A stretch of DNA of 64,000 nucleotides from Pedobacter mucosus. Its GTDB lineage: Bacteria > Bacteroidota > Bacteroidia > Sphingobacteriales > Sphingobacteriaceae. Positions 1-64,000 of this stretch are shown in pieces. The translations under genes and the position numbers were made by a program. Location of the stretch: positions 3,286,001-3,350,000 of the forward strand of contig NZ_CP087585.1 of assembly GCF_022200785.1 (NCBI RefSeq), given 5' to 3'. Each line of letters begins with the position of its first letter. The stretch's first letter is position 1. Below the pieces are notes generated by a model. That model did not search any database, was not told the DNA's origin, and saw nothing but the letters and a program-made list of their open reading frames with translations.

Positions 1-224
1 TATGTAACAGTTAAGTTGTAATATTGTTTTGTTTTTAGAGCTTCACCATTTGCTAATTGTGAAGCATATCTTCTCTCATTTAAGGCCTTTTTATTTGAAG
101 CGCAAGGTCAAAGTATTTTATATGCGTCTTTTCCCGTTCTACACTATATCATTACGCTACGCTTCATGAATACCGTTTCGCCCGGGGCTAGAAACATCTC
201 TGCTACACAAAAACCAAGTAGCTG
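1..224. other. Left-edge spacer without a gene
   Basis: All three forward frames hit a stop within the first 20 bases, and no reverse frame gives a convincing gene, so nothing appears to enter from the left edge. Positions about 105-200 have the look of an intergenic repeat remnant (locally GC-richer, CGCCCGGGGC near 180), but no second copy was seen in this window. No clear terminator for gpsA was found here. Confidence 0.5.
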
Positions 225-1223
225 CTAGTTTAGCTTTTCGGCAAGTAATTTCATTTCCGTAAGGGGAGATTTATTTCCATAAATGATATTATGTACGGCT
301 TTGCAAATTGGCATATCAACATTATAAGCTTGATTTTTGATATGCATACATTTTACGGCATAATAACCTTCAGCAATCATATTCATTTCTAGTTGAGCAG
401 ATTTTACGGTATATCCCTTACCAATCATGTTACCGAAAGTTCTGTTCCGACTAAACTGTGAATATGCTGTAACCAATAAATCACCCAAATATGCCGACTC
501 TTTAATATCTCGATTTATAGGATGTATGGCATCTACAAAACGTTTAATTTCTCGAATGGCATTGCTAATTAATACCGCCTGGAAATTATCGCCATAACCA
601 ATACCATGACAAATACCACTTGCCACGGCATAAATGTTTTTTAATACCGCAGCGTATTCTGTACCGAAAATATCATCCGATACATTAGTTTTGATATATC
701 TTGTGTTTAAGAAAGAAGCGAATGTAGAGGCTTTTTCAACATCAGTACAGGCAATTGTTAGGTAAGAAAGTTTTTCAAAGGCTACTTCTTCTGCATGGCA
801 AGGTCCACTAACCACTAAAATATCATGGTAGGGGATTCCATAATTTTCATGCATAAACTCTCCAATTATAAGATTGTCTTCCGGTACAATTCCTTTAATT
901 GCTGAAACAATTTTCTTTCCCTTTAAATCGTTAGCTGTTAAATTTGCCAAGCTCGATTTCAAAAAGGCAGATGGAACATTCAAAATTACATAATCTGCAA
1001 TTTTTATAATGCCATGAATATCAGATGAAATGTGATCATCTGCCAACTTAATTTCTACTGAACTTAAGTAATGTGGATTATGTTTAAACTTTCTTATATG
1101 CTCAATGGCTTCTTCATTGCGCATCCACCAATAAATTTCTTTCTCAGATAAATTATCTGATAGCATTTTTAAAATGGCGGTAGCCCAACTGCCGCCCCCT
1201 ATCATTGCTATTTTAGTTGCCAT
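225..1223 (-). CDS. gpsA: NAD(P)+-dependent glycerol-3-phosphate dehydrogenase
   Basis: This cytoplasmic enzyme reduces dihydroxyacetone phosphate to sn-glycerol-3-phosphate, the backbone precursor of phospholipids. The N-terminus carries a Rossmann nucleotide-binding loop (GGGSWATAI, residues 9-17). The middle holds family landmarks such as the SGPCHAEE segment and the AVLKNIYAVASGI helix with the catalytic lysine. At 332 residues it is full length. The ATG at 1223 is directly followed by the Rossmann strand, so the start is secure. It lies downstream of the adaptor/TolC genes on the same strand, about 120 bp away, but the spacer holds a long inverted repeat, so co-transcription is uncertain. 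Confidence 0.95.
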   Translation of the reverse strand: MATKIAMIGGGSWATAILKMLSDNLSEKEIYWWMRNEEAIEHIRKFKHNPHYLSSVEIKLADDHISSDIHGIIKIADYVILNVPSAFLKSSLANLTANDLKGKKIVSAIKGIVPEDNLIIGEFMHENYGIPYHDILVVSGPCHAEEVAFEKLSYLTIACTDVEKASTFASFLNTRYIKTNVSDDIFGTEYAAVLKNIYAVASGICHGIGYGDNFQAVLISNAIREIKRFVDAIHPINRDIKESAYLGDLLVTAYSQFSRNRTFGNMIGKGYTVKSAQLEMNMIAEGYYAVKCMHIKNQAYNVDMPICKAVHNIIYGNKSPLTEMKLLAEKLN

Positions 1224-1238
1224 GGTTATAAAAACAAA

Positions 1239-1306
1239 GTTTAAGGTAAAAGGTGTAAGGTTTAAGGTAGAAATTTAATCCAAACCTTAAGCCTTACACC
1301 TTAAAC
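1239..1306. repeat. Inverted repeat just upstream of gpsA
   Basis: Words related to GTTTAAGGT and GGTGTAAGG occur in the left half, and their complements (ACCTTAAGCC, TTACACCTTAAAC) in the right half, around a loop near 1270-1280. The resulting hairpin would sit in the 5' leader of gpsA, or act as a processing site or terminator after the adaptor gene, whose stop is at 1343. Confidence 0.6.
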
Positions 1307-1342
1307 TTGCGCAAGATAGTATTTCTTGCGATTAAATATACC

Positions 1343-2677
1343 TTACTTCTTAGCGTCTTTGCTAAACAATTGGTCCTTAGTTGTTTTTTCTACAATCATG
1401 CCATCTTTAAGCTTGTTTTGGATAGCAGAATATGGCCCGGTAACGAGCTCTTGACCGCTTTTCAACCCGGATTTAACAATGATAAACTGATCATTTTGAA
1501 TACCAGTAGTTACTTCTACTTTTTTAACCTTATTGGCATTTAATAAATAAACATACTGCTTTACCGTTTTATCGTTTAATTTAGATTTCTGCTTATCCGT
1601 ATTTTCTTGATTACCAGATTCTGGTTTAGCATCTGCAGGTTTACCGCTATCAGTAAAAACCGCTTGTATTGGAATAGCCAAGCCTGTTAATGATTCGCTT
1701 TCCACATCAACTGTTGCAGACATACCCGGACGGAAAATGGATTGTTGTTTACCAGCAAGTTGTTCAGTAATCCTTATTTTAACAGAAAAGTTTGTCACCT
1801 GATCCACGGATGTTGATGTAGTTGTTCCAACAGCTGTTGAAGAACTGGCGATTTCTGTTACTACTCCTCTAAATTTTTTATCAGAGAAAGCATCTACTTC
1901 GATTGAAGCTTTATCACCAACTTTAACCCTTGTAATGTCGTTTTCATTTACGTCTATATTTACTTCCATGGAAGACAGGTTGGAGATCCTCATAATTTCA
2001 GTTCCAGCCATTTGCGAAGTTCCTAAAATACGATCGCCAAGCTCAATAGAAAGTTTAGAAACTACACCATCCGCTGGCGCATAGATAGTTGTTCTAGCTA
2101 AGTTGGCCCCTGCTTCCTTAACATTTGCTCCTGTTTGTGCCAATGTAAATTTAGCACCGATAACACCTTCTTTTGCACTTGCCAAAGTTGCCTTAGCAGT
2201 TAAATATGCTGCTTTTGCAGCGTCAAATTCGGATGCAGATATCACTTTTTTATTAAAAAGCTCTACGTTTCTTTTATAAGTTGCTTCTGCATTTGCAAAA
2301 TTTGCCTGGTTTTGAATAAGCTGCTGTTGAGCACTCGCCACACTCGATTTTTGCGCATTGTATGTGGCAACCGTCCGTTCATATCCAGATTGTAGAATAT
2401 CTGGACGCACCTTACAAAGTAACTGACCAGCTTTAACAATATCACCTTCTTTAACTGTTAATTCAACCACTTCTCCTGAAACTTCTGAACTTAACTTAAC
2501 TTCTGTTTCAGGCTGAATTTTACCACTTGCGGTAACTGTTTCAACAACAGTTTTACTTGATGCTTTCTCTGTAGTTACTTTTTCAGTTTTATCACCACCG
2601 ATAACTCCTGTTAATTTTAATCCAATAAGGACTACCAGGATAACGCCAATAGCAATTAGGATGTGTTTAAGTTTCAT
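1343..2677 (-). CDS. Periplasmic adaptor subunit (HlyD/MacA type) of a tripartite efflux system
   Basis: A 444-residue membrane-fusion protein that would bridge an inner-membrane pump and a TolC-like channel. A single N-terminal membrane anchor (residues about 5-25) is followed by a split lipoyl half-motif (GEVVELTVKEGDIVKAGQ, about 68-85), a long alpha-helical hairpin rich in A, Q and N (about 95-190), the second lipoyl half (IYAPADGVVSKL) and a beta-barrel domain. A K/D-rich insert lies near residue 360. It follows the TolC-family gene by about 60 bp on the same strand, so the two are probably co-transcribed. No ABC or RND permease is adjacent, so the substrate cannot be inferred. MacA-like is more likely than RND-type given the anchor, but this is not certain. 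Confidence 0.85.
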   Translation of the reverse strand: MKLKHILIAIGVILVVLIGLKLTGVIGGDKTEKVTTEKASSKTVVETVTASGKIQPETEVKLSSEVSGEVVELTVKEGDIVKAGQLLCKVRPDILQSGYERTVATYNAQKSSVASAQQQLIQNQANFANAEATYKRNVELFNKKVISASEFDAAKAAYLTAKATLASAKEGVIGAKFTLAQTGANVKEAGANLARTTIYAPADGVVSKLSIELGDRILGTSQMAGTEIMRISNLSSMEVNIDVNENDITRVKVGDKASIEVDAFSDKKFRGVVTEIASSSTAVGTTTSTSVDQVTNFSVKIRITEQLAGKQQSIFRPGMSATVDVESESLTGLAIPIQAVFTDSGKPADAKPESGNQENTDKQKSKLNDKTVKQYVYLLNANKVKKVEVTTGIQNDQFIIVKSGLKSGQELVTGPYSAIQNKLKDGMIVEKTTKDQLFSKDAKK

Positions 2678-2735
2678 AAAATTATTGTATTTCTTGTTTG
2701 TTTATGCTTTAATCTAATCTTTATTCCTTCGGGAT

Positions 2736-4094
2736 TTAAAAAGTAATCTGTTTACCTAAATAATAATCGATCACCTTTGCTCTAAATAAAAGGTCATATT
2801 TTGCCTGAATAAAATCTATTTCAGCTTTATTTCTATTGGTTTGAGCTGTACTAAAATCTAACGAATTAACTAAACCTTGCTCATACCTTAAGTTGTTTGC
2901 ATAAAAGGCGTCTTTCTGAGCCTGAAAAGCCCGCAAAGTTGAAGAGTAACGGCTTCCTGCGCTTCTCAAATCAATAGTAGATTGAAAAATAACCTTGTTT
3001 AGATCGTTCTTAGCAATTTGTTCATTATTCAAACTATTACTATAATCAATTTTAGCCCTTCTAACCGCAGACCGCACACTAAAGCCATTAAAAATGGGAA
3101 TTTGAAGGCTCATTCCAATACTTTGACCAAATCTTTGATTTAACTGATCAGCAAAAGCCTGTTGAGGATTATTTCCTTGATAATTATACTGATAAGAATA
3201 TGAGGTTGATAAACCAGCTCCAAAACTTAACCTTGGAGAATAAGAACTTCTTGCAACATCAATGCCTTGTTTAGCTGCGAGAGATCTTAAATTTGCAATC
3301 TTAATATCCGGAAATATTTTCATCGCACTTTCTAATAAATCATTCGGATTAATCATGGTAGAGTCTCTAGTTACGTCATCAATAAGTGGCGCCTGAACTA
3401 AAAATTGTTGATTTGGAGTTAAATTCATCAGTTGTCCCAGAGTTAAATAGGATATCGACAAATCATTCTCCGAATTCGTTAAATTCAGTTCCGCGGTAGC
3501 TACTTGAGATTTTGCAAGCGATATATCAGCAATAGTCTTATTTCCAGCATCCATTAAGAAATTTTCTCTGGTTAGTGTTTTATTGGCTATTTCCAGTTGC
3601 TGCTTGGATGCTTTTACTATTTCGGTATTAAATAATACTTGTAAGTAAGTGGTAATTACGTTCAATGTCAAATCGTTTTTTACTTTTTCTACAGTTCCTT
3701 TATCAACGGCTAATAGCGTTTTGTTTTGCTTGATTTGGTTTATTTTTACAAAACCACCAAATAAATCTACATTAGTATTTAAGTTTCCACTCGTATAAAG
3801 CGAAGTTTGGTTGGTTACTTGGAAAGTAGTTTGATCTAGTCCCCTACCAAAAGTTAAATTCGGACCAACATTTGCATTTACTGTTGGAAGCAGTGCATTT
3901 TTAGATTGTACCAAATTCTCCTCTGAGATAGCAGCACTGAATTGTGCCTGTTTAATATTTAAATTATTTTTTAATGTACTTTCAACCGCCTCTTTTAAGG
4001 TTATTACCTGCTGAGCCTTAATATTTTGAATAAAGGCTAATGATAGTAATAATACAGATCCGGCAATAAATTTAATCTTGGTAAACATTTTCAT
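2736..4094 (-). CDS. TolC-family outer-membrane efflux channel protein
   Basis: The protein has a signal peptide (MKMFTKIKFIAGSVLLLSL, cleavage probably after the following IKAQ) and two repeats of long coiled-coil helices typical of OEP/TolC proteins, with the characteristic LxLxEAVxxTLxNN opening right after the signal peptide. About 450 residues is normal for the family. The reading frame extends upstream to 4154, but that would bury the signal peptide. ATG at 4094 (or 4088) is therefore preferred. It is the first gene of the adaptor/channel pair and is divergent from the deacetylase gene at 4173. Confidence 0.88.
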   Translation of the reverse strand: MKMFTKIKFIAGSVLLLSLAFIQNIKAQQVITLKEAVESTLKNNLNIKQAQFSAAISEENLVQSKNALLPTVNANVGPNLTFGRGLDQTTFQVTNQTSLYTSGNLNTNVDLFGGFVKINQIKQNKTLLAVDKGTVEKVKNDLTLNVITTYLQVLFNTEIVKASKQQLEIANKTLTRENFLMDAGNKTIADISLAKSQVATAELNLTNSENDLSISYLTLGQLMNLTPNQQFLVQAPLIDDVTRDSTMINPNDLLESAMKIFPDIKIANLRSLAAKQGIDVARSSYSPRLSFGAGLSTSYSYQYNYQGNNPQQAFADQLNQRFGQSIGMSLQIPIFNGFSVRSAVRRAKIDYSNSLNNEQIAKNDLNKVIFQSTIDLRSAGSRYSSTLRAFQAQKDAFYANNLRYEQGLVNSLDFSTAQTNRNKAEIDFIQAKYDLLFRAKVIDYYLGKQITF

Positions 4095-4172
4095 AATTTG
4101 TTTGAAATCTATATAAACAACTCTTACAATTTTCTTTAATGTTGTTGAAGGCAATTACTAACTTTGTTAATC

Positions 4173-4811
4173 ATGTACCTTATCAAAACACCATTGCTGC
4201 TCAAATGGTATTACCCATCTTTAACTTGGAATAAATCCCGCACCGAAAAAGTTATTTATTTAACCTTTGACGATGGACCTATACCCAATGTTACAGACTT
4301 CGTATTAAAAACTTTGGAAGCTTTTAATGCGAAAGCGACTTTCTTTTGTATTGGTGATAATATTATAAAACATCCCGAAGTTTTTCAGCGTGTGAAAAAC
4401 GACGGTCATGCTATTGGCAATCACACTTTTAATCATCTAAAAGGATGGAAAACCGATGATGAAACCTATTTGCAAAACACGCTTAAATGCCAGAAACTTA
4501 CCCAAACTAATCTGTTTCGTCCGCCTTATGGAAGAATTAAAAAATCACAAGTCAAAAGTTTAAAGTCTAAAGTTTTTAATGTACAATCCAACTTAGAACT
4601 TAACATCGTAATGTGGGATGTACTTAGCGGTGATTTCGACATCACCATTGCTCCCGAAAAATGCTATCAAAACGTGATTAGAAATGCAGAAAATGGCTCT
4701 ATAATCGTTTTCCATGATAGTTTAAAAGCTTTCGATCGGTTGGAATATGCACTTCCAAAGACACTTGACTATTTTAGCAAATTAGGTTACAAATTTTTAT
4801 CGCTGGCATGA
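4173..4811 (+). CDS. Polysaccharide deacetylase family protein (NodB homology)
   Basis: A carbohydrate esterase 4-type metal-dependent N-deacetylase, probably acting on peptidoglycan or another aminosugar polymer. The TFDDGP motif gives the catalytic Asp and a metal-binding Asp, GNHTFNH gives the two metal-binding His, and RPPYGR forms the groove wall. WDVLSGDFD and the C-terminal IIVFHDS complete the five-motif set. ATG at 4173 gives a short hydrophobic N-terminus without a clear signal peptide; the upstream TTG at 4164 is less likely. Between motifs 3 and 4 lies an odd lysine/serine-rich stretch (residues about 123-140) encoded by a degenerate word repeat (see findings). Confidence 0.88.
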   Translation: MYLIKTPLLLKWYYPSLTWNKSRTEKVIYLTFDDGPIPNVTDFVLKTLEAFNAKATFFCIGDNIIKHPEVFQRVKNDGHAIGNHTFNHLKGWKTDDETYLQNTLKCQKLTQTNLFRPPYGRIKKSQVKSLKSKVFNVQSNLELNIVMWDVLSGDFDITIAPEKCYQNVIRNAENGSIIVFHDSLKAFDRLEYALPKTLDYFSKLGYKFLSLA

Positions 4812-4890
4812 AAGCTAATCTTATGCCAACGAGAATTATATATTTAAGTATTTGATAATCAATAATTTTATTAAGTAATTAAAATTCAAT

Positions 4891-4926
4891 TGTTCATAAC
4901 CGAACATTAGCGTTCGTTATTGAACA
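4891..4926. promoter_or_regulatory. Palindromic TGTTCA...TGAACA dyad, possible operator
   Basis: The left arm TGTTCATAACCGAAC mirrors the right arm TTCGTTATTGAACA around a 5-6 base centre, with about 13 of 15 positions paired. It has neither a GC-rich stem nor a T-tract, so it resembles a protein-binding dyad more than a terminator. It stands about 80 bp after the deacetylase stop and far from any gene start. Confidence 0.45.
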
Positions 4927-4999
4927 GTTATGGAAATATTCTCTTAGGAGCAAAATTTCACAAAATTGCTTTGAAAACCATTGCTGAATAAGCAGAACA

Positions 5000-5030
5000 G
5001 ATCCTAAGATAAATTCAGGATGACGACCGT
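5000..5030 (+). repeat. 31-bp hairpin repeat ending GACGACCGT
   Basis: A short imperfect hairpin (ATCCT...AGGAT) followed by TGACGACCGT. Related copies lie at 5070-5092 (reverse), 5120-5150, 5266-5289 (reverse), 8722-8752, 32910-32940 and, degenerate, at 46355-46423. The copy at 5120 swaps ATCCTGAA for ATGCTGAA with a compensating change in the other arm, as expected of a conserved stem. Confidence 0.75.
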
Positions 5031-5330
5031 TCATGATTTATTTTTGAGCGATCACTATAGCCAACTCATCATCCTGAATTTATTTCAGGATCTGATTAGC
5101 ATGAACGACGAGCATGAAAGATGCTGAACTAAATTCAGCATGACGACCGTAAAAACATAGGACATAACTAGCTTGTCATCCAACCCCTTGTTTTTCCGAA
5201 ACTAAACTCTCAGTATAACGACCGTTTATGATTTACTTTTAACGTGATCGCTATAGCCAACTCGCCATCCTGAATTTATTTCAGGATCTTACACTAAAAA
5301 CGTCACCTTTTAATGGACTCTTGCATTACA

Positions 5331-5606
5331 TTCGAAACTACTATCTAAAGTTTCTAGCCCCGATTGCAGCGGCAGCCCACGATTTTTCTTCGTGGCTAAA
5401 GCAAAAAGCGGGAACAATCTTTAATTGAAATACAGCCATTGCGCTCTAAAAAATAATCCAATTTATAATTCGAAACTACTATCTAAAATTTATAGCCCCG
5501 ATTGCAGCGGCAGCCCACGATTTTTCTTCGTGGCTGAAGCAAAAAGCGGGAACAATCTTTAATTGAAATACAGCCATTGCGCTCTAAAAAATAATCCAAT
5601 TTATAA
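5331..5606 (+). repeat. 138-bp tandem duplication containing two copies of the dispersed hairpin repeat
   Basis: Two near-identical 138-bp units, 5331-5468 and 5469-5606, both start TTCGAAACTACTATCTAAA and end CCAATTTATAA; only a few substitutions separate them. Each contains one copy of the element with core GCAGCGGCAGCCCACG then TTTTTC then CGTGGCT, which can fold into a hairpin. The same core recurs at four other places in the window. Confidence 0.9.
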
Positions 5607-5687
5607 CTGTCACAACGACATTTTATTTAGAACCCTTCCAAATAATACAATGATTTAAGTATGACTGCTATAGGCATATTTTTTTTG

Positions 5688-5695
5688 TAAATTCG
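5688..5695 (+). promoter_or_regulatory. Putative -7 box of the aconitase promoter
   Basis: TAAATTCG matches the Bacteroidota -7 consensus TAnnTTTG with one mismatch. It would place the transcription start near 5702, about 38 bases before the aconitase ATG. No good TTG at -33 is seen, so this is tentative. Confidence 0.35.
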
Positions 5696-5739
5696 CAGCT
5701 AATAGAATAGAAGTATTACCTTTTAACCAATAAAAATCG

Positions 5740-8022
5740 ATGGCTTTTGATATAGACATGATTAAAAAGGTTTATGCAAACTTCGGTAGCCGCGTAGATG
5801 CAGCTCGTAAAGTAGTTGGCAGACCTTTAACATTATCAGAAAAAATATTATATGCTCACCTTTGGGATGGCGATCCTAAAAAAGCATTTTCGCGTGGAAC
5901 TGACTATGTAGATTTCGCACCAGACCGTGTAGCAATGCAAGATGCAACTGCTCAAATGGCGCTTTTACAGTTTATGCAAGCTGGTCGCCCACAAGTTGCC
6001 GTTCCTTCTACGGTTCACTGTGACCACTTAATTACAGCGAAAGAAGGTGCAGCAATTGATTTACCGCATGCAAAAACAGAAAGTGCTGAAGTTTTCGACT
6101 TTTTATCTTCTGTATCAAATAAATATGGTATCGGTTTCTGGAAACCAGGTGCAGGTATTATTCACCAAGTAGTTTTAGAAAATTATGCTTTCCCGGGTGG
6201 ATTGATGATTGGAACCGACTCACATACCGTAAATGCTGGTGGTTTAGGGATGGTTGCAATTGGTGTTGGTGGTGCTGATGCTTGTGATGTAATGGCTGGT
6301 TTACCTTGGGAACTTAAATTTCCAAAGCTAATTGGTATTAAGTTAATAGGTAAATTAAGCGGCTGGACTTCTGCAAAAGATGTTATTTTAAAAGTTGCTG
6401 GTATTTTAACTGTAAAAGGTGGTACCGGTGCAATTGTAGAATATTTTGGCGATGGCGCAATTAATTTGAGCTGTACTGGTAAAGGAACCATTTGTAATAT
6501 GGGTGCCGAAATTGGTGCCACTACTTCAACTTTTGGTTACGATGAAAGCATGGAACGTTATTTACGTGCTACAGGTAGAGACGAAGTTGCTGATGAAGCA
6601 AATGAAATAAAAGAATATTTAACTGGTGATGATGCCGTATATGCAGATCCAGAAAGTTATTTTGATCAGGTTATTGAAATTAATCTTGATGAATTAGAGC
6701 CTTACTTAAACGGTCCTTTTACACCAGATTTAGCTACTCCAGTTTCTCAAATGAAAGTGGAAGCAGAGAAAAACGGCTGGCCATTAAAAGTAGAATGGGG
6801 ATTAATCGGTTCTTGTACAAACTCTTCTTATGAAGATTTATCAAGAGCAGCTTCGATTGCAAACCAGGCTATTGCTAAAGGTTTAACTACAAAATCAGCA
6901 TTTGGTATTAATCCAGGTTCTGAGCAAGTTCGTTATACTGCAAACAGAGATGGTTATTTAAAAACTTTCGAAGATTTAGATGCTACTATTTTCACCAACG
7001 CTTGCGGACCTTGTATTGGTATGTGGGATAGAACGGGTGCAGAAAAAGCAGAAAAAAATACAATTGTACACTCGTTTAACAGGAATTTTGCTAAACGTGC
7101 TGATGGTAATCCTAACACTTTCGCTTTTGTTGCATCACCAGAAATGGTTGCAGCTATCGCAATAGCTGGTGATTTAGGTTTTAATCCACTTACGGATACG
7201 TTAACAAATGATAAAGGTGAGCAAGTAAAATTAGATCCACCTGTTGGAGATGAATTACCTGTAAATGGTTACGCTGTTGAAGATGCAGGTTTCCAAGCCC
7301 CAGCTGCTGACGGTTCTTCAGTAGAGGTTTTGGTTTCGCCAACTTCTCATCGTTTACAATTATTAGATCCTTTTACGCCTTGGGAAGGAACTGACTTGAA
7401 AGGGTTAAAATTACTGATCAAAGCTAAAGGTAAATGTACTACAGATCATATTTCTATGGCTGGTCCGTGGTTAAAATTCCGTGGTCACTTAGATAATATT
7501 TCTAACAACATGCTTATCGGTGCGGTAAATTACTTCAACGATAAAACTGATAATGTTAAAAATGAAATTACTGGCGAATATGGTCCTGTTCCTGCAACTC
7601 AACGTGATTATAAAGCTGCTGGTTTAGGTTCTGTTGTTGTTGGTGACGAAAACTATGGTGAAGGTTCATCTCGTGAACACGCTGCTATGGAGCCTCGTCA
7701 TTTAGGTGTCCGTGCGGTTTTGGTAAAATCCTTTGCCCGTATCCACGAAACAAACCTTAAAAAACAAGGTATGTTGGGCTTAACCTTTGCCGATAAGGAT
7801 GATTACGACAAAATTTTAGAAGACGATAGAATCGATATCTTAGGTTTAACTACTTTTACTCCAGATGTGCCTTTAACAATGGTTTTACACCATGCAGATG
7901 GAACAGAAGAACAATTTTTAGTTAATCATAGTTACAACGCTCAACAAATTGAGTGGTTTGTTGCAGGTGGAGCTTTAAATATTATCAGAAGAGACGCTGC
8001 TGCTAAAGCTGCGCTTCTGTAA
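5740..8022 (+). CDS. acn: Aconitate hydratase, mitochondrial-type
   Basis: Interconverts citrate and isocitrate via cis-aconitate in the TCA cycle, using a [4Fe-4S] cluster. The three cluster cysteines are visible as C359 (GSCTNSS) and C422/C425 (ACGPC). The STVHCDHL segment is near residue 90, the GTDSHT substrate loop near 160, and the swivel domain motif [15 protein letters not shown] in the C-terminal third. At 760 residues, with this sequence type, it belongs with mitochondrial-type aconitases rather than the roughly 890-residue AcnA/IRP type or AcnB. It is monocistronic: repeats precede it and a terminator follows. Confidence 0.96.
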
Positions 8023-8104
8023 GAGCAAGGATAAAAGAGCAAAGAATAAAGATTAGGTATTTAAGCCTTTCATCTTTGTTCCTTGCTCTTTGTTCTTTTA
8101 TCAT

Positions 8105-8142
8105 AAAAATCCCGTTTTGTTAAAAGCAGAACGGGATTTTTT
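8105..8142 (+). terminator. Rho-independent terminator after aconitase
   Basis: AAAATCCCGTT pairs with AACGGGATTTT across a loop of about 12 bases, followed by TTTTGTTT. It lies about 85 bp after the aconitase stop. Confidence 0.8.
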
Positions 8143-8194
8143 GTTTGGAAATATTGATCTAATAACCTTCAACAAAAATTTAAGGAAAGCAATA

Positions 8195-8275
8195 TCAGTA
8201 GTTTTTAGCTTTGGTTCTGTCCTGCTAATGCTACAAACGCCGATGAAAAATCAGCGGCTTTTCGCGTATATCAGG
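8195..8275 (-). repeat. Dispersed hairpin element (reverse copy)
   Basis: Read on the minus strand it begins AAACCTGATA, continues with a GCCGCTGA / TTTTTC / ATCGGCG hairpin and ends in AGCAGGACAGAACC. This is the same architecture as the elements at 5352-5425, 32795-32880, 41757-41830 and 51195-51280, though this copy is diverged. Confidence 0.5.
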
Positions 8276-8325
8276 TTTACAAATTTGGGTTTGATTCGCT
8301 AACATTCGTAATGGCGAGTGCTTAT

Positions 8326-8649
8326 AAGCTTTCCGATTGTATCTTGTTAGCCAATCACCTTATTTTAATTGTGCTTTTGTTTTCTTTTGTGTCTTTTGTG
8401 GTCATTTTGAAACGCAAAAGACGCGAAAACAGCCTAGTTAGCTGGGTTGTGTTAATTATGGTCTGTGAGGACACAGACCATGGAGAGAAGCTTTCCGATT
8501 GTATCTTGTTAGCCAATCACCTTATTTCAATTGTGCTTTTGTTTTCTTTTGTGTCTTTTGTGGTCATTTTGAAACGCAAAAGACGCGAAAACAGCCTAGA
8601 AGCTTGGTTGTTTTTAATACGGTCTGTGAGGACACAGACCATGGAATGA
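8326..8649 (+). repeat. Tandem duplication of about 162 bp with embedded palindromes
   Basis: The segment starting AAGCTTTCCGATTGTATC at 8326 recurs at 8488 with very few changes for about 115 bases. Each unit ends in the palindrome GGTCTGTGAGGACACAGACC (8460-8479, 8621-8640); a third palindrome copy follows at 8667-8686. Because 162 is a multiple of three, the duplication creates a spurious internally repetitive open frame. Confidence 0.85.
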
Positions 8650-8790
8650 GTTAGTTGTGTAATTACGGTCTGTGAGGACACAGACCATGGAATGAGTTTT
8701 AAAGATATAAAGCTATCAAAAGATCCTGAAATAAATTCAGGATGACGACCGTTCTTGGTTTAGTTTTAAAAACAAATTATGCTATTGTCT

Positions 8791-10128
8791 TTAAGTCTTC
8801 AAAAACTCCTTCCACCAATAACCAGAGTTTTTAATTGTACGCTTTTGAGTTTTAAAATCGGTATAAACCAAACCAAAGCGTGTAGTAAAACCTTCTGCCC
8901 ATTCAAAATTATCGAGAAGTGTCCATGCCATGTAGCCAGTTATATTTAAGCCTTCATTTTTTGCTTCTAATAATGCAGCTAGATATAATTCGAAATATGC
9001 TATACGTTCCTGATCATCAATTTTTCCTTCGACTATTTTATCATGATACGCTGCACCATTTTCAGTTATTATAATATTTTTAATGTTAGGATAAGTCCCA
9101 AATTGCTTAATTATATTATGAAAACTAACTGCACTTATTTCCCAGCCCATTGCAGTATGAGGTTTTTTGCGACTTTTCGCTTTCACCTCCCAAGCTTGAA
9201 TCACCGGAATAAAAGCATTATATTTTACGGTGAGTGGAAAATAATTCTGCAGTCCGATGAAATCAAAATCAAATTTCATTCTATCGTTTAGCCTCCACGT
9301 ACCATATTCTATCTGGAATTTTTCCAACACATCCCAATTTGCGGTTGGAAACCCAAGACCTTGAGCAGGTTCAACGAAAAGACGATTCATTAAACAATCT
9401 ACTCGTTTTGCAGCGAGAACATCATTATCACTTTGTGTGTAAGGAATAATTTCTGAACAAGAATAAGTTGTTCCAATATTAGCATTACTAACTTCAGAGC
9501 GTAGAATTTTACCGCCTTCAGCCTGAGCCAAAGCGGTGTGTAAAGCTGCAGAAAAAAAATTGTTTAAACCGGTTTTGCCTGGCGCATGAATGCCAAGCAT
9601 GTAACCCAATGATGTAAATCCAAATGGCTCGTTTATAACAATCCAGTTTTTTACCTTATCGCCATATGCTGTTGCACAGATGCTAACAAAGGCATTGAAA
9701 GCCGAATTAATACTAAAGCTCGTCCAGCCGCCTTCATTTTCCAGTGCCTGAGGCAAGTCCCAATGATATATCGTTATATACGGCGTAATGCCGTTTAGCA
9801 AACATTCATCTATCACGTTATGGTAAAAAGTAATTCCTTGCTGGTTAACTTCTCCTTTCCCGTTTGGTAAAATTCTAGACCATGATATGGAAAAGCGAAA
9901 TACTTTAAAACCCAAAAATTTTACTAAAGCGATATCTTCCTTATATTGATGGTAAAAGTCGCAGGCAACATCTAATTTATGACCTTTTTTAATTTTTCCA
10001 CTGCGAGCGGAAAAGGTATCCCAAATCGATGGACCCCTACCATATTCAACAGCAGACCCTTCTATTTGAGCAGCAGCTGTTGCTACTCCCCATTTAAAAT
10101 CATCACCAAAATCACTTGCTTTTATCAT
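8791..10128 (-). CDS. Glycoside hydrolase family 1 beta-glucosidase
   Basis: A cytoplasmic retaining beta-glycosidase with no signal peptide. The N-terminus has the GH1 signature DDFKWGVATAAAQIEG. The acid/base Glu is in VINEPF (about residue 165) and the nucleophile Glu in IITENGA (about 350). The C-terminal DNFEWAEGF and RFGLVYTDF segments are classic. At 445 residues it is full length. It hydrolyses aryl- or cello-oligosaccharide-type beta-linkages; the precise sugar is not predictable. It stands alone, about 80 bp downstream of the MutS-like gene on the same strand. Confidence 0.93.
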   Translation of the reverse strand: MIKASDFGDDFKWGVATAAAQIEGSAVEYGRGPSIWDTFSARSGKIKKGHKLDVACDFYHQYKEDIALVKFLGFKVFRFSISWSRILPNGKGEVNQQGITFYHNVIDECLLNGITPYITIYHWDLPQALENEGGWTSFSINSAFNAFVSICATAYGDKVKNWIVINEPFGFTSLGYMLGIHAPGKTGLNNFFSAALHTALAQAEGGKILRSEVSNANIGTTYSCSEIIPYTQSDNDVLAAKRVDCLMNRLFVEPAQGLGFPTANWDVLEKFQIEYGTWRLNDRMKFDFDFIGLQNYFPLTVKYNAFIPVIQAWEVKAKSRKKPHTAMGWEISAVSFHNIIKQFGTYPNIKNIIITENGAAYHDKIVEGKIDDQERIAYFELYLAALLEAKNEGLNITGYMAWTLLDNFEWAEGFTTRFGLVYTDFKTQKRTIKNSGYWWKEFLKT

Positions 10129-10207
10129 TTCTATTAATGACCATAAATTGCAATTTTAGTATTACCTAATCGTTAACAAATTAGCCTAAATAAATATTTG
10201 TATTTAC

Positions 10208-12022
10208 CTAATCAAGACTCAAGCCAATTTCCTTTAATAAAATCGCGGCATTAAAAGTTTTACAAGGACCGTTTTTGATTTTATAATCAAAGTTCATTTC
10301 GCCTTGGCTAATCTGAATATCAAAATGATAATTTCTAACCGCTGTTATATAAGTTTCTTTAAGTTCAGAAAGTTGCAAATCATGCGTAGCGAATAACGCA
10401 GGTGTTTTCATCGCAATTAATTTTTCTATAAATACCTTAGAGCCTAAATATTTATCCTTACTATTTGTGCCACGCAACATTTCATCTATCAAAACAAAAG
10501 TATCCTTATCAGTAACCACATGATTTAAAATCATTTTAAGTCGATTTAATTCTGCCTTAAAAGTTGACGTACTTTCATTAAGTGAATCTTTAATACGCAT
10601 GTAGGTATTAAGCGCAAAAACTGATAATGACATTTCGGAAGCACAAACTGGAGCACCTGAATAAGCCAGAACCATATTTATACCTAATGTTCTTAGAAAC
10701 GTACTTTTTCCAGCCATGTTCGATCCCGTAACGATATCAACTGTTGGTTGTTGCTCCAATTGAAAATCATTTACGACGCGATAATTTTTACTAATTAAGG
10801 GATGGCCGATCGATTTGGCTGATAAAGAAAATGTGCTCTTTATTTCTGGAAATATCCAATCTGGAGAATTATGAGTTAAAGTAGCAAATGAGATGATTTC
10901 TTCAAAATAACCTAAATTGTTTAATGCCGAAACAACATTCGATGAAGATGCCTGATACCATTTATCTAAACTGATACAACATTTAAAATCCCACAATAAA
11001 AGTGCATTTAAAACCCCACCAACAAGTAAATTTAGGCGAGCATCGAAATTTTGTATGATTTTTGAAAGGCTCTTTATCTCTTCACTAACAGGCACCTTTG
11101 ATTTAAATAAATTTAAGATATAAGTACTTTTCCAAGATTGCTTTTCGGTCCAGCGGATTGCCCTTGCATAACCGTTTAGTAAATTAGATCCACCTCCAAA
11201 ACAATAAAAAACTTTGTTCACTTTAGGATTAAGGATCACGTTCCACCCCGTGTGAATTATGGTTACCAAAACTAAGAGTTTGATAAAAATACCTCCAATA
11301 AATATAGATCCGAGGATTAAAGCAATGGAAATAAAAGGAACGACGGTTACATAAAATCTGAAGAATTTATGGCGTGTAAATGCCAATTGTTCGCCAAGCT
11401 GATGCTTAAGCTGCTCTTTAATCTGTTCTATTTTATTTACATCATGACCATGTAAATTGGCTCGAAAATCAAATGTTTCCTTAATTTTTAATGCCATTTC
11501 TTTAATGGCAGATTGACGTTCTAAAATAATATCTAATGAATTTTTTTGGCTAAAATTTGCAGCTAATTTCTCAATTCCGGTTTTGGTATTGCAACGATTA
11601 ATCAAGCCGAATAATGAAGAACTTCCAAAAATATCAAGATCTGAAGTATATGGATGTGATTCAGTTTCGAATATGTTACCACCGTCATAACCATTTTCTA
11701 TTCCACTTAAAATGTTCCACTCGTTTTGATAAACCCACAATAGCTGCTTTTCAAATTCAACTTTCCGATCAAGTTTGCTTTGACGGCGAACAATAAAAAT
11801 AAAGCCAGCGACTGGAATAATCATTAAAAATTGAACGAGTGTACGCCAGTTATCATCTGCAGAATTTAGAAGCAATACAAAAAGTAAAATCTCAGCTAAG
11901 AATAATCCAATTCTAAAAAATGATAGTTTTTCAATTAACTTATTTGTTTGATCTATTTGATCTGAAACCTCTTTAATTTTTTGGTGATAATCAGTTAAAA
12001 CCTGCGCTTGTACGTTTGACAT
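10208..12022 (-). CDS. Membrane-anchored MutS-family ATPase
   Basis: The C-terminal third is a MutS domain V ATPase: Walker A (GSNMAGKST) near residue 433, a Walker B/signature region (FVLIDEMLRGTNSKDK) and the switch His in ATHDLQ. The N-terminal two thirds lacks the mismatch-recognition domain and instead has membrane segments (about 34-55, 64-78 and 224-255) plus helical lever-like sequence. It is therefore not classical MutS or MutS2, which are soluble and larger. The family is common in Bacteroidota and its function is unclear. ATG at 12022 is preferred over the upstream TTG at 12043. It is divergent from rlmH. Confidence 0.8.
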   Translation of the reverse strand: MSNVQAQVLTDYHQKIKEVSDQIDQTNKLIEKLSFFRIGLFLAEILLFVLLLNSADDNWRTLVQFLMIIPVAGFIFIVRRQSKLDRKVEFEKQLLWVYQNEWNILSGIENGYDGGNIFETESHPYTSDLDIFGSSSLFGLINRCNTKTGIEKLAANFSQKNSLDIILERQSAIKEMALKIKETFDFRANLHGHDVNKIEQIKEQLKHQLGEQLAFTRHKFFRFYVTVVPFISIALILGSIFIGGIFIKLLVLVTIIHTGWNVILNPKVNKVFYCFGGGSNLLNGYARAIRWTEKQSWKSTYILNLFKSKVPVSEEIKSLSKIIQNFDARLNLLVGGVLNALLLWDFKCCISLDKWYQASSSNVVSALNNLGYFEEIISFATLTHNSPDWIFPEIKSTFSLSAKSIGHPLISKNYRVVNDFQLEQQPTVDIVTGSNMAGKSTFLRTLGINMVLAYSGAPVCASEMSLSVFALNTYMRIKDSLNESTSTFKAELNRLKMILNHVVTDKDTFVLIDEMLRGTNSKDKYLGSKVFIEKLIAMKTPALFATHDLQLSELKETYITAVRNYHFDIQISQGEMNFDYKIKNGPCKTFNAAILLKEIGLSLD

Positions 12023-12100
12023 TGATCGATTAATAGTCTCCAAAAATTGGAGGGTTTGCTTAAATAAGATTATTAATTAGCGTTAAAAAACAATTTTATC

Positions 12101-12108
12101 TAAGTTTG
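12101..12108 (+). promoter_or_regulatory. Putative rlmH promoter -7 box
   Basis: TAAGTTTG is an exact TAnnTTTG match placed about 34 bases before the rlmH ATG, predicting a start near 12115. The -33 TTG is not obvious. Confidence 0.45.
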
Positions 12109-12141
12109 AATATTGAAATTTTAAAGATAGGTAAATATTAA

Positions 12142-12615
12142 ATGAAGATTACCCTTATCGCCATTGGCAAAACAGAAGAAAAATATTTGATTGAGGGTAT
12201 CGAAAAATATATATCACGTTTAAAGCACTATATAAATTTTAGTTTCCTGGCTTTTCCTGATGTTAAAAATGTAAAAAATTTAAGTGAAGCTCAACAAAAA
12301 GCAAAGGAAGCTGCACTGATTCACAAACAAATTAATAATGGAGATGTTGTTATTTTGTTGGATGAAAAAGGTAAAAAATACACTTCGGTTGCCTTTTCCA
12401 ATTACTTAAATAAACAAATGATTGGAAGTGTGCAGCATTTAATCTTTGTAATAGGCGGTCCTTATGGCTTTGATGAAAGTGTTTATGAGCGTGCAAATGG
12501 ATTAATTTCGCTGTCGGACATGACTTTTTCCCATCAAATGATTCGCTTGTTTTTTGTGGAACAATTGTATCGGGGTTTCAGTATTTTAAAAGGAGAACCT
12601 TATCATCATGCGTAA
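12142..12615 (+). CDS. rlmH: 23S rRNA (pseudouridine1915-N3)-methyltransferase
   Basis: A SPOUT-class, trefoil-knot methyltransferase that methylates pseudouridine 1915 in helix 69 of 23S rRNA. The full 157-residue length is present, with the knot motifs VILLDEKGK and FVIGGPYGFDE (SAM-binding glycine loop) and the C-terminal LSDMTFSHQMIRLFFVEQLYRGFSILKG region, ending in the conserved PYHHA tail. The ATG start gives the typical MKITLIAIGKT N-terminus. It is followed closely by a 42-codon membrane-protein gene. Confidence 0.97.
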   Translation: MKITLIAIGKTEEKYLIEGIEKYISRLKHYINFSFLAFPDVKNVKNLSEAQQKAKEAALIHKQINNGDVVILLDEKGKKYTSVAFSNYLNKQMIGSVQHLIFVIGGPYGFDESVYERANGLISLSDMTFSHQMIRLFFVEQLYRGFSILKGEPYHHA

Positions 12616-12666
12616 TACTTCATTGTGGAATTTGAAGATTATGATCATCATTAATTAAAAAACATT

Positions 12667-12795
12667 ATGTTACTAGATAAATATAAACGGCAGTATAAAT
12701 TTAGAAGCAACCAAAGTGGCAGCGATAGAAATCTATGGATCAGCATTATTATTGCGTTTGTAGTAGTTGCATTACTCTGGTATTTTTTAGATTAA
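12667..12795 (+). CDS. Small single-pass membrane protein (42 residues)
   Basis: An ATG-to-TAA frame of 42 codons begins 51 bp after rlmH. The first 22 residues are basic and polar (MLLDKYKRQYKFRSNQSGSD), then a strongly hydrophobic helix (ISIIIAFVVVALLWYFL) runs to the C-terminus. The positive-inside pattern predicts a cytoplasmic N-terminus and a tail buried in the membrane. Its position between rlmH and a terminator, and its clean amphipathic layout, suggest a real gene. No family is recognised and no function is assigned. Confidence 0.6.
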   Translation: MLLDKYKRQYKFRSNQSGSDRNLWISIIIAFVVVALLWYFLD

Positions 12796-12800
12796 ATGCA

Positions 12801-12833
12801 AAAAAAACACCATACAGAACGCATGGTGTTTTA
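12801..12833. terminator. Bidirectional terminator between the rlmH unit and the DUF5606 gene
   Basis: Perfect arms AACACCAT and ATGGTGTT flank a 9-base loop. A run of eight A/T on the left gives a strong T-tract for the minus-strand DUF5606 gene, and a weaker one serves the plus strand. Confidence 0.8.
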
Positions 12834-12850
12834 AATATTTTAAGAAAAAC

Positions 12851-13393
12851 TTAAACGCCTTTCTTACTTGTCATGCTTGCTTTTTTAGCTGGAGCAGAAG
12901 TTTTAGTACTTGTTTTTGCACTTGCTGATGCTTTAGAACCAGTTGTTTTTTGCTTCTTATCTGAAGCTGCTTTTTCTTCTGATAACTTTACTTCTGCAGG
13001 TGAACCTGGAGTTTCAGGAGTTTCCTCAGTAAACAAAGGCAAATCCTTTAGTAAATTATACCAAGTGATAATTTTCTTCATGTCTGAAGCATATACTTTT
13101 TCCTGATCATGACCTGGCGCAACTTCAAGAAAGTATGAACGTAAGTCTTCTTTTAAATCAGGAGTACTTCCTTTTTCAGAAATTTTAGCAAAAATATCAG
13201 CTAATTTAATTTCTTCATCTTCGCCATAAACGGTAATATCTTCTAAAGATGCTAGTTTAGTGTTTGTGATGTTGGCTACAACTTTAACTTTCTGAGCGTC
13301 TAAACCCTCTAAAATATAACCAACCTTATTTTGTCCAACCAGCTTAAATAAACCTGATCTGCCGGAAACGGCAACAATTCCTCTTAAATTCAT
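12851..13393 (-). CDS. DUF5606 domain protein
   Basis: The first roughly 125 residues match the Bacteroidota-specific DUF5606 family as I know it (MNLRGIVAVSGRSGLFKL opening, then ITVYGEDEEIKL). The last 55 residues are a low-complexity K/A/S/T-rich basic tail (KKQKTTGSKASASAKTS), which could bind nucleic acid, although that is only inference. The function is unknown. It lies about 80 bp downstream of the cyclophilin gene on the same strand, so the two may share a transcript. Confidence 0.8.
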   Translation of the reverse strand: MNLRGIVAVSGRSGLFKLVGQNKVGYILEGLDAQKVKVVANITNTKLASLEDITVYGEDEEIKLADIFAKISEKGSTPDLKEDLRSYFLEVAPGHDQEKVYASDMKKIITWYNLLKDLPLFTEETPETPGSPAEVKLSEEKAASDKKQKTTGSKASASAKTSTKTSAPAKKASMTSKKGV

Positions 13394-13475
13394 ATTTTTT
13401 TATTTGAAATAAGAGATATGAGATACAAGATGCGAGAATGACCTCAAATCAAATAGCTCTAATCTCAAATCTATT

Positions 13476-13934
13476 TTAATCTTCTAAAACTTCGATACCA
13501 ACAATTTTATCTCCCTGACGGATATCATCAACAAGATCTACATTTTCAATAACTTTACCAAATACGGTATGTACACCATCTAAATGCGCTGTATTGGTGC
13601 GACTATGGCAGATAAAAAATTGTGATCCACCTGTATTACGACCCGCATGAGCCATAGAAAGTACACCACGATCATGATATTGATTTTCGCCACTGGTTTC
13701 GCAATCTATTTTATAACCCGGGCCACCAGTACCTGGCATTCCTGAAGCGCCATCCTTTGAATTTGGACATCCGCCTTGAACCATAAAATTAGGAATTACG
13801 CGGTGAAAGGTAATGCCATCATAAAAGCCTTCCTGAGCTAATTTTTTAAAGTTTGCAACGGCTTTTGGTGCATCATTATCGTAGAATTCTACAGTCATTG
13901 CACCTTTTTCTGTTTTTAATATTGCTTTACTCAT
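13476..13934 (-). CDS. Cyclophilin-type peptidyl-prolyl cis-trans isomerase
   Basis: Catalyses proline isomerisation in folding proteins. It has the FHRVIPNFMVQGG motif with the catalytic Arg, then GSQFFI and the HLDGVHTVFGKV segment. At 152 residues with no signal peptide it is a cytoplasmic single-domain cyclophilin of the PpiB type. It is the first gene of a probable two-gene unit with the DUF5606 gene. Confidence 0.93.
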   Translation of the reverse strand: MSKAILKTEKGAMTVEFYDNDAPKAVANFKKLAQEGFYDGITFHRVIPNFMVQGGCPNSKDGASGMPGTGGPGYKIDCETSGENQYHDRGVLSMAHAGRNTGGSQFFICHSRTNTAHLDGVHTVFGKVIENVDLVDDIRQGDKIVGIEVLED

Positions 13935-14091
13935 ATCAATTTTGGATACTTATTTTTAAATTTATTACTTTAAAATTCAAACGAATTTTTTTAGTAGAGG
14001 GCAAAAATAACAAATTTGTATAACTTATTAACATCATTAATTTTTCTAAACAATTTAAATGCGCTATTTTAGTGTTTTAAGCTGTTAAAAT

Positions 14092-15351
14092 TTGACTAAA
14101 AAATATTATATCCTCCTCTTTTGTCTTCTTTGTTCCGTAGGAATAAGGGCTTCCTCATTATTAATTTATATGGATGAGGATCAAAAAAATCATTTAAAAG
14201 CTTATGGCATTGCCTATTGGACCATTAGTAAACAGCTAGAGGTTGATTGGCTTTTAAACTATCGTGGTGGAAGTTTTTTGATAAAATACAACAAAACCGT
14301 TGAAGATGAATTAAAGATTCGTGGGGTATCATATGAAGTATTAGCAGATGGAAAAGTAGTGAATTTGCTTAATGAGATCAGCGATCCATCGGTTAATATG
14401 GAAATGGTTAAATTAGAAAAGACACCAAAAATTGCGGTTTATTCCCCAAAAAGTAAATTACCATGGGATGATGCCGTTACGTTGGTTTTAACCTATGCTG
14501 AAATTCCTTATGAAGTAATATACGATGATGATATTTTACAAGATAAATTAAGCAAATACGATTGGCTGCATTTACATCATGAAGATTTTACGGGTCAGTA
14601 TGGCCGTTTTTGGTCGGCATTTAAATATGCTACCTGGTATCAGGAAGATGTTAAAAATCAAGAAGCCCTGGCCAAACGGATGGGTTATAAAAAGGTTTCT
14701 GAAATGAAATTAGCCGTAGCCAAACACATTAAAGAATATTGCGCTGGTGGAGGTTTTCTCTTCGCGATGTGCTCCGGAACAGATAGTTTCGATATTGCCC
14801 TGGCAGCTGATGGAATAGACATATGTGCACAAATGTTTGATGGTGATCCGGTAGATCCAAATGCGCAAGCTAAGCTAGACTATAATAAAACACTCGCTTT
14901 CCAAAATTTTAGACTGGACAATAATCCATTGAACTATGAATTTTCTGATATTGATGCTACCCAAACCAGAATGTTAAATCAAACAAATGATTATTTTACA
15001 TTATTCGATTTCTCTGCGAAGTGGGATTTAGTGCCAACTATGCTTACTCAAAACCATAATAAAGTTATAAAAGGTTTTATGGGCCAAACGACTGCTTTTA
15101 AAAAGGATCTTGTTAAAACCAGTGTAACAGTTTTGGGCGAAAATAAGGGTGCTGGCGAAGTGAGGTATTTACATGGAGAAATAGGAAAAGGGCAGTTTAC
15201 ATTTTACGGAGGCCACGATCCAGAAGATTATCAACATGCTGTTGGAGACCCACCAACTGATTTAAATCTTCACCCTAATTCTGCCGGTTACCGGTTAATA
15301 TTAAATAACGTATTGTTTCCGGCGGCTAAAAAGAAACCACAAAAAACTTAA
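14092..15351 (+). CDS. Secreted protein of the family labelled 'asparagine synthetase B' in Bacteroidota
   Basis: The frame starts with TTG. The first ATG downstream (codon 28) would delete an otherwise good signal peptide (YYILLFCLLCSVGIRASS), so TTG is preferred. The mature protein opens with LLIYMDEDQKNHLKAYGIAYW, typical of a Bacteroidota family often labelled asparagine synthetase B. I see neither the Cys2 N-terminal nucleophile nor the SGGLDS PP-loop of true AsnB, so the label is probably wrong. A GGGFLFAMCSGTDSF segment near residue 222 and a C-terminal GGHDPEDY resemble pieces of a glutamine-amidotransferase-like or ThuA-like fold, which is speculative. The role is unknown. Confidence 0.75.
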   Translation: MTKKYYILLFCLLCSVGIRASSLLIYMDEDQKNHLKAYGIAYWTISKQLEVDWLLNYRGGSFLIKYNKTVEDELKIRGVSYEVLADGKVVNLLNEISDPSVNMEMVKLEKTPKIAVYSPKSKLPWDDAVTLVLTYAEIPYEVIYDDDILQDKLSKYDWLHLHHEDFTGQYGRFWSAFKYATWYQEDVKNQEALAKRMGYKKVSEMKLAVAKHIKEYCAGGGFLFAMCSGTDSFDIALAADGIDICAQMFDGDPVDPNAQAKLDYNKTLAFQNFRLDNNPLNYEFSDIDATQTRMLNQTNDYFTLFDFSAKWDLVPTMLTQNHNKVIKGFMGQTTAFKKDLVKTSVTVLGENKGAGEVRYLHGEIGKGQFTFYGGHDPEDYQHAVGDPPTDLNLHPNSAGYRLILNNVLFPAAKKKPQKT

Positions 15352-15525
15352 TCCACATTTTGGAATAGACCTTTTTCTTCAAAATTAAACTCATATTCCT
15401 AATATCTATACAAAGTTTGCAGATGGTATAAGCACTATTTGTTAGGTGGTTTAATACTTGAAAAAAATTGAATGTTAGCTGAAAATCAACTATTTACATC
15501 CACATAATGTAACACTAATAATACT

Positions 15526-15542
15526 TTGGCACAGCTTTTGGA
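15526..15542 (+). promoter_or_regulatory. Candidate sigma-54 (RpoN) promoter of the outer-membrane barrel gene
   Basis: TTGGCAC, then five bases, then TTGGA reproduces the -24/-12 layout of sigma-54 promoters (TGGCAC-N5-TTGCW). It would start transcription near 15552, about 60 bases before the ATG at 15614. The same arrangement precedes dnaK. Confidence 0.5.
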
Positions 15543-15613
15543 AATGAGGCTTGTAATTAACAGCAGGTTTAACCTGTAATTATTAACAAGAATCTTTACA
15601 TAAGAAAAATATT

Positions 15614-16357
15614 ATGAAAAAATTATTATTAAGTGCATCAGTTATTTTATTAGCAACAGGTGCCTTTGCGCAAACAACAATGACGGGTTCAGATGCAAGG
15701 TTTGGTATAAAAGCTGGCGTCAACTTAGCAAGATTCCACGCTAGTGGCACAAATGGTAATACCAGTTATAACGACAATGTAAAAGATAATGTTGGATTTA
15801 ACGTTACTGCATTTGCTGATTTTGGTGTAGGAAATAATTTCTTTATCCAACCGGGTGTTTCATTACAAAATAAAGGTGCAAAATTCGAATCTACAAATGC
15901 TGTAACTGCAGGCAATAGCACTACAACTATTGTTTCGACTAACAAAACTAGTTTAATGACAATTGAAGTTCCGATTAATGCTGTATTTAGAATCCCAACT
16001 GGAAATGCTGGTGCGATTCAAATTAATGCTGGACCATATGTTGGTTTCAATATTTCTGGAAAAAATAAAGTAGAGTCTACTACTACCATCAGTAATAACA
16101 CCGCAAATACGTCTACAGCAAGTACTGCATCTAACGAAAACGATTTATCGTTTGGTTCTGCAACAGACAAAAACTATAGCAGTACTGAGTTTGGAGCAAA
16201 CTTCGGTTTAGCTTATCGTACCAATTCAGGTTTTTTAGTAGGTGCTAATTATGGCTTAGGTTTATCAAACTTAATCCCTAAAGATTCTAGATCAAATGGA
16301 AGCGATGCTAAATTGACTAACCGCGTATTAGGTTTATCAGTTGGTTATTCTTTCTAA
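15614..16357 (+). CDS. Outer-membrane beta-barrel protein (porin family, PorT/OMP_b-brl type)
   Basis: The signal peptide is MKKLLLSASVILLATGAFAQ. The rest is a small barrel with alternating hydrophobic strands, a GIKAGVNLARF first strand, an inner Ser/Thr/Asn-rich loop (residues about 155-185) and a terminal strand ending VGYSF, with the C-terminal aromatic used for barrel insertion. At 247 residues it fits the OmpW/PorT-like size class. The function is probably structural or small-molecule related. It is monocistronic, with a sigma-54-like promoter and a strong terminator. Confidence 0.88.
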   Translation: MKKLLLSASVILLATGAFAQTTMTGSDARFGIKAGVNLARFHASGTNGNTSYNDNVKDNVGFNVTAFADFGVGNNFFIQPGVSLQNKGAKFESTNAVTAGNSTTTIVSTNKTSLMTIEVPINAVFRIPTGNAGAIQINAGPYVGFNISGKNKVESTTTISNNTANTSTASTASNENDLSFGSATDKNYSSTEFGANFGLAYRTNSGFLVGANYGLGLSNLIPKDSRSNGSDAKLTNRVLGLSVGYSF

Positions 16358-16372
16358 ACAAAGCTTAAAGTG

Positions 16373-16413
16373 AAAAGCCGTTCCGAGATAATATTCGGAA
16401 CGGCTTTTTTTGT
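16373..16413 (+). terminator. Strong terminator after the barrel gene
   Basis: AAAGCCGTTCCGA pairs fully with TCGGAACGGCTTT over an 8-base loop, followed by seven T. It also sits at the end of the convergent porin gene and may act in both directions. Confidence 0.9.
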
Positions 16414-16420
16414 AATAATT

Positions 16421-18433
16421 TTAATCGTAAAAATTCCACGATACCCCAAATTTCAATAATGCATCTTGCATCGGATAACGATTTACAGTAAAGTACCCAG
16501 CTGCCGGAAATCCTTGATTAATAAAGTCGTATTTTAAGAAAATATTTGCCCGTTTTAAATTCGCTTTAAAGTAAAAATCTACTACTGGAATAGATTTTAA
16601 AACCTCATCACTACCAACATAAAATTGAGATGTAGCTGGTGAATATGAATAATTTGCATATTGAGAATTGTACCTTACATCAAAACCAATGTTAGATTTT
16701 AACACTTTAAAAAAGGTTTGATCAAAGTAAAGACTATTATAAGTATAAAATTCTGGGGTTCTTAAAACTGCTTTATTATCTGTTTTTTGATAGGCAAGAT
16801 AATTTTCTAATACAAATTTCCCAAATCTCCATTTTTTTGAAATATCCAATCTAATTAGACTAATGTCAGCGGTTTCTTGTGCCGGCAAAATTCCATTCAC
16901 GCCACTTTGAGCAAAATAAAGGTAATTACTGGTTAAAAAATATTTTGCTCCAGCTTCAAATCCCAATTGATCATTTATATAGTTAAAGGATAAATTGGCG
17001 ACTTTTGTGTTTTTTAAATCTGCAATATTCCAGGCATAATGATTTCCATTGTAATAGTTAAATAGCTCTTGAGGAGATTTATTTTGCAAATAAGCGCCTA
17101 AAACGAGTTTTCCTACTGATTTGCTTAACACGATATTACTCTTACCTTCATATAAGAAATCGCCAGCGTTTCGCCCTTGAAAAACCTGCTGAACATCAGC
17201 GTTGAGGTCAATATTTTTAGTGAATCGATAGCCAAGAGATCCTAATAAACTGATATTTTGAAAAGAGAATTGCCTGTCTTCATACAACGTATTATTTGAT
17301 CTAATACCTAAAGATTTGTAGTTATAATACTCATGCCTAATTCCTGCATCCAGTTTTAATTCATTTTTGATTACGGTAGAGTTTTTAGCCCTTAAAAAAA
17401 AGCTGTAAATAAACTCATTTTTAATATGCTGAACATGTGTAGAATCATTGGTGAATGTAGTATCTATTAAGCCATCTCCTTTCGTCAAAGCTCTAGGCAA
17501 CACACTTTTATTATCAACTTCGTTTTTATAAAAATCGTAACTGTTGTTATTATATTCGAGCGTATAGCTAATTTTATTGGTTGGTAAAACAGCATTATTA
17601 ACATTTGTTGATGTATCGATTCTTCCAACATAATAAGTCTGTTTCAAAAACAAGGTGTTTTTACGGTAAAGATTTCGGGCATTTGTTAACCTCACTACTT
17701 CTGCATCTCTACTTATTTTATCATATCCAGATTCGAAAATTTTTGCATCCTGCACAATTGAACCATTTTCATAAGCCCGCATGGTATTAAAAATTGCCGA
17801 TGCCCACATGTTATATCTTTTACTTGGAGATTGATACCAAGAAAATAAAGCGACATTTAAATTATCACCGCGTTCCCTTGCATAAAAACCTCGAGAATCA
17901 GCACGATTGAAATTTAATCCAACATTCCAATTTCTTTTAATATTCTGACTATGAATAGCCCGGAATAGCTGTTCTTTTTGTCCGGCACTTACAAAATATA
18001 AACTGGTAAAAGGAGCACGAGCCTGATAATAGATAATATCTTCGGGAGTTAAAGCATAGTAATCCAGTGAATGAAAACCTTCATCAAAGCCTATCCTTTT
18101 TGTAGGTTCGTACAACAATGGCTTCGCCGGTAAACCCATATTTCCAGTACTTATGGTTGGGTATTTTGGCTGCAACAGCGGACTATAATTTTGAATGTTA
18201 ACGGTTGAAGTATCCAAAGGAAGTAAAATAATACTATCTCTGCTTAACGCCAGCTTTGTAAAGCGAATAAACTTTGCCGTATAAATTATAGAATCCTGCG
18301 ATCCATCGAGTTTTTTTCGAACAGAATCAAGCTCTTTATTTGTACCTACAGAAGTTTTTAAATCTTGAGCAAAGACATTATTAATGCCTACAAAAAGAAA
18401 AACGATAAGGCAGATTTTAAAAACTTTTTGCAT
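16421..18433 (-). CDS. Putative porin / large outer-membrane beta-barrel
   Basis: The signal peptide (MQKVFKICLIVFLFVGINNVFA) is followed by about 640 residues dominated by amphipathic beta-strands with many aromatic residues and N/D-rich turns, ending in a strand WNFYD. It belongs to the Bacteroidota 'putative porin' group; the segment GFDEGFHSLDYYAL near residue 120 is typical. The substrate is unknown. ATG at 18433 is chosen because upstream codons to 18448 would overlap the preceding gene and precede the signal peptide. With this start it begins one base after the purine nucleoside phosphorylase stop, so the genes are almost certainly co-transcribed. Confidence 0.8.
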   Translation of the reverse strand: MQKVFKICLIVFLFVGINNVFAQDLKTSVGTNKELDSVRKKLDGSQDSIIYTAKFIRFTKLALSRDSIILLPLDTSTVNIQNYSPLLQPKYPTISTGNMGLPAKPLLYEPTKRIGFDEGFHSLDYYALTPEDIIYYQARAPFTSLYFVSAGQKEQLFRAIHSQNIKRNWNVGLNFNRADSRGFYARERGDNLNVALFSWYQSPSKRYNMWASAIFNTMRAYENGSIVQDAKIFESGYDKISRDAEVVRLTNARNLYRKNTLFLKQTYYVGRIDTSTNVNNAVLPTNKISYTLEYNNNSYDFYKNEVDNKSVLPRALTKGDGLIDTTFTNDSTHVQHIKNEFIYSFFLRAKNSTVIKNELKLDAGIRHEYYNYKSLGIRSNNTLYEDRQFSFQNISLLGSLGYRFTKNIDLNADVQQVFQGRNAGDFLYEGKSNIVLSKSVGKLVLGAYLQNKSPQELFNYYNGNHYAWNIADLKNTKVANLSFNYINDQLGFEAGAKYFLTSNYLYFAQSGVNGILPAQETADISLIRLDISKKWRFGKFVLENYLAYQKTDNKAVLRTPEFYTYNSLYFDQTFFKVLKSNIGFDVRYNSQYANYSYSPATSQFYVGSDEVLKSIPVVDFYFKANLKRANIFLKYDFINQGFPAAGYFTVNRYPMQDALLKFGVSWNFYD

Positions 18434-18434
18434 G

Positions 18435-19250
18435 TTAAAGTTCGGCAATTAAGCGGGTAAGAATTTGTGTCATTTTGGGTTCTGCTTTAGCCGCAGCTTC
18501 TAAAATTTCTTCAAGATTAAAAGGCAATAAAACTTCAGGGAAACCTTCATCAGTTAAAACAGAAATTGCAAAAACCGGCAAACTAGCATGATTTGCCACA
18601 ATAACTTCGGGTACGGTACTCATACCAACAGCATCGGCACCGATCAAACGTAAATATTTATATTCTGCTTTTGTTTCTAAATTTGGTCCGGAAACGGCTA
18701 CATACACGCCTTTGTGGCAAATAATATCTAAATCTTTAGCAATATTTAATGCCTTTGCAATAATAGAGCGCTTATAAGGTTCGCTCATATCTGGAAAACG
18801 AGGACCTAATTCGCTTTCGATTAATCCTCGCAATGGATTATCTGGCTGAAGATTTATATGATCTTGAATAATCATTAAATCGCCTTTTTTAAATTCAGGA
18901 TTTAAAGAGCCCGCAGCATTAGAAACAATTAAATTTTCAATTCCCAAGCCTTTCATTACCCTAACCGGAAAAGTGATTTGCTGCATGCTGTAACCCTCAT
19001 AATAATGCAGACGACCTTGCATGGCTACTATTTTTTTCCCATTTAAGGTTCCAAAAATTAATTTTCCACTGTGAAATTCTAATGTAGAAATCGGAAAGTT
19101 TGGGATATTTGAGTACATTAATTGAAACTCAATTTGAATTTCACTTACTAATCCTCCTAAACCCGTACCTAAAATAATGCCTATTTCAGGCTTGAAATTG
19201 GCTGTTTTTAACTTAATATATTCAACTGTTTCTTCTATTGCTCTTAACAT
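18435..19250 (-). CDS. punA: Purine-nucleoside phosphorylase
   Basis: Cleaves (deoxy)inosine and guanosine with phosphate to the base plus ribose-1-phosphate in purine salvage. This is the trimeric PNP-II type: GIILGTGLGGL (phosphate loop) near residue 25, the EFHSGKL region, VMKGLGIENLIVSNAAGSLN and the GADAVGMSTVPEVIVANH purine-site motif. At 271 residues it is the usual length. Its start overlaps the end of lpxK by 29 bp, and the porin gene follows immediately, forming a lpxK-punA-porin unit. Confidence 0.93.
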   Translation of the reverse strand: MLRAIEETVEYIKLKTANFKPEIGIILGTGLGGLVSEIQIEFQLMYSNIPNFPISTLEFHSGKLIFGTLNGKKIVAMQGRLHYYEGYSMQQITFPVRVMKGLGIENLIVSNAAGSLNPEFKKGDLMIIQDHINLQPDNPLRGLIESELGPRFPDMSEPYKRSIIAKALNIAKDLDIICHKGVYVAVSGPNLETKAEYKYLRLIGADAVGMSTVPEVIVANHASLPVFAISVLTDEGFPEVLLPFNLEEILEAAAKAEPKMTQILTRLIAEL

Positions 19251-20283
19251 ACTTTAATATAAGTTCATCAAAGGTAATCTTATCTTTTTCAAATAAATCA
19301 ACCTCTATTGGTAAATAATATACAGGTAAATTTACCAGTAAATCTTTAAATTCTGTAGCTCTTAAACGCTGACTATCCTTTTCTGTTGTGATGATGATTT
19401 TTTCTTTTCCTGAGCCATTTTCAAAAGCTGATTTAAACTTTTTTATTTCGTGGACAGAGAACGTATGATGATCCGCATATTTTTCAAGTTTTATTGTTTT
19501 TGAAAATTTCTCCAGCTCTTCAATTAAAGGATCGGGATTGGCAATTCCCGTTAATAAATAAATTTCGAAATCCTTAATTGAATCTAAAGAGCGACTTTCA
19601 TCTTCATATAAATGAATAAGTTCTCCATATTTTAGGTATGAATGCAATACTGGCTGACTATCGTTTGGCTGCAACTCGTTTATTGAAGCTTGTTGGGCTA
19701 CATGCAAAAGTGGAACCGGAGATTTAGTAACCAATAATATATCTGCTCTTTTGCGGGAAGAAAAAACATCTCTGAGGTTTCCTGCCGGAAGCAAAAACTG
19801 TAAAGTACCCAACTTCCTAAATTCGAAAAGTAGAATATTCAAGCCCGCTTTTACAGCACGATGTTGAAAAGCATCATCTAAAATGATTAAATCATGATTT
19901 TCTTTCAATTGATTAATTCCTGTGATGCGGTCCTCACAAACTGCTACAGTTACCTTTTTAAATTTTTTATAGTATTGCAAAGGCTCATCACCTATAGTTT
20001 CTGCGGTTGCATTTTCATCAGCCAGAAAAAAACCCTTTGTTTTTCTTCCATAACCCCTACTCAATATGGCAACCTTATAATCGGTTAGTAAACGAACTAA
20101 ATATTCGGTTGTCGGCGTTTTTCCGGAACCGCCAACGGCTAAATTACCCACACAAATAACGGGTAAATCGAATTTTACGGAGCGCATGATTCCCCAATCA
20201 TAAAGTTTTTTTCTAAGGGTAATGGCGATTCCATAAATGAAAGAAAAAGGAAGAAGTAGTAAACGTAAATAGTTAAGTAGCAT
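19222..20283 (-). CDS. lpxK: Tetraacyldisaccharide 4'-kinase
   Basis: An inner-membrane kinase that adds the 4'-phosphate to the lipid A precursor. It has an N-terminal hydrophobic helix (MLLNYLRLLLLPFSFIYG), then Walker A GNLAVGGSGKT near residues 45-55, RGYGRKTKGF, and the DDAFQHRAV motif with the catalytic Asp. The length of about 353 residues is normal. ATG at 20283 is preferred; the frame extends upstream only to a TTG at 20295. It is the first gene of the unit with the phosphorylase and the porin. Confidence 0.95.
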   Translation of the reverse strand: MLLNYLRLLLLPFSFIYGIAITLRKKLYDWGIMRSVKFDLPVICVGNLAVGGSGKTPTTEYLVRLLTDYKVAILSRGYGRKTKGFFLADENATAETIGDEPLQYYKKFKKVTVAVCEDRITGINQLKENHDLIILDDAFQHRAVKAGLNILLFEFRKLGTLQFLLPAGNLRDVFSSRKRADILLVTKSPVPLLHVAQQASINELQPNDSQPVLHSYLKYGELIHLYEDESRSLDSIKDFEIYLLTGIANPDPLIEELEKFSKTIKLEKYADHHTFSVHEIKKFKSAFENGSGKEKIIITTEKDSQRLRATEFKDLLVNLPVYYLPIEVDLFEKDKITFDELILKYVKSNRRNS

Positions 20284-20445
20284 AGCGATTTTCAAAAATA
20301 CTGAATTTAAAAGAAAGCATTGCCTTTTAGCAACGCATGAATAAGCAACCTTTTAAACCAAAAAAATGTTTTTATTTGAAAGCAATCAAACTTAAAATTT
20401 CAGTAAATTTCTAATTACAACCTAATTGAATGAATACATTATTTC

Positions 20446-20487
20446 AAAAAAAAATGCTTTCCCAAATATCGAGAAAGCATTTTTTTA
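20446..20487 (-). terminator. Terminator after the SusC/SusD pair
   Basis: The stem AATGCTTTC / GAAAGCATT has an 11-base loop and A/T runs on both sides. On the minus strand it ends in about nine T, just downstream of the susD-like stop. Confidence 0.8.
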
Positions 20488-20512
20488 TCTTCAAAGCAAA
20501 ATAAAAAAGCTT

Positions 20513-22033
20513 TTAATAACCTGGATTTTGAATGTACAATCCTGGTACAGCATCTATCTGTGTTTGCGGCACTGGATAAATTATATGATTAGCAGTAGCT
20601 GGCCTGATCGCGTTTTGAGCATCATCTTTCGCCCGCCAGGCATTCATAATATTAAGCAAATCGCCACTTCTTTGTAAATCAAACCAGCGTGAGCCTTCAT
20701 TAGCGAATTCTTTTCTACGTTCCTCAAACAACTGTGGCAAAGTTACTCCAGTTATTGCCGTTAATCCAGCTCTTATTCGCACCTGGTTAACGATTGCGTC
20801 TACATCTGCCTGAGCTCCGGGCGCACCTCTCAAAATACATTCAGCTTTTAGCATTAAAATATCAGTGTACCTAAACGCGATAAAATTAATTCCCCAATCG
20901 AATCTACTTGTCGTTGGTATTTTAGTGATATCCAGCCATTTCTTAAAGAATGGTCTATTCTCTGTGCTTCCAGCATTGGTGTAACCAGCGGTATTGATAT
21001 TAAAAGCTTTTCTAACATCAGCTGATGCGTAACTATTTAATAAATCATTAGAAACAGGAATAATTTCCAAACTACCATTAGACCTACTATCCTTTAAAGA
21101 TAAAAAGTAGGCACCAGGTGCAAGCACCCAAGGGAAAGAAGCACCATATAAATCAGCTGTACCGCTTATACCAGTTTGGTACATTACGTTAAAAACCGCT
21201 TCTTTATTTACAGTCGGACTTTGATTAGTGTAAGAAAATATATTACTGTAATTGGTATTGAACACATATAAACCGCTGGAAATGATATCCTGTAATAGAG
21301 GCAGGGCTAAATTCCATTCATTAGAATCTTGGCCTGGGCCATCTATACCATATTTTGCTGATGATTTAGCCATATAAACCTGCGCCAATAAAGCTTCTGC
21401 AGCATACTTTGTAGCACGCCCAACATCAACGCCTGTATATGTTGGAGGCAGATTGGTTATGGCCGATTGCAAATCAGCTATCATAAATTTATAAACATCA
21501 ACTACGTTAGCCCTATTAATGGTAGCTGCTTCGGGAGCAGATACGGGATGATCTATAATCGGAACTTTACCAAAATACCGCACCAAATCAAAGTAATAAA
21601 AAGCCCTTAAAAATTTTGCTTCGGCTTGTAAACGTGTTGCCAAGGTAGCAGATTCTATAAAACTTCCATTTTTATCTATCTGATCTAATAAAGTATTGGC
21701 TCTGAAAATCCCATTAAAATCTGTACTCCAAGCTTCAGTAACATAAGAATTTGCAGCTATTGAAGGGGAAAAATCATTAATTGGATCCCAGTCCCGTACC
21801 GTAACGGATACCCCATAAATATTATCTGAACGTATTTCTGATAAATTCGATAATCTAATTGGGTAATTATGCAAGCTGGCATAAATAGCATTTGATGCTT
21901 GTAAAAAATCACTTGGTGAACGATAAAATGTAGCAGTTGTTGATGCTGAAATAGGCGTTTGATCTAATTCCTTCTTACATGAATTAAATAAGATCGCGGC
22001 TGATATTGTGATTAGAAAAAATAATTTTTTCAT
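20513..22033 (-). CDS. SusD/RagB-family outer-membrane lipoprotein
   Basis: A surface lipoprotein that captures glycans or other nutrients for the SusC-like transporter. The lipoprotein signal MKKLFFLITISAAILFNSC gives Cys19 as the lipidation site. TPR-like helices follow, including LRAFYYFDLVRYFGKVPI (SusD N-terminal signature) and the C-terminal EERRKEFANEGSRWFDLQR signature with the AENHIIYPVPQ-like ending. ATG at 22033 is preferred over 22051 so that the signal peptide is intact. It lies about 20 bp after the susC-like stop, in the same operon. Confidence 0.94.
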   Translation of the reverse strand: MKKLFFLITISAAILFNSCKKELDQTPISASTTATFYRSPSDFLQASNAIYASLHNYPIRLSNLSEIRSDNIYGVSVTVRDWDPINDFSPSIAANSYVTEAWSTDFNGIFRANTLLDQIDKNGSFIESATLATRLQAEAKFLRAFYYFDLVRYFGKVPIIDHPVSAPEAATINRANVVDVYKFMIADLQSAITNLPPTYTGVDVGRATKYAAEALLAQVYMAKSSAKYGIDGPGQDSNEWNLALPLLQDIISSGLYVFNTNYSNIFSYTNQSPTVNKEAVFNVMYQTGISGTADLYGASFPWVLAPGAYFLSLKDSRSNGSLEIIPVSNDLLNSYASADVRKAFNINTAGYTNAGSTENRPFFKKWLDITKIPTTSRFDWGINFIAFRYTDILMLKAECILRGAPGAQADVDAIVNQVRIRAGLTAITGVTLPQLFEERRKEFANEGSRWFDLQRSGDLLNIMNAWRAKDDAQNAIRPATANHIIYPVPQTQIDAVPGLYIQNPGY

Positions 22034-22053
22034 GATTATATTTTTATACATTA

Positions 22054-25000
22054 TTAAAAACTAACATTTAATCCGAATATTAATGATTTTGCTAAAGGCA
22101 ATCCACCATAATCTCCAGGTTCTGGATAGTTATTGTCAGAACTTATAGCTGTATTTTGAGCCTCCGGATTAAATCCTCCATAATATTTATCGTGCCCGAA
22201 AAAGTTTTCTGCAGTAACATAAATTCTAGCCACGCCTAAAAATTTAGCTTTGACAATGCTTTTAAGGTCATAACCTAAAGTAATATTTCTAACCCTAACG
22301 TAATCAGATGAATATAACCAATTGGTATTGGCAACAAAACCAAAAGTAGAATAAGCTTTACTTACTGTTCCATCTCCAGGATCACTTGGCGATCTCCAAC
22401 GGTTAACATAGAATTGTGGCGCATTATCAGTAAAACCTTGGCCGTTACGGTTAATTGCTCTTCCCAATAAAGAATAAATGGTACCTCCGTTTTGGCCTTG
22501 AACTAAAACATTTAAATCGAACCCTTTATACCTAAATGTATTGGTAACTCCCCAGGTATAATTTGGGTTTGGATGACCGACAATTTGCTTATCAGCTTCT
22601 GTAATAATCCCATCACCATTTAAATCCTGATATTTTGGATCGCCAACAGTTTCACCAGTTCCATATGTAGCAACTTTATTGTTAATATCAGCTTGCGTTA
22701 AAATTCCTATTTGCCTTACCACATAAGTACTGTATAATGGTTCGCCAACGCGGATAATTGCGTCAGAAACCACAAAAGGATTTGGAACAATAATTTGTTG
22801 CTGGTTACCGAAAAGTGAAACTACTTTATTAGCATTGTGACTAATGTTTATAGAGGTAGTCCATTGAAATTTACCAATCAAATTCCGACTCGTAATTTCT
22901 AACTCCTGACCAATATTCCGAACTGAACCTGCATTACGTAATTGACTGCTAAAGCCAGTGGATTGTAACACCGGAACATTAAGCAATAAATCTGTATTTA
23001 ACTTATTGTAATAGTCAAAAGACCCTGTAATGCGATTTTTAAGGATTCCAAAATCTACACCGATATCGTAAGTTTGAGATTTTTCCCATTTAATATCATC
23101 GTTGGCTAAATTACTCGGTGTTTGTCCGCTTGCTAAAATTTGAGTAGCACCAAGCACATAACCGCTTTGCCCAATTTGAGAAATACTACCATAATCACCT
23201 ATACTATTATTTCCATTTACACCATAACTCACACGTAATTTAAGGTCGCTGATTACACTAACATTTTTCATAAAATCTTCTTGTGTAACTCTCCAAGCTA
23301 CAGATCCTGAAGGGAAGATACCGTATTTAGTATTCGCTCCAAATCTAGATGAGCCATCTTCTCTTATACTTGCTGATAAAAGGTATTTATCTCTGTAACC
23401 ATATTGAACCCTTGTAAAGTAAGATACCAACACACTTTTTGTACCTGTAGTGTTACCGCTTACATTGGCAGCAGCATTTAAAGTTTGAATAATACTGTTT
23501 GTATAACCTCCAACTGATGATAACGTTGATTGATCTAAACGATCTACATTATAAGATTGGCCCACTAAAACATTTAAGCTATGTACTTTATTAAATGTTT
23601 TATTATAAGTTAAGGTATTTTCATTTACAAATGTTTGCCTTTTATAGGTGCTATATCCACCAGATGTATTTGCTGTTAAATTTGCATTGGTAGCCGCATT
23701 GAATGTTCGTGAAGCTAAAGTTCCTGAAATTGTATAAGGTGTATAAGACCTAGAAGCGTTATCAGAATTATCAAGATTAACAGATGTTCTTAACGTTAAA
23801 CCTTCTATAATTTTGTATTCACCATAAATAGAACCTAAAGTACGGTACTTTTTAGTTTCACCGATTTTACTTTCTAACCTGGCTATAGGACTATTTGGCG
23901 AGTTTCCCCATGTATATTGTCCGTTAGTATAAACATTAGGATATAAGCCAGCACTTTCTTCTTGTAATGGAGTAAAACCAATGGTTTGATGAAAAATATT
24001 GTCCTTTCCTTCAACCCCTGGATCATTAGAAATGGAATAAGTTGGTGCAATATTTAAACCCATTTTTATCTTTTTCGAAACATTTACTTCAACATTTGCC
24101 CTTGCAGAGTAAGCTCTATAATCTAAACCTTTTACGAAACCTTCTTGATTAGCATAATTTCCTGATATAAAATAATTTACAAATTCATTACCTCCGCTAG
24201 CGCTAATGGCTTGATTTTGCATCGCACCTTTTTGCTCAATCTCTTTCTGCCAATCTACATATCGTAAACCAGGGTGGCCAGGTATTGCCCAACGCGGATC
24301 TAACATATAAGCAGCACTAAATGCGCCCCCGTTTAATGCTTGGCGCTTGGTTACATCATCATTTGCAGTAGCGCCAGCGGCACCATACCTTAAAACGTAT
24401 GCTGCATTTATCATTTCTGTAGCACGATCAATCCATTCTTCTCCATTTAAAAAAGGCAGATATTTACTAGCTGCATTGTAGCCGTAATAAGCACTATAAT
24501 TAATGGTGGCTTTGCCCGATTTACCTTTTTTGGTTGTAATTAAAACCACACCATTTGATGCTCTTGAGCCATAAATTGCAGCCGCGGCTGCATCTTTTAA
24601 AACCTGAATATCTTCAATATCGTTTGGGTTGATGTTATCCAGAGGATTACCAGCACTAAAATTACCACTTGTCCCAATTGGTGCAACTGAAAGTGGAAAG
24701 CCATCGATAACATATAATGGCTCATTTCCGGCACTGATTGATCCACTCCCACGAACATTTACACTAAATGCTTTACCTGGAACCCCACTGGTTTGCTTTA
24801 CACTAACCCCTGCAAGCTGACCAACAAGTGCCTGATCTACTCGGGTAACTGCTCGTTCATTAAGTTTATCAGCCTTAAACGTAGATTGTGCACCAGAAAC
24901 ATTTCCTCGTTTCTGTGTTCCATAACCAATAACCACAACTTCATCCAGTTGAGAATTGTCTTCTACCAGCGTAACATTAATCGTGGTTTGATCGCCGATA

Positions 25001-25263
25001 ACAACTTCTTTGGAGTTGTAGCCGATAAATTTGAATACCAAAACTTGTCCCTTATTAGCCTTGATGCTATAGCGGCCATCCATATCAGCACTTGTGCCAA
25101 TTTTAGTGTCTTTAATTTGTATTGATACGGAAGGCAAGGAAATGCCTTTGCTATCGCTTATTTTCCCAGTAATGCTTATTTGCTGTGCGACGGCAATATT
25201 AGTGATCATCATCAATAACAGCAGCACCTTTATCATCGCGAAATGAATATGATTTTTTTTCAT
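22054..25263 (-). CDS. SusC/RagA-family TonB-linked outer-membrane transporter
   Basis: A TonB-dependent importer of 1069 residues. The signal peptide ends near AVAQ, followed by a carboxypeptidase-D-like regulatory domain (about 29-115), the SusC linker DEVVVIGYGTQKRGNVSGA, a plug domain with the GNEPLYVIDGFPL and NPNDIEDIQVLKDAAAAAIYG signatures, and a 22-strand barrel ending GLNVSF. No extra N-terminal STN domain is seen, so anti-sigma/sigma trans-envelope signalling is not expected. No glycosidase, sulfatase or peptidase is next to it, so the substrate is unknown. Confidence 0.95.
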   Translation of the reverse strand: MKKNHIHFAMIKVLLLLMMITNIAVAQQISITGKISDSKGISLPSVSIQIKDTKIGTSADMDGRYSIKANKGQVLVFKFIGYNSKEVVIGDQTTINVTLVEDNSQLDEVVVIGYGTQKRGNVSGAQSTFKADKLNERAVTRVDQALVGQLAGVSVKQTSGVPGKAFSVNVRGSGSISAGNEPLYVIDGFPLSVAPIGTSGNFSAGNPLDNINPNDIEDIQVLKDAAAAAIYGSRASNGVVLITTKKGKSGKATINYSAYYGYNAASKYLPFLNGEEWIDRATEMINAAYVLRYGAAGATANDDVTKRQALNGGAFSAAYMLDPRWAIPGHPGLRYVDWQKEIEQKGAMQNQAISASGGNEFVNYFISGNYANQEGFVKGLDYRAYSARANVEVNVSKKIKMGLNIAPTYSISNDPGVEGKDNIFHQTIGFTPLQEESAGLYPNVYTNGQYTWGNSPNSPIARLESKIGETKKYRTLGSIYGEYKIIEGLTLRTSVNLDNSDNASRSYTPYTISGTLASRTFNAATNANLTANTSGGYSTYKRQTFVNENTLTYNKTFNKVHSLNVLVGQSYNVDRLDQSTLSSVGGYTNSIIQTLNAAANVSGNTTGTKSVLVSYFTRVQYGYRDKYLLSASIREDGSSRFGANTKYGIFPSGSVAWRVTQEDFMKNVSVISDLKLRVSYGVNGNNSIGDYGSISQIGQSGYVLGATQILASGQTPSNLANDDIKWEKSQTYDIGVDFGILKNRITGSFDYYNKLNTDLLLNVPVLQSTGFSSQLRNAGSVRNIGQELEITSRNLIGKFQWTTSINISHNANKVVSLFGNQQQIIVPNPFVVSDAIIRVGEPLYSTYVVRQIGILTQADINNKVATYGTGETVGDPKYQDLNGDGIITEADKQIVGHPNPNYTWGVTNTFRYKGFDLNVLVQGQNGGTIYSLLGRAINRNGQGFTDNAPQFYVNRWRSPSDPGDGTVSKAYSTFGFVANTNWLYSSDYVRVRNITLGYDLKSIVKAKFLGVARIYVTAENFFGHDKYYGGFNPEAQNTAISSDNNYPEPGDYGGLPLAKSLIFGLNVSF

Positions 25264-25324
25264 AATTGAATTTGGTTAGTGTTTCTAATGCATCGCCTAG
25301 GAAGCTTATGCAATATTTACGTTA

Positions 25325-25332
25325 CAAACTTA
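25325..25332 (-). promoter_or_regulatory. Putative -7 box of the susC/susD promoter
   Basis: On the minus strand TAAGTTTG matches TAnnTTTG. It places the start near 25318, about 55 bases before the susC-like ATG. Confidence 0.45.
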
Positions 25333-25351
25333 TTGTATTTTTTGAAAAAAC

Positions 25352-25369
25352 TATCCTGTAGTATCCTGT
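25352..25369. promoter_or_regulatory. Direct repeat TATCCTGT spaced by one helical turn, candidate activator site
   Basis: TATCCTGT occurs at 25352-25359 and again at 25362-25369, a 10-bp period. Relative to the predicted susC start it lies at about -34 to -51, the usual place for a class II activator that substitutes for a missing -33 element. Confidence 0.5.
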
Positions 25370-25524
25370 TCATCTATAAAATGTTTTAATCAAAAACTAT
25401 CAGGCTATATTTTAAAAATGAGCGAACTGGATCGTGCCTCATTTTGAAATTAATATTTATTAAAATTGCTTCCTTAAACAAAGCCATTCTTTTTGTGTTA
25501 TATTGATTGTTCCAAACCAACATC

Positions 25525-26682
25525 ATGCAATTTGAATCAGAAATTTTAATTATTGGTGGTGGTTTAGCAGGTTTAACAGCTGCTTTACATCTTGAAAAAG
25601 CTGGATTTAATGTTATTTTAATCGAGAAAATAGCCTATCCTCATCATAAAGTTTGTGGGGAATATGTTTCAAATGAAGTACTTCCCTATCTTGATTGGCT
25701 TGGCATTCACATAGAAAAACTCGATCCATCGCACATTAAAAATTTAGAAATAACAACGGCTTCAGGTAAAAGCATCAAAGGTATTTTGCCTTTAGGAGGA
25801 TTTGGCATCAGCAGATATAAATTGGATGACTTTTTATATCAGCAAGCACTAAAGAAAAATATAAAAGTGGTTTTCGATACCGTGACCGATGTCAAATTTC
25901 AGGCAGATACTTTTTCGATTAATACATCCTCTGGAACCATTTATAAAGCTAAACAAGTTTTAGGTGCACATGGTAAACGTTCAACTTTGGATCAAAAGAT
26001 GGAGAGAAATTTCATGAGCTATAAATCACCATTTTTGGCTGTAAAAGCGCATTACGTTGGGGATTTCCCAGATGACTTGGTTGCATTGCATAATTTTAAT
26101 GGTGGCTACTGCGGCGTTTCGAAAGTGGAAGATGATAAAATTAACATTTGTTATTTAGCTGGTTACGAAACCTTTAAAAAACATAAAAATATCGATGAGT
26201 ATCAAAAAGCGGTACTCTATAAAAACAAGCATTTAGAACATATTTTTGAAAGCTGTGACATGATTTTTGAGCAACCGCTAACCATTAGTCAATTATTTTT
26301 CGGACAAAAAACAGCTGTTGAAAATCACGTGTTAATGATTGGAGATACCGCTGGACTAATACATCCACTTTGTGGAAATGGAATGGCGATGGCGATTCAT
26401 AGTGCAAAAAAAGCATCAGAAATTTTAGTAGATTACTTCATAGGAAATATTGCTTCTCAACAACAATTAGAGAAAAAATATACAGCTGTTTGGAATAAAC
26501 AATTTAAGTCTCGACTAAAAATGGGCGAAGTTTTAGCCGCAATATTGCAACGAGAAAAGCTAACTAACCTACTATTAAATGGCCTTGTTAAAATGCCCTC
26601 CTTATTAAATCAAATTATTAAAAGAACGCATGGTAAACAAATTGCTGCGCAAATATTAAATGAAAATAGACACCGAATATAG
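25525..26682 (+). CDS. FAD-dependent oxidoreductase of the biosynthetic operon (UbiH/geranylgeranyl-reductase-like)
   Basis: The first gene of a seven-gene operon. The N-terminal dinucleotide fold IIGGGLAGLTAA (about residues 9-20) binds FAD, HKVCGEYVS lies near residue 42, and GDTAGLIHPLCGNGMAMAIHSA (about 273-294) is the second FAD motif of group A flavoprotein monooxygenases and geranylgeranyl-type reductases. ATG at 25525 is used; a TTG six codons upstream is less likely. It would hydroxylate an aromatic ring or reduce a lipid tail; next to a type III PKS and a methyltransferase, ring hydroxylation to a quinol/quinone is the better guess. It overlaps the next gene by 23 bp. Confidence 0.85.
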   Translation: MQFESEILIIGGGLAGLTAALHLEKAGFNVILIEKIAYPHHKVCGEYVSNEVLPYLDWLGIHIEKLDPSHIKNLEITTASGKSIKGILPLGGFGISRYKLDDFLYQQALKKNIKVVFDTVTDVKFQADTFSINTSSGTIYKAKQVLGAHGKRSTLDQKMERNFMSYKSPFLAVKAHYVGDFPDDLVALHNFNGGYCGVSKVEDDKINICYLAGYETFKKHKNIDEYQKAVLYKNKHLEHIFESCDMIFEQPLTISQLFFGQKTAVENHVLMIGDTAGLIHPLCGNGMAMAIHSAKKASEILVDYFIGNIASQQQLEKKYTAVWNKQFKSRLKMGEVLAAILQREKLTNLLLNGLVKMPSLLNQIIKRTHGKQIAAQILNENRHRI

Positions 26683-27373
26683 AAGTACTGCTCCTGAATT
26701 AATGGATGATTTCCATATGGAGGGAGAAATTTTAAAGGATGCTTTAGATAAAATAGCCAACATAAACCAGCTCCTCGGTGGCAATAAAGTAACCTTAGAT
26801 GGCGTAAAAATACTCATTTCCAAAGAACCTAAAACTGCTCTAACCCGAATTATTGATGTTGGTTGCGGCAATGGAGCAATGCTGAGAATGTTAGCAGATT
26901 ATGCTAAATCGAAACATTTAAATTTTGAGTTAAAAGGAATTGATGCCAACCAATTTACAATTGATCATGCCAAAAGTTTATCCAGAAAATATGCAAACAT
27001 AAGCTATGAATGCAAAGATGTTTTCGATCATTTAAATGAGCCAGAAAAATGCGAAATTATACTTTGCACCTTAACATTACATCATTTCAAAAACGATGAG
27101 ATAATCAATCTTTTGCAAAACTTTAAGCTGGCAGCAAACGTTGGTATTGTGATCAACGATTTACAGAGAAGCGCATTGGCTTATCGCTTATTTACTGCTT
27201 TAAGCTTTGTGTTTAGGCTAAATGATATGTCGCGAGAAGATGGATTAGTTTCAATTTTACGCGGTTTTAAAAAAGAAGACTTACGCAATTACGAACAAAA
27301 ACTAGCTATTAAAACCAGTTTTATTAAATGGAAATGGGCTTTCCGATACCTTTGGATTATTAAAACAAAATGA
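26660..27373 (+). CDS. SAM-dependent class I methyltransferase of the biosynthetic operon
   Basis: The glycine-rich SAM motif IIDVGCGNGAMLRML starts near residue 72. A motif-II acidic position (KGIDANQF) and a motif-IV-like CTLTLHHFKNDEI segment follow. At 237 residues it is a stand-alone small-molecule methyltransferase. The first 60 residues are helical and resemble a lid. Its start lies inside the flavoprotein gene and its stop overlaps the PKS start by 4 bp (ATGA), which points to translational coupling. The likely substrate is the polyketide-derived ring, by analogy with SrsB of the streptomycete phenolic-lipid pathway; this is inference. Confidence 0.85.
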   Translation: MKIDTEYRSTAPELMDDFHMEGEILKDALDKIANINQLLGGNKVTLDGVKILISKEPKTALTRIIDVGCGNGAMLRMLADYAKSKHLNFELKGIDANQFTIDHAKSLSRKYANISYECKDVFDHLNEPEKCEIILCTLTLHHFKNDEIINLLQNFKLAANVGIVINDLQRSALAYRLFTALSFVFRLNDMSREDGLVSILRGFKKEDLRNYEQKLAIKTSFIKWKWAFRYLWIIKTK

Positions 27374-28422
27374 GCGTAAAAATTAAAGCTGTAAGTAAAG
27401 CCTTACCAGAATTTTCTAGAACAACAGCAGAAATAATTCCATTTTTAGATGCTTGGCTAATTGATCAAGATGATCGGTTTATCAGAAAGGTAAAAAAAAT
27501 CTTCGAAAATGCGGCAGTCGATCAACGGTATAGTTTTATGTCGCCCGACGAAGTTTTTAGTGATTTAAGTTTTGAAGAACGCAATGATATTTACATCCGT
27601 GAAGGAATAAAACTAGGTAGCGAGTGTTTAAAATCAGCTTTAGAAAAAGCAAGTTGGAAACCTGAAGATTTAGATTATATAATCACAGTGAGTTGTACTG
27701 GAATCATGATTCCATCGCTTGATGCTTATTTAATTAATGCGTTAAAACTCCGCCAAGATATAGTTCGGTTGCCTGTTACAGAAATGGGATGTGCTGCAGG
27801 CGTATCTGGAATGATTTATGCAAAGAATTTTTTAAAAGCAAATCCTGGTAAAAGAGCTGCCGTTATAGCGGTAGAATCGCCAACGGCAACCTTACAAATC
27901 CAAGATTTTTCCATGGCAAATATTGTAAGTGCGGCCATTTTTGGTGATGGTGCGGCCTGTGTTTTATTAAGTTCTAACGAGGGAGATGAAGGACCAGAAA
28001 TTTTAGCTGAGGAAATGTACCACTTCTATGATGCAGAAGAAATGATGGGTTTTAGGCTTACTAATACTGGCTTGCAAATGGTTTTAGATGTTGAAGTACC
28101 TGAAACTATTGCTGAACATTTCCCTCAAATTATTCATCCATTTTTGGCCAAAAGCAATTTGGAAATCAAAGATATTGATCACCTTATTTTTCATCCAGGC
28201 GGAAAGAAAATTATTCAAGTGGTTGAATCACTTTTCGGAGAACTTGGGAAAAACATAAACGATACCAAAGAAGTATTGCGATTATATGGCAATATGAGTA
28301 GCGCAACCGTGTTATTTGTGTTAGAACGATTTTTGGATAGCAAACCAAAACCAGGTGACTATGGTTTAATGCTTAGCTTCGGTCCAGGATTTTCGGCACA
28401 AAGAATATTACTTAAATGGTAG
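27370..28422 (+). CDS. Type III polyketide synthase (chalcone/stilbene synthase-like)
   Basis: A homodimeric, ACP-independent condensing enzyme that extends an acyl starter with malonyl-CoA and cyclises it. The Cys-His-Asn triad is complete: C141 (TEMGCAAG), H275 (FHPGGKKI) and N308 (YGNMSSAT). The C-terminal LMLSFGPGFSAQ loop is the family GFGPG-type motif. At 350 residues it is typical. It is placed between a methyltransferase and fatty-acid-type genes, so its starter is probably a fatty acyl group, giving an alkylresorcinol or alkylpyrone. The cyclisation mode cannot be read from sequence. Confidence 0.93.
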   Translation: MSVKIKAVSKALPEFSRTTAEIIPFLDAWLIDQDDRFIRKVKKIFENAAVDQRYSFMSPDEVFSDLSFEERNDIYIREGIKLGSECLKSALEKASWKPEDLDYIITVSCTGIMIPSLDAYLINALKLRQDIVRLPVTEMGCAAGVSGMIYAKNFLKANPGKRAAVIAVESPTATLQIQDFSMANIVSAAIFGDGAACVLLSSNEGDEGPEILAEEMYHFYDAEEMMGFRLTNTGLQMVLDVEVPETIAEHFPQIIHPFLAKSNLEIKDIDHLIFHPGGKKIIQVVESLFGELGKNINDTKEVLRLYGNMSSATVLFVLERFLDSKPKPGDYGLMLSFGPGFSAQRILLKW

Positions 28423-28423
28423 C

Positions 28424-28864
28424 ATGACATCAGCAGAAATACTAAAACATTTACCCTATGGAAAACCATTTTTATTTGTCGATGAGCTGTTAAGTGTATC
28501 CGAAACTGGAGCAAAGGGAAGTTTTACTTTTGATGAAAATCTAGATTTCTACAAAGGTCATTTTAAAGATAACCCGGTTACACCAGCGGTTATTTTAATT
28601 GAAACAATGGCGCAAATCGGTTTGGTTTGCCTTGGTATTTATTTAACAAATATTGAGAATCAAAAACAAGACTCATCCGTAGCCATGACATCAAGTGCGG
28701 TAGATTTTTTAAAGCCGGTTTTCCCAGGAGAAAAAGTAACAGTTACCAGCGAGAAAATATATTTCCGCTTCAATAAACTCAGCTGCAATGTTAAGATGGA
28801 AAATAGCAAGAATGAAACGGTTTGTATTGGAAAAATTGAAGGTATGTTATTTAAAAAACCATAA
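28424..28864 (+). CDS. FabZ-like 3-hydroxyacyl-ACP dehydratase (hotdog fold)
   Basis: A single hotdog domain of 146 residues. The dehydratase dyad is visible in YKGHFKDNPVTPAVILIETMAQ-type sequence as H46 and E60, with the opening LPYGKPFLFVDEL as in FabZ/FabA. It dehydrates a beta-hydroxyacyl thioester on the operon's ACP. It starts one base after the PKS stop, and its stop overlaps the ketosynthase start. It is too diverged to be the housekeeping FabZ by eye and is probably dedicated to this pathway. Confidence 0.85.
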   Translation: MTSAEILKHLPYGKPFLFVDELLSVSETGAKGSFTFDENLDFYKGHFKDNPVTPAVILIETMAQIGLVCLGIYLTNIENQKQDSSVAMTSSAVDFLKPVFPGEKVTVTSEKIYFRFNKLSCNVKMENSKNETVCIGKIEGMLFKKP

Positions 28865-30135
28865 TGAAAAATCGGGTCGTAATTACAGGTTTAGGTGTAG
28901 TTGCTCCAAATGGAGTTACCATCAACGAATTTAATTATGCCATACAAAATGGTGTTTCAGGAATTCGCCACCAGCCAGATTTGGAAGCGCTTGGCTTTTC
29001 ATGCCAAATTGCAGGTAAACCCGAATTATCAAAGGAAAGAATTGAAGAATATTTTACACCGCTGGAAATCAGAAACCTCGATAGCACAGGCATTGTTTAT
29101 GGCGTTATTGCCGCAATGGACGCCTGGAAAGATGCAGGTTTAGCAATTCAGGACAACGATACACCAGATTGGGACAGTGGTACAATTTTCGGAACCGGAA
29201 CTTCTGGAATTGATAAATTTAGATGGGCCATTAATAAAATTGATGAACTTCAAATTCGGAAACTCGGCAGTACGGTGGTTTCGCAAACGATGGCTAGTGC
29301 AGTTAGCGCTTTTATAAGTGGAAAAATTGGTTTAGGAAACCAAGTAACCACCAATTCCTCTGCCTGTGCAACCGGAACAGAAAGTATTATTCTTGCTTAC
29401 GAAAGGATAAAATCCGGACAAGCAAAAAGAATGTTAGCCGGAAGTACTAGCGATAGCGGACCTTATATTTGGGGAGGTTTTGATGCCATGAAAGTTTGCA
29501 CTTTTAAACATAATGATGATCCACAAAAGGGTAGTCGCCCAATGAGTGCAACCGCGAGTGGTTTTGTGCCTGGAAGCGGTGCTGGTGCAATGGTTTTAGA
29601 ATCTTTGGAAAGTGCTTTAGCAAGAAATGCGAAAATTTATGCCGAAGTTTTAGGTGGCCATGTAAATTCTGGCGGACAAAGAGGTTTAGGAACGATGACA
29701 GCTCCAAATCCTATTGCAGTTCAACGTTGCATTACAAAAGCCGTTGCCGATTCAGGTATCAAAGCTGAAAATATTGAAGTTGTAAATGGCCATATTACAG
29801 CAACGATTAAAGATGCATTGGAAATTGAAAATTGGAAAATCGCTTTAAATAGAACTGCTGAAAACTTTCCTTATATCAATTCGCTTAAAGGAATGATTGG
29901 CCATTGTATCAGCGCTGCGGGGAGTATTGAAACGGTCGCATCTGTTTTACAACTGCATGAAGGGTTTATTTTTCCAAATATAAACTGTGAAGACGTTAAT
30001 CCAGAAATTACCGAATTGATCAATGAAGATAAAATTCCGCAAGCCATGATCAAAAAACAATTTTCTATTTTAGCTAAAGCGAGTTTTGGTTTCGGCGATG
30101 TAAATGCTTGTTTAATTCTGAAAAAATATGAATAA
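28864..30135 (+). CDS. FabF-like beta-ketoacyl-ACP synthase
   Basis: A KAS I/II condensing enzyme of 423 residues. The triad is intact: C168 (NSSACATG), H310 (VNGHITAT) and H347 (GMIGHCISAAG). It should therefore be catalytically active, unlike a chain-length factor, which lacks the Cys. The C-terminal ASFGFGDVNACLIL is typical. The H310 motif reads GHITAT rather than the usual AHGTST, a departure worth noting. It probably elongates or primes the acyl chain handed to the type III PKS. Start and stop overlap the neighbouring genes. Confidence 0.9.
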   Translation: MKNRVVITGLGVVAPNGVTINEFNYAIQNGVSGIRHQPDLEALGFSCQIAGKPELSKERIEEYFTPLEIRNLDSTGIVYGVIAAMDAWKDAGLAIQDNDTPDWDSGTIFGTGTSGIDKFRWAINKIDELQIRKLGSTVVSQTMASAVSAFISGKIGLGNQVTTNSSACATGTESIILAYERIKSGQAKRMLAGSTSDSGPYIWGGFDAMKVCTFKHNDDPQKGSRPMSATASGFVPGSGAGAMVLESLESALARNAKIYAEVLGGHVNSGGQRGLGTMTAPNPIAVQRCITKAVADSGIKAENIEVVNGHITATIKDALEIENWKIALNRTAENFPYINSLKGMIGHCISAAGSIETVASVLQLHEGFIFPNINCEDVNPEITELINEDKIPQAMIKKQFSILAKASFGFGDVNACLILKKYE

Positions 30136-30391
30136 AGATGAAATAATAAATAGTTTAAAAGAGATCGTTTTGCTTTATACTGAAGATAAAGCAGCAGTAG
30201 AAACGATGCATGAAGATACCGATTTTTTAAAAGATTTGAAGGTAAATTCTGCTAATTTAGTTGATATCGTTCTGGACATTGAAGAAAAATTCAACATTGA
30301 AATTGATAACGACTCGATGGCAAAGATGTTAACTGTTAAAAATACCATTGAAATAATTGAGCAAAAACTTGCAGAAAATGCTGGGAAATGA
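30128..30391 (+). CDS. Acyl carrier protein of the biosynthetic operon
   Basis: An 87-residue acidic four-helix carrier protein. The phosphopantetheine site is probably S41 in LKVNSANLVDIV; the usual DSL triplet reads NSA. A second helix with LDIEEKFNIEIDND matches ACP helix II-III. It overlaps the ketosynthase gene by 8 bp, and the next gene starts within it. It would carry the growing acyl chain between the KAS, the dehydratase and perhaps the type III PKS. Confidence 0.85.
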   Translation: MNKDEIINSLKEIVLLYTEDKAAVETMHEDTDFLKDLKVNSANLVDIVLDIEEKFNIEIDNDSMAKMLTVKNTIEIIEQKLAENAGK

Positions 30392-30911
30392 CCTTATTGA
30401 TTTAGAAGAAGCTGCTTTAAAAAGCAACTGGAAAAGAAAAGGCTTTCTTGAAAAATTATTTACAGCAGAGGAACAGCAAGAAGTTTTGATCGCTATCAAT
30501 CCGCTTGTTAAAGTTTGGCTTTTATGGTCGATGAAAGAGGCCGCTTACAAAATTGTAAACAGAATTAACAACGAAAGATTTTTTTCACCTTTAAAATTTA
30601 GCTGTAATTTATCATCATTAAATGAGGGAACGGTAATTTATGAGGGTCAAAAATTCCATACAAAATCCAGAATTGAGAGAAATTTTATTCATACCATAGC
30701 ATTAAAAAACCCTCACTATTTTAATATTATTACGACAAAGTTCCTTCCATATCATGTTGAATATGTTAATCAATTCAACATTCAGTCAACTAAATATTTT
30801 TTAGCAAAGGATGATTTTGGCATTCCAAAATTGACAGATAAGGACACACAATTGGAACACATTTCTTCAATAAGTCACCATGGAAAATTCCTTGCTTTAG
30901 TACATATTTAA
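30378..30911 (+). CDS. 4'-phosphopantetheinyl transferase
   Basis: Transfers phosphopantetheine from CoA to the serine of an ACP. Magnesium and CoA-binding positions are recognisable: the GNDLIDLEEA start (D5, D8 as in AcpS/Sfp enzymes), FTAEEQ near residue 28, and the WSMKEAAYK signature (E54, K58). At 177 residues it lies between AcpS (about 125) and Sfp (about 220) sizes. ATG at 30378 is preferred over the TTG at 30357; it overlaps the ACP gene by 14 bp. It probably activates the operon's own ACP. Confidence 0.85.
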   Translation: MLGNDLIDLEEAALKSNWKRKGFLEKLFTAEEQQEVLIAINPLVKVWLLWSMKEAAYKIVNRINNERFFSPLKFSCNLSSLNEGTVIYEGQKFHTKSRIERNFIHTIALKNPHYFNIITTKFLPYHVEYVNQFNIQSTKYFLAKDDFGIPKLTDKDTQLEHISSISHHGKFLALVHI

Positions 30912-30991
30912 CAATTACCAGGCAAGTTTAATCAACCTAAATCTCGCTGTTTTCTTTACAGAATAATAGAATTCGATCCCTCAAAAAGCTT

Positions 30992-30999
30992 TATCTTTG
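30992..30999 (+). promoter_or_regulatory. Putative pruA promoter -7 box
   Basis: TATCTTTG is an exact TAnnTTTG match about 23 bases before the ATG, with the start predicted near 31006. It separates pruA from the preceding operon. Confidence 0.5.
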
Positions 31000-31021
31000 G
31001 TCGACTTATAAAACATAAAAT

Positions 31022-32653
31022 ATGCTTAAAGGATTTTTTAACGTACCCATTCCGGTAAACGAACCTATATTAAATTATGCTCCAGGAAGCAAAGAACGCA
31101 CACTTTTAAAGGATGCACTTACTGAAGCTCGCTCCCATCAACAAGATATTCCGATGTATATTGGTGGCAAACAAGTTTATACCGATAAAAAAGGTAAGGT
31201 CGTTGCACCACACGATCATCAACATGTTTTAGCCCAATTCAGCATTGGCGATAAAACTCATATTACACAAGCAATTGATGCGGCTTTGGCTGCGAAACAA
31301 GATTGGGAAGACCTTTCTTGGGAACACCGTGCTGCTATTTTTTTAAAAGCTGCCGATTTAATTGCTGGCAAATACCGTTATAAATTAAATGCGGCAACTA
31401 TGCTTGGCCAGAGCAAAAATGCTTACCAAGCCGAAATTGATGCAGCTTGCGAGTTGATCGATTTTTTACGTTTTAACGTGAGTTACATGGCCGATATTTA
31501 TAAACAACAACCTCCAGTTTCTCCTCGTGGTAGCTGGAATCGTGTGGAGCAACGGCCATTAGAAGGTTTTGTTTTTGCATTAACGCCTTTCAATTTTACT
31601 GCTATCGCTGCAAATTTACCAGCATCTGCAGCAATGATGGGTAACGTTGTAGTTTGGAAACCTGCAGATACTCAGGTTTATTCTGCTAATTTACTGATGG
31701 AAATTTTTCGCGAAGCTGGCTTGCCAGATGGCGTAATTAATTTGGTTTATGCTGATGGTCCAGAAACTGGCGAGGTTATTTTTAACCATAAAGATTTCGC
31801 AGGTATTCACTTTACAGGTTCTACAAAAGTTTTTCAAGAAATCTGGAAAACGATTGGCACTAATATTCATAAATATAAATCGTATCCGCGTATCGTTGGT
31901 GAAACTGGCGGTAAGGATTTTATCTTGGTTCACCCTTCGGCACAAGTTGATATTGCAACAACAGCAATTCTTCGTGGGGCTTTTGAATACCAGGGACAAA
32001 AATGTTCGGCTGCTAGTCGTGTTTACATTGCGAAAAGCCTTTGGCCTGCCATTAAAGAACAAATGGTTCGCGATTTAGCAACCTTTAAAATGGGTGGAAC
32101 AGAAGATTTCGGCAACTTTATTAATGCTGTTATTGATGAACGTTCGTTTGATAAATTGGCTAAATATATTGACCAGGCAAAGCAAGATGGTGTAGAAATT
32201 ATTGCTGGCGGTAACTATGATAAAAGCAAAGGCTACTTTATCGAACCTACGGTGTTAGTAGTTAATGATCCGAAATATACCACCATGTGCGAAGAATTAT
32301 TCGGACCTGTTTTAACCGTTTATGTGTATGAAGACCAGGACTTTGATCAAATTTTAGAAATTATCGATACCACTTCACCTTATGCTTTAACGGGTGCTTT
32401 CATTGCTCAAGATAGATATGCGATCGAAAAAGCAAGTCATGCGTTAAGAAATTCCGCTGGCAATTTTTACATCAATGATAAATGCACTGGAGCTGTAGTT
32501 GGGCAACAACCTTTTGGCGGCGCCAGAGGTTCGGGTACAAACGACAAAGCCGGTTCTATGGTAAATTTATTACGATGGGTTTCTCCAAGAACCATTAAAG
32601 AAGTTTTTGAATCGCCAACAGATTACCGCTATCCATTTTTGGCTGAAGACTAA
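31022..32653 (+). CDS. pruA: L-glutamate gamma-semialdehyde (1-pyrroline-5-carboxylate) dehydrogenase
   Basis: Oxidises glutamate-5-semialdehyde to glutamate with NAD+ in proline catabolism. This is the stand-alone, mitochondrial-like group of 543 residues. The catalytic Cys is C328 (YQGQKCSAAS) and the general-base Glu is E294 (VGETGGKDF). The FALTPFNFTAIAANLPASAA and PFGGARGSGTNDKAG segments are diagnostic for P5C dehydrogenases. No putA-like proline dehydrogenase is adjacent, so the first step of the pathway is encoded elsewhere. Confidence 0.96.
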   Translation: MLKGFFNVPIPVNEPILNYAPGSKERTLLKDALTEARSHQQDIPMYIGGKQVYTDKKGKVVAPHDHQHVLAQFSIGDKTHITQAIDAALAAKQDWEDLSWEHRAAIFLKAADLIAGKYRYKLNAATMLGQSKNAYQAEIDAACELIDFLRFNVSYMADIYKQQPPVSPRGSWNRVEQRPLEGFVFALTPFNFTAIAANLPASAAMMGNVVVWKPADTQVYSANLLMEIFREAGLPDGVINLVYADGPETGEVIFNHKDFAGIHFTGSTKVFQEIWKTIGTNIHKYKSYPRIVGETGGKDFILVHPSAQVDIATTAILRGAFEYQGQKCSAASRVYIAKSLWPAIKEQMVRDLATFKMGGTEDFGNFINAVIDERSFDKLAKYIDQAKQDGVEIIAGGNYDKSKGYFIEPTVLVVNDPKYTTMCEELFGPVLTVYVYEDQDFDQILEIIDTTSPYALTGAFIAQDRYAIEKASHALRNSAGNFYINDKCTGAVVGQQPFGGARGSGTNDKAGSMVNLLRWVSPRTIKEVFESPTDYRYPFLAED

Positions 32654-32715
32654 AATTTAATTTAATTTTTTATTTATGATTTGTGTCCTCACAGATCGTA
32701 TAATATAAAGATTTT

Positions 32716-32749
32716 GAAAAAAACCTCTGAGTAATCAGGGGTTTTTCTT
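32716..32749 (+). terminator. Terminator after pruA
   Basis: AAAAACCTCTGA pairs with TCAGGGGTTTTT through a short loop, then TTTTCTTTTT. It lies about 65 bp after the pruA stop. Confidence 0.75.
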
Positions 32750-32794
32750 TTTAATGGATTTGGAAAGCAATGTTCTTCTGAAATTTTAAAGTCA

Positions 32795-32880
32795 GTCGGG
32801 CTTTACATTATAGCGCCAATGAAAAATTGGCGGCTGCCATTTCAATCCCGTTTAAAACATTTTTGTTTCTGCAACGATTT
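32795..32880 (-). repeat. Dispersed hairpin element (reverse copy)
   Basis: Read on the minus strand: AAACGGGATTG, then a GGCAGCCGCCAA / TTTTTC / ATTGGCG hairpin, then AAGCCCGACTG. This is the same plan as the copies in the 5.3-kb duplication, with compensating changes in the stem. Confidence 0.6.
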
Positions 32881-32980
32881 AGGGTTGCAATGCGTAGCTT
32901 AATTTAGTAGATGCTGAACTAAATTCAGCATGACGACTGTTCTTGTACTAAGTAAATTTGAAGTTATTTATCAATATTAT

Positions 32981-33450
32981 GGTCAAACAACCACAAACAC
33001 CAACAATGAACGCTCGTCATTTCGACGCTCGTCATTTCGAAATGAGCCCTTCGCGATTGAGAAATCTGTTTAAATAGATATCTCCTTGTGCCTCGTCAGC
33101 ATGACGACCGTTTTTGTCAGGAGTAAATTTAAAGTTTTTTAAGCAATATCATGGTCAAACAACCACAAACACCAACAAAGAACGCTCGTCATTTCGACGC
33201 TCGTCATTTCGAAATGAGCCCTTCGCGATTGAGAAATCTGTTTAAATAGATATCTCCTTGTGCCTCGTCAGCATGACGACCGTTTTTGTCAGGAGTAAAT
33301 TTGAAGTATTTTTATTAATATCATGTTCAAACAATCACAAACACCAACAACGAACGCTCGTCATTTCGAAATGAGCCTTTCGCGTTTGAGAAATCTGTTC
33401 AAATAGATATCTTCTCATGCCTCGTTCAATATGATGACTATTCTTGATAA
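32981..33450 (+). repeat. 172-bp tandem repeat array, about 2.7 copies
   Basis: Units begin at 32981, 33153 and 33325 (GGTCAAACAACCACAAACAC or a close variant). The first two are nearly identical. The third is diverged and lacks a 16-bp internal duplication of CTCGTCATTTCGA present in the others. The end of a preceding unit is recognisable before 32981. Each unit carries CGTCATTTCG...CGAAATGAG, which can fold back, and a GACGACCGT end that links it to the short hairpin repeat family. Confidence 0.85.
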
Positions 33451-33536
33451 CCATTTATTTATTTAATACCATTCATAACTTTAAATTCTTTTAAAACCAT
33501 CACAGTTTCTTAATGTTCTATACTAAAACAACAACC

Positions 33537-33797
33537 ATGGAAAACCAAGAAAATAATAACGACAATTTAAAAGATGAGAATGTAGATAATGCTGCAGACA
33601 AATCAAACATGCCAGAAAACCTTATTCCACGCCATCACAGCGACGATAATCAAAAAGAAAATAAAGTAAAATCTGATGCTGAGAATTTAGGAAGAAGTTT
33701 TGGTCGTGGCGATTACGGATCTGAAGAAGCTCGTGAAGATGCTGGAAAAGGTAATGAAGGTCATGCAGGCAACATGCCTAATACTGAACAAAAGTAA
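33537..33797 (+). CDS. Small hydrophilic hypothetical protein
   Basis: An 86-residue, very polar protein (rich in N, D, E, K, G) with no hydrophobic helix or cysteine. It looks intrinsically disordered, like desiccation- or stress-associated small proteins, but no family is recognised. The segment SFGRGDYGSEEAREDAGKG near the C-terminus is the most conserved-looking part. ATG at 33537 is preferred; an upstream in-frame ATG at 33513 adds eight residues. It stands alone and converges on the carbonic anhydrase gene. Confidence 0.65.
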   Translation: MENQENNNDNLKDENVDNAADKSNMPENLIPRHHSDDNQKENKVKSDAENLGRSFGRGDYGSEEAREDAGKGNEGHAGNMPNTEQK

Positions 33798-33799
33798 AA

Positions 33800-33822
33800 A
33801 CGCCCAGATTTATCCGGGCGCC
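33800..33822 (-). terminator. Terminator after the carbonic anhydrase gene
   Basis: The CGCCC-A-GAT / ATC-C-GGGCG stem has a two-base loop. On the minus strand it is followed by TTTTTACTTTT, about 35 bp past the carbonic anhydrase stop. Confidence 0.6.
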
Positions 33823-33856
33823 TTCACAACTAAAAATTACATCTATAAAGATGAAA

Positions 33857-34513
33857 TTAACCTACCTTAAACATGGGAGCTACATCATCAATACAATTGC
33901 AGGATACTTTTAAATCCTTGATGATTCCTGTTTTTAAGCTATAAACCCAACCATGAACAGATACTTCTTGGCCGCTTGCCCAAGCATTTTGTATAATAGA
34001 GGTATTCATAATATTTGCTGCACCCTCAATGGCGTTCAATTCTACTAAACGATCAAATTTTTGTTCAGGATCCTTTAATGCATCTAATTCGCGATCATGT
34101 ATACGGTATACATCGCGAATATTGCGCAACCAATTATCAATAACGCCAACTTGTTTGTTACCCAAAGCGGCCTTAACACCACCACAACCATAATGTCCGC
34201 AAACAATTACATGTTTAACTTTTAAAACGTTTACTGAATAATCCAACACCGAAAGCATATTCATATCGGTGTGAACAACCACATTTGCAATGTTCCTGTG
34301 AACAAAAACATCGCCTGGCAAAGTGTTGGTAATTTGATTTGCAGGAACACGACTATCAGAACAGCCAATCCATAATATTGGAGGAGTTTGGCCAGCAGAA
34401 AGTTTATCGAAAAAAGTTATATCTGCATCAAGCATATCTTTAACCCAATCTTTATTTCCTTGTAATAATTTATCGTAAGTTATATCTTCTGTTGCTATCG
34501 TTTTTGCGCACAT
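33857..34513 (-). CDS. can: Beta-class carbonic anhydrase
   Basis: A zinc enzyme interconverting CO2 and bicarbonate. Zinc ligands are C51 (GCSDSRVPA), H107 and C110 (CGHYGCGG), with the D53-R55 catalytic dyad. Full length is 218 residues when started at ATG 34513; an upstream ATG at 34537 would overlap the transporter gene by 20 bp. With the chosen start it begins four bases after the SulP stop, a typical coupled arrangement in which the anhydrase supplies or consumes bicarbonate moved by the transporter. Confidence 0.95.
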   Translation of the reverse strand: MCAKTIATEDITYDKLLQGNKDWVKDMLDADITFFDKLSAGQTPPILWIGCSDSRVPANQITNTLPGDVFVHRNIANVVVHTDMNMLSVLDYSVNVLKVKHVIVCGHYGCGGVKAALGNKQVGVIDNWLRNIRDVYRIHDRELDALKDPEQKFDRLVELNAIEGAANIMNTSIIQNAWASGQEVSVHGWVYSLKTGIIKDLKVSCNCIDDVAPMFKVG

Positions 34514-34517
34514 AATT

Positions 34518-36122
34518 TTACTTATTAATTTCTTCAACTACTTTGTTAGTTAATTTTGGTATAGCATAATGTTTTTGTATGCTCTCCAAGGTTACAATTA
34601 TGCCTTTGGTATAGGCATTATGTTTGTAATTAAAAATGGTTTCTAAAACATCAGGATCTATATATCTAGAATTGGAACCATCAATAATTACGTTTGTTTC
34701 TTTAGGAATGCTCGTTAAAACCACTTGAATCGCTGCTTTATTTAGAAAGGAAACTTCTTCTGCAAGTTTAAGTCTGATATTCTTTTTATCTCCTTCATTG
34801 GTAATCCTATAAAAAAATGGATTACGCATATTGGTACGCAAAAGGTAAAATATAGAAACTAGCATCCCAACCGCTACGCCTTTTAATAAATCGGTAAATA
34901 ATACTGCAATTACAGTAATTACAAATGGAATAAATTGATCCCATCCTTTATGGTACATATGTTTAAACAAACCAATCCGCGTTAATTTATATCCTGTTAC
35001 TAAAAGGATAGCAGCCAAGCAAGAAAGGGGAATCATGTTTATAATGTGTGGAATAAAAAGCAAGGAAAGCAATAACAAGCATCCATGAAAAATTGCCGAC
35101 ATTTTGGTTCGTCCACCAGCATTTACATTGGCCGAACTTCGAACGATAACAGATGTCATAGGCAAACCACCTATCATTCCACTCGCTATATTTCCAATTC
35201 CTTGTGCTATCAACTCCCTATTAGTTGGTGAAACACGTTTAATCGGGTCTATTTTATCAACGGCTTCAATACTTAATAAAGTTTCTAAGCTTGCTACAAC
35301 AGCAATGGTTGCAGCAACAATATAAACATCTTTATTCCCTAAAGCAGAAAAATCAGGCATGGTAAACAAACCCATAAATTCGCCAAAACCGCCAACAACA
35401 GGTATGCTAACAATTTGATCTGCTCTTAATTGAAATGCTGTTCCGGCAAAAATAAGACTACCTACTACACCAATCAATACAACTAAAAGGGGCGCTGGTA
35501 CAACCGCTAATCGTGGAAATTTTGGCCAGATAATAAGTACCGCTATAGACAAAAGGCTTATAACAACCGCAGCCAAACTAAAGTGGCTAAACGCAGATGT
35601 AATTGCTGAAAAAGTATTTTCTGAATTGGTTTGGAAAAAACCTTCATCTCCTGAGAAATCTGAATCAACGCCTAATGCATGAGGCAGTTGTTTCAAAATT
35701 AATATCAAGCCAATTGCGGCTAACATGCCTTCGATAACGCTTGATGGAAAGTAATTGCCAATGGTACCCGCTTTAATTAAGCCTAAAACCATTTGAAATA
35801 TTCCTGCAAGTACGACGGCTAATAAGAATATTTGATAGCTGCCCAATTGAGCAATCGCCCCTAATACAATTACAGTTAAGCCAGCCGCTGGCCCACTTAC
35901 ACTTAATTGTGAACCACTTATTGATGCTACAACAATGCCGCCAATTATACCCGCGATTAAGCCGGCAAAAAGTGGCGCACCAGATGCAAGTGCAATACCT
36001 AAACATAATGGCAGGGCCACTAAAAACACAACAATACTGGCGGGTAAATCTTTCTTTAAATTCTTTTTTAGAAAATATTTTTTTACGTCCGCACCCGAGA
36101 AGGACGGCTTAATCTTTTGCAT
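34518..36122 (-). CDS. SulP-family anion transporter, probable bicarbonate transporter
   Basis: A 534-residue inner-membrane protein with about 12-14 hydrophobic segments. The SulP signature region (PLCLGIALASGAPLFAGLIAGIIGG) lies near residues 37-61, followed by SGPAAGLTVIV. A C-terminal STAS domain (IQVVLTSIPKETNVIIDGS, then YIDPDVLETI) ends the protein. SulP proteins exchange sulfate, bicarbonate or other anions. The adjacent carbonic anhydrase argues for bicarbonate, probably with sodium. Confidence 0.9.
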   Translation of the reverse strand: MQKIKPSFSGADVKKYFLKKNLKKDLPASIVVFLVALPLCLGIALASGAPLFAGLIAGIIGGIVVASISGSQLSVSGPAAGLTVIVLGAIAQLGSYQIFLLAVVLAGIFQMVLGLIKAGTIGNYFPSSVIEGMLAAIGLILILKQLPHALGVDSDFSGDEGFFQTNSENTFSAITSAFSHFSLAAVVISLLSIAVLIIWPKFPRLAVVPAPLLVVLIGVVGSLIFAGTAFQLRADQIVSIPVVGGFGEFMGLFTMPDFSALGNKDVYIVAATIAVVASLETLLSIEAVDKIDPIKRVSPTNRELIAQGIGNIASGMIGGLPMTSVIVRSSANVNAGGRTKMSAIFHGCLLLLSLLFIPHIINMIPLSCLAAILLVTGYKLTRIGLFKHMYHKGWDQFIPFVITVIAVLFTDLLKGVAVGMLVSIFYLLRTNMRNPFFYRITNEGDKKNIRLKLAEEVSFLNKAAIQVVLTSIPKETNVIIDGSNSRYIDPDVLETIFNYKHNAYTKGIIVTLESIQKHYAIPKLTNKVVEEINK

Positions 36123-36255
36123 AGCGATAAATTATCTAGTAAATTTTAACGAATTAATCGTGGAAAAATATTTTATGATTATTGCAGATAACCTATTCCA
36201 TATTGGAAATGAACCTTTATAATTACCCTTAAAAAAATATTAATCCCTGTAAAAA

Positions 36256-36600
36256 CTAGATAAAGTTGGGAGGTGGAGTTGGTACTGTAGGATGATATGG
36301 ATCTACATATCGTTTAAAATGCTCTATAAAACTATTGTTCAAGCAGAAATGGCTTGAAGAGAATTCATAAGAAAAGATTGGATGATTAAGCTCAATTAAT
36401 TTAAAATCGGTAAACTTAGCGGTATCCTTTGCAGAATCTTTGCCACCATCATGCTCCAATTCAATTTGCATGATTACCGCATTCATGATGTCTTTATCAA
36501 TACAAGAAAAAAATACAGGTGCTCCAGAAATACCCATCTTCGCCATGAAGATAAACATGAATGCTGTAACAATTATATATTTATATTTTCTTAAAAACAT
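36256..36600 (-). CDS. Hypothetical protein with an N-terminal signal/anchor
   Basis: A 114-residue frame with a basic, hydrophobic N-terminus (FLRKYKYIIVTAFMFIFMA), so it is exported or membrane-anchored. The mature part contains two separated cysteines and ends in a proline-rich tail (VPTPPPNF). No family is recognised. It sits about 130 bp upstream of the SulP gene on the same strand and could be an independent small gene. A forward frame over the same bases is its shadow. Confidence 0.5.
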   Translation of the reverse strand: MFLRKYKYIIVTAFMFIFMAKMGISGAPVFFSCIDKDIMNAVIMQIELEHDGGKDSAKDTAKFTDFKLIELNHPIFSYEFSSSHFCLNNSFIEHFKRYVDPYHPTVPTPPPNFI

Positions 36601-36955
36601 TGATTATTTTCTAATCTCATTTTAATACTGATGCATACAAAAATAAACGGATAATTGGATTTTAACACTAAAAGTTGTAAATAATTTGTAATATAAGTGA
36701 TGGAAGAATTTCTATACTACATATATAACTGATTTACAGATAGTTGAAATTAAATTTAATAAATCGTATTTTTTTAATCACACAGTTTATAAATACAACG
36801 TTTTTTAACTTTTTTTGACAGTATAGGTAAATTTGTGCAAGATTTAATAAATTCTTAAATAAACTTCGATCCGTAGGTTTTTACAGTTGGAGAAACTTTT
36901 AATTAGCTTGCAATACCGATGGTAATTTTTAATTTTAAAATCTCATACTCTGGTA
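36601..36955. other. AT-rich spacer upstream of the carboxylase gene
   Basis: No gene. A TAAATTTG box at 36828-36835 fits a Bacteroidota -7 element and would give a leader of about 115 bases. A TTG lies upstream, but only 10 bp away, too close for a -33. Nothing else stands out. Confidence 0.4.
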
Positions 36956-38497
36956 ATGGAAAAAAAAATCTCTCTACTTAAAGATAAGATCAGTCAGGCT
37001 AGCCTTGGCGGTGGACAAGCACGGATTGATAGTCAACATAAAAAAGGAAAACTCACTGCCCGAGAGCGAATACATTTTTTAATTGATGAAGGAAGTTTTG
37101 AAGAAATAGGCATGTTGGTAACCCACCGAAGTACAGATTTTGGAATGGAACGGGAGAAGTATCTAGGTGATGGCGTGGTTACAGGTTATGGTACAATTAA
37201 CGGTAGATTAACCTACGTTTTTTCTCAGGATTTTACTGTTTTCGGTGGATCATTATCAGAAACTCATGCAGAAAAAATTTGCAAATTAATGGATATGGCT
37301 ATGAAAAATGGCGCTCCATTAATTGGATTAAATGATAGCGGTGGTGCTAGGATTCAGGAAGGTGTAGTTTCTTTAGGTGGGTATGCAGATATTTTTTATA
37401 AAAATGTTCAAGCATCGGGTGTAATTCCCCAGCTTTCGGCTATTATGGGCCCTTGTGCTGGCGGAGCAGTCTATTCTCCTGCTATTACCGATTTCGTTTT
37501 GATGGTAGAAAACACTTCTTACATGTTTGTTACTGGTCCGAATGTGGTTAAAACGGTTACACATGAGGAGGTAACTTCCGAAGAATTAGGTGGAGCAAAT
37601 ACCCATGCAACCAAATCCGGAGTAACTCACTTTGCTTGTTCAAATGAAATTGAGGCAATAAATCACGTTAAAAAGTTACTTAGTTATATGCCTCAAAATT
37701 GTGAGGAGATGGCTGATCTCTTACCTTATCAAATAGGCGATGAGAGCAGAATAGCGCTTAATACTTTTATGCCGCAAAATGCTTCGCAACCTTATGATAT
37801 CAGAGAAATAATTAATGCCATTGTTGATGAGGGTAGTTTTTTTGAAGTTCATGCAACATATGCTGAAAACATTGTTGTTGGTTTTGCCCGATTAGCAGGA
37901 AGAAGTATAGGAATTGTTGCCAATCAACCGGCTTATTTAGCTGGTGTTTTAGACAGTAATTCATCAACAAAAGCGGCTCGTTTCGTCCGTTTCTGCGATT
38001 GTTTCAATATTCCTTTGCTAGTTTTTGAGGATGTTCCAGGATTTTTGCCAGGTACGGACCAAGAATGGAATGGAATTATCACAAATGGCGCAAAATTATT
38101 ATATGCTTTTAGCGAAGCAACGGTACCTAGAATTACGGTAATTACAAGAAAAGCTTATGGCGGAGCATACGATGTAATGAATAGCAAACACATTGGCGCT
38201 GATATGAATTATGCTTGGCCAAGTGCAGAAATAGCTGTTATGGGTGCTAAAGGTGCTGCTGAAATTATCTTTAAAAAAGAAATTAGCTCGGCAGATAATC
38301 CACAGGAAAAATGGCTAGAAAAAGAAAAACTTTATTCTGATATATTCGCAAATCCTTATCGAGCGGCAGAAAGGGGCTTTATAGATGAAGTAATTGAGCC
38401 ATCGCAAACTAGAACAAAATTGATAAAGGCATTTAAAATGTTGGAAAACAAGGTAGTGAACAATCCTCGAAAAAAACATGGAAATATACCTTTATAA
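36956..38497 (+). CDS. Acyl-CoA carboxylase carboxyltransferase (beta) subunit
   Basis: The carboxyltransferase half of a biotin-dependent acyl-CoA carboxylase, probably propionyl-CoA/methylmalonyl-CoA type. At 513 residues it has the [20 protein letters not shown] opening. The oxyanion-hole glycine pairs are GGARIQEG with [12 protein letters not shown] in the N-half and [15 protein letters not shown] in the C-half. The N-terminal half binds the acyl-CoA and the C-terminal half carboxybiotin. No biotin carboxylase or biotin carrier gene is adjacent, so its partners lie elsewhere. Methylmalonyl-CoA decarboxylase alpha is an alternative assignment. Confidence 0.9.
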
Positions 38498-38585
38498 AGT
38501 TAGTCTGAAGTTAGAAGTCTTGATTCTCAGGACTTTTTACTTTTATCTTTAACCTCGAACTTTTGATTATAGAATAAAACACTAA

Positions 38586-39758
38586 ATGCAGAATCTTCAG
38601 AAAATAACAAAAACAGATATTATTTTAATGGCCTTTTGTACCGGCCTTATTGTTGCAAACATTTACTACTGCCAGCCTTTAGTTATTTTAATTGCTAAAG
38701 ATTTTAACTTAACAGAGAGTTATGCCGGGCGGATAACTTACTTAACACAAATCGGTTATGCCATAGGATTATTCCTTTTGGTACCATTGGGTGATATGTT
38801 TGAGCGGAAAAAACAAATTTTAATTATTACAGCATTAGCCATTTTAGCACTATTAGTTGCTGCTGTTTCTCATACATTTTTTCTATTGGAAATTGCGTCT
38901 GTTTTAATCGGGGCTTGTTCCATTGTTCCACAACTTATTCTTCCATTGGCTGCAAATTTAAGTGATGATAAAGATCGTGGGGCAAATATTGGGATAATTA
39001 TGAGTGGTTTATTAGTGGGGGTTTTAGCTTCAAGAGCGGTCAGCGGAAGTATTGGATTTTGGCTTGGCTGGCGAGCAGTTTATTACATTGCCGCAGCAAT
39101 TTGTTTGCTATTAATTGGCCTGATGGCAAAACGTTTCCCGCAGAGTTATCCAGCGTTTAAGGGCAGTTATAAAGAGTTGATGCGATCCATGTTTAGCTAC
39201 ATTAAAACTCAACCTGTTTTAAGAGAAACCTCAATAATAAACTTTTTAGCATTTGCAATAATAAGTGCTTTCTGGACAACCATGGTGTTATTTTTGGCAA
39301 ATCCTCCTTTCAATTTCCAAACTTTACAAATTGGCTTATTTGGCATTGCAGGCGCTGCCGGAGCTTTAGCAGCGCCATTGGTAGGTAAGCTGAGTGATGG
39401 CAGCAATCCAAGAAAAAATTTGATGATTGGCTTTATCTTTCAATTAATCAGCATTGCTTTATTTTATTTTACAGGAAGCCATTTATATCTATTTGTAATT
39501 GGTATTGTATTAATTGATATCGGTCAACAAGCTATTCACGTAACCAATCAAACCCGGATTTATACTTTAATACCAGAAGCAAGAAATAGATTGAATACTA
39601 TTTTTATGTCGGTAAGTTTTATCGGTGCAAGTTGTGGTTCGGCTTTAGGATTATACCTTTGGGATAAGGGCGGATGGGCATTATTTTGCTATGGAATGAT
39701 CGCAATAATTTTACTGAATATTATGATTTACCAGTTTTACGGAAGAAAAAAATTGTGA
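38586..39758 (+). CDS. MFS transporter
   Basis: A 390-residue inner-membrane protein with about 12 predicted helices. The motif-A-like loop between helices 2 and 3 reads PLGDMFERKKQI, where DRxGRR is usual. The sequence from residue 14 (MAFCTGLIVANIYYCQPLVILIA) is characteristic of a bacterial MFS subgroup often labelled as drug or sugar-efflux transporters. The substrate is not predictable. It is followed after 18 bp by the acetyltransferase gene on the same strand. Confidence 0.88.
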   Translation: MQNLQKITKTDIILMAFCTGLIVANIYYCQPLVILIAKDFNLTESYAGRITYLTQIGYAIGLFLLVPLGDMFERKKQILIITALAILALLVAAVSHTFFLLEIASVLIGACSIVPQLILPLAANLSDDKDRGANIGIIMSGLLVGVLASRAVSGSIGFWLGWRAVYYIAAAICLLLIGLMAKRFPQSYPAFKGSYKELMRSMFSYIKTQPVLRETSIINFLAFAIISAFWTTMVLFLANPPFNFQTLQIGLFGIAGAAGALAAPLVGKLSDGSNPRKNLMIGFIFQLISIALFYFTGSHLYLFVIGIVLIDIGQQAIHVTNQTRIYTLIPEARNRLNTIFMSVSFIGASCGSALGLYLWDKGGWALFCYGMIAIILLNIMIYQFYGRKKL

Positions 39759-39776
39759 TGCAATAGCAATTATCTT

Positions 39777-40184
39777 ATGGTACAAATTGAACAAATGATT
39801 CCCCAACTAACTTGGCGAATTCGTCATGAAGTGATGTATCCAGATCAGCCATTTGATTTCGTAAAACTTCCAGAGGATTTCGACGGAATTCATTTTGGAC
39901 TATATGCAGATCATAAATTAACAGGCGTAGTTTCATTATTTTCCATCGGTTCTATCTATCAATTTCGAAAGTTGGCAATATTAGATAATGCTCAAAAGAT
40001 GGGTTACGGTTCCCAATTAATGGATTACTTAATTGAATTTTGTAAAGTGCAAAAAGCGACAAAACTATGGTGCAACGCCCGTGTAAATGCTAAGGAATTT
40101 TATTTTAAATTTGGCTTCCTTGAAACCGACAAAATCTTTTTTAAAGATGGCTACGATTTCATAATCATGGAAAAAGAATTTTAG
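39777..40184 (+). CDS. GNAT-family N-acetyltransferase
   Basis: A 135-residue single-domain acetyl-CoA-dependent acyltransferase. Motif A, the pyrophosphate loop, reads RKLAILDNAQKMGYGSQLMDYL, with the Q/RxxGxG/A pattern as QKMGYG. Motif B (FYFKFGFLETDKIF) follows. The substrate is unknown. The gene is probably co-transcribed with the MFS gene upstream. Confidence 0.88.
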   Translation: MVQIEQMIPQLTWRIRHEVMYPDQPFDFVKLPEDFDGIHFGLYADHKLTGVVSLFSIGSIYQFRKLAILDNAQKMGYGSQLMDYLIEFCKVQKATKLWCNARVNAKEFYFKFGFLETDKIFFKDGYDFIIMEKEF

Positions 40185-40248
40185 ATTACAAAATTTAGAA
40201 ATTGTGGTTTTAAATCTAAAATCGTAATTCAAAAATTAAAAATATAAT

Positions 40249-41364
40249 ATGGCTAAGAAAAAAGAAGACGAAAAGAAAAAACACGTTCAAGTGGTTACTA
40301 AAAAATCACTTCAGTTTTTAGAAGAATATATCAATAACCCTGCTCCTACCGGTTATGAATGGGAAGGGCAAAAAATTTGGTTAAACTATTTAAAGCCTTA
40401 CATTGATGAACATTTTATTGATAATTATGGCACAGCAGTTGGCGTAATTAACCCTAAAGCACCTTATAAAGTCGTTATTGAAGCACATGCCGATGAAATT
40501 TCTTGGTATGTAAATTATATAACTTCCGATGGTTTAATATACGTGATCCGCAATGGTGGTTCTGATCATCAAATAGCGCCATCAAAACGCGTAAATATCC
40601 ACACAGAAAAAGGAATGGTTAAAGCCGTATTCGGTTGGCCAGCTATCCACACCCGTCATGGTGAAAAAGAGCAAGCACCAGAACTAAAAAATATCTTTTT
40701 AGATTGCGGTTGCATCACTAAAGAAGAAGTAGAAAATTTAGGTATACATGTAGGTTGCGTTATAACTTATGAGGATGAGTTTATGGTTTTAAACGATCGT
40801 TATTATGTTGGTCGTGCTTTAGATAACCGTGTTGGTGGATTTATGATTGCGGAAGTTGCTCGTTTATTAAAAGAGAACAAGAAAAAACTTCCCTTCGGTT
40901 TGTACATTGTAAACTCAGTTCAAGAAGAAATTGGTTTACGTGGTGCTGAAATGATTGCGCAGCGCATTAAACCAAATGTTGCTATTATTACGGATGTAAC
41001 TCACGATACAACTACACCTATGATTAGTAAAAATGTTCAGGGTGATCTAGCAGCAGGAAAAGGCCCGGTTGTTTCTTATGCTCCGGCTGTCCAAACTAAT
41101 TTGAACAAACTTTTGATTAAAACGGCTGAGAAAAACGAAATTCCCTTCCAACGTCAGGCATCTTCACGTTCAACAGGAACAGATACTGATGCTTTCGCAT
41201 ATTCAAACGGCGGCGTTCCATCTGCTTTAATTTCGTTGCCTTTGCGCTATATGCACACCACTGTAGAAATGGTGCACAAAGAAGATGTAGATAATGTTAT
41301 TAGCTTGATTTACGAAAGCTTATTAAACATTAAGGCTGATCAGGATTTTAGAGAATTTAAATAA
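40249..41364 (+). CDS. M42-family metallopeptidase (glutamyl aminopeptidase/endoglucanase M type)
   Basis: A cytoplasmic dinuclear-metal aminopeptidase that usually forms large dodecameric tetrahedral shells. Metal ligands are suggested by EAHADEIS (His, Asp), RALDNRVGG (Asp), VQEEIGLRGA (catalytic and metal Glu) and TDVTHDTT (Asp), with a final His in RYMHTTVEMV. At 371 residues it is normal length, with an extra lysine-rich N-terminus (MAKKKEDEKKKH). It forms a probable two-gene unit with the small membrane protein that follows. Confidence 0.92.
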   Translation: MAKKKEDEKKKHVQVVTKKSLQFLEEYINNPAPTGYEWEGQKIWLNYLKPYIDEHFIDNYGTAVGVINPKAPYKVVIEAHADEISWYVNYITSDGLIYVIRNGGSDHQIAPSKRVNIHTEKGMVKAVFGWPAIHTRHGEKEQAPELKNIFLDCGCITKEEVENLGIHVGCVITYEDEFMVLNDRYYVGRALDNRVGGFMIAEVARLLKENKKKLPFGLYIVNSVQEEIGLRGAEMIAQRIKPNVAIITDVTHDTTTPMISKNVQGDLAAGKGPVVSYAPAVQTNLNKLLIKTAEKNEIPFQRQASSRSTGTDTDAFAYSNGGVPSALISLPLRYMHTTVEMVHKEDVDNVISLIYESLLNIKADQDFREFK

Positions 41365-41375
41365 ATTATGATCAA

Positions 41376-41636
41376 ATGAGTTCAGAAAACATAAATTATC
41401 AAAAAATTATTGTCCGTACGCTATTGAAAGTATTGGCAATGATCATCGTTATTTTCATTCTAAATTCATGGCCCCTTATTAAACAAAGTTTTAATGGTGA
41501 GGTTCCTGCATTTAGTTTTTGGTTAGATCATAGTCTTAAATTGAGTAATATCATCCTAATAATTGGTTTTGGATGCTACTTCTATTATAAAGACTTAACC
41601 GATGCTAGAGATGTTCAAAATAAGGCTTCAGAATAA
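41376..41636 (+). CDS. Small membrane protein with two transmembrane helices
   Basis: An 86-residue protein with hydrophobic segments at about 15-29 and 51-66 and a charged tail. It starts 11 bp after the M42 peptidase stop, so it is probably co-transcribed. No family is recognised and no function is assigned. Confidence 0.6.
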   Translation: MSSENINYQKIIVRTLLKVLAMIIVIFILNSWPLIKQSFNGEVPAFSFWLDHSLKLSNIILIIGFGCYFYYKDLTDARDVQNKASE

Positions 41637-41756
41637 ATTTACGGCTGTAACTCATTTCAGATATCGTATTAAGCTTGTCGAGACACAAAGCTTTCGACAA
41701 GTTTAAAATAACATATTTACCTAATCTTCTTTTTTTGAAAATCAACTGAGGTGCTA

Positions 41757-41830
41757 ATCGGTTCCTCCTGCCCCGCTATCTGCTGTAGCCCATAAAGAAT
41801 GGGCTGTCGCTGTCTATCGGGTTTAATTTA
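41757..41830 (-). repeat. Dispersed hairpin element (reverse copy)
   Basis: Minus-strand reading: AAACCCGATAGACAGCGACA, then hairpin arms AGCCCATTC and GAATGGGCT-like words, then AGCAGATAGCGGGGCAGGAG. It keeps both conserved ends of the family (AAACCCGAT and AGCGGG) although the loop sequence differs. Confidence 0.65.
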
Positions 41831-42064
41831 CAGCAGTTTACCTTTCAAAATTAAACTACCAAAAGTTTATTCTTACAAATTATAAAGATATAATTAAATA
41901 TTATTTGGTATCTGTTTTAAAACGCAATAACGATTGCGTTAAGAAAAAATCGAATTCTATTATCCAATCCTTAAACTGTAATTTAGTTTATACAGGTTAT
42001 CAACATTTTTATTAAAATGTTTAAAATTTAATTGCAAAATCAAACTTAGTTATCCCTAAATTGT

Positions 42065-42182
42065 TTTCTGTAAAAGGAAGACAAAAAAGTCCTGTGAGTG
42101 GGTGATCCGCGGAGGGCAGGCACACCATAACGATTAAATTCATTAAAATATAATAGCTGCTTTTGGGTGGCTATTATTTTTA
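42065..42182 (+). ncRNA. Candidate small RNA with Rho-independent terminator
   Basis: A GC-rich island (about 42090-42125, including GTGAGTGGGTGATCCGCGGA) stands out in very AT-rich DNA with no reading frame. Short complementary arms (GACA...GTC, CCTG...CAGG, GGTG...CACC) could fold. A terminator at 42151-42182 follows. A TTG near 42032 and a weak -7-like word at 42055-42062 could serve as a promoter. No Rfam family is recognised by eye; a minus-strand origin is also possible. Confidence 0.3.
42151..42182 (+). terminator. Hairpin terminator
   Basis: AATAGC pairs with GCTATT around a 12-base loop containing TTTTGGG, followed by ATTTTTAAT. No coding sequence ends nearby on the plus strand, which suggests an untranslated transcript. 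Confidence 0.5.
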
Positions 42183-42306
42183 ATCGAGTCCTCAATTCAC
42201 GACTTGTTATAAAGTTTCAGATAAATGCGAGGTAAAGACTTAACATACATCTAATAATAAACTACTTCGATGTTGTAAAGTGGATTCAATTGTATTTAAA
42301 AAAACT

Positions 42307-42371
42307 AAAAAAATTCGATATAGCCAACAATTCGGCGCTGTAAATGAACTAATCGCTACATCGAATTTTTA
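42307..42371 (-). terminator. Long hairpin after the HTH regulator gene
   Basis: AAAAATTCGAT-A-TAGC pairs with GCTA-C-ATCGAATTTTT (15 pairs, one mismatch) around a loop of about 30 bases. On the minus strand it lies 28 bp after the regulator's stop and is followed by TTTTTTTAGTTTT, as expected of a terminator. Confidence 0.6.
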
Positions 42372-42398
42372 AAGTTATGATGGTAATATTTACCATTC

Positions 42399-42833
42399 TT
42401 ATTGATGATAAGCAAAAGTATCGTTGCTTTTATTTCTTAAAGGCAAATTTTTGATAATGGATTCAGATTGTAATTGTTGATCCTCAGGACTTAATAATTC
42501 ATTATATTTCTCTAACAAATGAATGTATTTATTCATCCAAAAATAAACTGAATTACTATCACCATTATTAGATTTTGTATTTTGCTCTAAACTAGAAGCA
42601 GTTCTTTGTCCTAAGTCTTGCTTTGGAAAAACATCCGGAAAAGAAGCAGACAAATCCTGGCCAAGCAAAGTTCCGATTTGCCAAATTACTTCATGGTTAA
42701 TCCTGTCTTGACTGAACCAGTTGTAAATTGTTCTTCGGCTAACATTGAGCTTTCTAGAAAGTTCGCTAATACCCATTCTGTCTCGGCGCACTATGCGCTC
42801 AAGAACTTCACCTTGTTTTAATTGTGTTGTCAT
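42399..42833 (-). CDS. Helix-turn-helix DNA-binding regulator
   Basis: A 144-residue protein whose first 60 residues form an XRE/resolvase-like HTH (MGISELSRKLNVSRRTIYNWF, recognition helix SRRTIYNWF). The rest is polar and partly helical (YFWMNKYIHLLEKYNELL), perhaps for dimerisation, with no enzymatic domain. It is divergent from the DUF6067 glycosidase across 555 bp, so it might regulate that gene or itself. No link is proven. Confidence 0.75.
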   Translation of the reverse strand: MTTQLKQGEVLERIVRRDRMGISELSRKLNVSRRTIYNWFSQDRINHEVIWQIGTLLGQDLSASFPDVFPKQDLGQRTASSLEQNTKSNNGDSNSVYFWMNKYIHLLEKYNELLSPEDQQLQSESIIKNLPLRNKSNDTFAYHQ

Positions 42834-43388
42834 AGAAATAATTATTTTTTAGTAAAAAATTAATTAAATCATTTATCAGGGACGATTTGACAAGCGCAAG
42901 TTAAATAATACCGTGCAAGGTTGTATATATTATGCGAATTTTTTGATATTTATCAAAATAATGGGTATAAATTAATATTATCCAATAGTATAAATACTTA
43001 ATTACGAAGGAATTTTTGCATAAATTCTACCTTTCGTCTATTCAATAATACACATTTCTTATACAAATACTTGAAATTTTACTCTTAAAACGAGTAAATA
43101 TTCTCAAAAAGAACATTTTCAGAAAAAAATTTTCAGAAATCTGTACAGAATTTTACTAGTTTATTAACACGATACTCTTTTTAGAAGTGGAAAGTCTTTA
43201 ATTTTAAATCGTAATTTATCAATTCTTGTATTTTCCAATACAAAATTATACATACAAATAAGTTGTAATTTTAGATTTGTGAGAAACATATTAAGTGATG
43301 AGTAATACAGCACAAAGTTTTTGCTTCACATTGTAATTAAAATCAATTAATCTAACCGGGTATTTATAAATTAGCTTTAAAAAATATA
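42834..43388. other. AT-rich divergent intergenic region
   Basis: No gene. It holds many ATTTTAC/AAAATTT words and a TAGATTTG box at 43272-43279, which fits a -7 element and would start transcription of the glycosidase near 43286 with a leader of about 100 bases. The -33 is not clear. The region is large enough to hold both divergent promoters and regulator sites. Confidence 0.4.
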
Positions 43389-46346
43389 ATGAAACTTAGA
43401 TTGCTTCTCTTACTAACTATTTTATGTCAAATAACAGTTAGCGCTCAAATTCTTAAATACACAAATGGCAACAATTCCTGGAATCCTGATTCTTTAGGTA
43501 ATCATAGAGTAGTTATTCAATTTAATGGAAATGGTGGTATTGTTCATACTAAAATAGACTGGCGTAGAAGAGATCTACATCCCGAAACAAAAGGAATTAT
43601 TGTACTTAATAGTAATGGCAAAATTGTAAAATCAAGTAGTGAAAATATCACCAGAGAAAGTGGAGATGTTTACTTTGAAGCAAATTCTGCAGGAAAATAT
43701 TATATTTATTATTTACCTTATAAAAATGAAGGCCGAAGTAATTATCCTAAAGGAAGTTATCTCAAACCAATCCAAACTTTAACAAATAGGCCAAGGCAGG
43801 TTGCAATCAATGCTTCTGTTTTAGAAATTCAATCTATCGATGCTTTCAATTCCTTTTATCCAATGGAAGTTATTGCCACAGAAAAAGAGATGAAGGCAGT
43901 TAAAGCAGCCCATCAAGCAGAATCTTTTATTGTTTTCCCGGAGGATAGAATGTTTCCTATTAAAATGAAAAACGATTTGCCTTACCGATGGATTCGAAAA
44001 ACTTCTTTAAATTCATTTACAGGAACAGCAAGTAAAGGAGAAAATTATGCTTTTCAATTCGGTGTATATGCATTGAAAAATTTGAATGACCTCGTGGTTA
44101 ATTTTAGTGATTTAAAGACTTCTTCCGGTAAAACTATCTCTTCAAAATATATAAATTGTTTAAATACTACTGGAACAACGTATGATAATAAACCTTTAAT
44201 TCAAAAGGTAAATGTTGCCTTAGGCAGTGTGCAACCAATGTGGATTACGGTTGATATCCCTAAAACTACATCCGCTGGGATTTATAATGGAAAATTTATT
44301 ATTAAAGCTAATGGAAAATCTAAAATCGTTAACGTTAAAATAACAGTTAAGAATGAGGTTTTAGCCAATCATGGTGTGAATTCTCCAGTTAACCAAACCC
44401 GCTTAACCTGGCTAAATTCTACATTGGCCCAACAAAATACTGTTGTTTCACCTTATACTCCACTAGTTATTGAAGGAAATGTTATTTCATTATTAGGTAG
44501 AAAATTTGAGATTAATGCCGATGGTTTTCCAAAACAGATTCAGACTTTTTTCAATTCAGAAATGACTGGCTATTCTGAAAAGCCAAATAATATTTTATAC
44601 GAACCTATTCACTTTCATTTTTTTAATACTCCAAAAACCCAAGAAAAATTTACTCCGAGTAATTTCCAATTTACAAATAAAGAAGCTGGCACAGTAAAAT
44701 GGACTGCTACCAATACTTCTACAAATATTAAAATGGACGTGGAAGGCAGTTTAGAATTTGATGGTTATGTTCATTATATAGTTAAGGTTACTGCCTTGCA
44801 AGATGTAGATTTTAGTAACGTTAATTTCCATATTCCATTCGATAAAGGATCTACGAAGTACTTAATGGGTTTAGGAGAAAAAGGTGGGATTCGACCAGAT
44901 ACCGTAAAATGGAAATGGGATGTAGCGAATAAAAATCAGGATGCAGCTTGGGTTGGAAATGTAAATGCTGGGTTGTATTACAATTTAAGAGACGAAAATT
45001 ATGTTCGTCCGCTAAATACGAATTTCTATTTGCAGAAACCTTTATTGCTGCCAAAATCTTGGAGAAATGAAAATAAGGGTGGTATTCAGATCAATGTAAA
45101 AGGAAGCTCAATGCTTGCAGATAGTTATACGGGCGCAAGAAGTATGAAAAAAGGCGATGTGCTTTACTATAATTTCAATCTATTAATCACTCCTTTTCAC
45201 TTGCTAAATACTGATTTTCAATGGGATAATCGCTTTTATCATAAATATGGAAGTTTAGATTCTATAAAAGCAACTGGTGCTTCCGTGGTAAATATTCATC
45301 ATGCAACACCGATAAATCCTTGGATTAATTATCCGTTTATCGAATGGAAAAAAATGAAAAATTATATTGATGAGGCACATTCAAAAGACTTAAAAGTGAA
45401 AATTTACAATACAGTTCGCGAATTATCAAATCATGCTTATGAGTTGCCTGCTTTAAGAAGTTTGGGAACAGAAATTTATTCTCCAGGTAAAGGTGGCGGG
45501 TTTAGCTGGTTACAAGAGCATTTAGATTCAAATTATATTGCAGCTTGGTTTGTTCCAGAAATTAAGGATGCAGCTATCATTAATAGCGGTATGAACCGTT
45601 GGCACAATTATTATGTTGAAGGAATGAATTGGTTGACTAGCAATGTAGGAATTGATGGCGTTTACTTGGATGATGTAGCTTTTGACCGCATTACAATGAA
45701 GCGGATTAAGCGTGTTTTAACTCAGAACAATCATCCAGGAATTATTGATTTGCATTCTGCCAATCAATTCAATAAAAACGATGGATTTAACAATAGCGCT
45801 ATCCTTTATATGGAACATTTTCCGTACTTAAATCGGTTGTGGTTTGGAGAATATTTCGATTATCAGAAAAATAATCCTGATTTCTTTTTAACAGAAGTAA
45901 GTGGAATTCCGTTCGGTTTAATGGGAGAAATGCTTCAGGATGATGGTAATCCATGGCGTGGAATGATATATGGGATGACAAGCCGTTTGGGTTGGTCGGA
46001 TAAAAGCGACCCAAAACCATTATGGAAAGCTTGGGATAATTTTGGAATAAAAGGCTCTGAAATGATTGGCTATTGGAGTGAGAATTGTCCAGTTAAAACC
46101 GACAACGCTAAAGTATTGGCTACTGTTTATAAACAAAAAGGAAAAATAATGATCGCCTTAGCAAGCTGGGCTGAAGATGATGTGAAAGTCAATTTAATTA
46201 TCGACTGGAATAAACTTGGATTAGATTCTACTAAAGTCAAAATCACGGCTCCAGCAATTGATAAGTTTCAAACAACAGGAGTTTTTCAGGAAGGAAAACC
46301 CATTATGATTGATAAAGGAAAAGGTTTGATTTTGATTGTAGAGTAA
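43389..46346 (+). CDS. Secreted glycoside hydrolase domain protein (DUF6067 / GH123-like)
   Basis: A 985-residue exported protein with signal peptide MKLRLLLLLTILCQITVSAQ. The N-terminal half (about 20-560) is beta-rich. The C-terminal half looks like a TIM-barrel glycosidase: NTDFQWDNRFYHKYGSLDSI, then VNIHHATPINPWINYPF, and GIDGVYLDDVAFDR with adjacent Asp residues suitable for catalysis. This pattern fits the DUF6067 family of Bacteroidota polysaccharide-degrading enzymes as I know it. The substrate is unknown. It is probably periplasmic or surface-located and monocistronic. Confidence 0.78.
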   Translation: MKLRLLLLLTILCQITVSAQILKYTNGNNSWNPDSLGNHRVVIQFNGNGGIVHTKIDWRRRDLHPETKGIIVLNSNGKIVKSSSENITRESGDVYFEANSAGKYYIYYLPYKNEGRSNYPKGSYLKPIQTLTNRPRQVAINASVLEIQSIDAFNSFYPMEVIATEKEMKAVKAAHQAESFIVFPEDRMFPIKMKNDLPYRWIRKTSLNSFTGTASKGENYAFQFGVYALKNLNDLVVNFSDLKTSSGKTISSKYINCLNTTGTTYDNKPLIQKVNVALGSVQPMWITVDIPKTTSAGIYNGKFIIKANGKSKIVNVKITVKNEVLANHGVNSPVNQTRLTWLNSTLAQQNTVVSPYTPLVIEGNVISLLGRKFEINADGFPKQIQTFFNSEMTGYSEKPNNILYEPIHFHFFNTPKTQEKFTPSNFQFTNKEAGTVKWTATNTSTNIKMDVEGSLEFDGYVHYIVKVTALQDVDFSNVNFHIPFDKGSTKYLMGLGEKGGIRPDTVKWKWDVANKNQDAAWVGNVNAGLYYNLRDENYVRPLNTNFYLQKPLLLPKSWRNENKGGIQINVKGSSMLADSYTGARSMKKGDVLYYNFNLLITPFHLLNTDFQWDNRFYHKYGSLDSIKATGASVVNIHHATPINPWINYPFIEWKKMKNYIDEAHSKDLKVKIYNTVRELSNHAYELPALRSLGTEIYSPGKGGGFSWLQEHLDSNYIAAWFVPEIKDAAIINSGMNRWHNYYVEGMNWLTSNVGIDGVYLDDVAFDRITMKRIKRVLTQNNHPGIIDLHSANQFNKNDGFNNSAILYMEHFPYLNRLWFGEYFDYQKNNPDFFLTEVSGIPFGLMGEMLQDDGNPWRGMIYGMTSRLGWSDKSDPKPLWKAWDNFGIKGSEMIGYWSENCPVKTDNAKVLATVYKQKGKIMIALASWAEDDVKVNLIIDWNKLGLDSTKVKITAPAIDKFQTTGVFQEGKPIMIDKGKGLILIVE

Positions 46347-46354
46347 ATAAGCGT

Positions 46355-46423
46355 TGTCGTCACCCTGAACTTGTTTCAGGGTCTTAATAATTAAGATCTT
46401 GAAATGAATTAAGCATGACGACA
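46355..46423. repeat. Degenerate hairpin repeats between convergent genes
   Basis: A reverse GTCGTCACCCTGAAC...GTTTCAGGGT copy followed by a forward GATCTTGAA...GCATGACGAC copy. Both are diverged relatives of the GACGACCGT hairpin family and may also serve as a bidirectional terminator. Confidence 0.55.
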
Positions 46424-46435
46424 TTACTTGAAACA

Positions 46436-47074
46436 TTATACTTTTACGTTTTGCATTCCGTATTGTTTTAGTACATCTTCAGGAACACCAGTCCATTGAT
46501 TCGGTGCATTGCCAACATAACCAATATCTTTTACCCCGATTTCAGTTGTATAAAATCCTGATGCTGTCAAACTTCTCATCCTATTAAAAAATGTAACACC
46601 AGCCTTCATTTCTGGCCGGGCTTTTTTAGGATAGGCAATTTCATCAACGATAGAGATTTGTTCCCTTTCTGAAGCCTCAGCAAACGACTTTTGAAATTTA
46701 TTAAAGCAATAAACATCAAGCCATTTTAAGCCACCTCTCATTGGTACTTTGTGTTCTGGTATATCTTTAACAATAAATTCAATAAACTCCGGAACTTTTG
46801 CATCAGATGCACTTCCAGAAATACCATCCTTTGGAATGATAATATCAGCCAGAATTGTAATGGTTGCCATTTCGTGTTTATTAAAATACGTTTCAGACTT
46901 TAATCTTTTATCCCGATCTAACTCCCATTGCTCCCTACCAGCTTCTTTTGGTGCCTCTTCTGCAAGCACCTCATTTGTTTTAGCATCAGGAGTTTTTTGC
47001 TTGCAAGCTTCGAGTAAAACCGTAGTGCTTAATGCAGTTAATCCTATTGCTTTTATGGAATCACGTCTATTCAT
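46436..47074 (-). CDS. Gluconate 2-dehydrogenase subunit 3 family protein
   Basis: A 212-residue small subunit partner of a GMC oxidoreductase. The N-terminus MNRRDSIKAIGLTALSTTVLLEAC combines a Tat-like RR motif with a lipobox Cys, so it is probably exported via Tat, carrying its partner. The ATITILADIIIPKDGISGSASDAKVPEFI segment is the family signature. It begins 5 bp after the GMC gene stop. The usual cytochrome c subunit of membrane gluconate dehydrogenase is absent here. Confidence 0.88.
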   Translation of the reverse strand: MNRRDSIKAIGLTALSTTVLLEACKQKTPDAKTNEVLAEEAPKEAGREQWELDRDKRLKSETYFNKHEMATITILADIIIPKDGISGSASDAKVPEFIEFIVKDIPEHKVPMRGGLKWLDVYCFNKFQKSFAEASEREQISIVDEIAYPKKARPEMKAGVTFFNRMRSLTASGFYTTEIGVKDIGYVGNAPNQWTGVPEDVLKQYGMQNVKV

Positions 47075-47079
47075 AATTC

Positions 47080-48816
47080 TTAAATATTATTCTTTTTCTT
47101 TTGAGCTAAAATATATTCTGCAGTTCTCATTGATAGGGCTAAAATAGTCCAGGTTGCATTTTTATCACCTTGTTGAACGAAAGGACCAGCATCAACAACA
47201 AATAAATTTTTACAATCATGTGCCTGGCAGTATTTATTCAAAGCTGATTTCTTTGGATCATCACCCATGCGAATCGTTCCTACTTCGTGGATAATTTTTC
47301 CTGGATTTAGCAATCCATAATTGGTATCAGCGCCATGAATTTCAGAAGTAACAACTGCACCCATTTCTTTCATGATGGATAAAAAAGTTTCTTGCATATG
47401 TTTAGCCTGCAAAATTTCTTCCTTAGCCCATTTGTAATTAAACCTTAAAACAGGTATGCCAAATTTGTCAACAGTATCAGGATCAATTTCGCAATAATTA
47501 TCTGCCCGAGCAATTGCGGTACCACGACCTGCCATTCCAACTCCAGTTCCGTAGAAACGGCGATAATCATCTTTAAGTGATTTACCGTAACCACCAGCTT
47601 CCTTCATTTTACCGTTTCGATCTGGCACCATTCCATTAATTTGGGCAACGCCCCCACCGAATCCATAAGATGGCATTCCCATTCCTCCACCATATTCAAT
47701 ATGGTAACCACGAGGAAAATCTAGCTTCTTATTATCCAACCACCAAGGAGAATAAATATGAACACTACCAACTCCATCTTCATTATAGCGTTTTCTATCC
47801 ATCAATTGAGGTAAGAAACCGGAAACACCAGCGCCAGTAGAATCATGCAAATATTTACCAACTATGCCGCTACTATTTGCTAAACCACCTGGATGCGCCT
47901 GTGATTTAGAATTTAATAGAATGCGTGCAGACTCGCAAGCACTAGCTCCTAAAATAACAAGCTTTCCATTTACCTGATATTCTTGCAAATCTTTTCGACT
48001 TACGTAACTAACGCCTGTAGCTTCTCCATTTTTATTAGTAATTACTTCACGAACCATTGCATCGGTAATTACAGTTAAGTTTCCTGTTTTTACAGCAGGG
48101 ATTACCAAGCAAGATGAAGCCGAGAAATCACCGTAAACTTTACAACTTCTACCGCATTGGCCACAATAAAAACAAGGGGCACGGTCATTATTTCCTTTAA
48201 TCGATTCTGTCATCACGGCACCTCTACCTGTAATAACCTTTACACCGGCTTTTTCTGCACCTTTTTTTATAAACAGCTCATTTAATCGTGGTTTAGGTGG
48301 TTTCATGAAGATTCCATCAGGCTCATTTGGCAAACCCTCTTTAGTGCCATAGATACCTATCATTTGATCAACCTTATCATAAAAAGGTTTTACATCAGCA
48401 TAAGTAATTGGCCAATCGTCTGTTAAACCATCAGTGGGTTTAAAATCCTCCGGACCCATTCTTAAAGATATTCTTCCCCAGTGATTTGTTCTACCGCCAA
48501 GCATTCTCGACCTGAACCATTCAAATTCAGTTTTATTTTTTTGTGTGTATGGCTCTCCTTCAAGTTCCCAACCACCATAAGATGCATCGAAATCTCCAAA
48601 AGGACGGGTACTGCTGGCGCCACGACGTGGAGATTCCCACGGCCATTTTAATTGATGTGCGTCAATTCTGGGATCAAAATACTGGCCAGCTTCAAGCATT
48701 AAAACTTTTTGTCCGGCGTTTGCCAGTACATACGCAGCCATCCCGCCGCCTGCGCCTGAGCCAACTACGATGGCATCGTAAACAATAGGTGATTTTTTTA
48801 TCTGAAAGTCACTCAT
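47080..48816 (-). CDS. GMC-family FAD-dependent oxidoreductase
   Basis: A 578-residue flavoprotein oxidising a sugar or alcohol. The FAD-binding GxGxxG is DAIVVGSGAGGGMAAYVLA at residues 14-32. A cysteine-rich stretch CFYCGQCGRSCKVYG (around residue 215) is unusual and may bind iron-sulfur or be structural. The C-terminal GMC signature includes NLFVVDAGPF and NATWTILALSMRTAEYI. It has no own signal peptide and probably hitch-hikes with the Tat-type subunit 3. The substrate is unknown. Confidence 0.9.
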   Translation of the reverse strand: MSDFQIKKSPIVYDAIVVGSGAGGGMAAYVLANAGQKVLMLEAGQYFDPRIDAHQLKWPWESPRRGASSTRPFGDFDASYGGWELEGEPYTQKNKTEFEWFRSRMLGGRTNHWGRISLRMGPEDFKPTDGLTDDWPITYADVKPFYDKVDQMIGIYGTKEGLPNEPDGIFMKPPKPRLNELFIKKGAEKAGVKVITGRGAVMTESIKGNNDRAPCFYCGQCGRSCKVYGDFSASSCLVIPAVKTGNLTVITDAMVREVITNKNGEATGVSYVSRKDLQEYQVNGKLVILGASACESARILLNSKSQAHPGGLANSSGIVGKYLHDSTGAGVSGFLPQLMDRKRYNEDGVGSVHIYSPWWLDNKKLDFPRGYHIEYGGGMGMPSYGFGGGVAQINGMVPDRNGKMKEAGGYGKSLKDDYRRFYGTGVGMAGRGTAIARADNYCEIDPDTVDKFGIPVLRFNYKWAKEEILQAKHMQETFLSIMKEMGAVVTSEIHGADTNYGLLNPGKIIHEVGTIRMGDDPKKSALNKYCQAHDCKNLFVVDAGPFVQQGDKNATWTILALSMRTAEYILAQKKKNNI

Positions 48817-49068
48817 ATTTTATGGTTAGAAGTAAATGTTATCCTAATCTATAATTTAATTTCCTTAAATAAAAATCATTAAATATTTTGGAATGATTAT
48901 AGATTAAAATACCCTTTAAGTATTAGCTAAATCGATTTGGTAATGTTTATTTAAGTTGTTTTAAATCAGGTTTCCGTTCTAAAAATAGTAATCTCAATAA
49001 AATCATTACTAGAAAAGTCGCTCAATTGTTACATTTTCCATATGGAGTTTATCAACCATAAACTTACA

Positions 49069-49076
49069 TATCTTTG
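49069..49076 (+). promoter_or_regulatory. -7 box that decides the start of the methyltransferase gene
   Basis: TATCTTTG is an exact TAnnTTTG match and predicts a transcript starting near 49083. Only the ATG at 49093, not the upstream in-frame ATG at 49042, would be on that transcript. Confidence 0.5.
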
Positions 49077-49092
49077 TATTTTAAAAATTAGC

Positions 49093-50295
49093 ATGTCAAC
49101 TCAGCATTTAGAAAAATTAATTTTAACGCTTAATAAAAGTTTAATTGATAAAACTTTTATTAAAATTTCTTTAGGAAACTATAAAGGAACAGAAGAATAT
49201 TTAAAACAAATTTTAGTTCGACAAGTGTTGATAAAACGTGAAGGTAAACTTGCTTTTACTTTTCGGTACAAGACGCGAGATGTGGTGAAAAATTATTCAA
49301 TTGAAGAGGCGATCACTTTAATTACAGAATATTTACAGAGTGGCTTTAAAATCGCTACGCTTTTTACAACTGAGGCGGACCTAATTTTAGAAGAATTGAA
49401 TAATGGGAAAGTAGTGTTTAGAGAAAATAAAACATCATCTAAAGAAATACCTTCAGTTGATCATGATAAAGAAAAAATCAGGTTGATTAAACCGGAATCT
49501 AAACCTTACTTAACGGAATTAAAAATTACCGACGCAGAAGGAAAAGTCTTCAAGAATGCGCAAGATAAGTACCGTCAAATTAATCAATATGTCGAAATAT
49601 TAAGTTCTCTAATAAAAGAATTGCCTGTTGGAACAATTAAAAATGTTACTGATATGGGCTCAGGGAAAGGTTATTTAACTTTTGCATTGTATGATTATTT
49701 GCATTCGGTTTTGAATCTAGAAACTGAGGTGGTTGGCGTTGAATATCGCCAGGATATGGTTGATTTATGCAATAATGTTGCAAAGAAATCTGCCTTCAAT
49801 AAATTGAAATTCGTACAAGGAACGATTGAGGATTACAATGCAGACAATGTTAATTTGCTGATTGCACTTCATGCTTGTGACACTGCAACCGATGACGCCA
49901 TCTTTAAAGGGATTAATGCAAATGCTGAATTAATTGTAGTTGCACCTTGTTGCCACAAACAAATCCGTAGAGAGATTGAAAAAAATAAAGTAAAGAATGA
50001 TGTTTCGTTTTTAACTAAATACGGAATCTTTTTAGAGCGCCAAGCCGAAATGGTTACTGATGGAATCCGTGCTTTAATTTTGGAATACTTTGGTTACAAA
50101 ACTAAAGTTTTTGAATTTATTTCGGATGCACATACACCAAAGAATGTGTTGATTGTTGGGATTAAGGGTAAAGATGATGAAAGGAATAAGGAGCAAAAAG
50201 CAAAGAATAAGGATGATATTTTACAAAAGATCAAAGCAAGTAAAGAATATTTCGGAATTGGCTATCATCATTTAGAGCGATTGTTGGAATTGTAG
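49093..50295 (+). CDS. Class I SAM-dependent methyltransferase (Methyltransf_32 type)
   Basis: A 400-residue protein. The N-terminal half is alpha/beta with no recognised fold. The C-terminal half holds the SAM site DMGSGKGYLTFALYDYL and LIALHACDTATDDAI, then VVAPCCHKQIRREI, the pattern of the METTL25/RRNAD1-like methyltransferase group. RNA is the likely target by family, but it is unproven. A charged insert near the C-terminus (KGKDDERNKEQKAKNKDD) is encoded by a word repeat otherwise found between genes. Confidence 0.82.
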   Translation: MSTQHLEKLILTLNKSLIDKTFIKISLGNYKGTEEYLKQILVRQVLIKREGKLAFTFRYKTRDVVKNYSIEEAITLITEYLQSGFKIATLFTTEADLILEELNNGKVVFRENKTSSKEIPSVDHDKEKIRLIKPESKPYLTELKITDAEGKVFKNAQDKYRQINQYVEILSSLIKELPVGTIKNVTDMGSGKGYLTFALYDYLHSVLNLETEVVGVEYRQDMVDLCNNVAKKSAFNKLKFVQGTIEDYNADNVNLLIALHACDTATDDAIFKGINANAELIVVAPCCHKQIRREIEKNKVKNDVSFLTKYGIFLERQAEMVTDGIRALILEYFGYKTKVFEFISDAHTPKNVLIVGIKGKDDERNKEQKAKNKDDILQKIKASKEYFGIGYHHLERLLEL

Positions 50296-50618
50296 GGTTT
50301 TCAAAACCTTATAGGTTTAGGATTGGTAACTGGCATCATGCTGAGAATTAGCATTTTTAAGATGGTTGCATTTTTCATCCAATTTCGTCATTGCGAGGCA
50401 CGAAGCAATCCTACTGCTGCGAACGCATTAAGATTGCTTCGTGCCTCGCAATAACGACTGTTTTAACGAACTTGTTTTCAGGATCTTTCTCAAGAAGTTT
50501 ACCATATAAGGAACATAAGAAAATATAAGACCCGAGCTTATATGATTATTCAATGTCTTATATGGTAAAAAAAAATTCCGTGAAGACACAAACCATGGCT
50601 CTTGATAATATTTAGAAG
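50296..50618. other. Spacer with a long inverted repeat
   Basis: No gene. It holds the CGTCATTGCGAGGCACG inverted repeat (50386-50456), a short palindrome TAAGACCCGAGCTTA-like word near 50527, and a degenerate relative of the GGTCTGTG palindrome at about 50577-50597. Confidence 0.6.
50386..50456. repeat. Long near-perfect inverted repeat
   Basis: CGTCATTGCGAGGCACGAAG followed by CAATC mirrors GATTG followed by CTTCGTGCCTCGCAATAACG, with 24 of 25 positions paired and a loop of about 20 bases. It is unlike the AT-rich surroundings and resembles a REP-type element. A degenerate half may lie at 53520-53560. Confidence 0.8.
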
Positions 50619-50978
50619 TTATAGATGCAACAAAATCAATGCTACCAAAGCTGGGATAGATTGTACATAAAGAATCTTTTTACTTGCTGTTGCTGCGCCG
50701 TAAATACCGGCAATAATTACGCAGGTCAAAAAGAATATCGCTATATAAAATTTCCATTGGTGATTGTTTATACATAACGACCAGATTAAACCTGCGGCCA
50801 AAAACCCATTATACAATCCTTGATTTGCTGCTAATGCTTTTGTTTGTGGAAATAATTCTTTCGGAATCGTTTTAAAAACTTTAGGCGCTCTGGTTGTCCA
50901 GGCAAACATTTCTAGCCAAAGTATATAGATGTGGATGACGGCAACTAAGCCAATCAGGATTTGTGCTATTAATTGCAT
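50619..50978 (-). CDS. DUF1304 family membrane protein
   Basis: A 119-residue protein with four hydrophobic helices. The start MQLIAQILIGLVAVIHIYIL, with the conserved H-x-YI-x-x-LEMFAW segment, and NQGLYNGFLAAGLIW are hallmarks of DUF1304, a small inner-membrane family of unknown function. ATG at 50978 is chosen; the frame extends to 51044 but the upstream residues are not typical of the family. Confidence 0.85.
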   Translation of the reverse strand: MQLIAQILIGLVAVIHIYILWLEMFAWTTRAPKVFKTIPKELFPQTKALAANQGLYNGFLAAGLIWSLCINNHQWKFYIAIFFLTCVIIAGIYGAATASKKILYVQSIPALVALILLHL

Positions 50979-51044
50979 TTTAGTTTGATTTGGTAATTGA
51001 AGATACAATAAAATTTTATTCATGTGGCGAGCTCTAACTATCAT

Positions 51045-51428
51045 TTGTTTTATTGTCTAATGAAAAGGCTTTTTCATTTCTTGATAAAAGAAAGGATTAC
51101 GGAACTTATTAGTAAATCTTTTGATGCCATTCCCTTTCTAACATAAAAAATTCAATTTATTTAAACGGTTATTATAAGTTCTGTCTTTGTTTTTTAAACC
51201 CGATAAAAGCGGCAGCTCCCGATTTTTCATCGGGACTATAGCGGTTAGCGGGACGATTGTTCCCGAAAAACTACTGCCGTTAATTTTCAAATTATTTAAA
51301 ATATTTGTATTTAATACAGTCCTTAATAGGATACGTTTGTAGCCTAATTCTGTCACACTGTCAGTCAATTATCGACTGTTTTTTTACATTTTATCAGTAT
51401 TTTATATTAATTATCTGCCAAAATCCGA
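51045..51428. other. Spacer upstream of dnaK
   Basis: Contains a forward copy of the dispersed hairpin element (51195-51280). A reverse open frame of 76 codons (51138-51368) is entirely repeat-derived and not believed. The dnaK promoter lies at the right end. Confidence 0.7.
51195..51280 (+). repeat. Dispersed hairpin element (forward copy)
   Basis: AAACCCGATAAAAGCGGCAG, then CTCCCGAT / TTTTC / ATCGGGA hairpin, then AGCGGTTAGCGGGACGATTG. This is the same plan as the two copies in the 5331-5606 duplication and gives the clearest view of the family's conserved ends. Confidence 0.75.
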
Positions 51429-51445
51429 TTGGCACAAGCATTGTT
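51429..51445 (+). promoter_or_regulatory. Candidate sigma-54 (RpoN) promoter of dnaK
   Basis: TTGGCAC-N5-TTGTT reproduces the -24/-12 sigma-54 pattern (TGGCAC at 51430-51435, TTG at 51441-51443). It predicts a start near 51456, about 40 bases upstream of the dnaK ATG. No CIRCE-type inverted repeat was noticed. Confidence 0.5.
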
Positions 51446-51494
51446 TAATAGCAGTAGAAATTATAATACTTTAAAAAGAGAAATTAAAAACACA

Positions 51495-53408
51495 ATGGGA
51501 AAAATTATTGGAATAGACTTAGGAACAACAAACTCTTGCGTGAGCGTAATGGAGGGCAATGAGCCTGTAGTTATCGCAAACAGTGAGGGCAAACGTACTA
51601 CACCGTCTATTGTTGCTTTTGCAGAAAACGGTGAGCGCAAGGTTGGCGAGCCTGCTAAACGTCAGGCTATAACCAACCCAACTAAAACGATATATTCGAT
51701 TAAACGCTTTATGGGTAACAGCTTCAACGAAAGTGCAAAAGAAGCTGGACGTGTACCTTACAAAGTTGTTAAAGGTGATAACAACACGCCACGTGTTGAA
51801 ATCGACGACAGAAAATACACTCCACAAGAGATATCTGCAATTATTTTGCAGAAAATGAAAAAAACTGCTGAAGATTTCTTAGGATACGAAGTTACTGAAG
51901 CGGTTATTACGGTACCAGCATACTTTAACGACGCACAACGTCAGGCTACTAAAGAAGCAGGCGAAATTGCAGGTTTAACTGTAAAACGTATCATTAACGA
52001 ACCAACTGCAGCTGCTTTAGCCTACGGTTTAGATAAAGCACACAAAGACATGAAAATTGTTGTTTTTGATTGCGGGGGTGGTACACATGACGTTTCTGTT
52101 TTAGAATTAGGTGATGGCGTGTTCGAAGTAAAATCTACTGATGGTGATACACACTTAGGTGGTGATGACTTTGATCACATTATTATTGATTGGCTAACTG
52201 ACGAATTCAAAGCTGAAAACAGCATGGATTTAGCTAAAGATCCAATGGCTTTGCAACGTTTAAAAGAAGCTGCAGAAAAAGCTAAAATTGAACTTTCGAG
52301 CACAACTTCAACTGAAATTAACTTACCATACATTACTGCTGATGCGAGCGGCCCAAAACACTTAGTACGTACATTATCTCGTGCTAAATTTGAGCAATTA
52401 GCTGGTGACTTAATTAAACGTACGATCGATCCTTGTAAATCTGCTTTGAAAAATGCTGGTTTAACTGCAAGCGATATCGACGAAATTATCTTAGTAGGTG
52501 GTTCAACTCGTATCCCAGCTATTCAAGATGCGGTTAAAGCTTTCTTCGGTAAAGAGCCAAGTAAAGGTGTTAATCCTGATGAGGTTGTTGCAATTGGTGC
52601 AGCTATTCAAGGTGGTGTTTTAACTGGTGATGTTAAGGATGTATTGTTATTAGATGTTACTCCATTATCATTAGGTATTGAAACTATGGGTGGTGTAATG
52701 ACGAAATTAATTGAGTCTAACACAACAATTCCAACTAAAAAATCAGAAACTTTTTCAACAGCTGCTGATAATCAGCCATCTGTAGAGATCCATATTTTAC
52801 AAGGTGAGCGCCCAATGGCTGGCCAGAACCGTACAATTGGTCGTTTCATTTTAGATGGTATTCCACCTTCGCCTCGTGGTATTCCTCAGGTAGAAGTTGC
52901 TTTTGATATTGACGCTAACGGTATTTTACACGTAAGCGCTAAAGATAAAGCTACTGGAAAAGAGCAAAAAATCCGTATTGAAGCATCTTCAGGTTTAACT
53001 GATGCTGAGATTAAGAAAATGAAAGAAGAAGCTGAAGCTAATGCAACTGAAGATGCAAAAGTTAAAGAAGAAGCTGACAAAATCAACGGAGCTGATGCTT
53101 TGATTTTCTCTACAGAAAAACAACTTAAAGAATTTGGTGATAAATTATCTGCGGATAAAAAAGCACCAATCGAAGCTGGTTTAGAGAAATTAAAAGCAGC
53201 ACATTTAACTCGTAACTTTGCAGATATCGATGCAGCACAAGCTGAATTGCAAAATGCATGGAACGTAGCTTCTGAAGAAATGTACAAAGCTGGTGAACAA
53301 CCTCAAGGCGGTGGCGAACAACCACAAGCTGATGGTCAACCGCAAGCTGGTGGCGATAACGTTACTGATGTTGATTTTGAAGAAGTAAAAGAAGACGATA
53401 AGAAATAG
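51495..53408 (+). CDS. dnaK: Molecular chaperone DnaK (Hsp70)
   Basis: An ATP-dependent chaperone. ATG at 51495 gives the standard [16 protein letters not shown] start; the TTG at 51429 overlaps the predicted promoter and is rejected. The nucleotide-binding domain shows [15 protein letters not shown] (GGGTFD usually; here F is H) and [13 protein letters not shown]; the linker [15 protein letters not shown] leads to the substrate-binding domain and a lid. The tail is Q/G-rich and ends [20 protein letters not shown], typical of DnaK. It has 637 residues. grpE and dnaJ are not adjacent; a CbpA-type J gene lies 5 kb downstream. Confidence 0.98.
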
Positions 53409-53797
53409 TTTTGAGTCTTTAGTTCTGAGTCGAGAGTCTTGAGAACATATAAAAAGCGTTTTTGATTAAGTTCAGGAACGCTTTTTTGTTTTCGTAGTTA
53501 TTCTTATTTAGTACGGCTTTCGGCATTGCGAAGAGGTTTTTCAGCCGACGAAGCAATCTTTATTTTTTAATTTAAATCTTCAATGGTTTGAATGTCAGAA
53601 GTGTTTTCATCAAGGGATTAAGTGTTTTATCAACTTATATTTTTAAAGGCTTTATAGCAAGAAATTTTTTTCATTAAGTGATTAAGCTTTTGATCAACTT
53701 AAATTCTTAATGATCTTAAGGTTAGAAAGCTGTTTTGCAACTAAAGGATTAAGTCTTTGACCAATCATACTTCCATAAATGTGTTAATTTTATCTGT
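53409..53797. other. Spacer with dnaK terminator and degenerate tandem repeats
   Basis: No gene. Starts with a word-repeat stretch (GAGTCTTTAG, GAGTCGAGAGTCTTGAG), then the dnaK terminator, then three degenerate copies of a unit of about 65 bp containing GGATTAAGNNTTTNATCAA, beginning near 53615, 53679 and 53746. Confidence 0.6.
53451..53490 (+). terminator. Terminator after dnaK
   Basis: AAAAAGCGTT pairs with AACGCTTTTTT around a loop of about 16 bases, then TGTTTTC. It lies about 45 bp after the dnaK stop. Confidence 0.75.
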
Positions 53798-54874
53798 TCA
53801 CACTAAATTTTCTTCTATAATACTTTGTAACTCTTTTTCATTTAATGTGATTTCTTGTAGTAATTTAAATTGATTTTTTGCTCTATCTAAATTTTGCGAC
53901 TCGTAGTTTATTGGATAATAAATATTACCATTTAAGTAATCAGTTAAGAAACGTAAAGCTTGCATATAAATAATGTATTTGCCAGAAAATAGGATTAACT
54001 CTTTTTCTGTAGGCGTTAAAACGCTTTTCATTTCAGATAAATAACCCTTAATCATAGCTTCAAAATAGGGCAAACGAATTTTTATTTTGCTTAAGTCAGT
54101 TTCATTTTCAGAGAAAGCACATAGATATGTTCGCATCATATCACCTAAATCAGAAAAGAATTTACCAGGCATTAAGGTATCCAAATCTATAACACAAACC
54201 CCTTCAAACGTATCAGCATTTAATAAAACATTACTAATTTTTGTATCGTGGTGCATCACACGATCGGGCAAATCAACACTATGAGCATATGATTTATAAA
54301 AATCCAATATGTATTTATGAGCTAATGCACTATCGATTTGAATCTTCGCCAAAGCTTTAATTTCTGGAGTGATGCAGATTAATGCTTTAGAAAATTGATC
54401 GAAACGCAAATCCAGACTATGGAATCCGGCGATGGTTTGTTCTAATTTTGAAACATTAAAATTCTTTAATAACCTACTTAATTTTCCAAATTGTTTAGCG
54501 GCTTCATATGCCTGAAGAGGTTGGGTTAAAACATCAAGTGAAACTGTGTCAGCAATAAAAGGAAGCAAACGCCAATATTCGTGTTTTATAAATGCCATTT
54601 CATCACCGAAAGCAGTCTGAATTGGCTTGATAAAAAGATAATCGGGAGAACTTATTAAAAGATAATTAGCTACTGCTTTTATGTTATTTGCTATTGCCTC
54701 AGGATTTTTGAAAACGGCCGTATTTATGTTTTGTAGGATATATTTTTTGTCGGCAAGTTGTTCTGAAACCAAATAGGTTCGGTTAATTAAGCCCGAACCT
54801 ATTTGTGTAATTGTTATATTTTCCTCAGAAAATCCGAATGCTTTTAATATTTCGGGATCTAAGTTTAGCTCCAT
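53798..54874 (-). CDS. nahK: Sugar 1-kinase of the NahK / aminoglycoside-phosphotransferase-like family
   Basis: A 358-residue APH-fold kinase. From memory it shares many segments with bifidobacterial N-acetylhexosamine 1-kinase: GSGLINRTYLV, KKYILQNINTAVF, EYWRLLPFI, the catalytic loop HHDTKISNVLL and the metal loop IDLDTLMPGKFFSDLGD, plus RFLTDYLNGNIYYPI. It would phosphorylate GlcNAc/GalNAc-type sugars at C1. It overlaps the nucleotidyltransferase gene by 10 bp, giving a coupled kinase-uridylyltransferase pair. Exact sugar specificity is inferred, and a general phosphotransferase remains possible. Confidence 0.8.
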   Translation of the reverse strand: MELNLDPEILKAFGFSEENITITQIGSGLINRTYLVSEQLADKKYILQNINTAVFKNPEAIANNIKAVANYLLISSPDYLFIKPIQTAFGDEMAFIKHEYWRLLPFIADTVSLDVLTQPLQAYEAAKQFGKLSRLLKNFNVSKLEQTIAGFHSLDLRFDQFSKALICITPEIKALAKIQIDSALAHKYILDFYKSYAHSVDLPDRVMHHDTKISNVLLNADTFEGVCVIDLDTLMPGKFFSDLGDMMRTYLCAFSENETDLSKIKIRLPYFEAMIKGYLSEMKSVLTPTEKELILFSGKYIIYMQALRFLTDYLNGNIYYPINYESQNLDRAKNQFKLLQEITLNEKELQSIIEENLV

Positions 54875-55764
54875 AATTTTTCAGGATACGTTCCATTTTT
54901 CACAAGCTGATTAATGCTATCTTGAACATATGGTTTATCTTCTTTATAAGTTACTCCAAACCATTTATTTGATGTTGGAACAACTTTAAAAGTTGCTTCA
55001 CCTGTACTCACTAAACTTTCGCCAATTAAAGGAATAAAGAATTCTGCTTTAGGTTTATCTTTATTTGCTTCAGCGAATGCTACGAAAAGCTTTTCTGTAA
55101 TATCGAAAACAGCAGGTGTAAAGCCCCAGAAATTCATTGATACCGGCGTTTCAAAACTCAACGGATATTCTTTATCATCTTCTTCATAAACAATAATATC
55201 GTCTTTTGGATAAACTTTTGTCCGTTCGATAATTTCCTGAAGATTTCCAGCATCGTCTACTTTACATACTCCACGAGAAACGGCTCCAAACTCTGATAAT
55301 GTTTTACCGATTTCATAACCAATAATGGAGAAATTACTATCAGTTGCTTCATCATTCAAGAAATCAACCATTTTTTTAAAAGCATCAAAGCCGTAATAAT
55401 CATCAGCATTAATTACGCAAAAAGGTTCCTTAACTACATTTCTCGCAGATAAGATTGCATGAGCTGTTCCCCAAGGCTTCTCTCTGTAAATTTCCTCTTC
55501 AATTCCAAATTGTTTTAAATCAAAATTTTGAAAAACATAATCAGTTTCTATTCTACCATTTAATTTCGGTTCAAAAATTGATTTAAAATTTTCAACAAAT
55601 TCTTCTTTGATGATAAATACAACTTTGCCAAAACCGGCGTTAATTGCATCATATATAGAGTAATCGATAATCGTTTCACCATTTGGGCCAAAGCCATCGA
55701 TCTGTTTCATGCTTCCATAACGGCTAGCCATACCAGCAGCCAATATTAATAAAGTAGGTTTCAT
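54865..55764 (-). CDS. Sugar-1-phosphate nucleotidyltransferase
   Basis: A 299-residue Rossmann-like GT-A nucleotidyltransferase that joins NTP and a sugar-1-phosphate. The signature LLILAAGMASRYGSMKQID (phosphate-binding GxGxR/K variant) opens the protein; VINADDYYGFDAF provides the metal-binding Asp, and AFAEANKDKPKAEFFIP follows. The short length excludes GlmU acyltransferase fusions. Because the sugar kinase follows it with a 10-bp overlap, it probably makes the UDP-sugar from the kinase product. Confidence 0.88.
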   Translation of the reverse strand: MKPTLLILAAGMASRYGSMKQIDGFGPNGETIIDYSIYDAINAGFGKVVFIIKEEFVENFKSIFEPKLNGRIETDYVFQNFDLKQFGIEEEIYREKPWGTAHAILSARNVVKEPFCVINADDYYGFDAFKKMVDFLNDEATDSNFSIIGYEIGKTLSEFGAVSRGVCKVDDAGNLQEIIERTKVYPKDDIIVYEEDDKEYPLSFETPVSMNFWGFTPAVFDITEKLFVAFAEANKDKPKAEFFIPLIGESLVSTGEATFKVVPTSNKWFGVTYKEDKPYVQDSINQLVKNGTYPEKLWS

Positions 55765-56118
55765 AATTGAAATAATAATAGTCAGTTTTAAATATTGACT
55801 AGCGTTTTGTTTATATAATTAATTTAAAAATTTAAATAATTTACTTAAATCATAATCTTGTTTAAAATCTGCTGCTTATCTATCGAGATATTTTCAATTT
55901 CTATTATTAACTTGTGAATAATAGCCTAGTATTTCATCGAATGATATGATTTAGTCTGATTTTGAGCCTTAACTTGACATGGACCACTTTCTATATTCCG
56001 TTAATAATATCAACTTGTTAATAACCATATTAATCCTTTAAAGTTCTTTCGATTTAAGTAATCTTTATACCTCAAATTTTATAACAACAAGATAATTTAA
56101 TTAAGTAATTCTTAATTG
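55765..56118. other. AT-rich spacer
   Basis: No gene seen. The only structure noticed is a small dyad TAGTCA...TGACTA (55779-55801) about 15 bp upstream of the nucleotidyltransferase ATG, which could be an operator. Confidence 0.5.
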
Positions 56119-56781
56119 TTATAACTGATTAATAAAATCAAATACTTTTTTCAAATCTTCATCAGTTTTAAAGTTGATTGTGTTTTTTTTCATAAATTCA
56201 GTAATTTCTGCTTCCTTATTTGGAATCAAGACTAATACATTTTTTTTTGAAGGGAAAAACTTTGTTAAGCTACCATCTTTAAATATAAAAAAGGAAGTTG
56301 TTGGGTTAAAATTTTTGTTAACTGATTGTGCTCCGTAACCTTTACTTTCCATAATTGAAATATTATACTTTTTGTAAAGTGAAATTTTTCCTGTCGATAT
56401 ATTTTGAATAAAGCCTTTACTAGCGATATTATAGCTAGCTGGAAAATTGAAGGTGAACTTCAAAGGAATTGGCGAATTCGATGACAATAATTCGAATTCA
56501 TCAATGGGTTCAGCGAAATACATAGAATCTCCCTCTGAAGTTTGGAATAGCAATTTTTCTTGTGAGACATCAAATTTTAAGGACATTTCTCTTTGAATTT
56601 TTCCAGAGCTGGTTTTTATTGTGCCTTTCGACCAATAGTTGAAAAGATAAGGGCTTCCAGATACATCTCCATTAGCCTTACCTTTAATCATGGTACCTTT
56701 TGAATCTGTAAATAATGGACTTGTAACTTGGGCGATTGCCGATATTGACGAGAATAACAGAGCGATAAATAGTAATTTCAT
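56119..56781 (-). CDS. Secreted hypothetical protein
   Basis: A 220-residue protein with signal peptide MKLLFIALLFSSISAIAQ. The mature part is beta-rich and polar, with the pattern GSPYLFNYWSKGTIKTSSGK and a C-terminal helical stretch. It resembles Bacteroidota periplasmic proteins of unknown function; no family can be named. It lies 25 bp after the HerA-like ATPase stop on the same strand and may share its transcript. Confidence 0.7.
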   Translation of the reverse strand: MKLLFIALLFSSISAIAQVTSPLFTDSKGTMIKGKANGDVSGSPYLFNYWSKGTIKTSSGKIQREMSLKFDVSQEKLLFQTSEGDSMYFAEPIDEFELLSSNSPIPLKFTFNFPASYNIASKGFIQNISTGKISLYKKYNISIMESKGYGAQSVNKNFNPTTSFFIFKDGSLTKFFPSKKNVLVLIPNKEAEITEFMKKNTINFKTDEDLKKVFDFINQL

Positions 56782-56805
56782 GTATGTATAATAATGTAAA
56801 TTAAT

Positions 56806-58359
56806 TTAAAATCCAAATATTCCGCCTCCAGTTCGAGATCTCGACTTCTTCCCAGTTAACATACCAAATATTCCTCTAACAATTTCTTTTCCAATTTGAC
56901 GAGTTATTGTTGCCCCCATAACTTGTTCAACAATACTTTTTTCCCCAGTTCTAGGTTTGTTTTCCATTTTAACGGATTTTTCTTGATCAGCAATTGCTGT
57001 TTGCTCGTTAATTCTTTTGGTCAAAATATCATAAGCACTCTCAGGGTCAATTGCATCTTTATATTTAGCATATAGTGGGCTTACTTTAATAAGATTATCA
57101 AGGTCATTTGTATTTAATGGACCCATTGATGCTCTTGGGGGAGTTAATAAAGTGGCTACAACTTCTGTTGGAATACCTTTTTCATTTAAAACCGTAATCA
57201 AAGCCTGCCCGGTTCCTAAAGATGTTAAGACCTTATCAATTTCGTAAAAATCTGAAGCGGGATAGGTTTTAACTGTCTTTTTAAGTGCATCAACATCGTT
57301 CGGTGTAAAAGCCCTAAGTGCATGCTGGATGCGGTTACCTAATTGACCTAAAACACTTTCAGGTACATCTGTTGGAGATTGAGTACAAAAAAATATTCCA
57401 ATTCCTTTTGAGCGAATTAATCTTATTATAGTTTCAATCTGCTCTAAAAATGCTTTTGAAGAATTTTTAAAAAGCAAATGAGCTTCATCTATAAAAAAAA
57501 CAAGTTTTGGTTTATCCAAATCACCAACTTCTGGCATAGTATTAAATAATTCAACCAAAAGACTTAGTAAAAATGTCGAATATAAAATTGGTTGATTCTG
57601 AACATCAGATATATTCAACAAACTTATTGTTCCCTTTCCATCAACACGTTCGAATAAATCATCGATATCAAAAGATTTTTCACCGAATATTCCACTTAAA
57701 CCTTGCTGTTCGATGGCTACAATTTTTCTAAGTATTGTTCCTGAAGTAGAGGTTGAAATACTACCATAACTACTTTTTATTTCAACAGCGCCCGGACCTT
57801 CGGATAAATAAGAAACTAATTTTTTTAAATCATTAAGGTCGATAATCGGCATTTTGTTATCGTCAGCATATTTAAATATTACTGCCATAACACCAGATTG
57901 CGTATCATTAAGATCTAAAATTTTGGATAAAAGCGTTGGTCCGAATTCTAAAACAGTTGCACGCATTTGTGAACCTAACTTACCAGATAACGAGTATATT
58001 TCTACAGGAAATCCAGAAGGTGTAAATGGCTTATTAAGTTGTTGTGCTCGTTCTTCTATTTTCGAATTTGCCGTACCAGCTTGATTCAACCCAGATAAGT
58101 CGCCTTTAACATCCAGTATGAAAACAGGAACACCAGCCTCAGATAGCTGTTCTGCCAGCAACTGTAATGTACGTGTTTTTCCTGTTCCAGTGGCTCCAGC
58201 AATTAAACCATGCCTATTCATCATCTTTAATGATAGATTTACCTCGGCTTCACTATATGTAGTAGTATCCAGTAAACCAGCACCTAAATAAATATAAGAT
58301 CCAGTTGGCGCATACGATTGTTTAATTTTGTTTATGAAATTTGCAGCTGATTCGGTCAT
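56806..58359 (-). CDS. HerA-like ATPase (DUF853 family)
   Basis: A 517-residue P-loop ATPase of the HerA/FtsK superfamily. Walker A GATGTGKTRTLQ lies near residues 33-45 and Walker B LVFFIDEAHLLF near 285. IGIFFCTQSPTDVP and LGNRIQHALRAFTPND give the sensor and arginine region. The last 15 residues are GGGIFGF-like. DUF853 proteins are hexameric putative helicases or translocases of unknown role. ATG at 58359 is used; an upstream TTG at 58374 gives the shorter-odds MPNQN start. No nuclease partner (NurA or SIR2 type) is adjacent, so a defence role is not supported. Confidence 0.88.
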   Translation of the reverse strand: MTESAANFINKIKQSYAPTGSYIYLGAGLLDTTTYSEAEVNLSLKMMNRHGLIAGATGTGKTRTLQLLAEQLSEAGVPVFILDVKGDLSGLNQAGTANSKIEERAQQLNKPFTPSGFPVEIYSLSGKLGSQMRATVLEFGPTLLSKILDLNDTQSGVMAVIFKYADDNKMPIIDLNDLKKLVSYLSEGPGAVEIKSSYGSISTSTSGTILRKIVAIEQQGLSGIFGEKSFDIDDLFERVDGKGTISLLNISDVQNQPILYSTFLLSLLVELFNTMPEVGDLDKPKLVFFIDEAHLLFKNSSKAFLEQIETIIRLIRSKGIGIFFCTQSPTDVPESVLGQLGNRIQHALRAFTPNDVDALKKTVKTYPASDFYEIDKVLTSLGTGQALITVLNEKGIPTEVVATLLTPPRASMGPLNTNDLDNLIKVSPLYAKYKDAIDPESAYDILTKRINEQTAIADQEKSVKMENKPRTGEKSIVEQVMGATITRQIGKEIVRGIFGMLTGKKSRSRTGGGIFGF

Positions 58360-58374
58360 ATTTTGGTTAGGCAA

Positions 58375-58708
58375 TTTAAGAAAGAAAATTCAAAATTTTG
58401 CTGTTTTAAAACTATGTAAACCTATCGCAAAGAAAAACAAAATAGGTTTACAGTTTTCAACAACTATATAACTTATAAGAACTTACTCATTTTTTTAAAC
58501 TTATAACTTTATCTTATACTAATAAGCTAATTTAAAAAAGGAGCTAAAGCATGTATGCCCTATATAAAATTTATAAATCTTTAATAATGTAAGTCAGCTC
58601 TAAAATTTCTCTAGCGCTGCAGTTTAAAAAAACTGTCTTTTAGATAACGATAGCCTGAATCAAAAGCACAAATACCTTGTATGAAAATTAAATTAGTTTC
58701 CATGAATA
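58375..58708. other. Spacer with an inverted repeat
   Basis: No confident gene. It holds an 11-bp-arm inverted repeat (58411-58455) and a 13-codon frame at 58551 behind an AAAAAGGAGCT ribosome-binding-like word. Confidence 0.6.
58411..58455. repeat. Inverted repeat upstream of the HerA-like gene
   Basis: TGTAAACCTAT pairs perfectly with ATAGGTTTACA around a 16-base A-rich loop, with further partial pairing (AAACT/AGTTTT) outside. There is no T-tract on the minus strand, so it is either a leader hairpin or a binding site for the minus-strand ATPase gene that starts 50 bp away. Confidence 0.55.
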
Positions 58709-59590
58709 TTAGCTTTTAGCGAGTGTTTCAAACATTTCTTTTTGCGCTACTGATAAATTAGTTGGTATAATTATTTGCCACTTGATGTATAAATCACCAA
58801 AAAAATTATCTTTCTTATAAATTGGGAATCCTTTGCCTTTTAACCTAAGACTTGCATCAGGCTGAGTACCTTCAGGAACATTAAGTTTCACTTTTCCGTT
58901 AAGCGTTTCCACTATTTTTTGTCCGCCTAGTACTGCTGTATATAAATCTATATCTTCTTGAAGATAAATATCATTCCCTTTTCGCTTAAACTTTGGATCT
59001 TCACTAATATTAAATTTAATAATCAAATCTCCTGGAGGGCCATTGTTTACTCCTGGTGCACCATAACCAGGAAGTTTTATTTTTTGCCCATTTTCCACTC
59101 CAGCGGGTATCTTAATCCGAACTTGCTTACCATTAACAGTAAGGGTTTTTTTATGTGTAGTGTAAGCATCCAATAAATTAAGCTGTAATTCCGCAGTATA
59201 ATCTTGCCCTTTAAATGGCGAATTTCTTCCACTCCTTCCACCTCCACCAAACATTGAGGAAAAGAAATCTGAAAAATCCTCTTCACCATAGCCAGTATTA
59301 CCTGACCTATTGCCTTGCGATTGATACGACCTTTGTTGATTTTGTTGAGCATCTAACTGATCAGCATGTTGCCAATCTTTACCATATTTATCATACTTTT
59401 TACGCTTATCTGGGTCACTTAAAACTTCATTTGCTTCATTAAGTTGCTGAAATTTTTTATTTGCTTCTTGATTATTTGGGTTTAAATCTGGGTGATATTT
59501 TCGTGCTAATTTTCGATATGCTTTTTTTATTTCCTCAATTGAGGCATTTTTTTTTAAATCAAGGATTTTATAATAATCAATGTAGTCCAT
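58709..59590 (-). CDS. cbpA: DnaJ-class co-chaperone, CbpA-like
   Basis: A 293-residue J protein. The J domain occupies residues 1-68 with [17 protein letters not shown] carrying the HPD motif. A Q/G/S-rich linker (about 80-125, including [13 protein letters not shown]) is followed by two C-terminal peptide-binding barrels ([30 protein letters not shown]). There is no Cys-rich zinc-finger, so it is CbpA/DnaJB-type, not DnaJ. It stimulates Hsp70 (DnaK) in stress. It has its own transcript, being separated from neighbours by over 200 bp on both sides. Confidence 0.92.
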
Positions 59591-59754
59591 AAGTGATCAA
59601 ACAAATAAGTTTCGGTAATGTTCATGTTTTAAAGTGATAAATGTAGGCTTAATTCTAGCATTTTCATTGATCTTTTAAGCCTAAAAATAACAAACATCTA
59701 GTTAACAAAACGCTAATTACATCATTGAAATCTACAAATAATTAAAGTTTACAC

Positions 59755-59786
59755 AAAAAAAATGCCCCATTTTGGAGCATTTTATT
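59755..59786 (-). terminator. Terminator after the S9 peptidase gene
   Basis: The AAATGCCCCA / TGGAGCATTT hairpin has a short loop. On the minus strand it is followed by TTTTTTTTGTG, within 10 bp of the stop. Confidence 0.8.
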
Positions 59787-59793
59787 AATGATT

Positions 59794-62211
59794 TTATTTT
59801 TTATTTTTCACATACTTTTCAAGCCATTGATCTTGCTCCCAAAGGGCATGTAAAATGTTTTCCTTGCCACGATAACCATGAGCCTCGTAAGGTAAAAAGA
59901 CAAAGCGAACAGTGCCGCCTGCGCCTTTAATTGCTGCGAATAATCGCTCACTATTTATTGGAAAAGTTCCCGGATTATCATCAGAATCTCCGTGTATTAA
60001 TAATAGAGGTGTTTTAATTTTATCGGCATAACTAAAAGGACTCATTTCGTAATACAATTGTGGTGCTTGCCAATAAGTCCTTTCCTCATTTTGAAAGCCA
60101 AATGGTGTAAGCGTACGATTGTAAGCGCCACTACGAGCGATTCCAGCAGCAAATAGATTGGTATGTGCTAAAAGATTTGCCGTCATGAAAGCTCCGTAAC
60201 TATGGCCGCCAACAGCCATTCTTTTCTTATCACCAACACCTAAACCTGATAATTTATTTATTGCCGCTTCAGCATTTAATTGCAATTGATCAATAAAAGT
60301 ATCGTTAGGTTTTTTACCCTCTTTAGCAACAATTGGCATTTCTGCATTATCTAAAACTGCGTAACCACGAGTAACCCAATAAATAGGAGAACCCCATGCT
60401 ATTGCAGTAAATTTATCTTTCGAACCACGTATTTGGGCCGCATCTGCTGCAGAATTAAATTCGCGAGGATAAGCCCAAATCAAAGTTGGTAATGGCCCGT
60501 CTTTTTCTTTGTTATATCCCTTTGGTAAGTATAAATCTCCAGTAAGATCAACACCATCAGCACGCTTGTACGAAATTTTTTCTTTCGTAATGCCTTCTAA
60601 AGATGGGTACGGGTTTGTGAAATTGGTAATTGGTTGATCCGCTATCCGGAGCATCAAATTTTTGATAAAATAATTAGGAACCATCTTCTGACTTTCTTTA
60701 CGAGTTAGTAAAACAAGTTTATCAGCGTTAATTACATCGCTTACATACTCAAAAGTCCCTTCTGTACTTCTCCAGATGATCTCATTTTTTTTTGTTGAAA
60801 GATCAAACTTTGCAAGAAAAGGCAAATCGCCTTTGTCTGATGATCCAACGGTATTATTCATTAATAATTTCGTTCCATTATCAATAGAATGAATAACCTG
60901 GCGACCGTATTTATTTTTAGTAGTAACTGGAGAACCTGGATTACCATAAGCATCAGTTTGGTTGCGGCTATATAACTCTTCTACTGCTCCAGTTGTTGGG
61001 TTATATCTGCTAACTTTGCTTGTTTGTTTACTACGCAAACCTTCCATAATTAAAGCCAAATTAGCATCGCCCCATTGCACACCACGATAACGGGATTGAG
61101 TTTTAAATAACTCTTTTTCTGTTCCACTAAAAGGAGCACTTAATGCATAAACTGCATCGTGAAACGGAACTTCTTTTTTAATTAATCCACTATCTAATGG
61201 TTTAGACCACACTAATGTTGCCGGCTCATCATCTCTCCAATCAAAACCTCGAGGAACATTTTGCATATTATCATATCCAGATGGCGTTCCTTCGGAAGAT
61301 GGAAGGTCAGCGATCACTTTAGCAACTTTTCCTGATAAATCTGTAATGGTTACTGTTGATGGAAAACCGTAAGCAGAAACCAGGTAAGAAAATGGTTTCT
61401 TAATGGTTTCAACTAACATGTAGCTTTTATCAGGAGATAAACTGGTCATTGTATAAATAGACGGTTTGCCAATAGCAGTTTCTACCCCAGCTGTGTTTTT
61501 TACCAATTGAGATGTTGCAAAAAATTCAAATAGCTGTTCGTCAAAAGGCGATTTAATAAGATCTTGATAGGTTGCACTCGGTGCTGCTTTTCCTAAATTT
61601 TGCTGAATAGTTGGCCCTTTTGGCATTAGCGGTTTAGTTGGCGCTGCACTTGCAGATTTAGTAACAGTACGATAAATTATTGTATTATCATTCAACCAAG
61701 TCAAGCCACTCCCTAATACTACATTTAAAAAAGCTTTATTTGTTTTAGTAGCCTTTTTTGTTGATAAATCAATAATATAAAGATCAACTCCTTTCTGCGT
61801 TGTATTGGTAAAAGCTATTTTATTTTCTGAAGGATTCCAACTAATATTACTTGCAAACAATGGACTAGGTAAACCTGTTACCTGAAAAGTTTGATTAGAT
61901 TTAATATTCTTTAAGCTAAAATTATTAATATAAGTTTGTCTGCTTGGTGAATAATTATTTGGATTTAACCTTAATCCAGCTATTCTGTACTCCGGCATTG
62001 CCAATTCTTCAACAGAAGGATAAGAATTACGCTCGCTAAATAAAATCCATTCTGCTTTTCCATCAATACTAACACTAGGTGTAGGTTTCGCTAGTAATAA
62101 ATCAGCAATTTCTTTTGGTGGAAGCTGGTAGTTTATCGCGTCTTGAGCAGCCACATTCATGGAAATGCCGATTCCTAAGATTAAAAAATGAAAGTGTAGT
62201 TTTTTTATCAT
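59794..62211 (-). CDS. S9-family serine peptidase (prolyl oligopeptidase-like), secreted
   Basis: An 805-residue enzyme with N-terminal signal peptide (FHFLILGIGISMNVAAQ). A beta-propeller region (about 60-530) is followed by an alpha/beta-hydrolase domain. The nucleophile Ser is in AVGGHSYGAFM, the Asp in LLIHGDSDDNPG and the His in LPYEAHGYRGKEN. It cleaves short peptides, probably after proline or other small residues, in the periplasm. The signature TLIWAYPREFNS is typical of the glutamyl/aminopeptidase-like S9C group found in Bacteroidota. Monocistronic. Confidence 0.92.
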   Translation of the reverse strand: MIKKLHFHFLILGIGISMNVAAQDAINYQLPPKEIADLLLAKPTPSVSIDGKAEWILFSERNSYPSVEELAMPEYRIAGLRLNPNNYSPSRQTYINNFSLKNIKSNQTFQVTGLPSPLFASNISWNPSENKIAFTNTTQKGVDLYIIDLSTKKATKTNKAFLNVVLGSGLTWLNDNTIIYRTVTKSASAAPTKPLMPKGPTIQQNLGKAAPSATYQDLIKSPFDEQLFEFFATSQLVKNTAGVETAIGKPSIYTMTSLSPDKSYMLVETIKKPFSYLVSAYGFPSTVTITDLSGKVAKVIADLPSSEGTPSGYDNMQNVPRGFDWRDDEPATLVWSKPLDSGLIKKEVPFHDAVYALSAPFSGTEKELFKTQSRYRGVQWGDANLALIMEGLRSKQTSKVSRYNPTTGAVEELYSRNQTDAYGNPGSPVTTKNKYGRQVIHSIDNGTKLLMNNTVGSSDKGDLPFLAKFDLSTKKNEIIWRSTEGTFEYVSDVINADKLVLLTRKESQKMVPNYFIKNLMLRIADQPITNFTNPYPSLEGITKEKISYKRADGVDLTGDLYLPKGYNKEKDGPLPTLIWAYPREFNSAADAAQIRGSKDKFTAIAWGSPIYWVTRGYAVLDNAEMPIVAKEGKKPNDTFIDQLQLNAEAAINKLSGLGVGDKKRMAVGGHSYGAFMTANLLAHTNLFAAGIARSGAYNRTLTPFGFQNEERTYWQAPQLYYEMSPFSYADKIKTPLLLIHGDSDDNPGTFPINSERLFAAIKGAGGTVRFVFLPYEAHGYRGKENILHALWEQDQWLEKYVKNKK

Positions 62212-62417
62212 GTCTAGTTGTTTTATTTGAATAAGGGAACATTCAAATATTGGAAAATTTAAGTTATTAACGCGTAACTTATTATTTACAGAGATTACTC
62301 TAGATAAAAATAGACTTTATCCATTAAATACCTTTTGAACTAGAATATTATGTTTTACACTTACTAGTAAAAAATGAACAATGATTTAAAATTAACTTTT
62401 AAAATTTTATAGTCACA

Positions 62418-62450
62418 AAAAAAGTCCTGTTCTTTTGAACAGGACTTTCT
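62418..62450 (-). terminator. Terminator after rplQ
   Basis: AAAGTCCTGTTC pairs perfectly with GAACAGGACTTT around TTTT; on the minus strand it is followed by a T-run (TTTTTTTGTG). It closes the rpoA-rplQ transcript about 20 bp past the stop. Confidence 0.9.
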
Positions 62451-62470
62451 TATCTCTAAAAAGGACTTGA

Positions 62471-62998
62471 CTATTCTCCTTTTGGTTCTTCAGTAGCAGG
62501 TGCTTCATCAGCAGGAGCAGCAACTTCTTCAGTAACTTCAGCGTTAGCATCAGCAGCTTTAGGTGCAGCAGTAGCTTTACTTCTACCACGACGAGTTGTT
62601 TTCTTCTCTTCTTTAGCTTCTACGTCTTTACCGTAAACTTCATTGTAATCTACCAATTCAATTAAAGCCATCTCCGCATTATCACCTTGACGATTGTTTA
62701 ATTTGATGATACGAGTATAACCACCTGGACGGTTTGCAACTTTTTCAGCAATTTCGCGGAACAAAATTGTTACTACTTCTTTATCTTGTAAGTAAGAGAA
62801 TACTGTACGACGAGAGTGTGTAGTATCGTTTTTTGATTTTGTAATAATAGGCTCAACATATACACGTAAAGCTTTTGCTTTAGCTAAAGTTGTTGAGATT
62901 CTTTTGTGCAAAATAAGTGATGAAGCCATGTTAGCTAACATCGCCTTTCTGTGCGAGGTTGTTCTACCTAAGTGATTGTGTTTTTTACCGTGTCTCAT
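62471..62998 (-). CDS. rplQ: 50S ribosomal protein L17
   Basis: The core ([20 protein letters not shown] at the N-terminus, then [15 protein letters not shown]) is L17, which sits at the peptide-exit side of the large subunit. At 175 residues it is longer than the roughly 120-residue E. coli protein because of a C-terminal tail rich in E, A and K/R ([19 protein letters not shown]). Such tails are common in Bacteroidota. ATG at 62998 is chosen; upstream in-frame codons to 63034 precede the family N-terminus. It follows rpoA, the standard order. Confidence 0.97.
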
Positions 62999-63134
62999 TT
63001 CGAGTGTTGTAAGGCATATACCGTCTCTTTGCAATTAAGCTGAGGGAATTATATACCATGAAAAATATTAAAATTTATTAAGCTTTAAGTTTTAAGTCAT
63101 ACGTATTACGTAACACTTAAAACTTATAACTTTA

Positions 63135-64000
63135 TTACTCTTCGTCTAATTTAAATTTAGACAGGTTCATACCAAATGATAAACCTTTTGATTTTACTAA
63201 TTCTTGAATTTCAGTAAGTGATTTTTTACCAAAGTTTCTGAATTTTAACATATCAGCAACATCGTAAGAAACCAAATCAGCTAAAGTACGGATATCAGCA
63301 GCTTTTAAGCAGTTTAATGCCCTAACTGAAAGATCCATATCCACTAATTCAGTTTTAAGGATTTTACGCATATGTAAAATTTCCTCATCAACTTCTTTAG
63401 TTTCTTCTTTTGCTTGAGATTCTAATACCAAGTTTTCATCAGAGAACAACATAAAGTGTTGGATAAGAATTTTAGCCGCTTCTTTTAATGCTTCTTCTGG
63501 ATGAATTGAACCATCAGTAGAAATGTCTAATATCAATTTCTCATAATCCGTTTTTTGTTCAACACGGAAGTTTTCAATTGTATATTTTACATTTTTAATT
63601 GGAGTGTAGATCGAATCAATTGCAATAACACCTACAACAGCATCAGCAACTTTATTTTCCTCTGCAGGAACATAACCGCGACCTTTATTAAGTGTTAATT
63701 CAACTTCTAAAGTAACAGATTTGTCCATGTTGCAAATAACATGCTCAGGATTTAAAACTGTAAAGTTGTTAGAGAATTTAGTGATATCACCAGCTTTAAA
63801 CTGATCTTGACCGTTTACGATAATAAAAACTTTCTCAGCATCACCAGAATCACCAGTCTTCTTAAAACGTACTTGTTTCAAGTTCAAAATGATATCTGTT
63901 AAATCTTCTACTACACCTTTCATGGTAGAAAATTCATGAGATACGCCTGAAAAACGAATAGTAGTAATAGCATAACCTTCTAACGAAGAAAGTAAAATTC
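63135..64000 (-). CDS. rpoA: DNA-directed RNA polymerase alpha subunit (5' end outside the window)
   Basis: The reading frame continues to the right edge with no start inside the window: residues upstream of the internal ATG at 63923 ([20 protein letters not shown]) are classic RpoA N-terminal domain sequence, so 63923 is not the start. The amino-terminal domain mediates dimerisation and beta/beta' assembly. The C-terminal domain, after [18 protein letters not shown], contains [21 protein letters not shown] and [22 protein letters not shown], which contacts upstream DNA and regulators. About 40 residues are missing. Confidence 0.96.

Follow-up and report, generated by a model that had tools for sequence, protein, structure and literature searches.

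The SrsABC system of Streptomyces griseus joins a type III polyketide synthase (PKS), a methyltransferase and a flavoprotein; SrsB is a membrane methyltransferase of the ICMT type, and Srs is not known to have a dedicated acyl carrier protein (ACP), ketosynthase (KS), dehydratase (DH) or phosphopantetheinyl transferase (PPTase). The Ars system uses a type I fatty acid synthase, and in the dar systems ring formation starts from completed chains. Excerpts of the literature report ACP-to-PKS transfer for the ars system, where ArsB and ArsC take acyl chains from the ACP of ArsA, and the use of hexanoyl-ACP by SCO7671 and GCS (PMC6274091), and CylI takes its chain from ACP-based synthases (PMC8086630). 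In a planctomycete trio the PKS alone yields alkylresorcinols, which become methylated when the methyltransferase and the FAD oxidoreductase are added (PMC10896814). One survey of Bacteroidetes ranked type III PKS clusters fourth in frequency among all cluster types (PMC9100364), and the excerpted literature on such clusters surveyed here contained no product for the operon analysed below.

The window, a stretch of 64,000 nucleotides from Pedobacter mucosus, contains the seven genes listed in Table 1. The seven-gene content and tight packing claimed in a preliminary description were borne out by the open reading frames (ORFs) found there and by Pfam matches that all exceed the gathering cut-off. 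Genome comparison also bore out a Bacteroidota host, Pedobacter-like in character. Neighbouring genes share 23, 4, 1, 8 and 14 bases at five of the six joins, and at the remaining one a 1-base gap separates the PKS and DH genes. Gene starts are the preferred ones among the candidate ORF starts, and for the PPTase an alternative TTG start at 30357 is possible, giving a longer protein. Neither a ketoreductase gene nor an enoyl reductase gene was found in the operon. The window KS has three matches elsewhere in the same genome, which are 31-34% identical. The operon is a mosaic of block A (flavoprotein, methyltransferase and type III PKS) and block B (DH, KS, ACP and PPTase). The preliminary description mentioned neither this two-block structure nor the enoyl reductase as an eighth gene, nor that DarB clusters have the chain block too.

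Table 1. Genes of the operon, with positions in the window
Gene	Assignment and residues	Position	Strand	Basis
FAD	flavoprotein (geranylgeranyl-reductase / class A monooxygenase-like group)	25525-26682	+	ORF, Pfam FAD_binding_3
MT	class I SAM methyltransferase	26660-27373	+	ORF, Pfam Methyltransf_25
T3PKS	type III polyketide synthase, triad Cys141-His275-Asn308	27370-28422	+	Pfam Chal_sti_synt_N/C
DH	FabZ-like dehydratase, His46 + Glu60	28424-28864	+	Pfam FabA-like
KS	FabF-like ketosynthase, Cys168/His310/His347	28864-30135	+	Pfam ketoacyl-synt
ACP	attachment site Asn-Ser41-Ala-Asn	30128-30391	+	Pfam PP-binding
PPTase	phosphopantetheinyl transferase (ACPS/Sfp superfamily)	30378-30911	+	Pfam ACPS

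Conservation was studied in 80 relatives kept out of 389 from a contig search (50 Pedobacter, 21 Flavobacterium, 1 Dyadobacter, 1 metagenome-assembled genome (MAG) named Ca. Nitrotoga and 7 unranked MAGs). All seven genes were found in the same order and on the same strand in 76 of the 80, which counts for a single pathway; a synteny check in relatives had been proposed beforehand, and the claim was not refuted by it. Three of the exceptions run off their contigs (L103, L112, L118) and the fourth, from Dyadobacter (L131), is rearranged. The next commonest neighbour cluster (ORFs of at least 80 aa) occurred in only 27/80 loci, which gives the conserved block well-defined limits. The PKS triad and DH His46/Glu60 were kept in 92/92 aligned rows, ACP Ser41 in 90/90, KS Cys168 in 91/92 and KS His310/His347 in 90/92, the remainder being gaps; with these active-site residues of KS (Cys-His-His), DH (His/Glu) and ACP (Ser) in place, block B has what a type II block for fatty-acid elongation requires. 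The seven genes have correlated pairwise distances (Mantel r 0.66-0.87, exceeding all 199 permutations, n = 82, being the 82 of 85 rows left after fragmentary rows were dropped), which also counts for a single pathway, although such a correlation could come from shared genome history alone. The enoyl reductase is an eighth gene in 10/91 relatives. Five Pedobacter isolates from amphibian skin share a predicted seven-gene type III PKS cluster, the genes, pathway and product of which are unnamed in the excerpted text (PMC10452622); it is probably the same operon, the genes of which are assigned here.

The reading to which we give an even chance is one pathway, in which a chain built by block B on the block's own ACP is converted by block A to a methylated, oxidised alkyl-aromatic compound. 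Once armed by the PPTase, the ACP would carry an acyl chain for the KS to extend; the ketone would be reduced, presumably by a FabG-type enzyme of the host, and the DH would dehydrate the chain, which could then be saturated by an enoyl reductase, encoded beside block B in some relatives and presumably supplied by the host here. The type III PKS would take the chain from the ACP, add malonyl-CoA units and close an aromatic or pyrone ring, to be methylated and hydroxylated by the methyltransferase and the flavoprotein. We infer the chain-first order and the ACP-to-PKS transfer, as well as the ring type, the flavoprotein reaction, the final product and its role. The product is probably an oily aromatic compound, and may be the 'membrane-associated quinone' which the preliminary description inferred. 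Of that description, the single pathway is well supported by the co-occurrence of the type III PKS trio and the chain enzymes, short of being proven. The one-pathway reading is favoured by the split operons of genome G115 (L233, L234) and Dyadobacter L131, where both halves persist, and it has precedents in the ACP-fed enzymes and the planctomycete trio described above. Counting against it, a PPTase was not detected in 3/11 distant loci (L146, L148, L149), and the flavoprotein is dispensable or replaced in Dyadobacter L131, where it is not adjacent and the best match in that genome is only 37% identical. The lack of a ketoreductase gene in the operon and the lineage and starter pocket of the PKS, described below, count against it too.

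Trios like block A are present in other Bacteroidota and on plasmids of other phyla. Loci were opened for 13/33 records with a methyltransferase match and 4/27 with a flavoprotein match; a type III PKS was found by profile in 13/13 of the former, while two of the latter four (Bernardetia, Hymenobacter) lacked one. The trio of L221 was found by tblastn, since longer antisense ORFs masked its genes in the ORF-based profile search. A UbiA prenyltransferase adjoins the trio in 13/16 opened Bacteroidota loci versus 0/93 stretches of the operon family. A KS is present in 4/15 opened plasmid trio loci, of another lineage than the window KS, and a KS of separate lineage recurs beside type III PKS, methyltransferase and flavoprotein genes in Sphingobium, Novosphingobium and Caballeronia. 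Common descent of the plasmid-trio KS with the window KS is unsupported, as they fall in separate clades in trees that both hold long branches.

The operon PKS is itself of another lineage than the trio-type enzymes. Bacteroidota ICMT-type partners (PF04140) adjoin a different type III PKS family, 31-41% identical to the operon PKS, in 9/9 opened loci, and in a 38-row tree the window family joins these ICMT-type PKSs with support 100/99.9. A clade placing the operon PKS as sister of the Bacteroidota trio-type PKSs was rejected on this tree (p-AU 3.07e-05), which left out L232, L221, 7/15 plasmid rows, 4/13 window-family rows and 2/9 ICMT rows, and the topology test left out the planctomycete row as a long branch; HidC was not among its sequences. 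A larger 50-row tree with long branches gave the ICMT-type grouping less support (91/80). Since the operon PKS is not trio-type, what trio operons make says little about its own product. Its starter pocket has Ile114 and Pro171 in 92/92 rows, at positions which we take, by a numbering partly assumed, to match the acyl tunnel of PKS18, whereas trio-type enzymes have Ala (28/30) and Cys (27/30) there. The pocket for long-chain starters is therefore remodelled, which makes a plain long fatty starter less likely. Phe228, a possible counterpart of ArsB Trp281 and a candidate indicator of ring type, is Phe in 92/92 window-family rows and Trp in 38/39 other type III PKSs.

The altered pocket residues keep a ring-first route open. 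In it malonyl-CoA would be the only substrate from which the PKS forms a small aromatic acid; after tailoring by block A this acid would be loaded on the ACP and elongated by block B to an aryl-alkyl or aryl-polyene product as in aryl polyenes. The enoyl reductase missing here and in most relatives fits an unsaturated chain, and Cys109 lies in the alignment at the place of the additional cysteine that malonyl-primed THNS has. This cysteine is however non-specific as a mark of malonyl priming, its equivalent being present in 30/30 trio-type enzymes and, according to the excerpted review, in most bacterial type III PKSs (PMC6274091). The best NCBIfam model for the PKS, that of the 3,5-dihydroxyphenylacetyl-CoA synthase DpgA (NF042429), scored 190.4 bits against a cut-off of 425, and membership is rejected; three ICMT-type enzymes score about the same (163-197 bits), so that the score does not discriminate. 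Block B moreover also adjoins DarB genes, whose systems complete the chains before the ring. We consider the ring-first route unlikely, though of the alternatives the one to be taken most seriously.

The operon flavoprotein is, as judged from sequence comparison, a probable ring hydroxylase. Improbable, to our mind, is that it is instead a double-bond reductase of the geranylgeranyl-reductase type which saturates the chain, so that a methylated alkyl-phenol would be made instead of a quinone. Its best NCBIfam match is indeed TIGR02032 (GG-red-SF), at 104 bits and below the cut-off of 158.8, a geranylgeranyl-type reductase (3oz2) is seventh among its solved relatives, and no enoyl reductase was found in the window; but halogenase-type flavoproteins take the first five places among the solved relatives, trios without a fatty-acid block retain the flavoprotein as well, and the hierridin B ring made by hidABC is described as hydroxylated (PMC10896814, in excerpt). 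The QhpG model gave 80.7 bits (cut-off 240). Two stretches are invariant among 19 aligned sequences: HKVCGEY and, towards the C-terminal half, CGNGM.

The association of the two blocks was followed in two genome samples, counting among the matches listed. Block B KS occurred in 29/296 phylum-sample and 19/151 family-sample genomes, and all genomes with the operon-type PKS also had it (25/25, where 2.4 co-occurrences are expected by chance with relatedness ignored, and 13/13), even where the two are unlinked. The KS occurred without the operon PKS in 4/29 and 6/19 genomes, respectively, genome G014 belonging to both samples. In 6/6 of these family-sample genomes block B includes an enoyl reductase and is divergently oriented to adjacent DarB-DarG-DarH genes (identified by NCBIfam in L213 and by blastp to L213 in the other five, DarB 81-89%); a PPTase was not detected in one of these blocks (L239) and is present in the other five. 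The dar-linked and operon KSs form one clade. Block B thus adjoins another head-making system, which counts for the one-pathway reading. In three other genomes a shorter block B lies beside acetyltransferase-like and glycosyltransferase genes. Its occurrence with other partners was also counted against the one-pathway reading. That the blocks serve separate products and are merely co-transcribed is very improbable: the KS without operon PKS, the trios without block B and the two operons split between the blocks would agree with it, but the constant company of operon-type PKS and block B KS, and the KS of separate lineage beside the trio in Sphingobium, Novosphingobium and Caballeronia, speak against it.

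Tentatively, and with somewhat less confidence than in the single pathway, a head-and-tail plug-in logic may be proposed for Bacteroidota. A portable tail cassette (enoyl reductase, DH, KS, ACP and PPTase) would be combined with unrelated head-makers, either the type III PKS trio or DarB, the trio having a UbiA prenyl tail elsewhere, and the operon PKS, of non-trio lineage and with its remodelled pocket, would take its starter from the cassette ACP with the odd Asn-Ser-Ala-Asn site. If the one-pathway reading is right, an aromatic lipid not yet characterised is made by an operon that many genomes of Pedobacter and Flavobacterium share, and one tail cassette in two settings offers a clean way to probe how a ring-making enzyme receives its chain from a carrier protein. 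What the tail does could naturally be judged by exchange between UbiA-linked trios and trios that have a fatty-acid block.

Compared with the known systems, the likeness to SrsABC is by function only. The window PKS has an intact triad, as a type III PKS of Srs kind would, but the methyltransferase matches PF13649/PF13847 (soluble class I; NF004851 124 bits, cut-off 243), and no PF04140 (ICMT-type) match was found for it in the Pfam search. The kinship with Srs that had been suggested was rejected on this methyltransferase type (PF13649, not ICMT), the Bacteroidota ICMT partners going with another type III PKS family. The ars operon of Azotobacter (ArsA/D with ArsB/C) resembles the window operon in pairing a type III PKS with fatty-acid enzymes of its own. 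The window operon differs in having separate type II proteins (DH, KS and ACP are single-domain, unlike a type I synthase), its own PPTase, a methyltransferase and a flavoprotein. The dar clusters have a homologous enoyl reductase-DH-KS-ACP block (PPTase in 5/6) beside DarB, DarG and DarH genes; unlike these dialkylresorcinol clusters the window operon is without DarB, its PKS scoring 19.8 bits on NF053539 (cut-off 550). Closer than Srs in gene content are the trios of type III PKS, methyltransferase and flavoprotein, for example operons of hid type in cyanobacteria and planctomycetes, where hidABC (hierridin) and the planctomycete operons hold methyltransferase, FAD oxidoreductase and type III PKS genes together (PMC10896814, in excerpt), as three homologous adjacent genes do in the window operon. 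This homology was established by profile against a planctomycete trio and not via the HidA-C sequences: the Paludisphaera plasmid trio, in the order methyltransferase-oxidoreductase-type III PKS, was matched by all three window-family profiles (methyltransferase 99, flavoprotein 89 and PKS 139 bits). The window operon differs from the hid type in its order of flavoprotein, methyltransferase and PKS, in a PKS that falls outside the trio-type clade (of a tree without HidC) and in its four extra chain-building genes.

All seven genes of the compact operon named in the preliminary description were recovered by ORF reading, with short overlaps between them, and every one matches Pfam above the gathering score. 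A trio of flavoprotein (FAD), methyltransferase (MT) and type III PKS (T3PKS) genes is followed by a chain block of dehydratase (DH), ketosynthase (KS), acyl carrier protein (ACP) and PPTase genes, which elsewhere sometimes includes an enoyl reductase (ER). The curated NCBIfam cut-off was reached by none of the rows listed, being the best 25 of 105 for the flavoprotein. The genome is complete (4.93 Mb) and contains three other KS matches, with 31-34% identity to the operon KS. Directly upstream of the operon and divergent from it, the translations suggest a SusD-like and SusC-like outer-membrane pair.

Coordinates of the operon and of features in the window and in loci of other genomes and plasmids (L-numbers)
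Feature	Sequence	Coordinates	Strand
Seven-gene operon	window	25525-30911	+
Putative SusD-like and SusC-like pair	window	20513-25263	-
Trio with KS, Sphingobium/Novosphingobium/Caballeronia plasmids	L182	3486-7805	
As above	L185	1695-6678	
As above	L191	4073-8780	
As above	L190		
Flavoprotein relative and neighbours, Hymenobacter plasmid pHsw1	L178	3060-8074	
Foreign MepB-like ORF inside operon	L141	4491-5015	
Foreign GIY-YIG protein ORF inside operon	L143	3941-4318	

A contig scan gave 389 relatives of the operon PKS, and the best 80 were taken for synteny. The single-pathway reading of the preliminary description would entail a shared gene order, and all seven genes were indeed ordered alike in 76 of the 80 loci. 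Contig ends interrupt the operon in three (L103, L112 and L118), and in Dyadobacter sediminis (L131) it is split into two divergent blocks without an adjoining FAD gene, the best FAD match elsewhere in that genome having just 37% identity. No neighbouring cluster beyond the seven genes is common to more than 27 of the 80 loci. The order is also kept, for the genes detected, in 11 more distant loci (PKS identity 65-76%), all of which have FAD, MT, PKS, DH, KS and ACP; in three, L146, L148 and L149, a PPTase went undetected. In eight of these 11 the PKS and DH genes are separated by a gene for an SDR protein; the one tested resembles the enoyl-ACP reductase FabL at 150 bits (cut-off 328); SDR or enoyl-reductase-like genes occur in 10 of the 91 operon loci in total. 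Catalytic residues are conserved throughout the window and the 91 loci wherever aligned rows have letters: this applies to the triad of the PKS, Cys-His-His of the KS, His/Glu of the DH and the serine of the ACP, whose attachment site is Asn-Ser-Ala-Asn in 90/90 rows.

The operon PKS family was found in 25 of 296 phylum-sample genomes at an identity of at least 65%, and in 13 of 151 family-sample genomes, including 12 of 20 within the genus of the window, at an identity of at least 67%. Among the matches listed below this family, long ones have at most 41% identity and short fragments 45-48%. In the PKS and KS trees the Dyadobacter locus L131 groups with Pedobacter or window-genus sequences, a placement which suggests a transfer from one lineage to another. 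Foreign ORFs lie at the PKS/DH junction in L141 and at the DH/KS junction in L143, each in a host of another family. L118 is filed as a Candidatus Nitrotoga MAG, has a PKS of 80% identity, like the Flavobacterium loci, and is probably a mis-binned contig.

Without the operon PKS, the chain block was also found beside DarB, DarG and DarH in six genomes, all from a single other genus within the family. In L213 all three Dar proteins score above the NCBIfam cut-offs (634.8, 197.8 and 453.7 against 550, 170 and 300, respectively), and in the remaining five loci the dar genes were assigned by blastp. ER, DH, KS and ACP are present in 6/6; PPTase was not detected in L239, where the adjoining ORF has no Pfam match. 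A shorter block of DH, KS and ACP, with ER in one of three and no PPTase detected, occurs in three genomes of another family (L214, L215 and L216), and its acetyltransferase-like and family 2 glycosyltransferase neighbours suggest a glycolipid-like product. In the KS tree the chain-block settings form three clades (support 95/96, 97/99 and 99/96) nested in a 22-row clade (100/100) that contains neither FabF nor the two plasmid KSs in the tree.

Searches of the phylum sample with KS (E up to 1e-70), FAD (1e-30) and MT (1e-15) matched 29, 63 and 90 of the 296 genomes, and KS was present in 25/25 of those holding the operon PKS. From these matches 16 trio loci of other Bacteroidota were picked, with PKS and MT in all and FAD in 15 (the exception, L231, is a short contig); none of the 16 opened loci gave a match to DH, KS, ACP or PPTase. 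UbiA prenyltransferase is found in 13 of them (Pfam on six; tblastn), and by tblastn in 0/93 operon-family stretches of 3.5 to 17 kb each. One genome, G115, holds the complete trio and the complete chain block, each on its own contig.

The operon FAD and MT are closer in identity to Bacteroidota trios than to plasmid trios, their trees leaving the basal branching open. The operon PKS groups with Bacteroidota T3PKSs adjoining a PF04140 methyltransferase (ICMT-type; support 100/99.9, and 91/80 in a larger tree), and this methyltransferase is present in 9/9 of those loci. A single clade of the operon PKS and the Bacteroidota trio PKSs was rejected (p-AU 3.07e-05). The PKS may have been replaced in the operon; alternatively, the ICMT-type loci could have lost MT and FAD.

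Plasmids carry more distant homologues, at 26-32% identity for MT (20 of 33 records listed) and 22-29% for FAD in the listed non-Bacteroidota rows (20 of 27 records listed). All 15 non-Bacteroidota loci opened have T3PKS and MT by profile, and FAD by profile in 14 and by annotation in the fifteenth. Four additionally have a KS, which adjoins an annotated phosphopantetheine-binding protein in Sphingobium yanoikuyae and Novosphingobium pentaromativorans and an annotated acyl carrier protein in Caballeronia; in Novosphingobium resinovorum, whose record has no annotation there, it is known by profile only. These plasmid KSs branch apart from the window KS, in a tree with long branches, so the pairing of trio and KS seems to have arisen at least twice and looks convergent. 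On pHsw1 a protein annotated in the isonitrile synthase family and a dioxygenase of TauD/TfdA type are neighbours of the window flavoprotein's relative (35% identity), and the stretch opened contains no T3PKS.

The PKS pocket of the window family was compared with the T3PKSs of 15 plasmid and 15 Bacteroidota trio loci (trio-type). Ile114, Pro171, Thr174 and Phe228 are present in 92/92 window-family rows, whereas the trio-type enzymes have Ala (28/30), Cys (27/30), His (29/30) and Trp (29/30), and the ICMT-type Thr, Cys, Thr (8/9) and Trp. We take these to match tunnel positions of PKS18, on a provisional CHS and PKS18 residue numbering; the mapping is backed by aligning the PKS with THNS, and a trio-type enzyme with PKS18. 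The altered residues speak against an ordinary long-chain acyl group as starter, and they are the main reason why our confidence in the order proposed below is moderate.

Five Pedobacter isolates from amphibians are reported to have T3PKS clusters with seven genes in common; differences in the clusters may, according to that paper, add to varying chytrid fungus inhibition, and its discussion states that overall a clear link was not seen (PMC10452622). Literature precedents and the other chain-block settings make it about an even prospect that the operon encodes an alkyl-aromatic pathway in which the acyl chain is made on the ACP and the ring then by the PKS; the reverse order, ring before chain, appears rather unlikely. 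According to the sources, acyl-ACP is used by SCO7671, GCS, ArsB and ArsC (PMC6274091), with CylI as a further precedent (PMC8086630), and a planctomycete trio yields methylated alkylresorcinols (PMC10896814).
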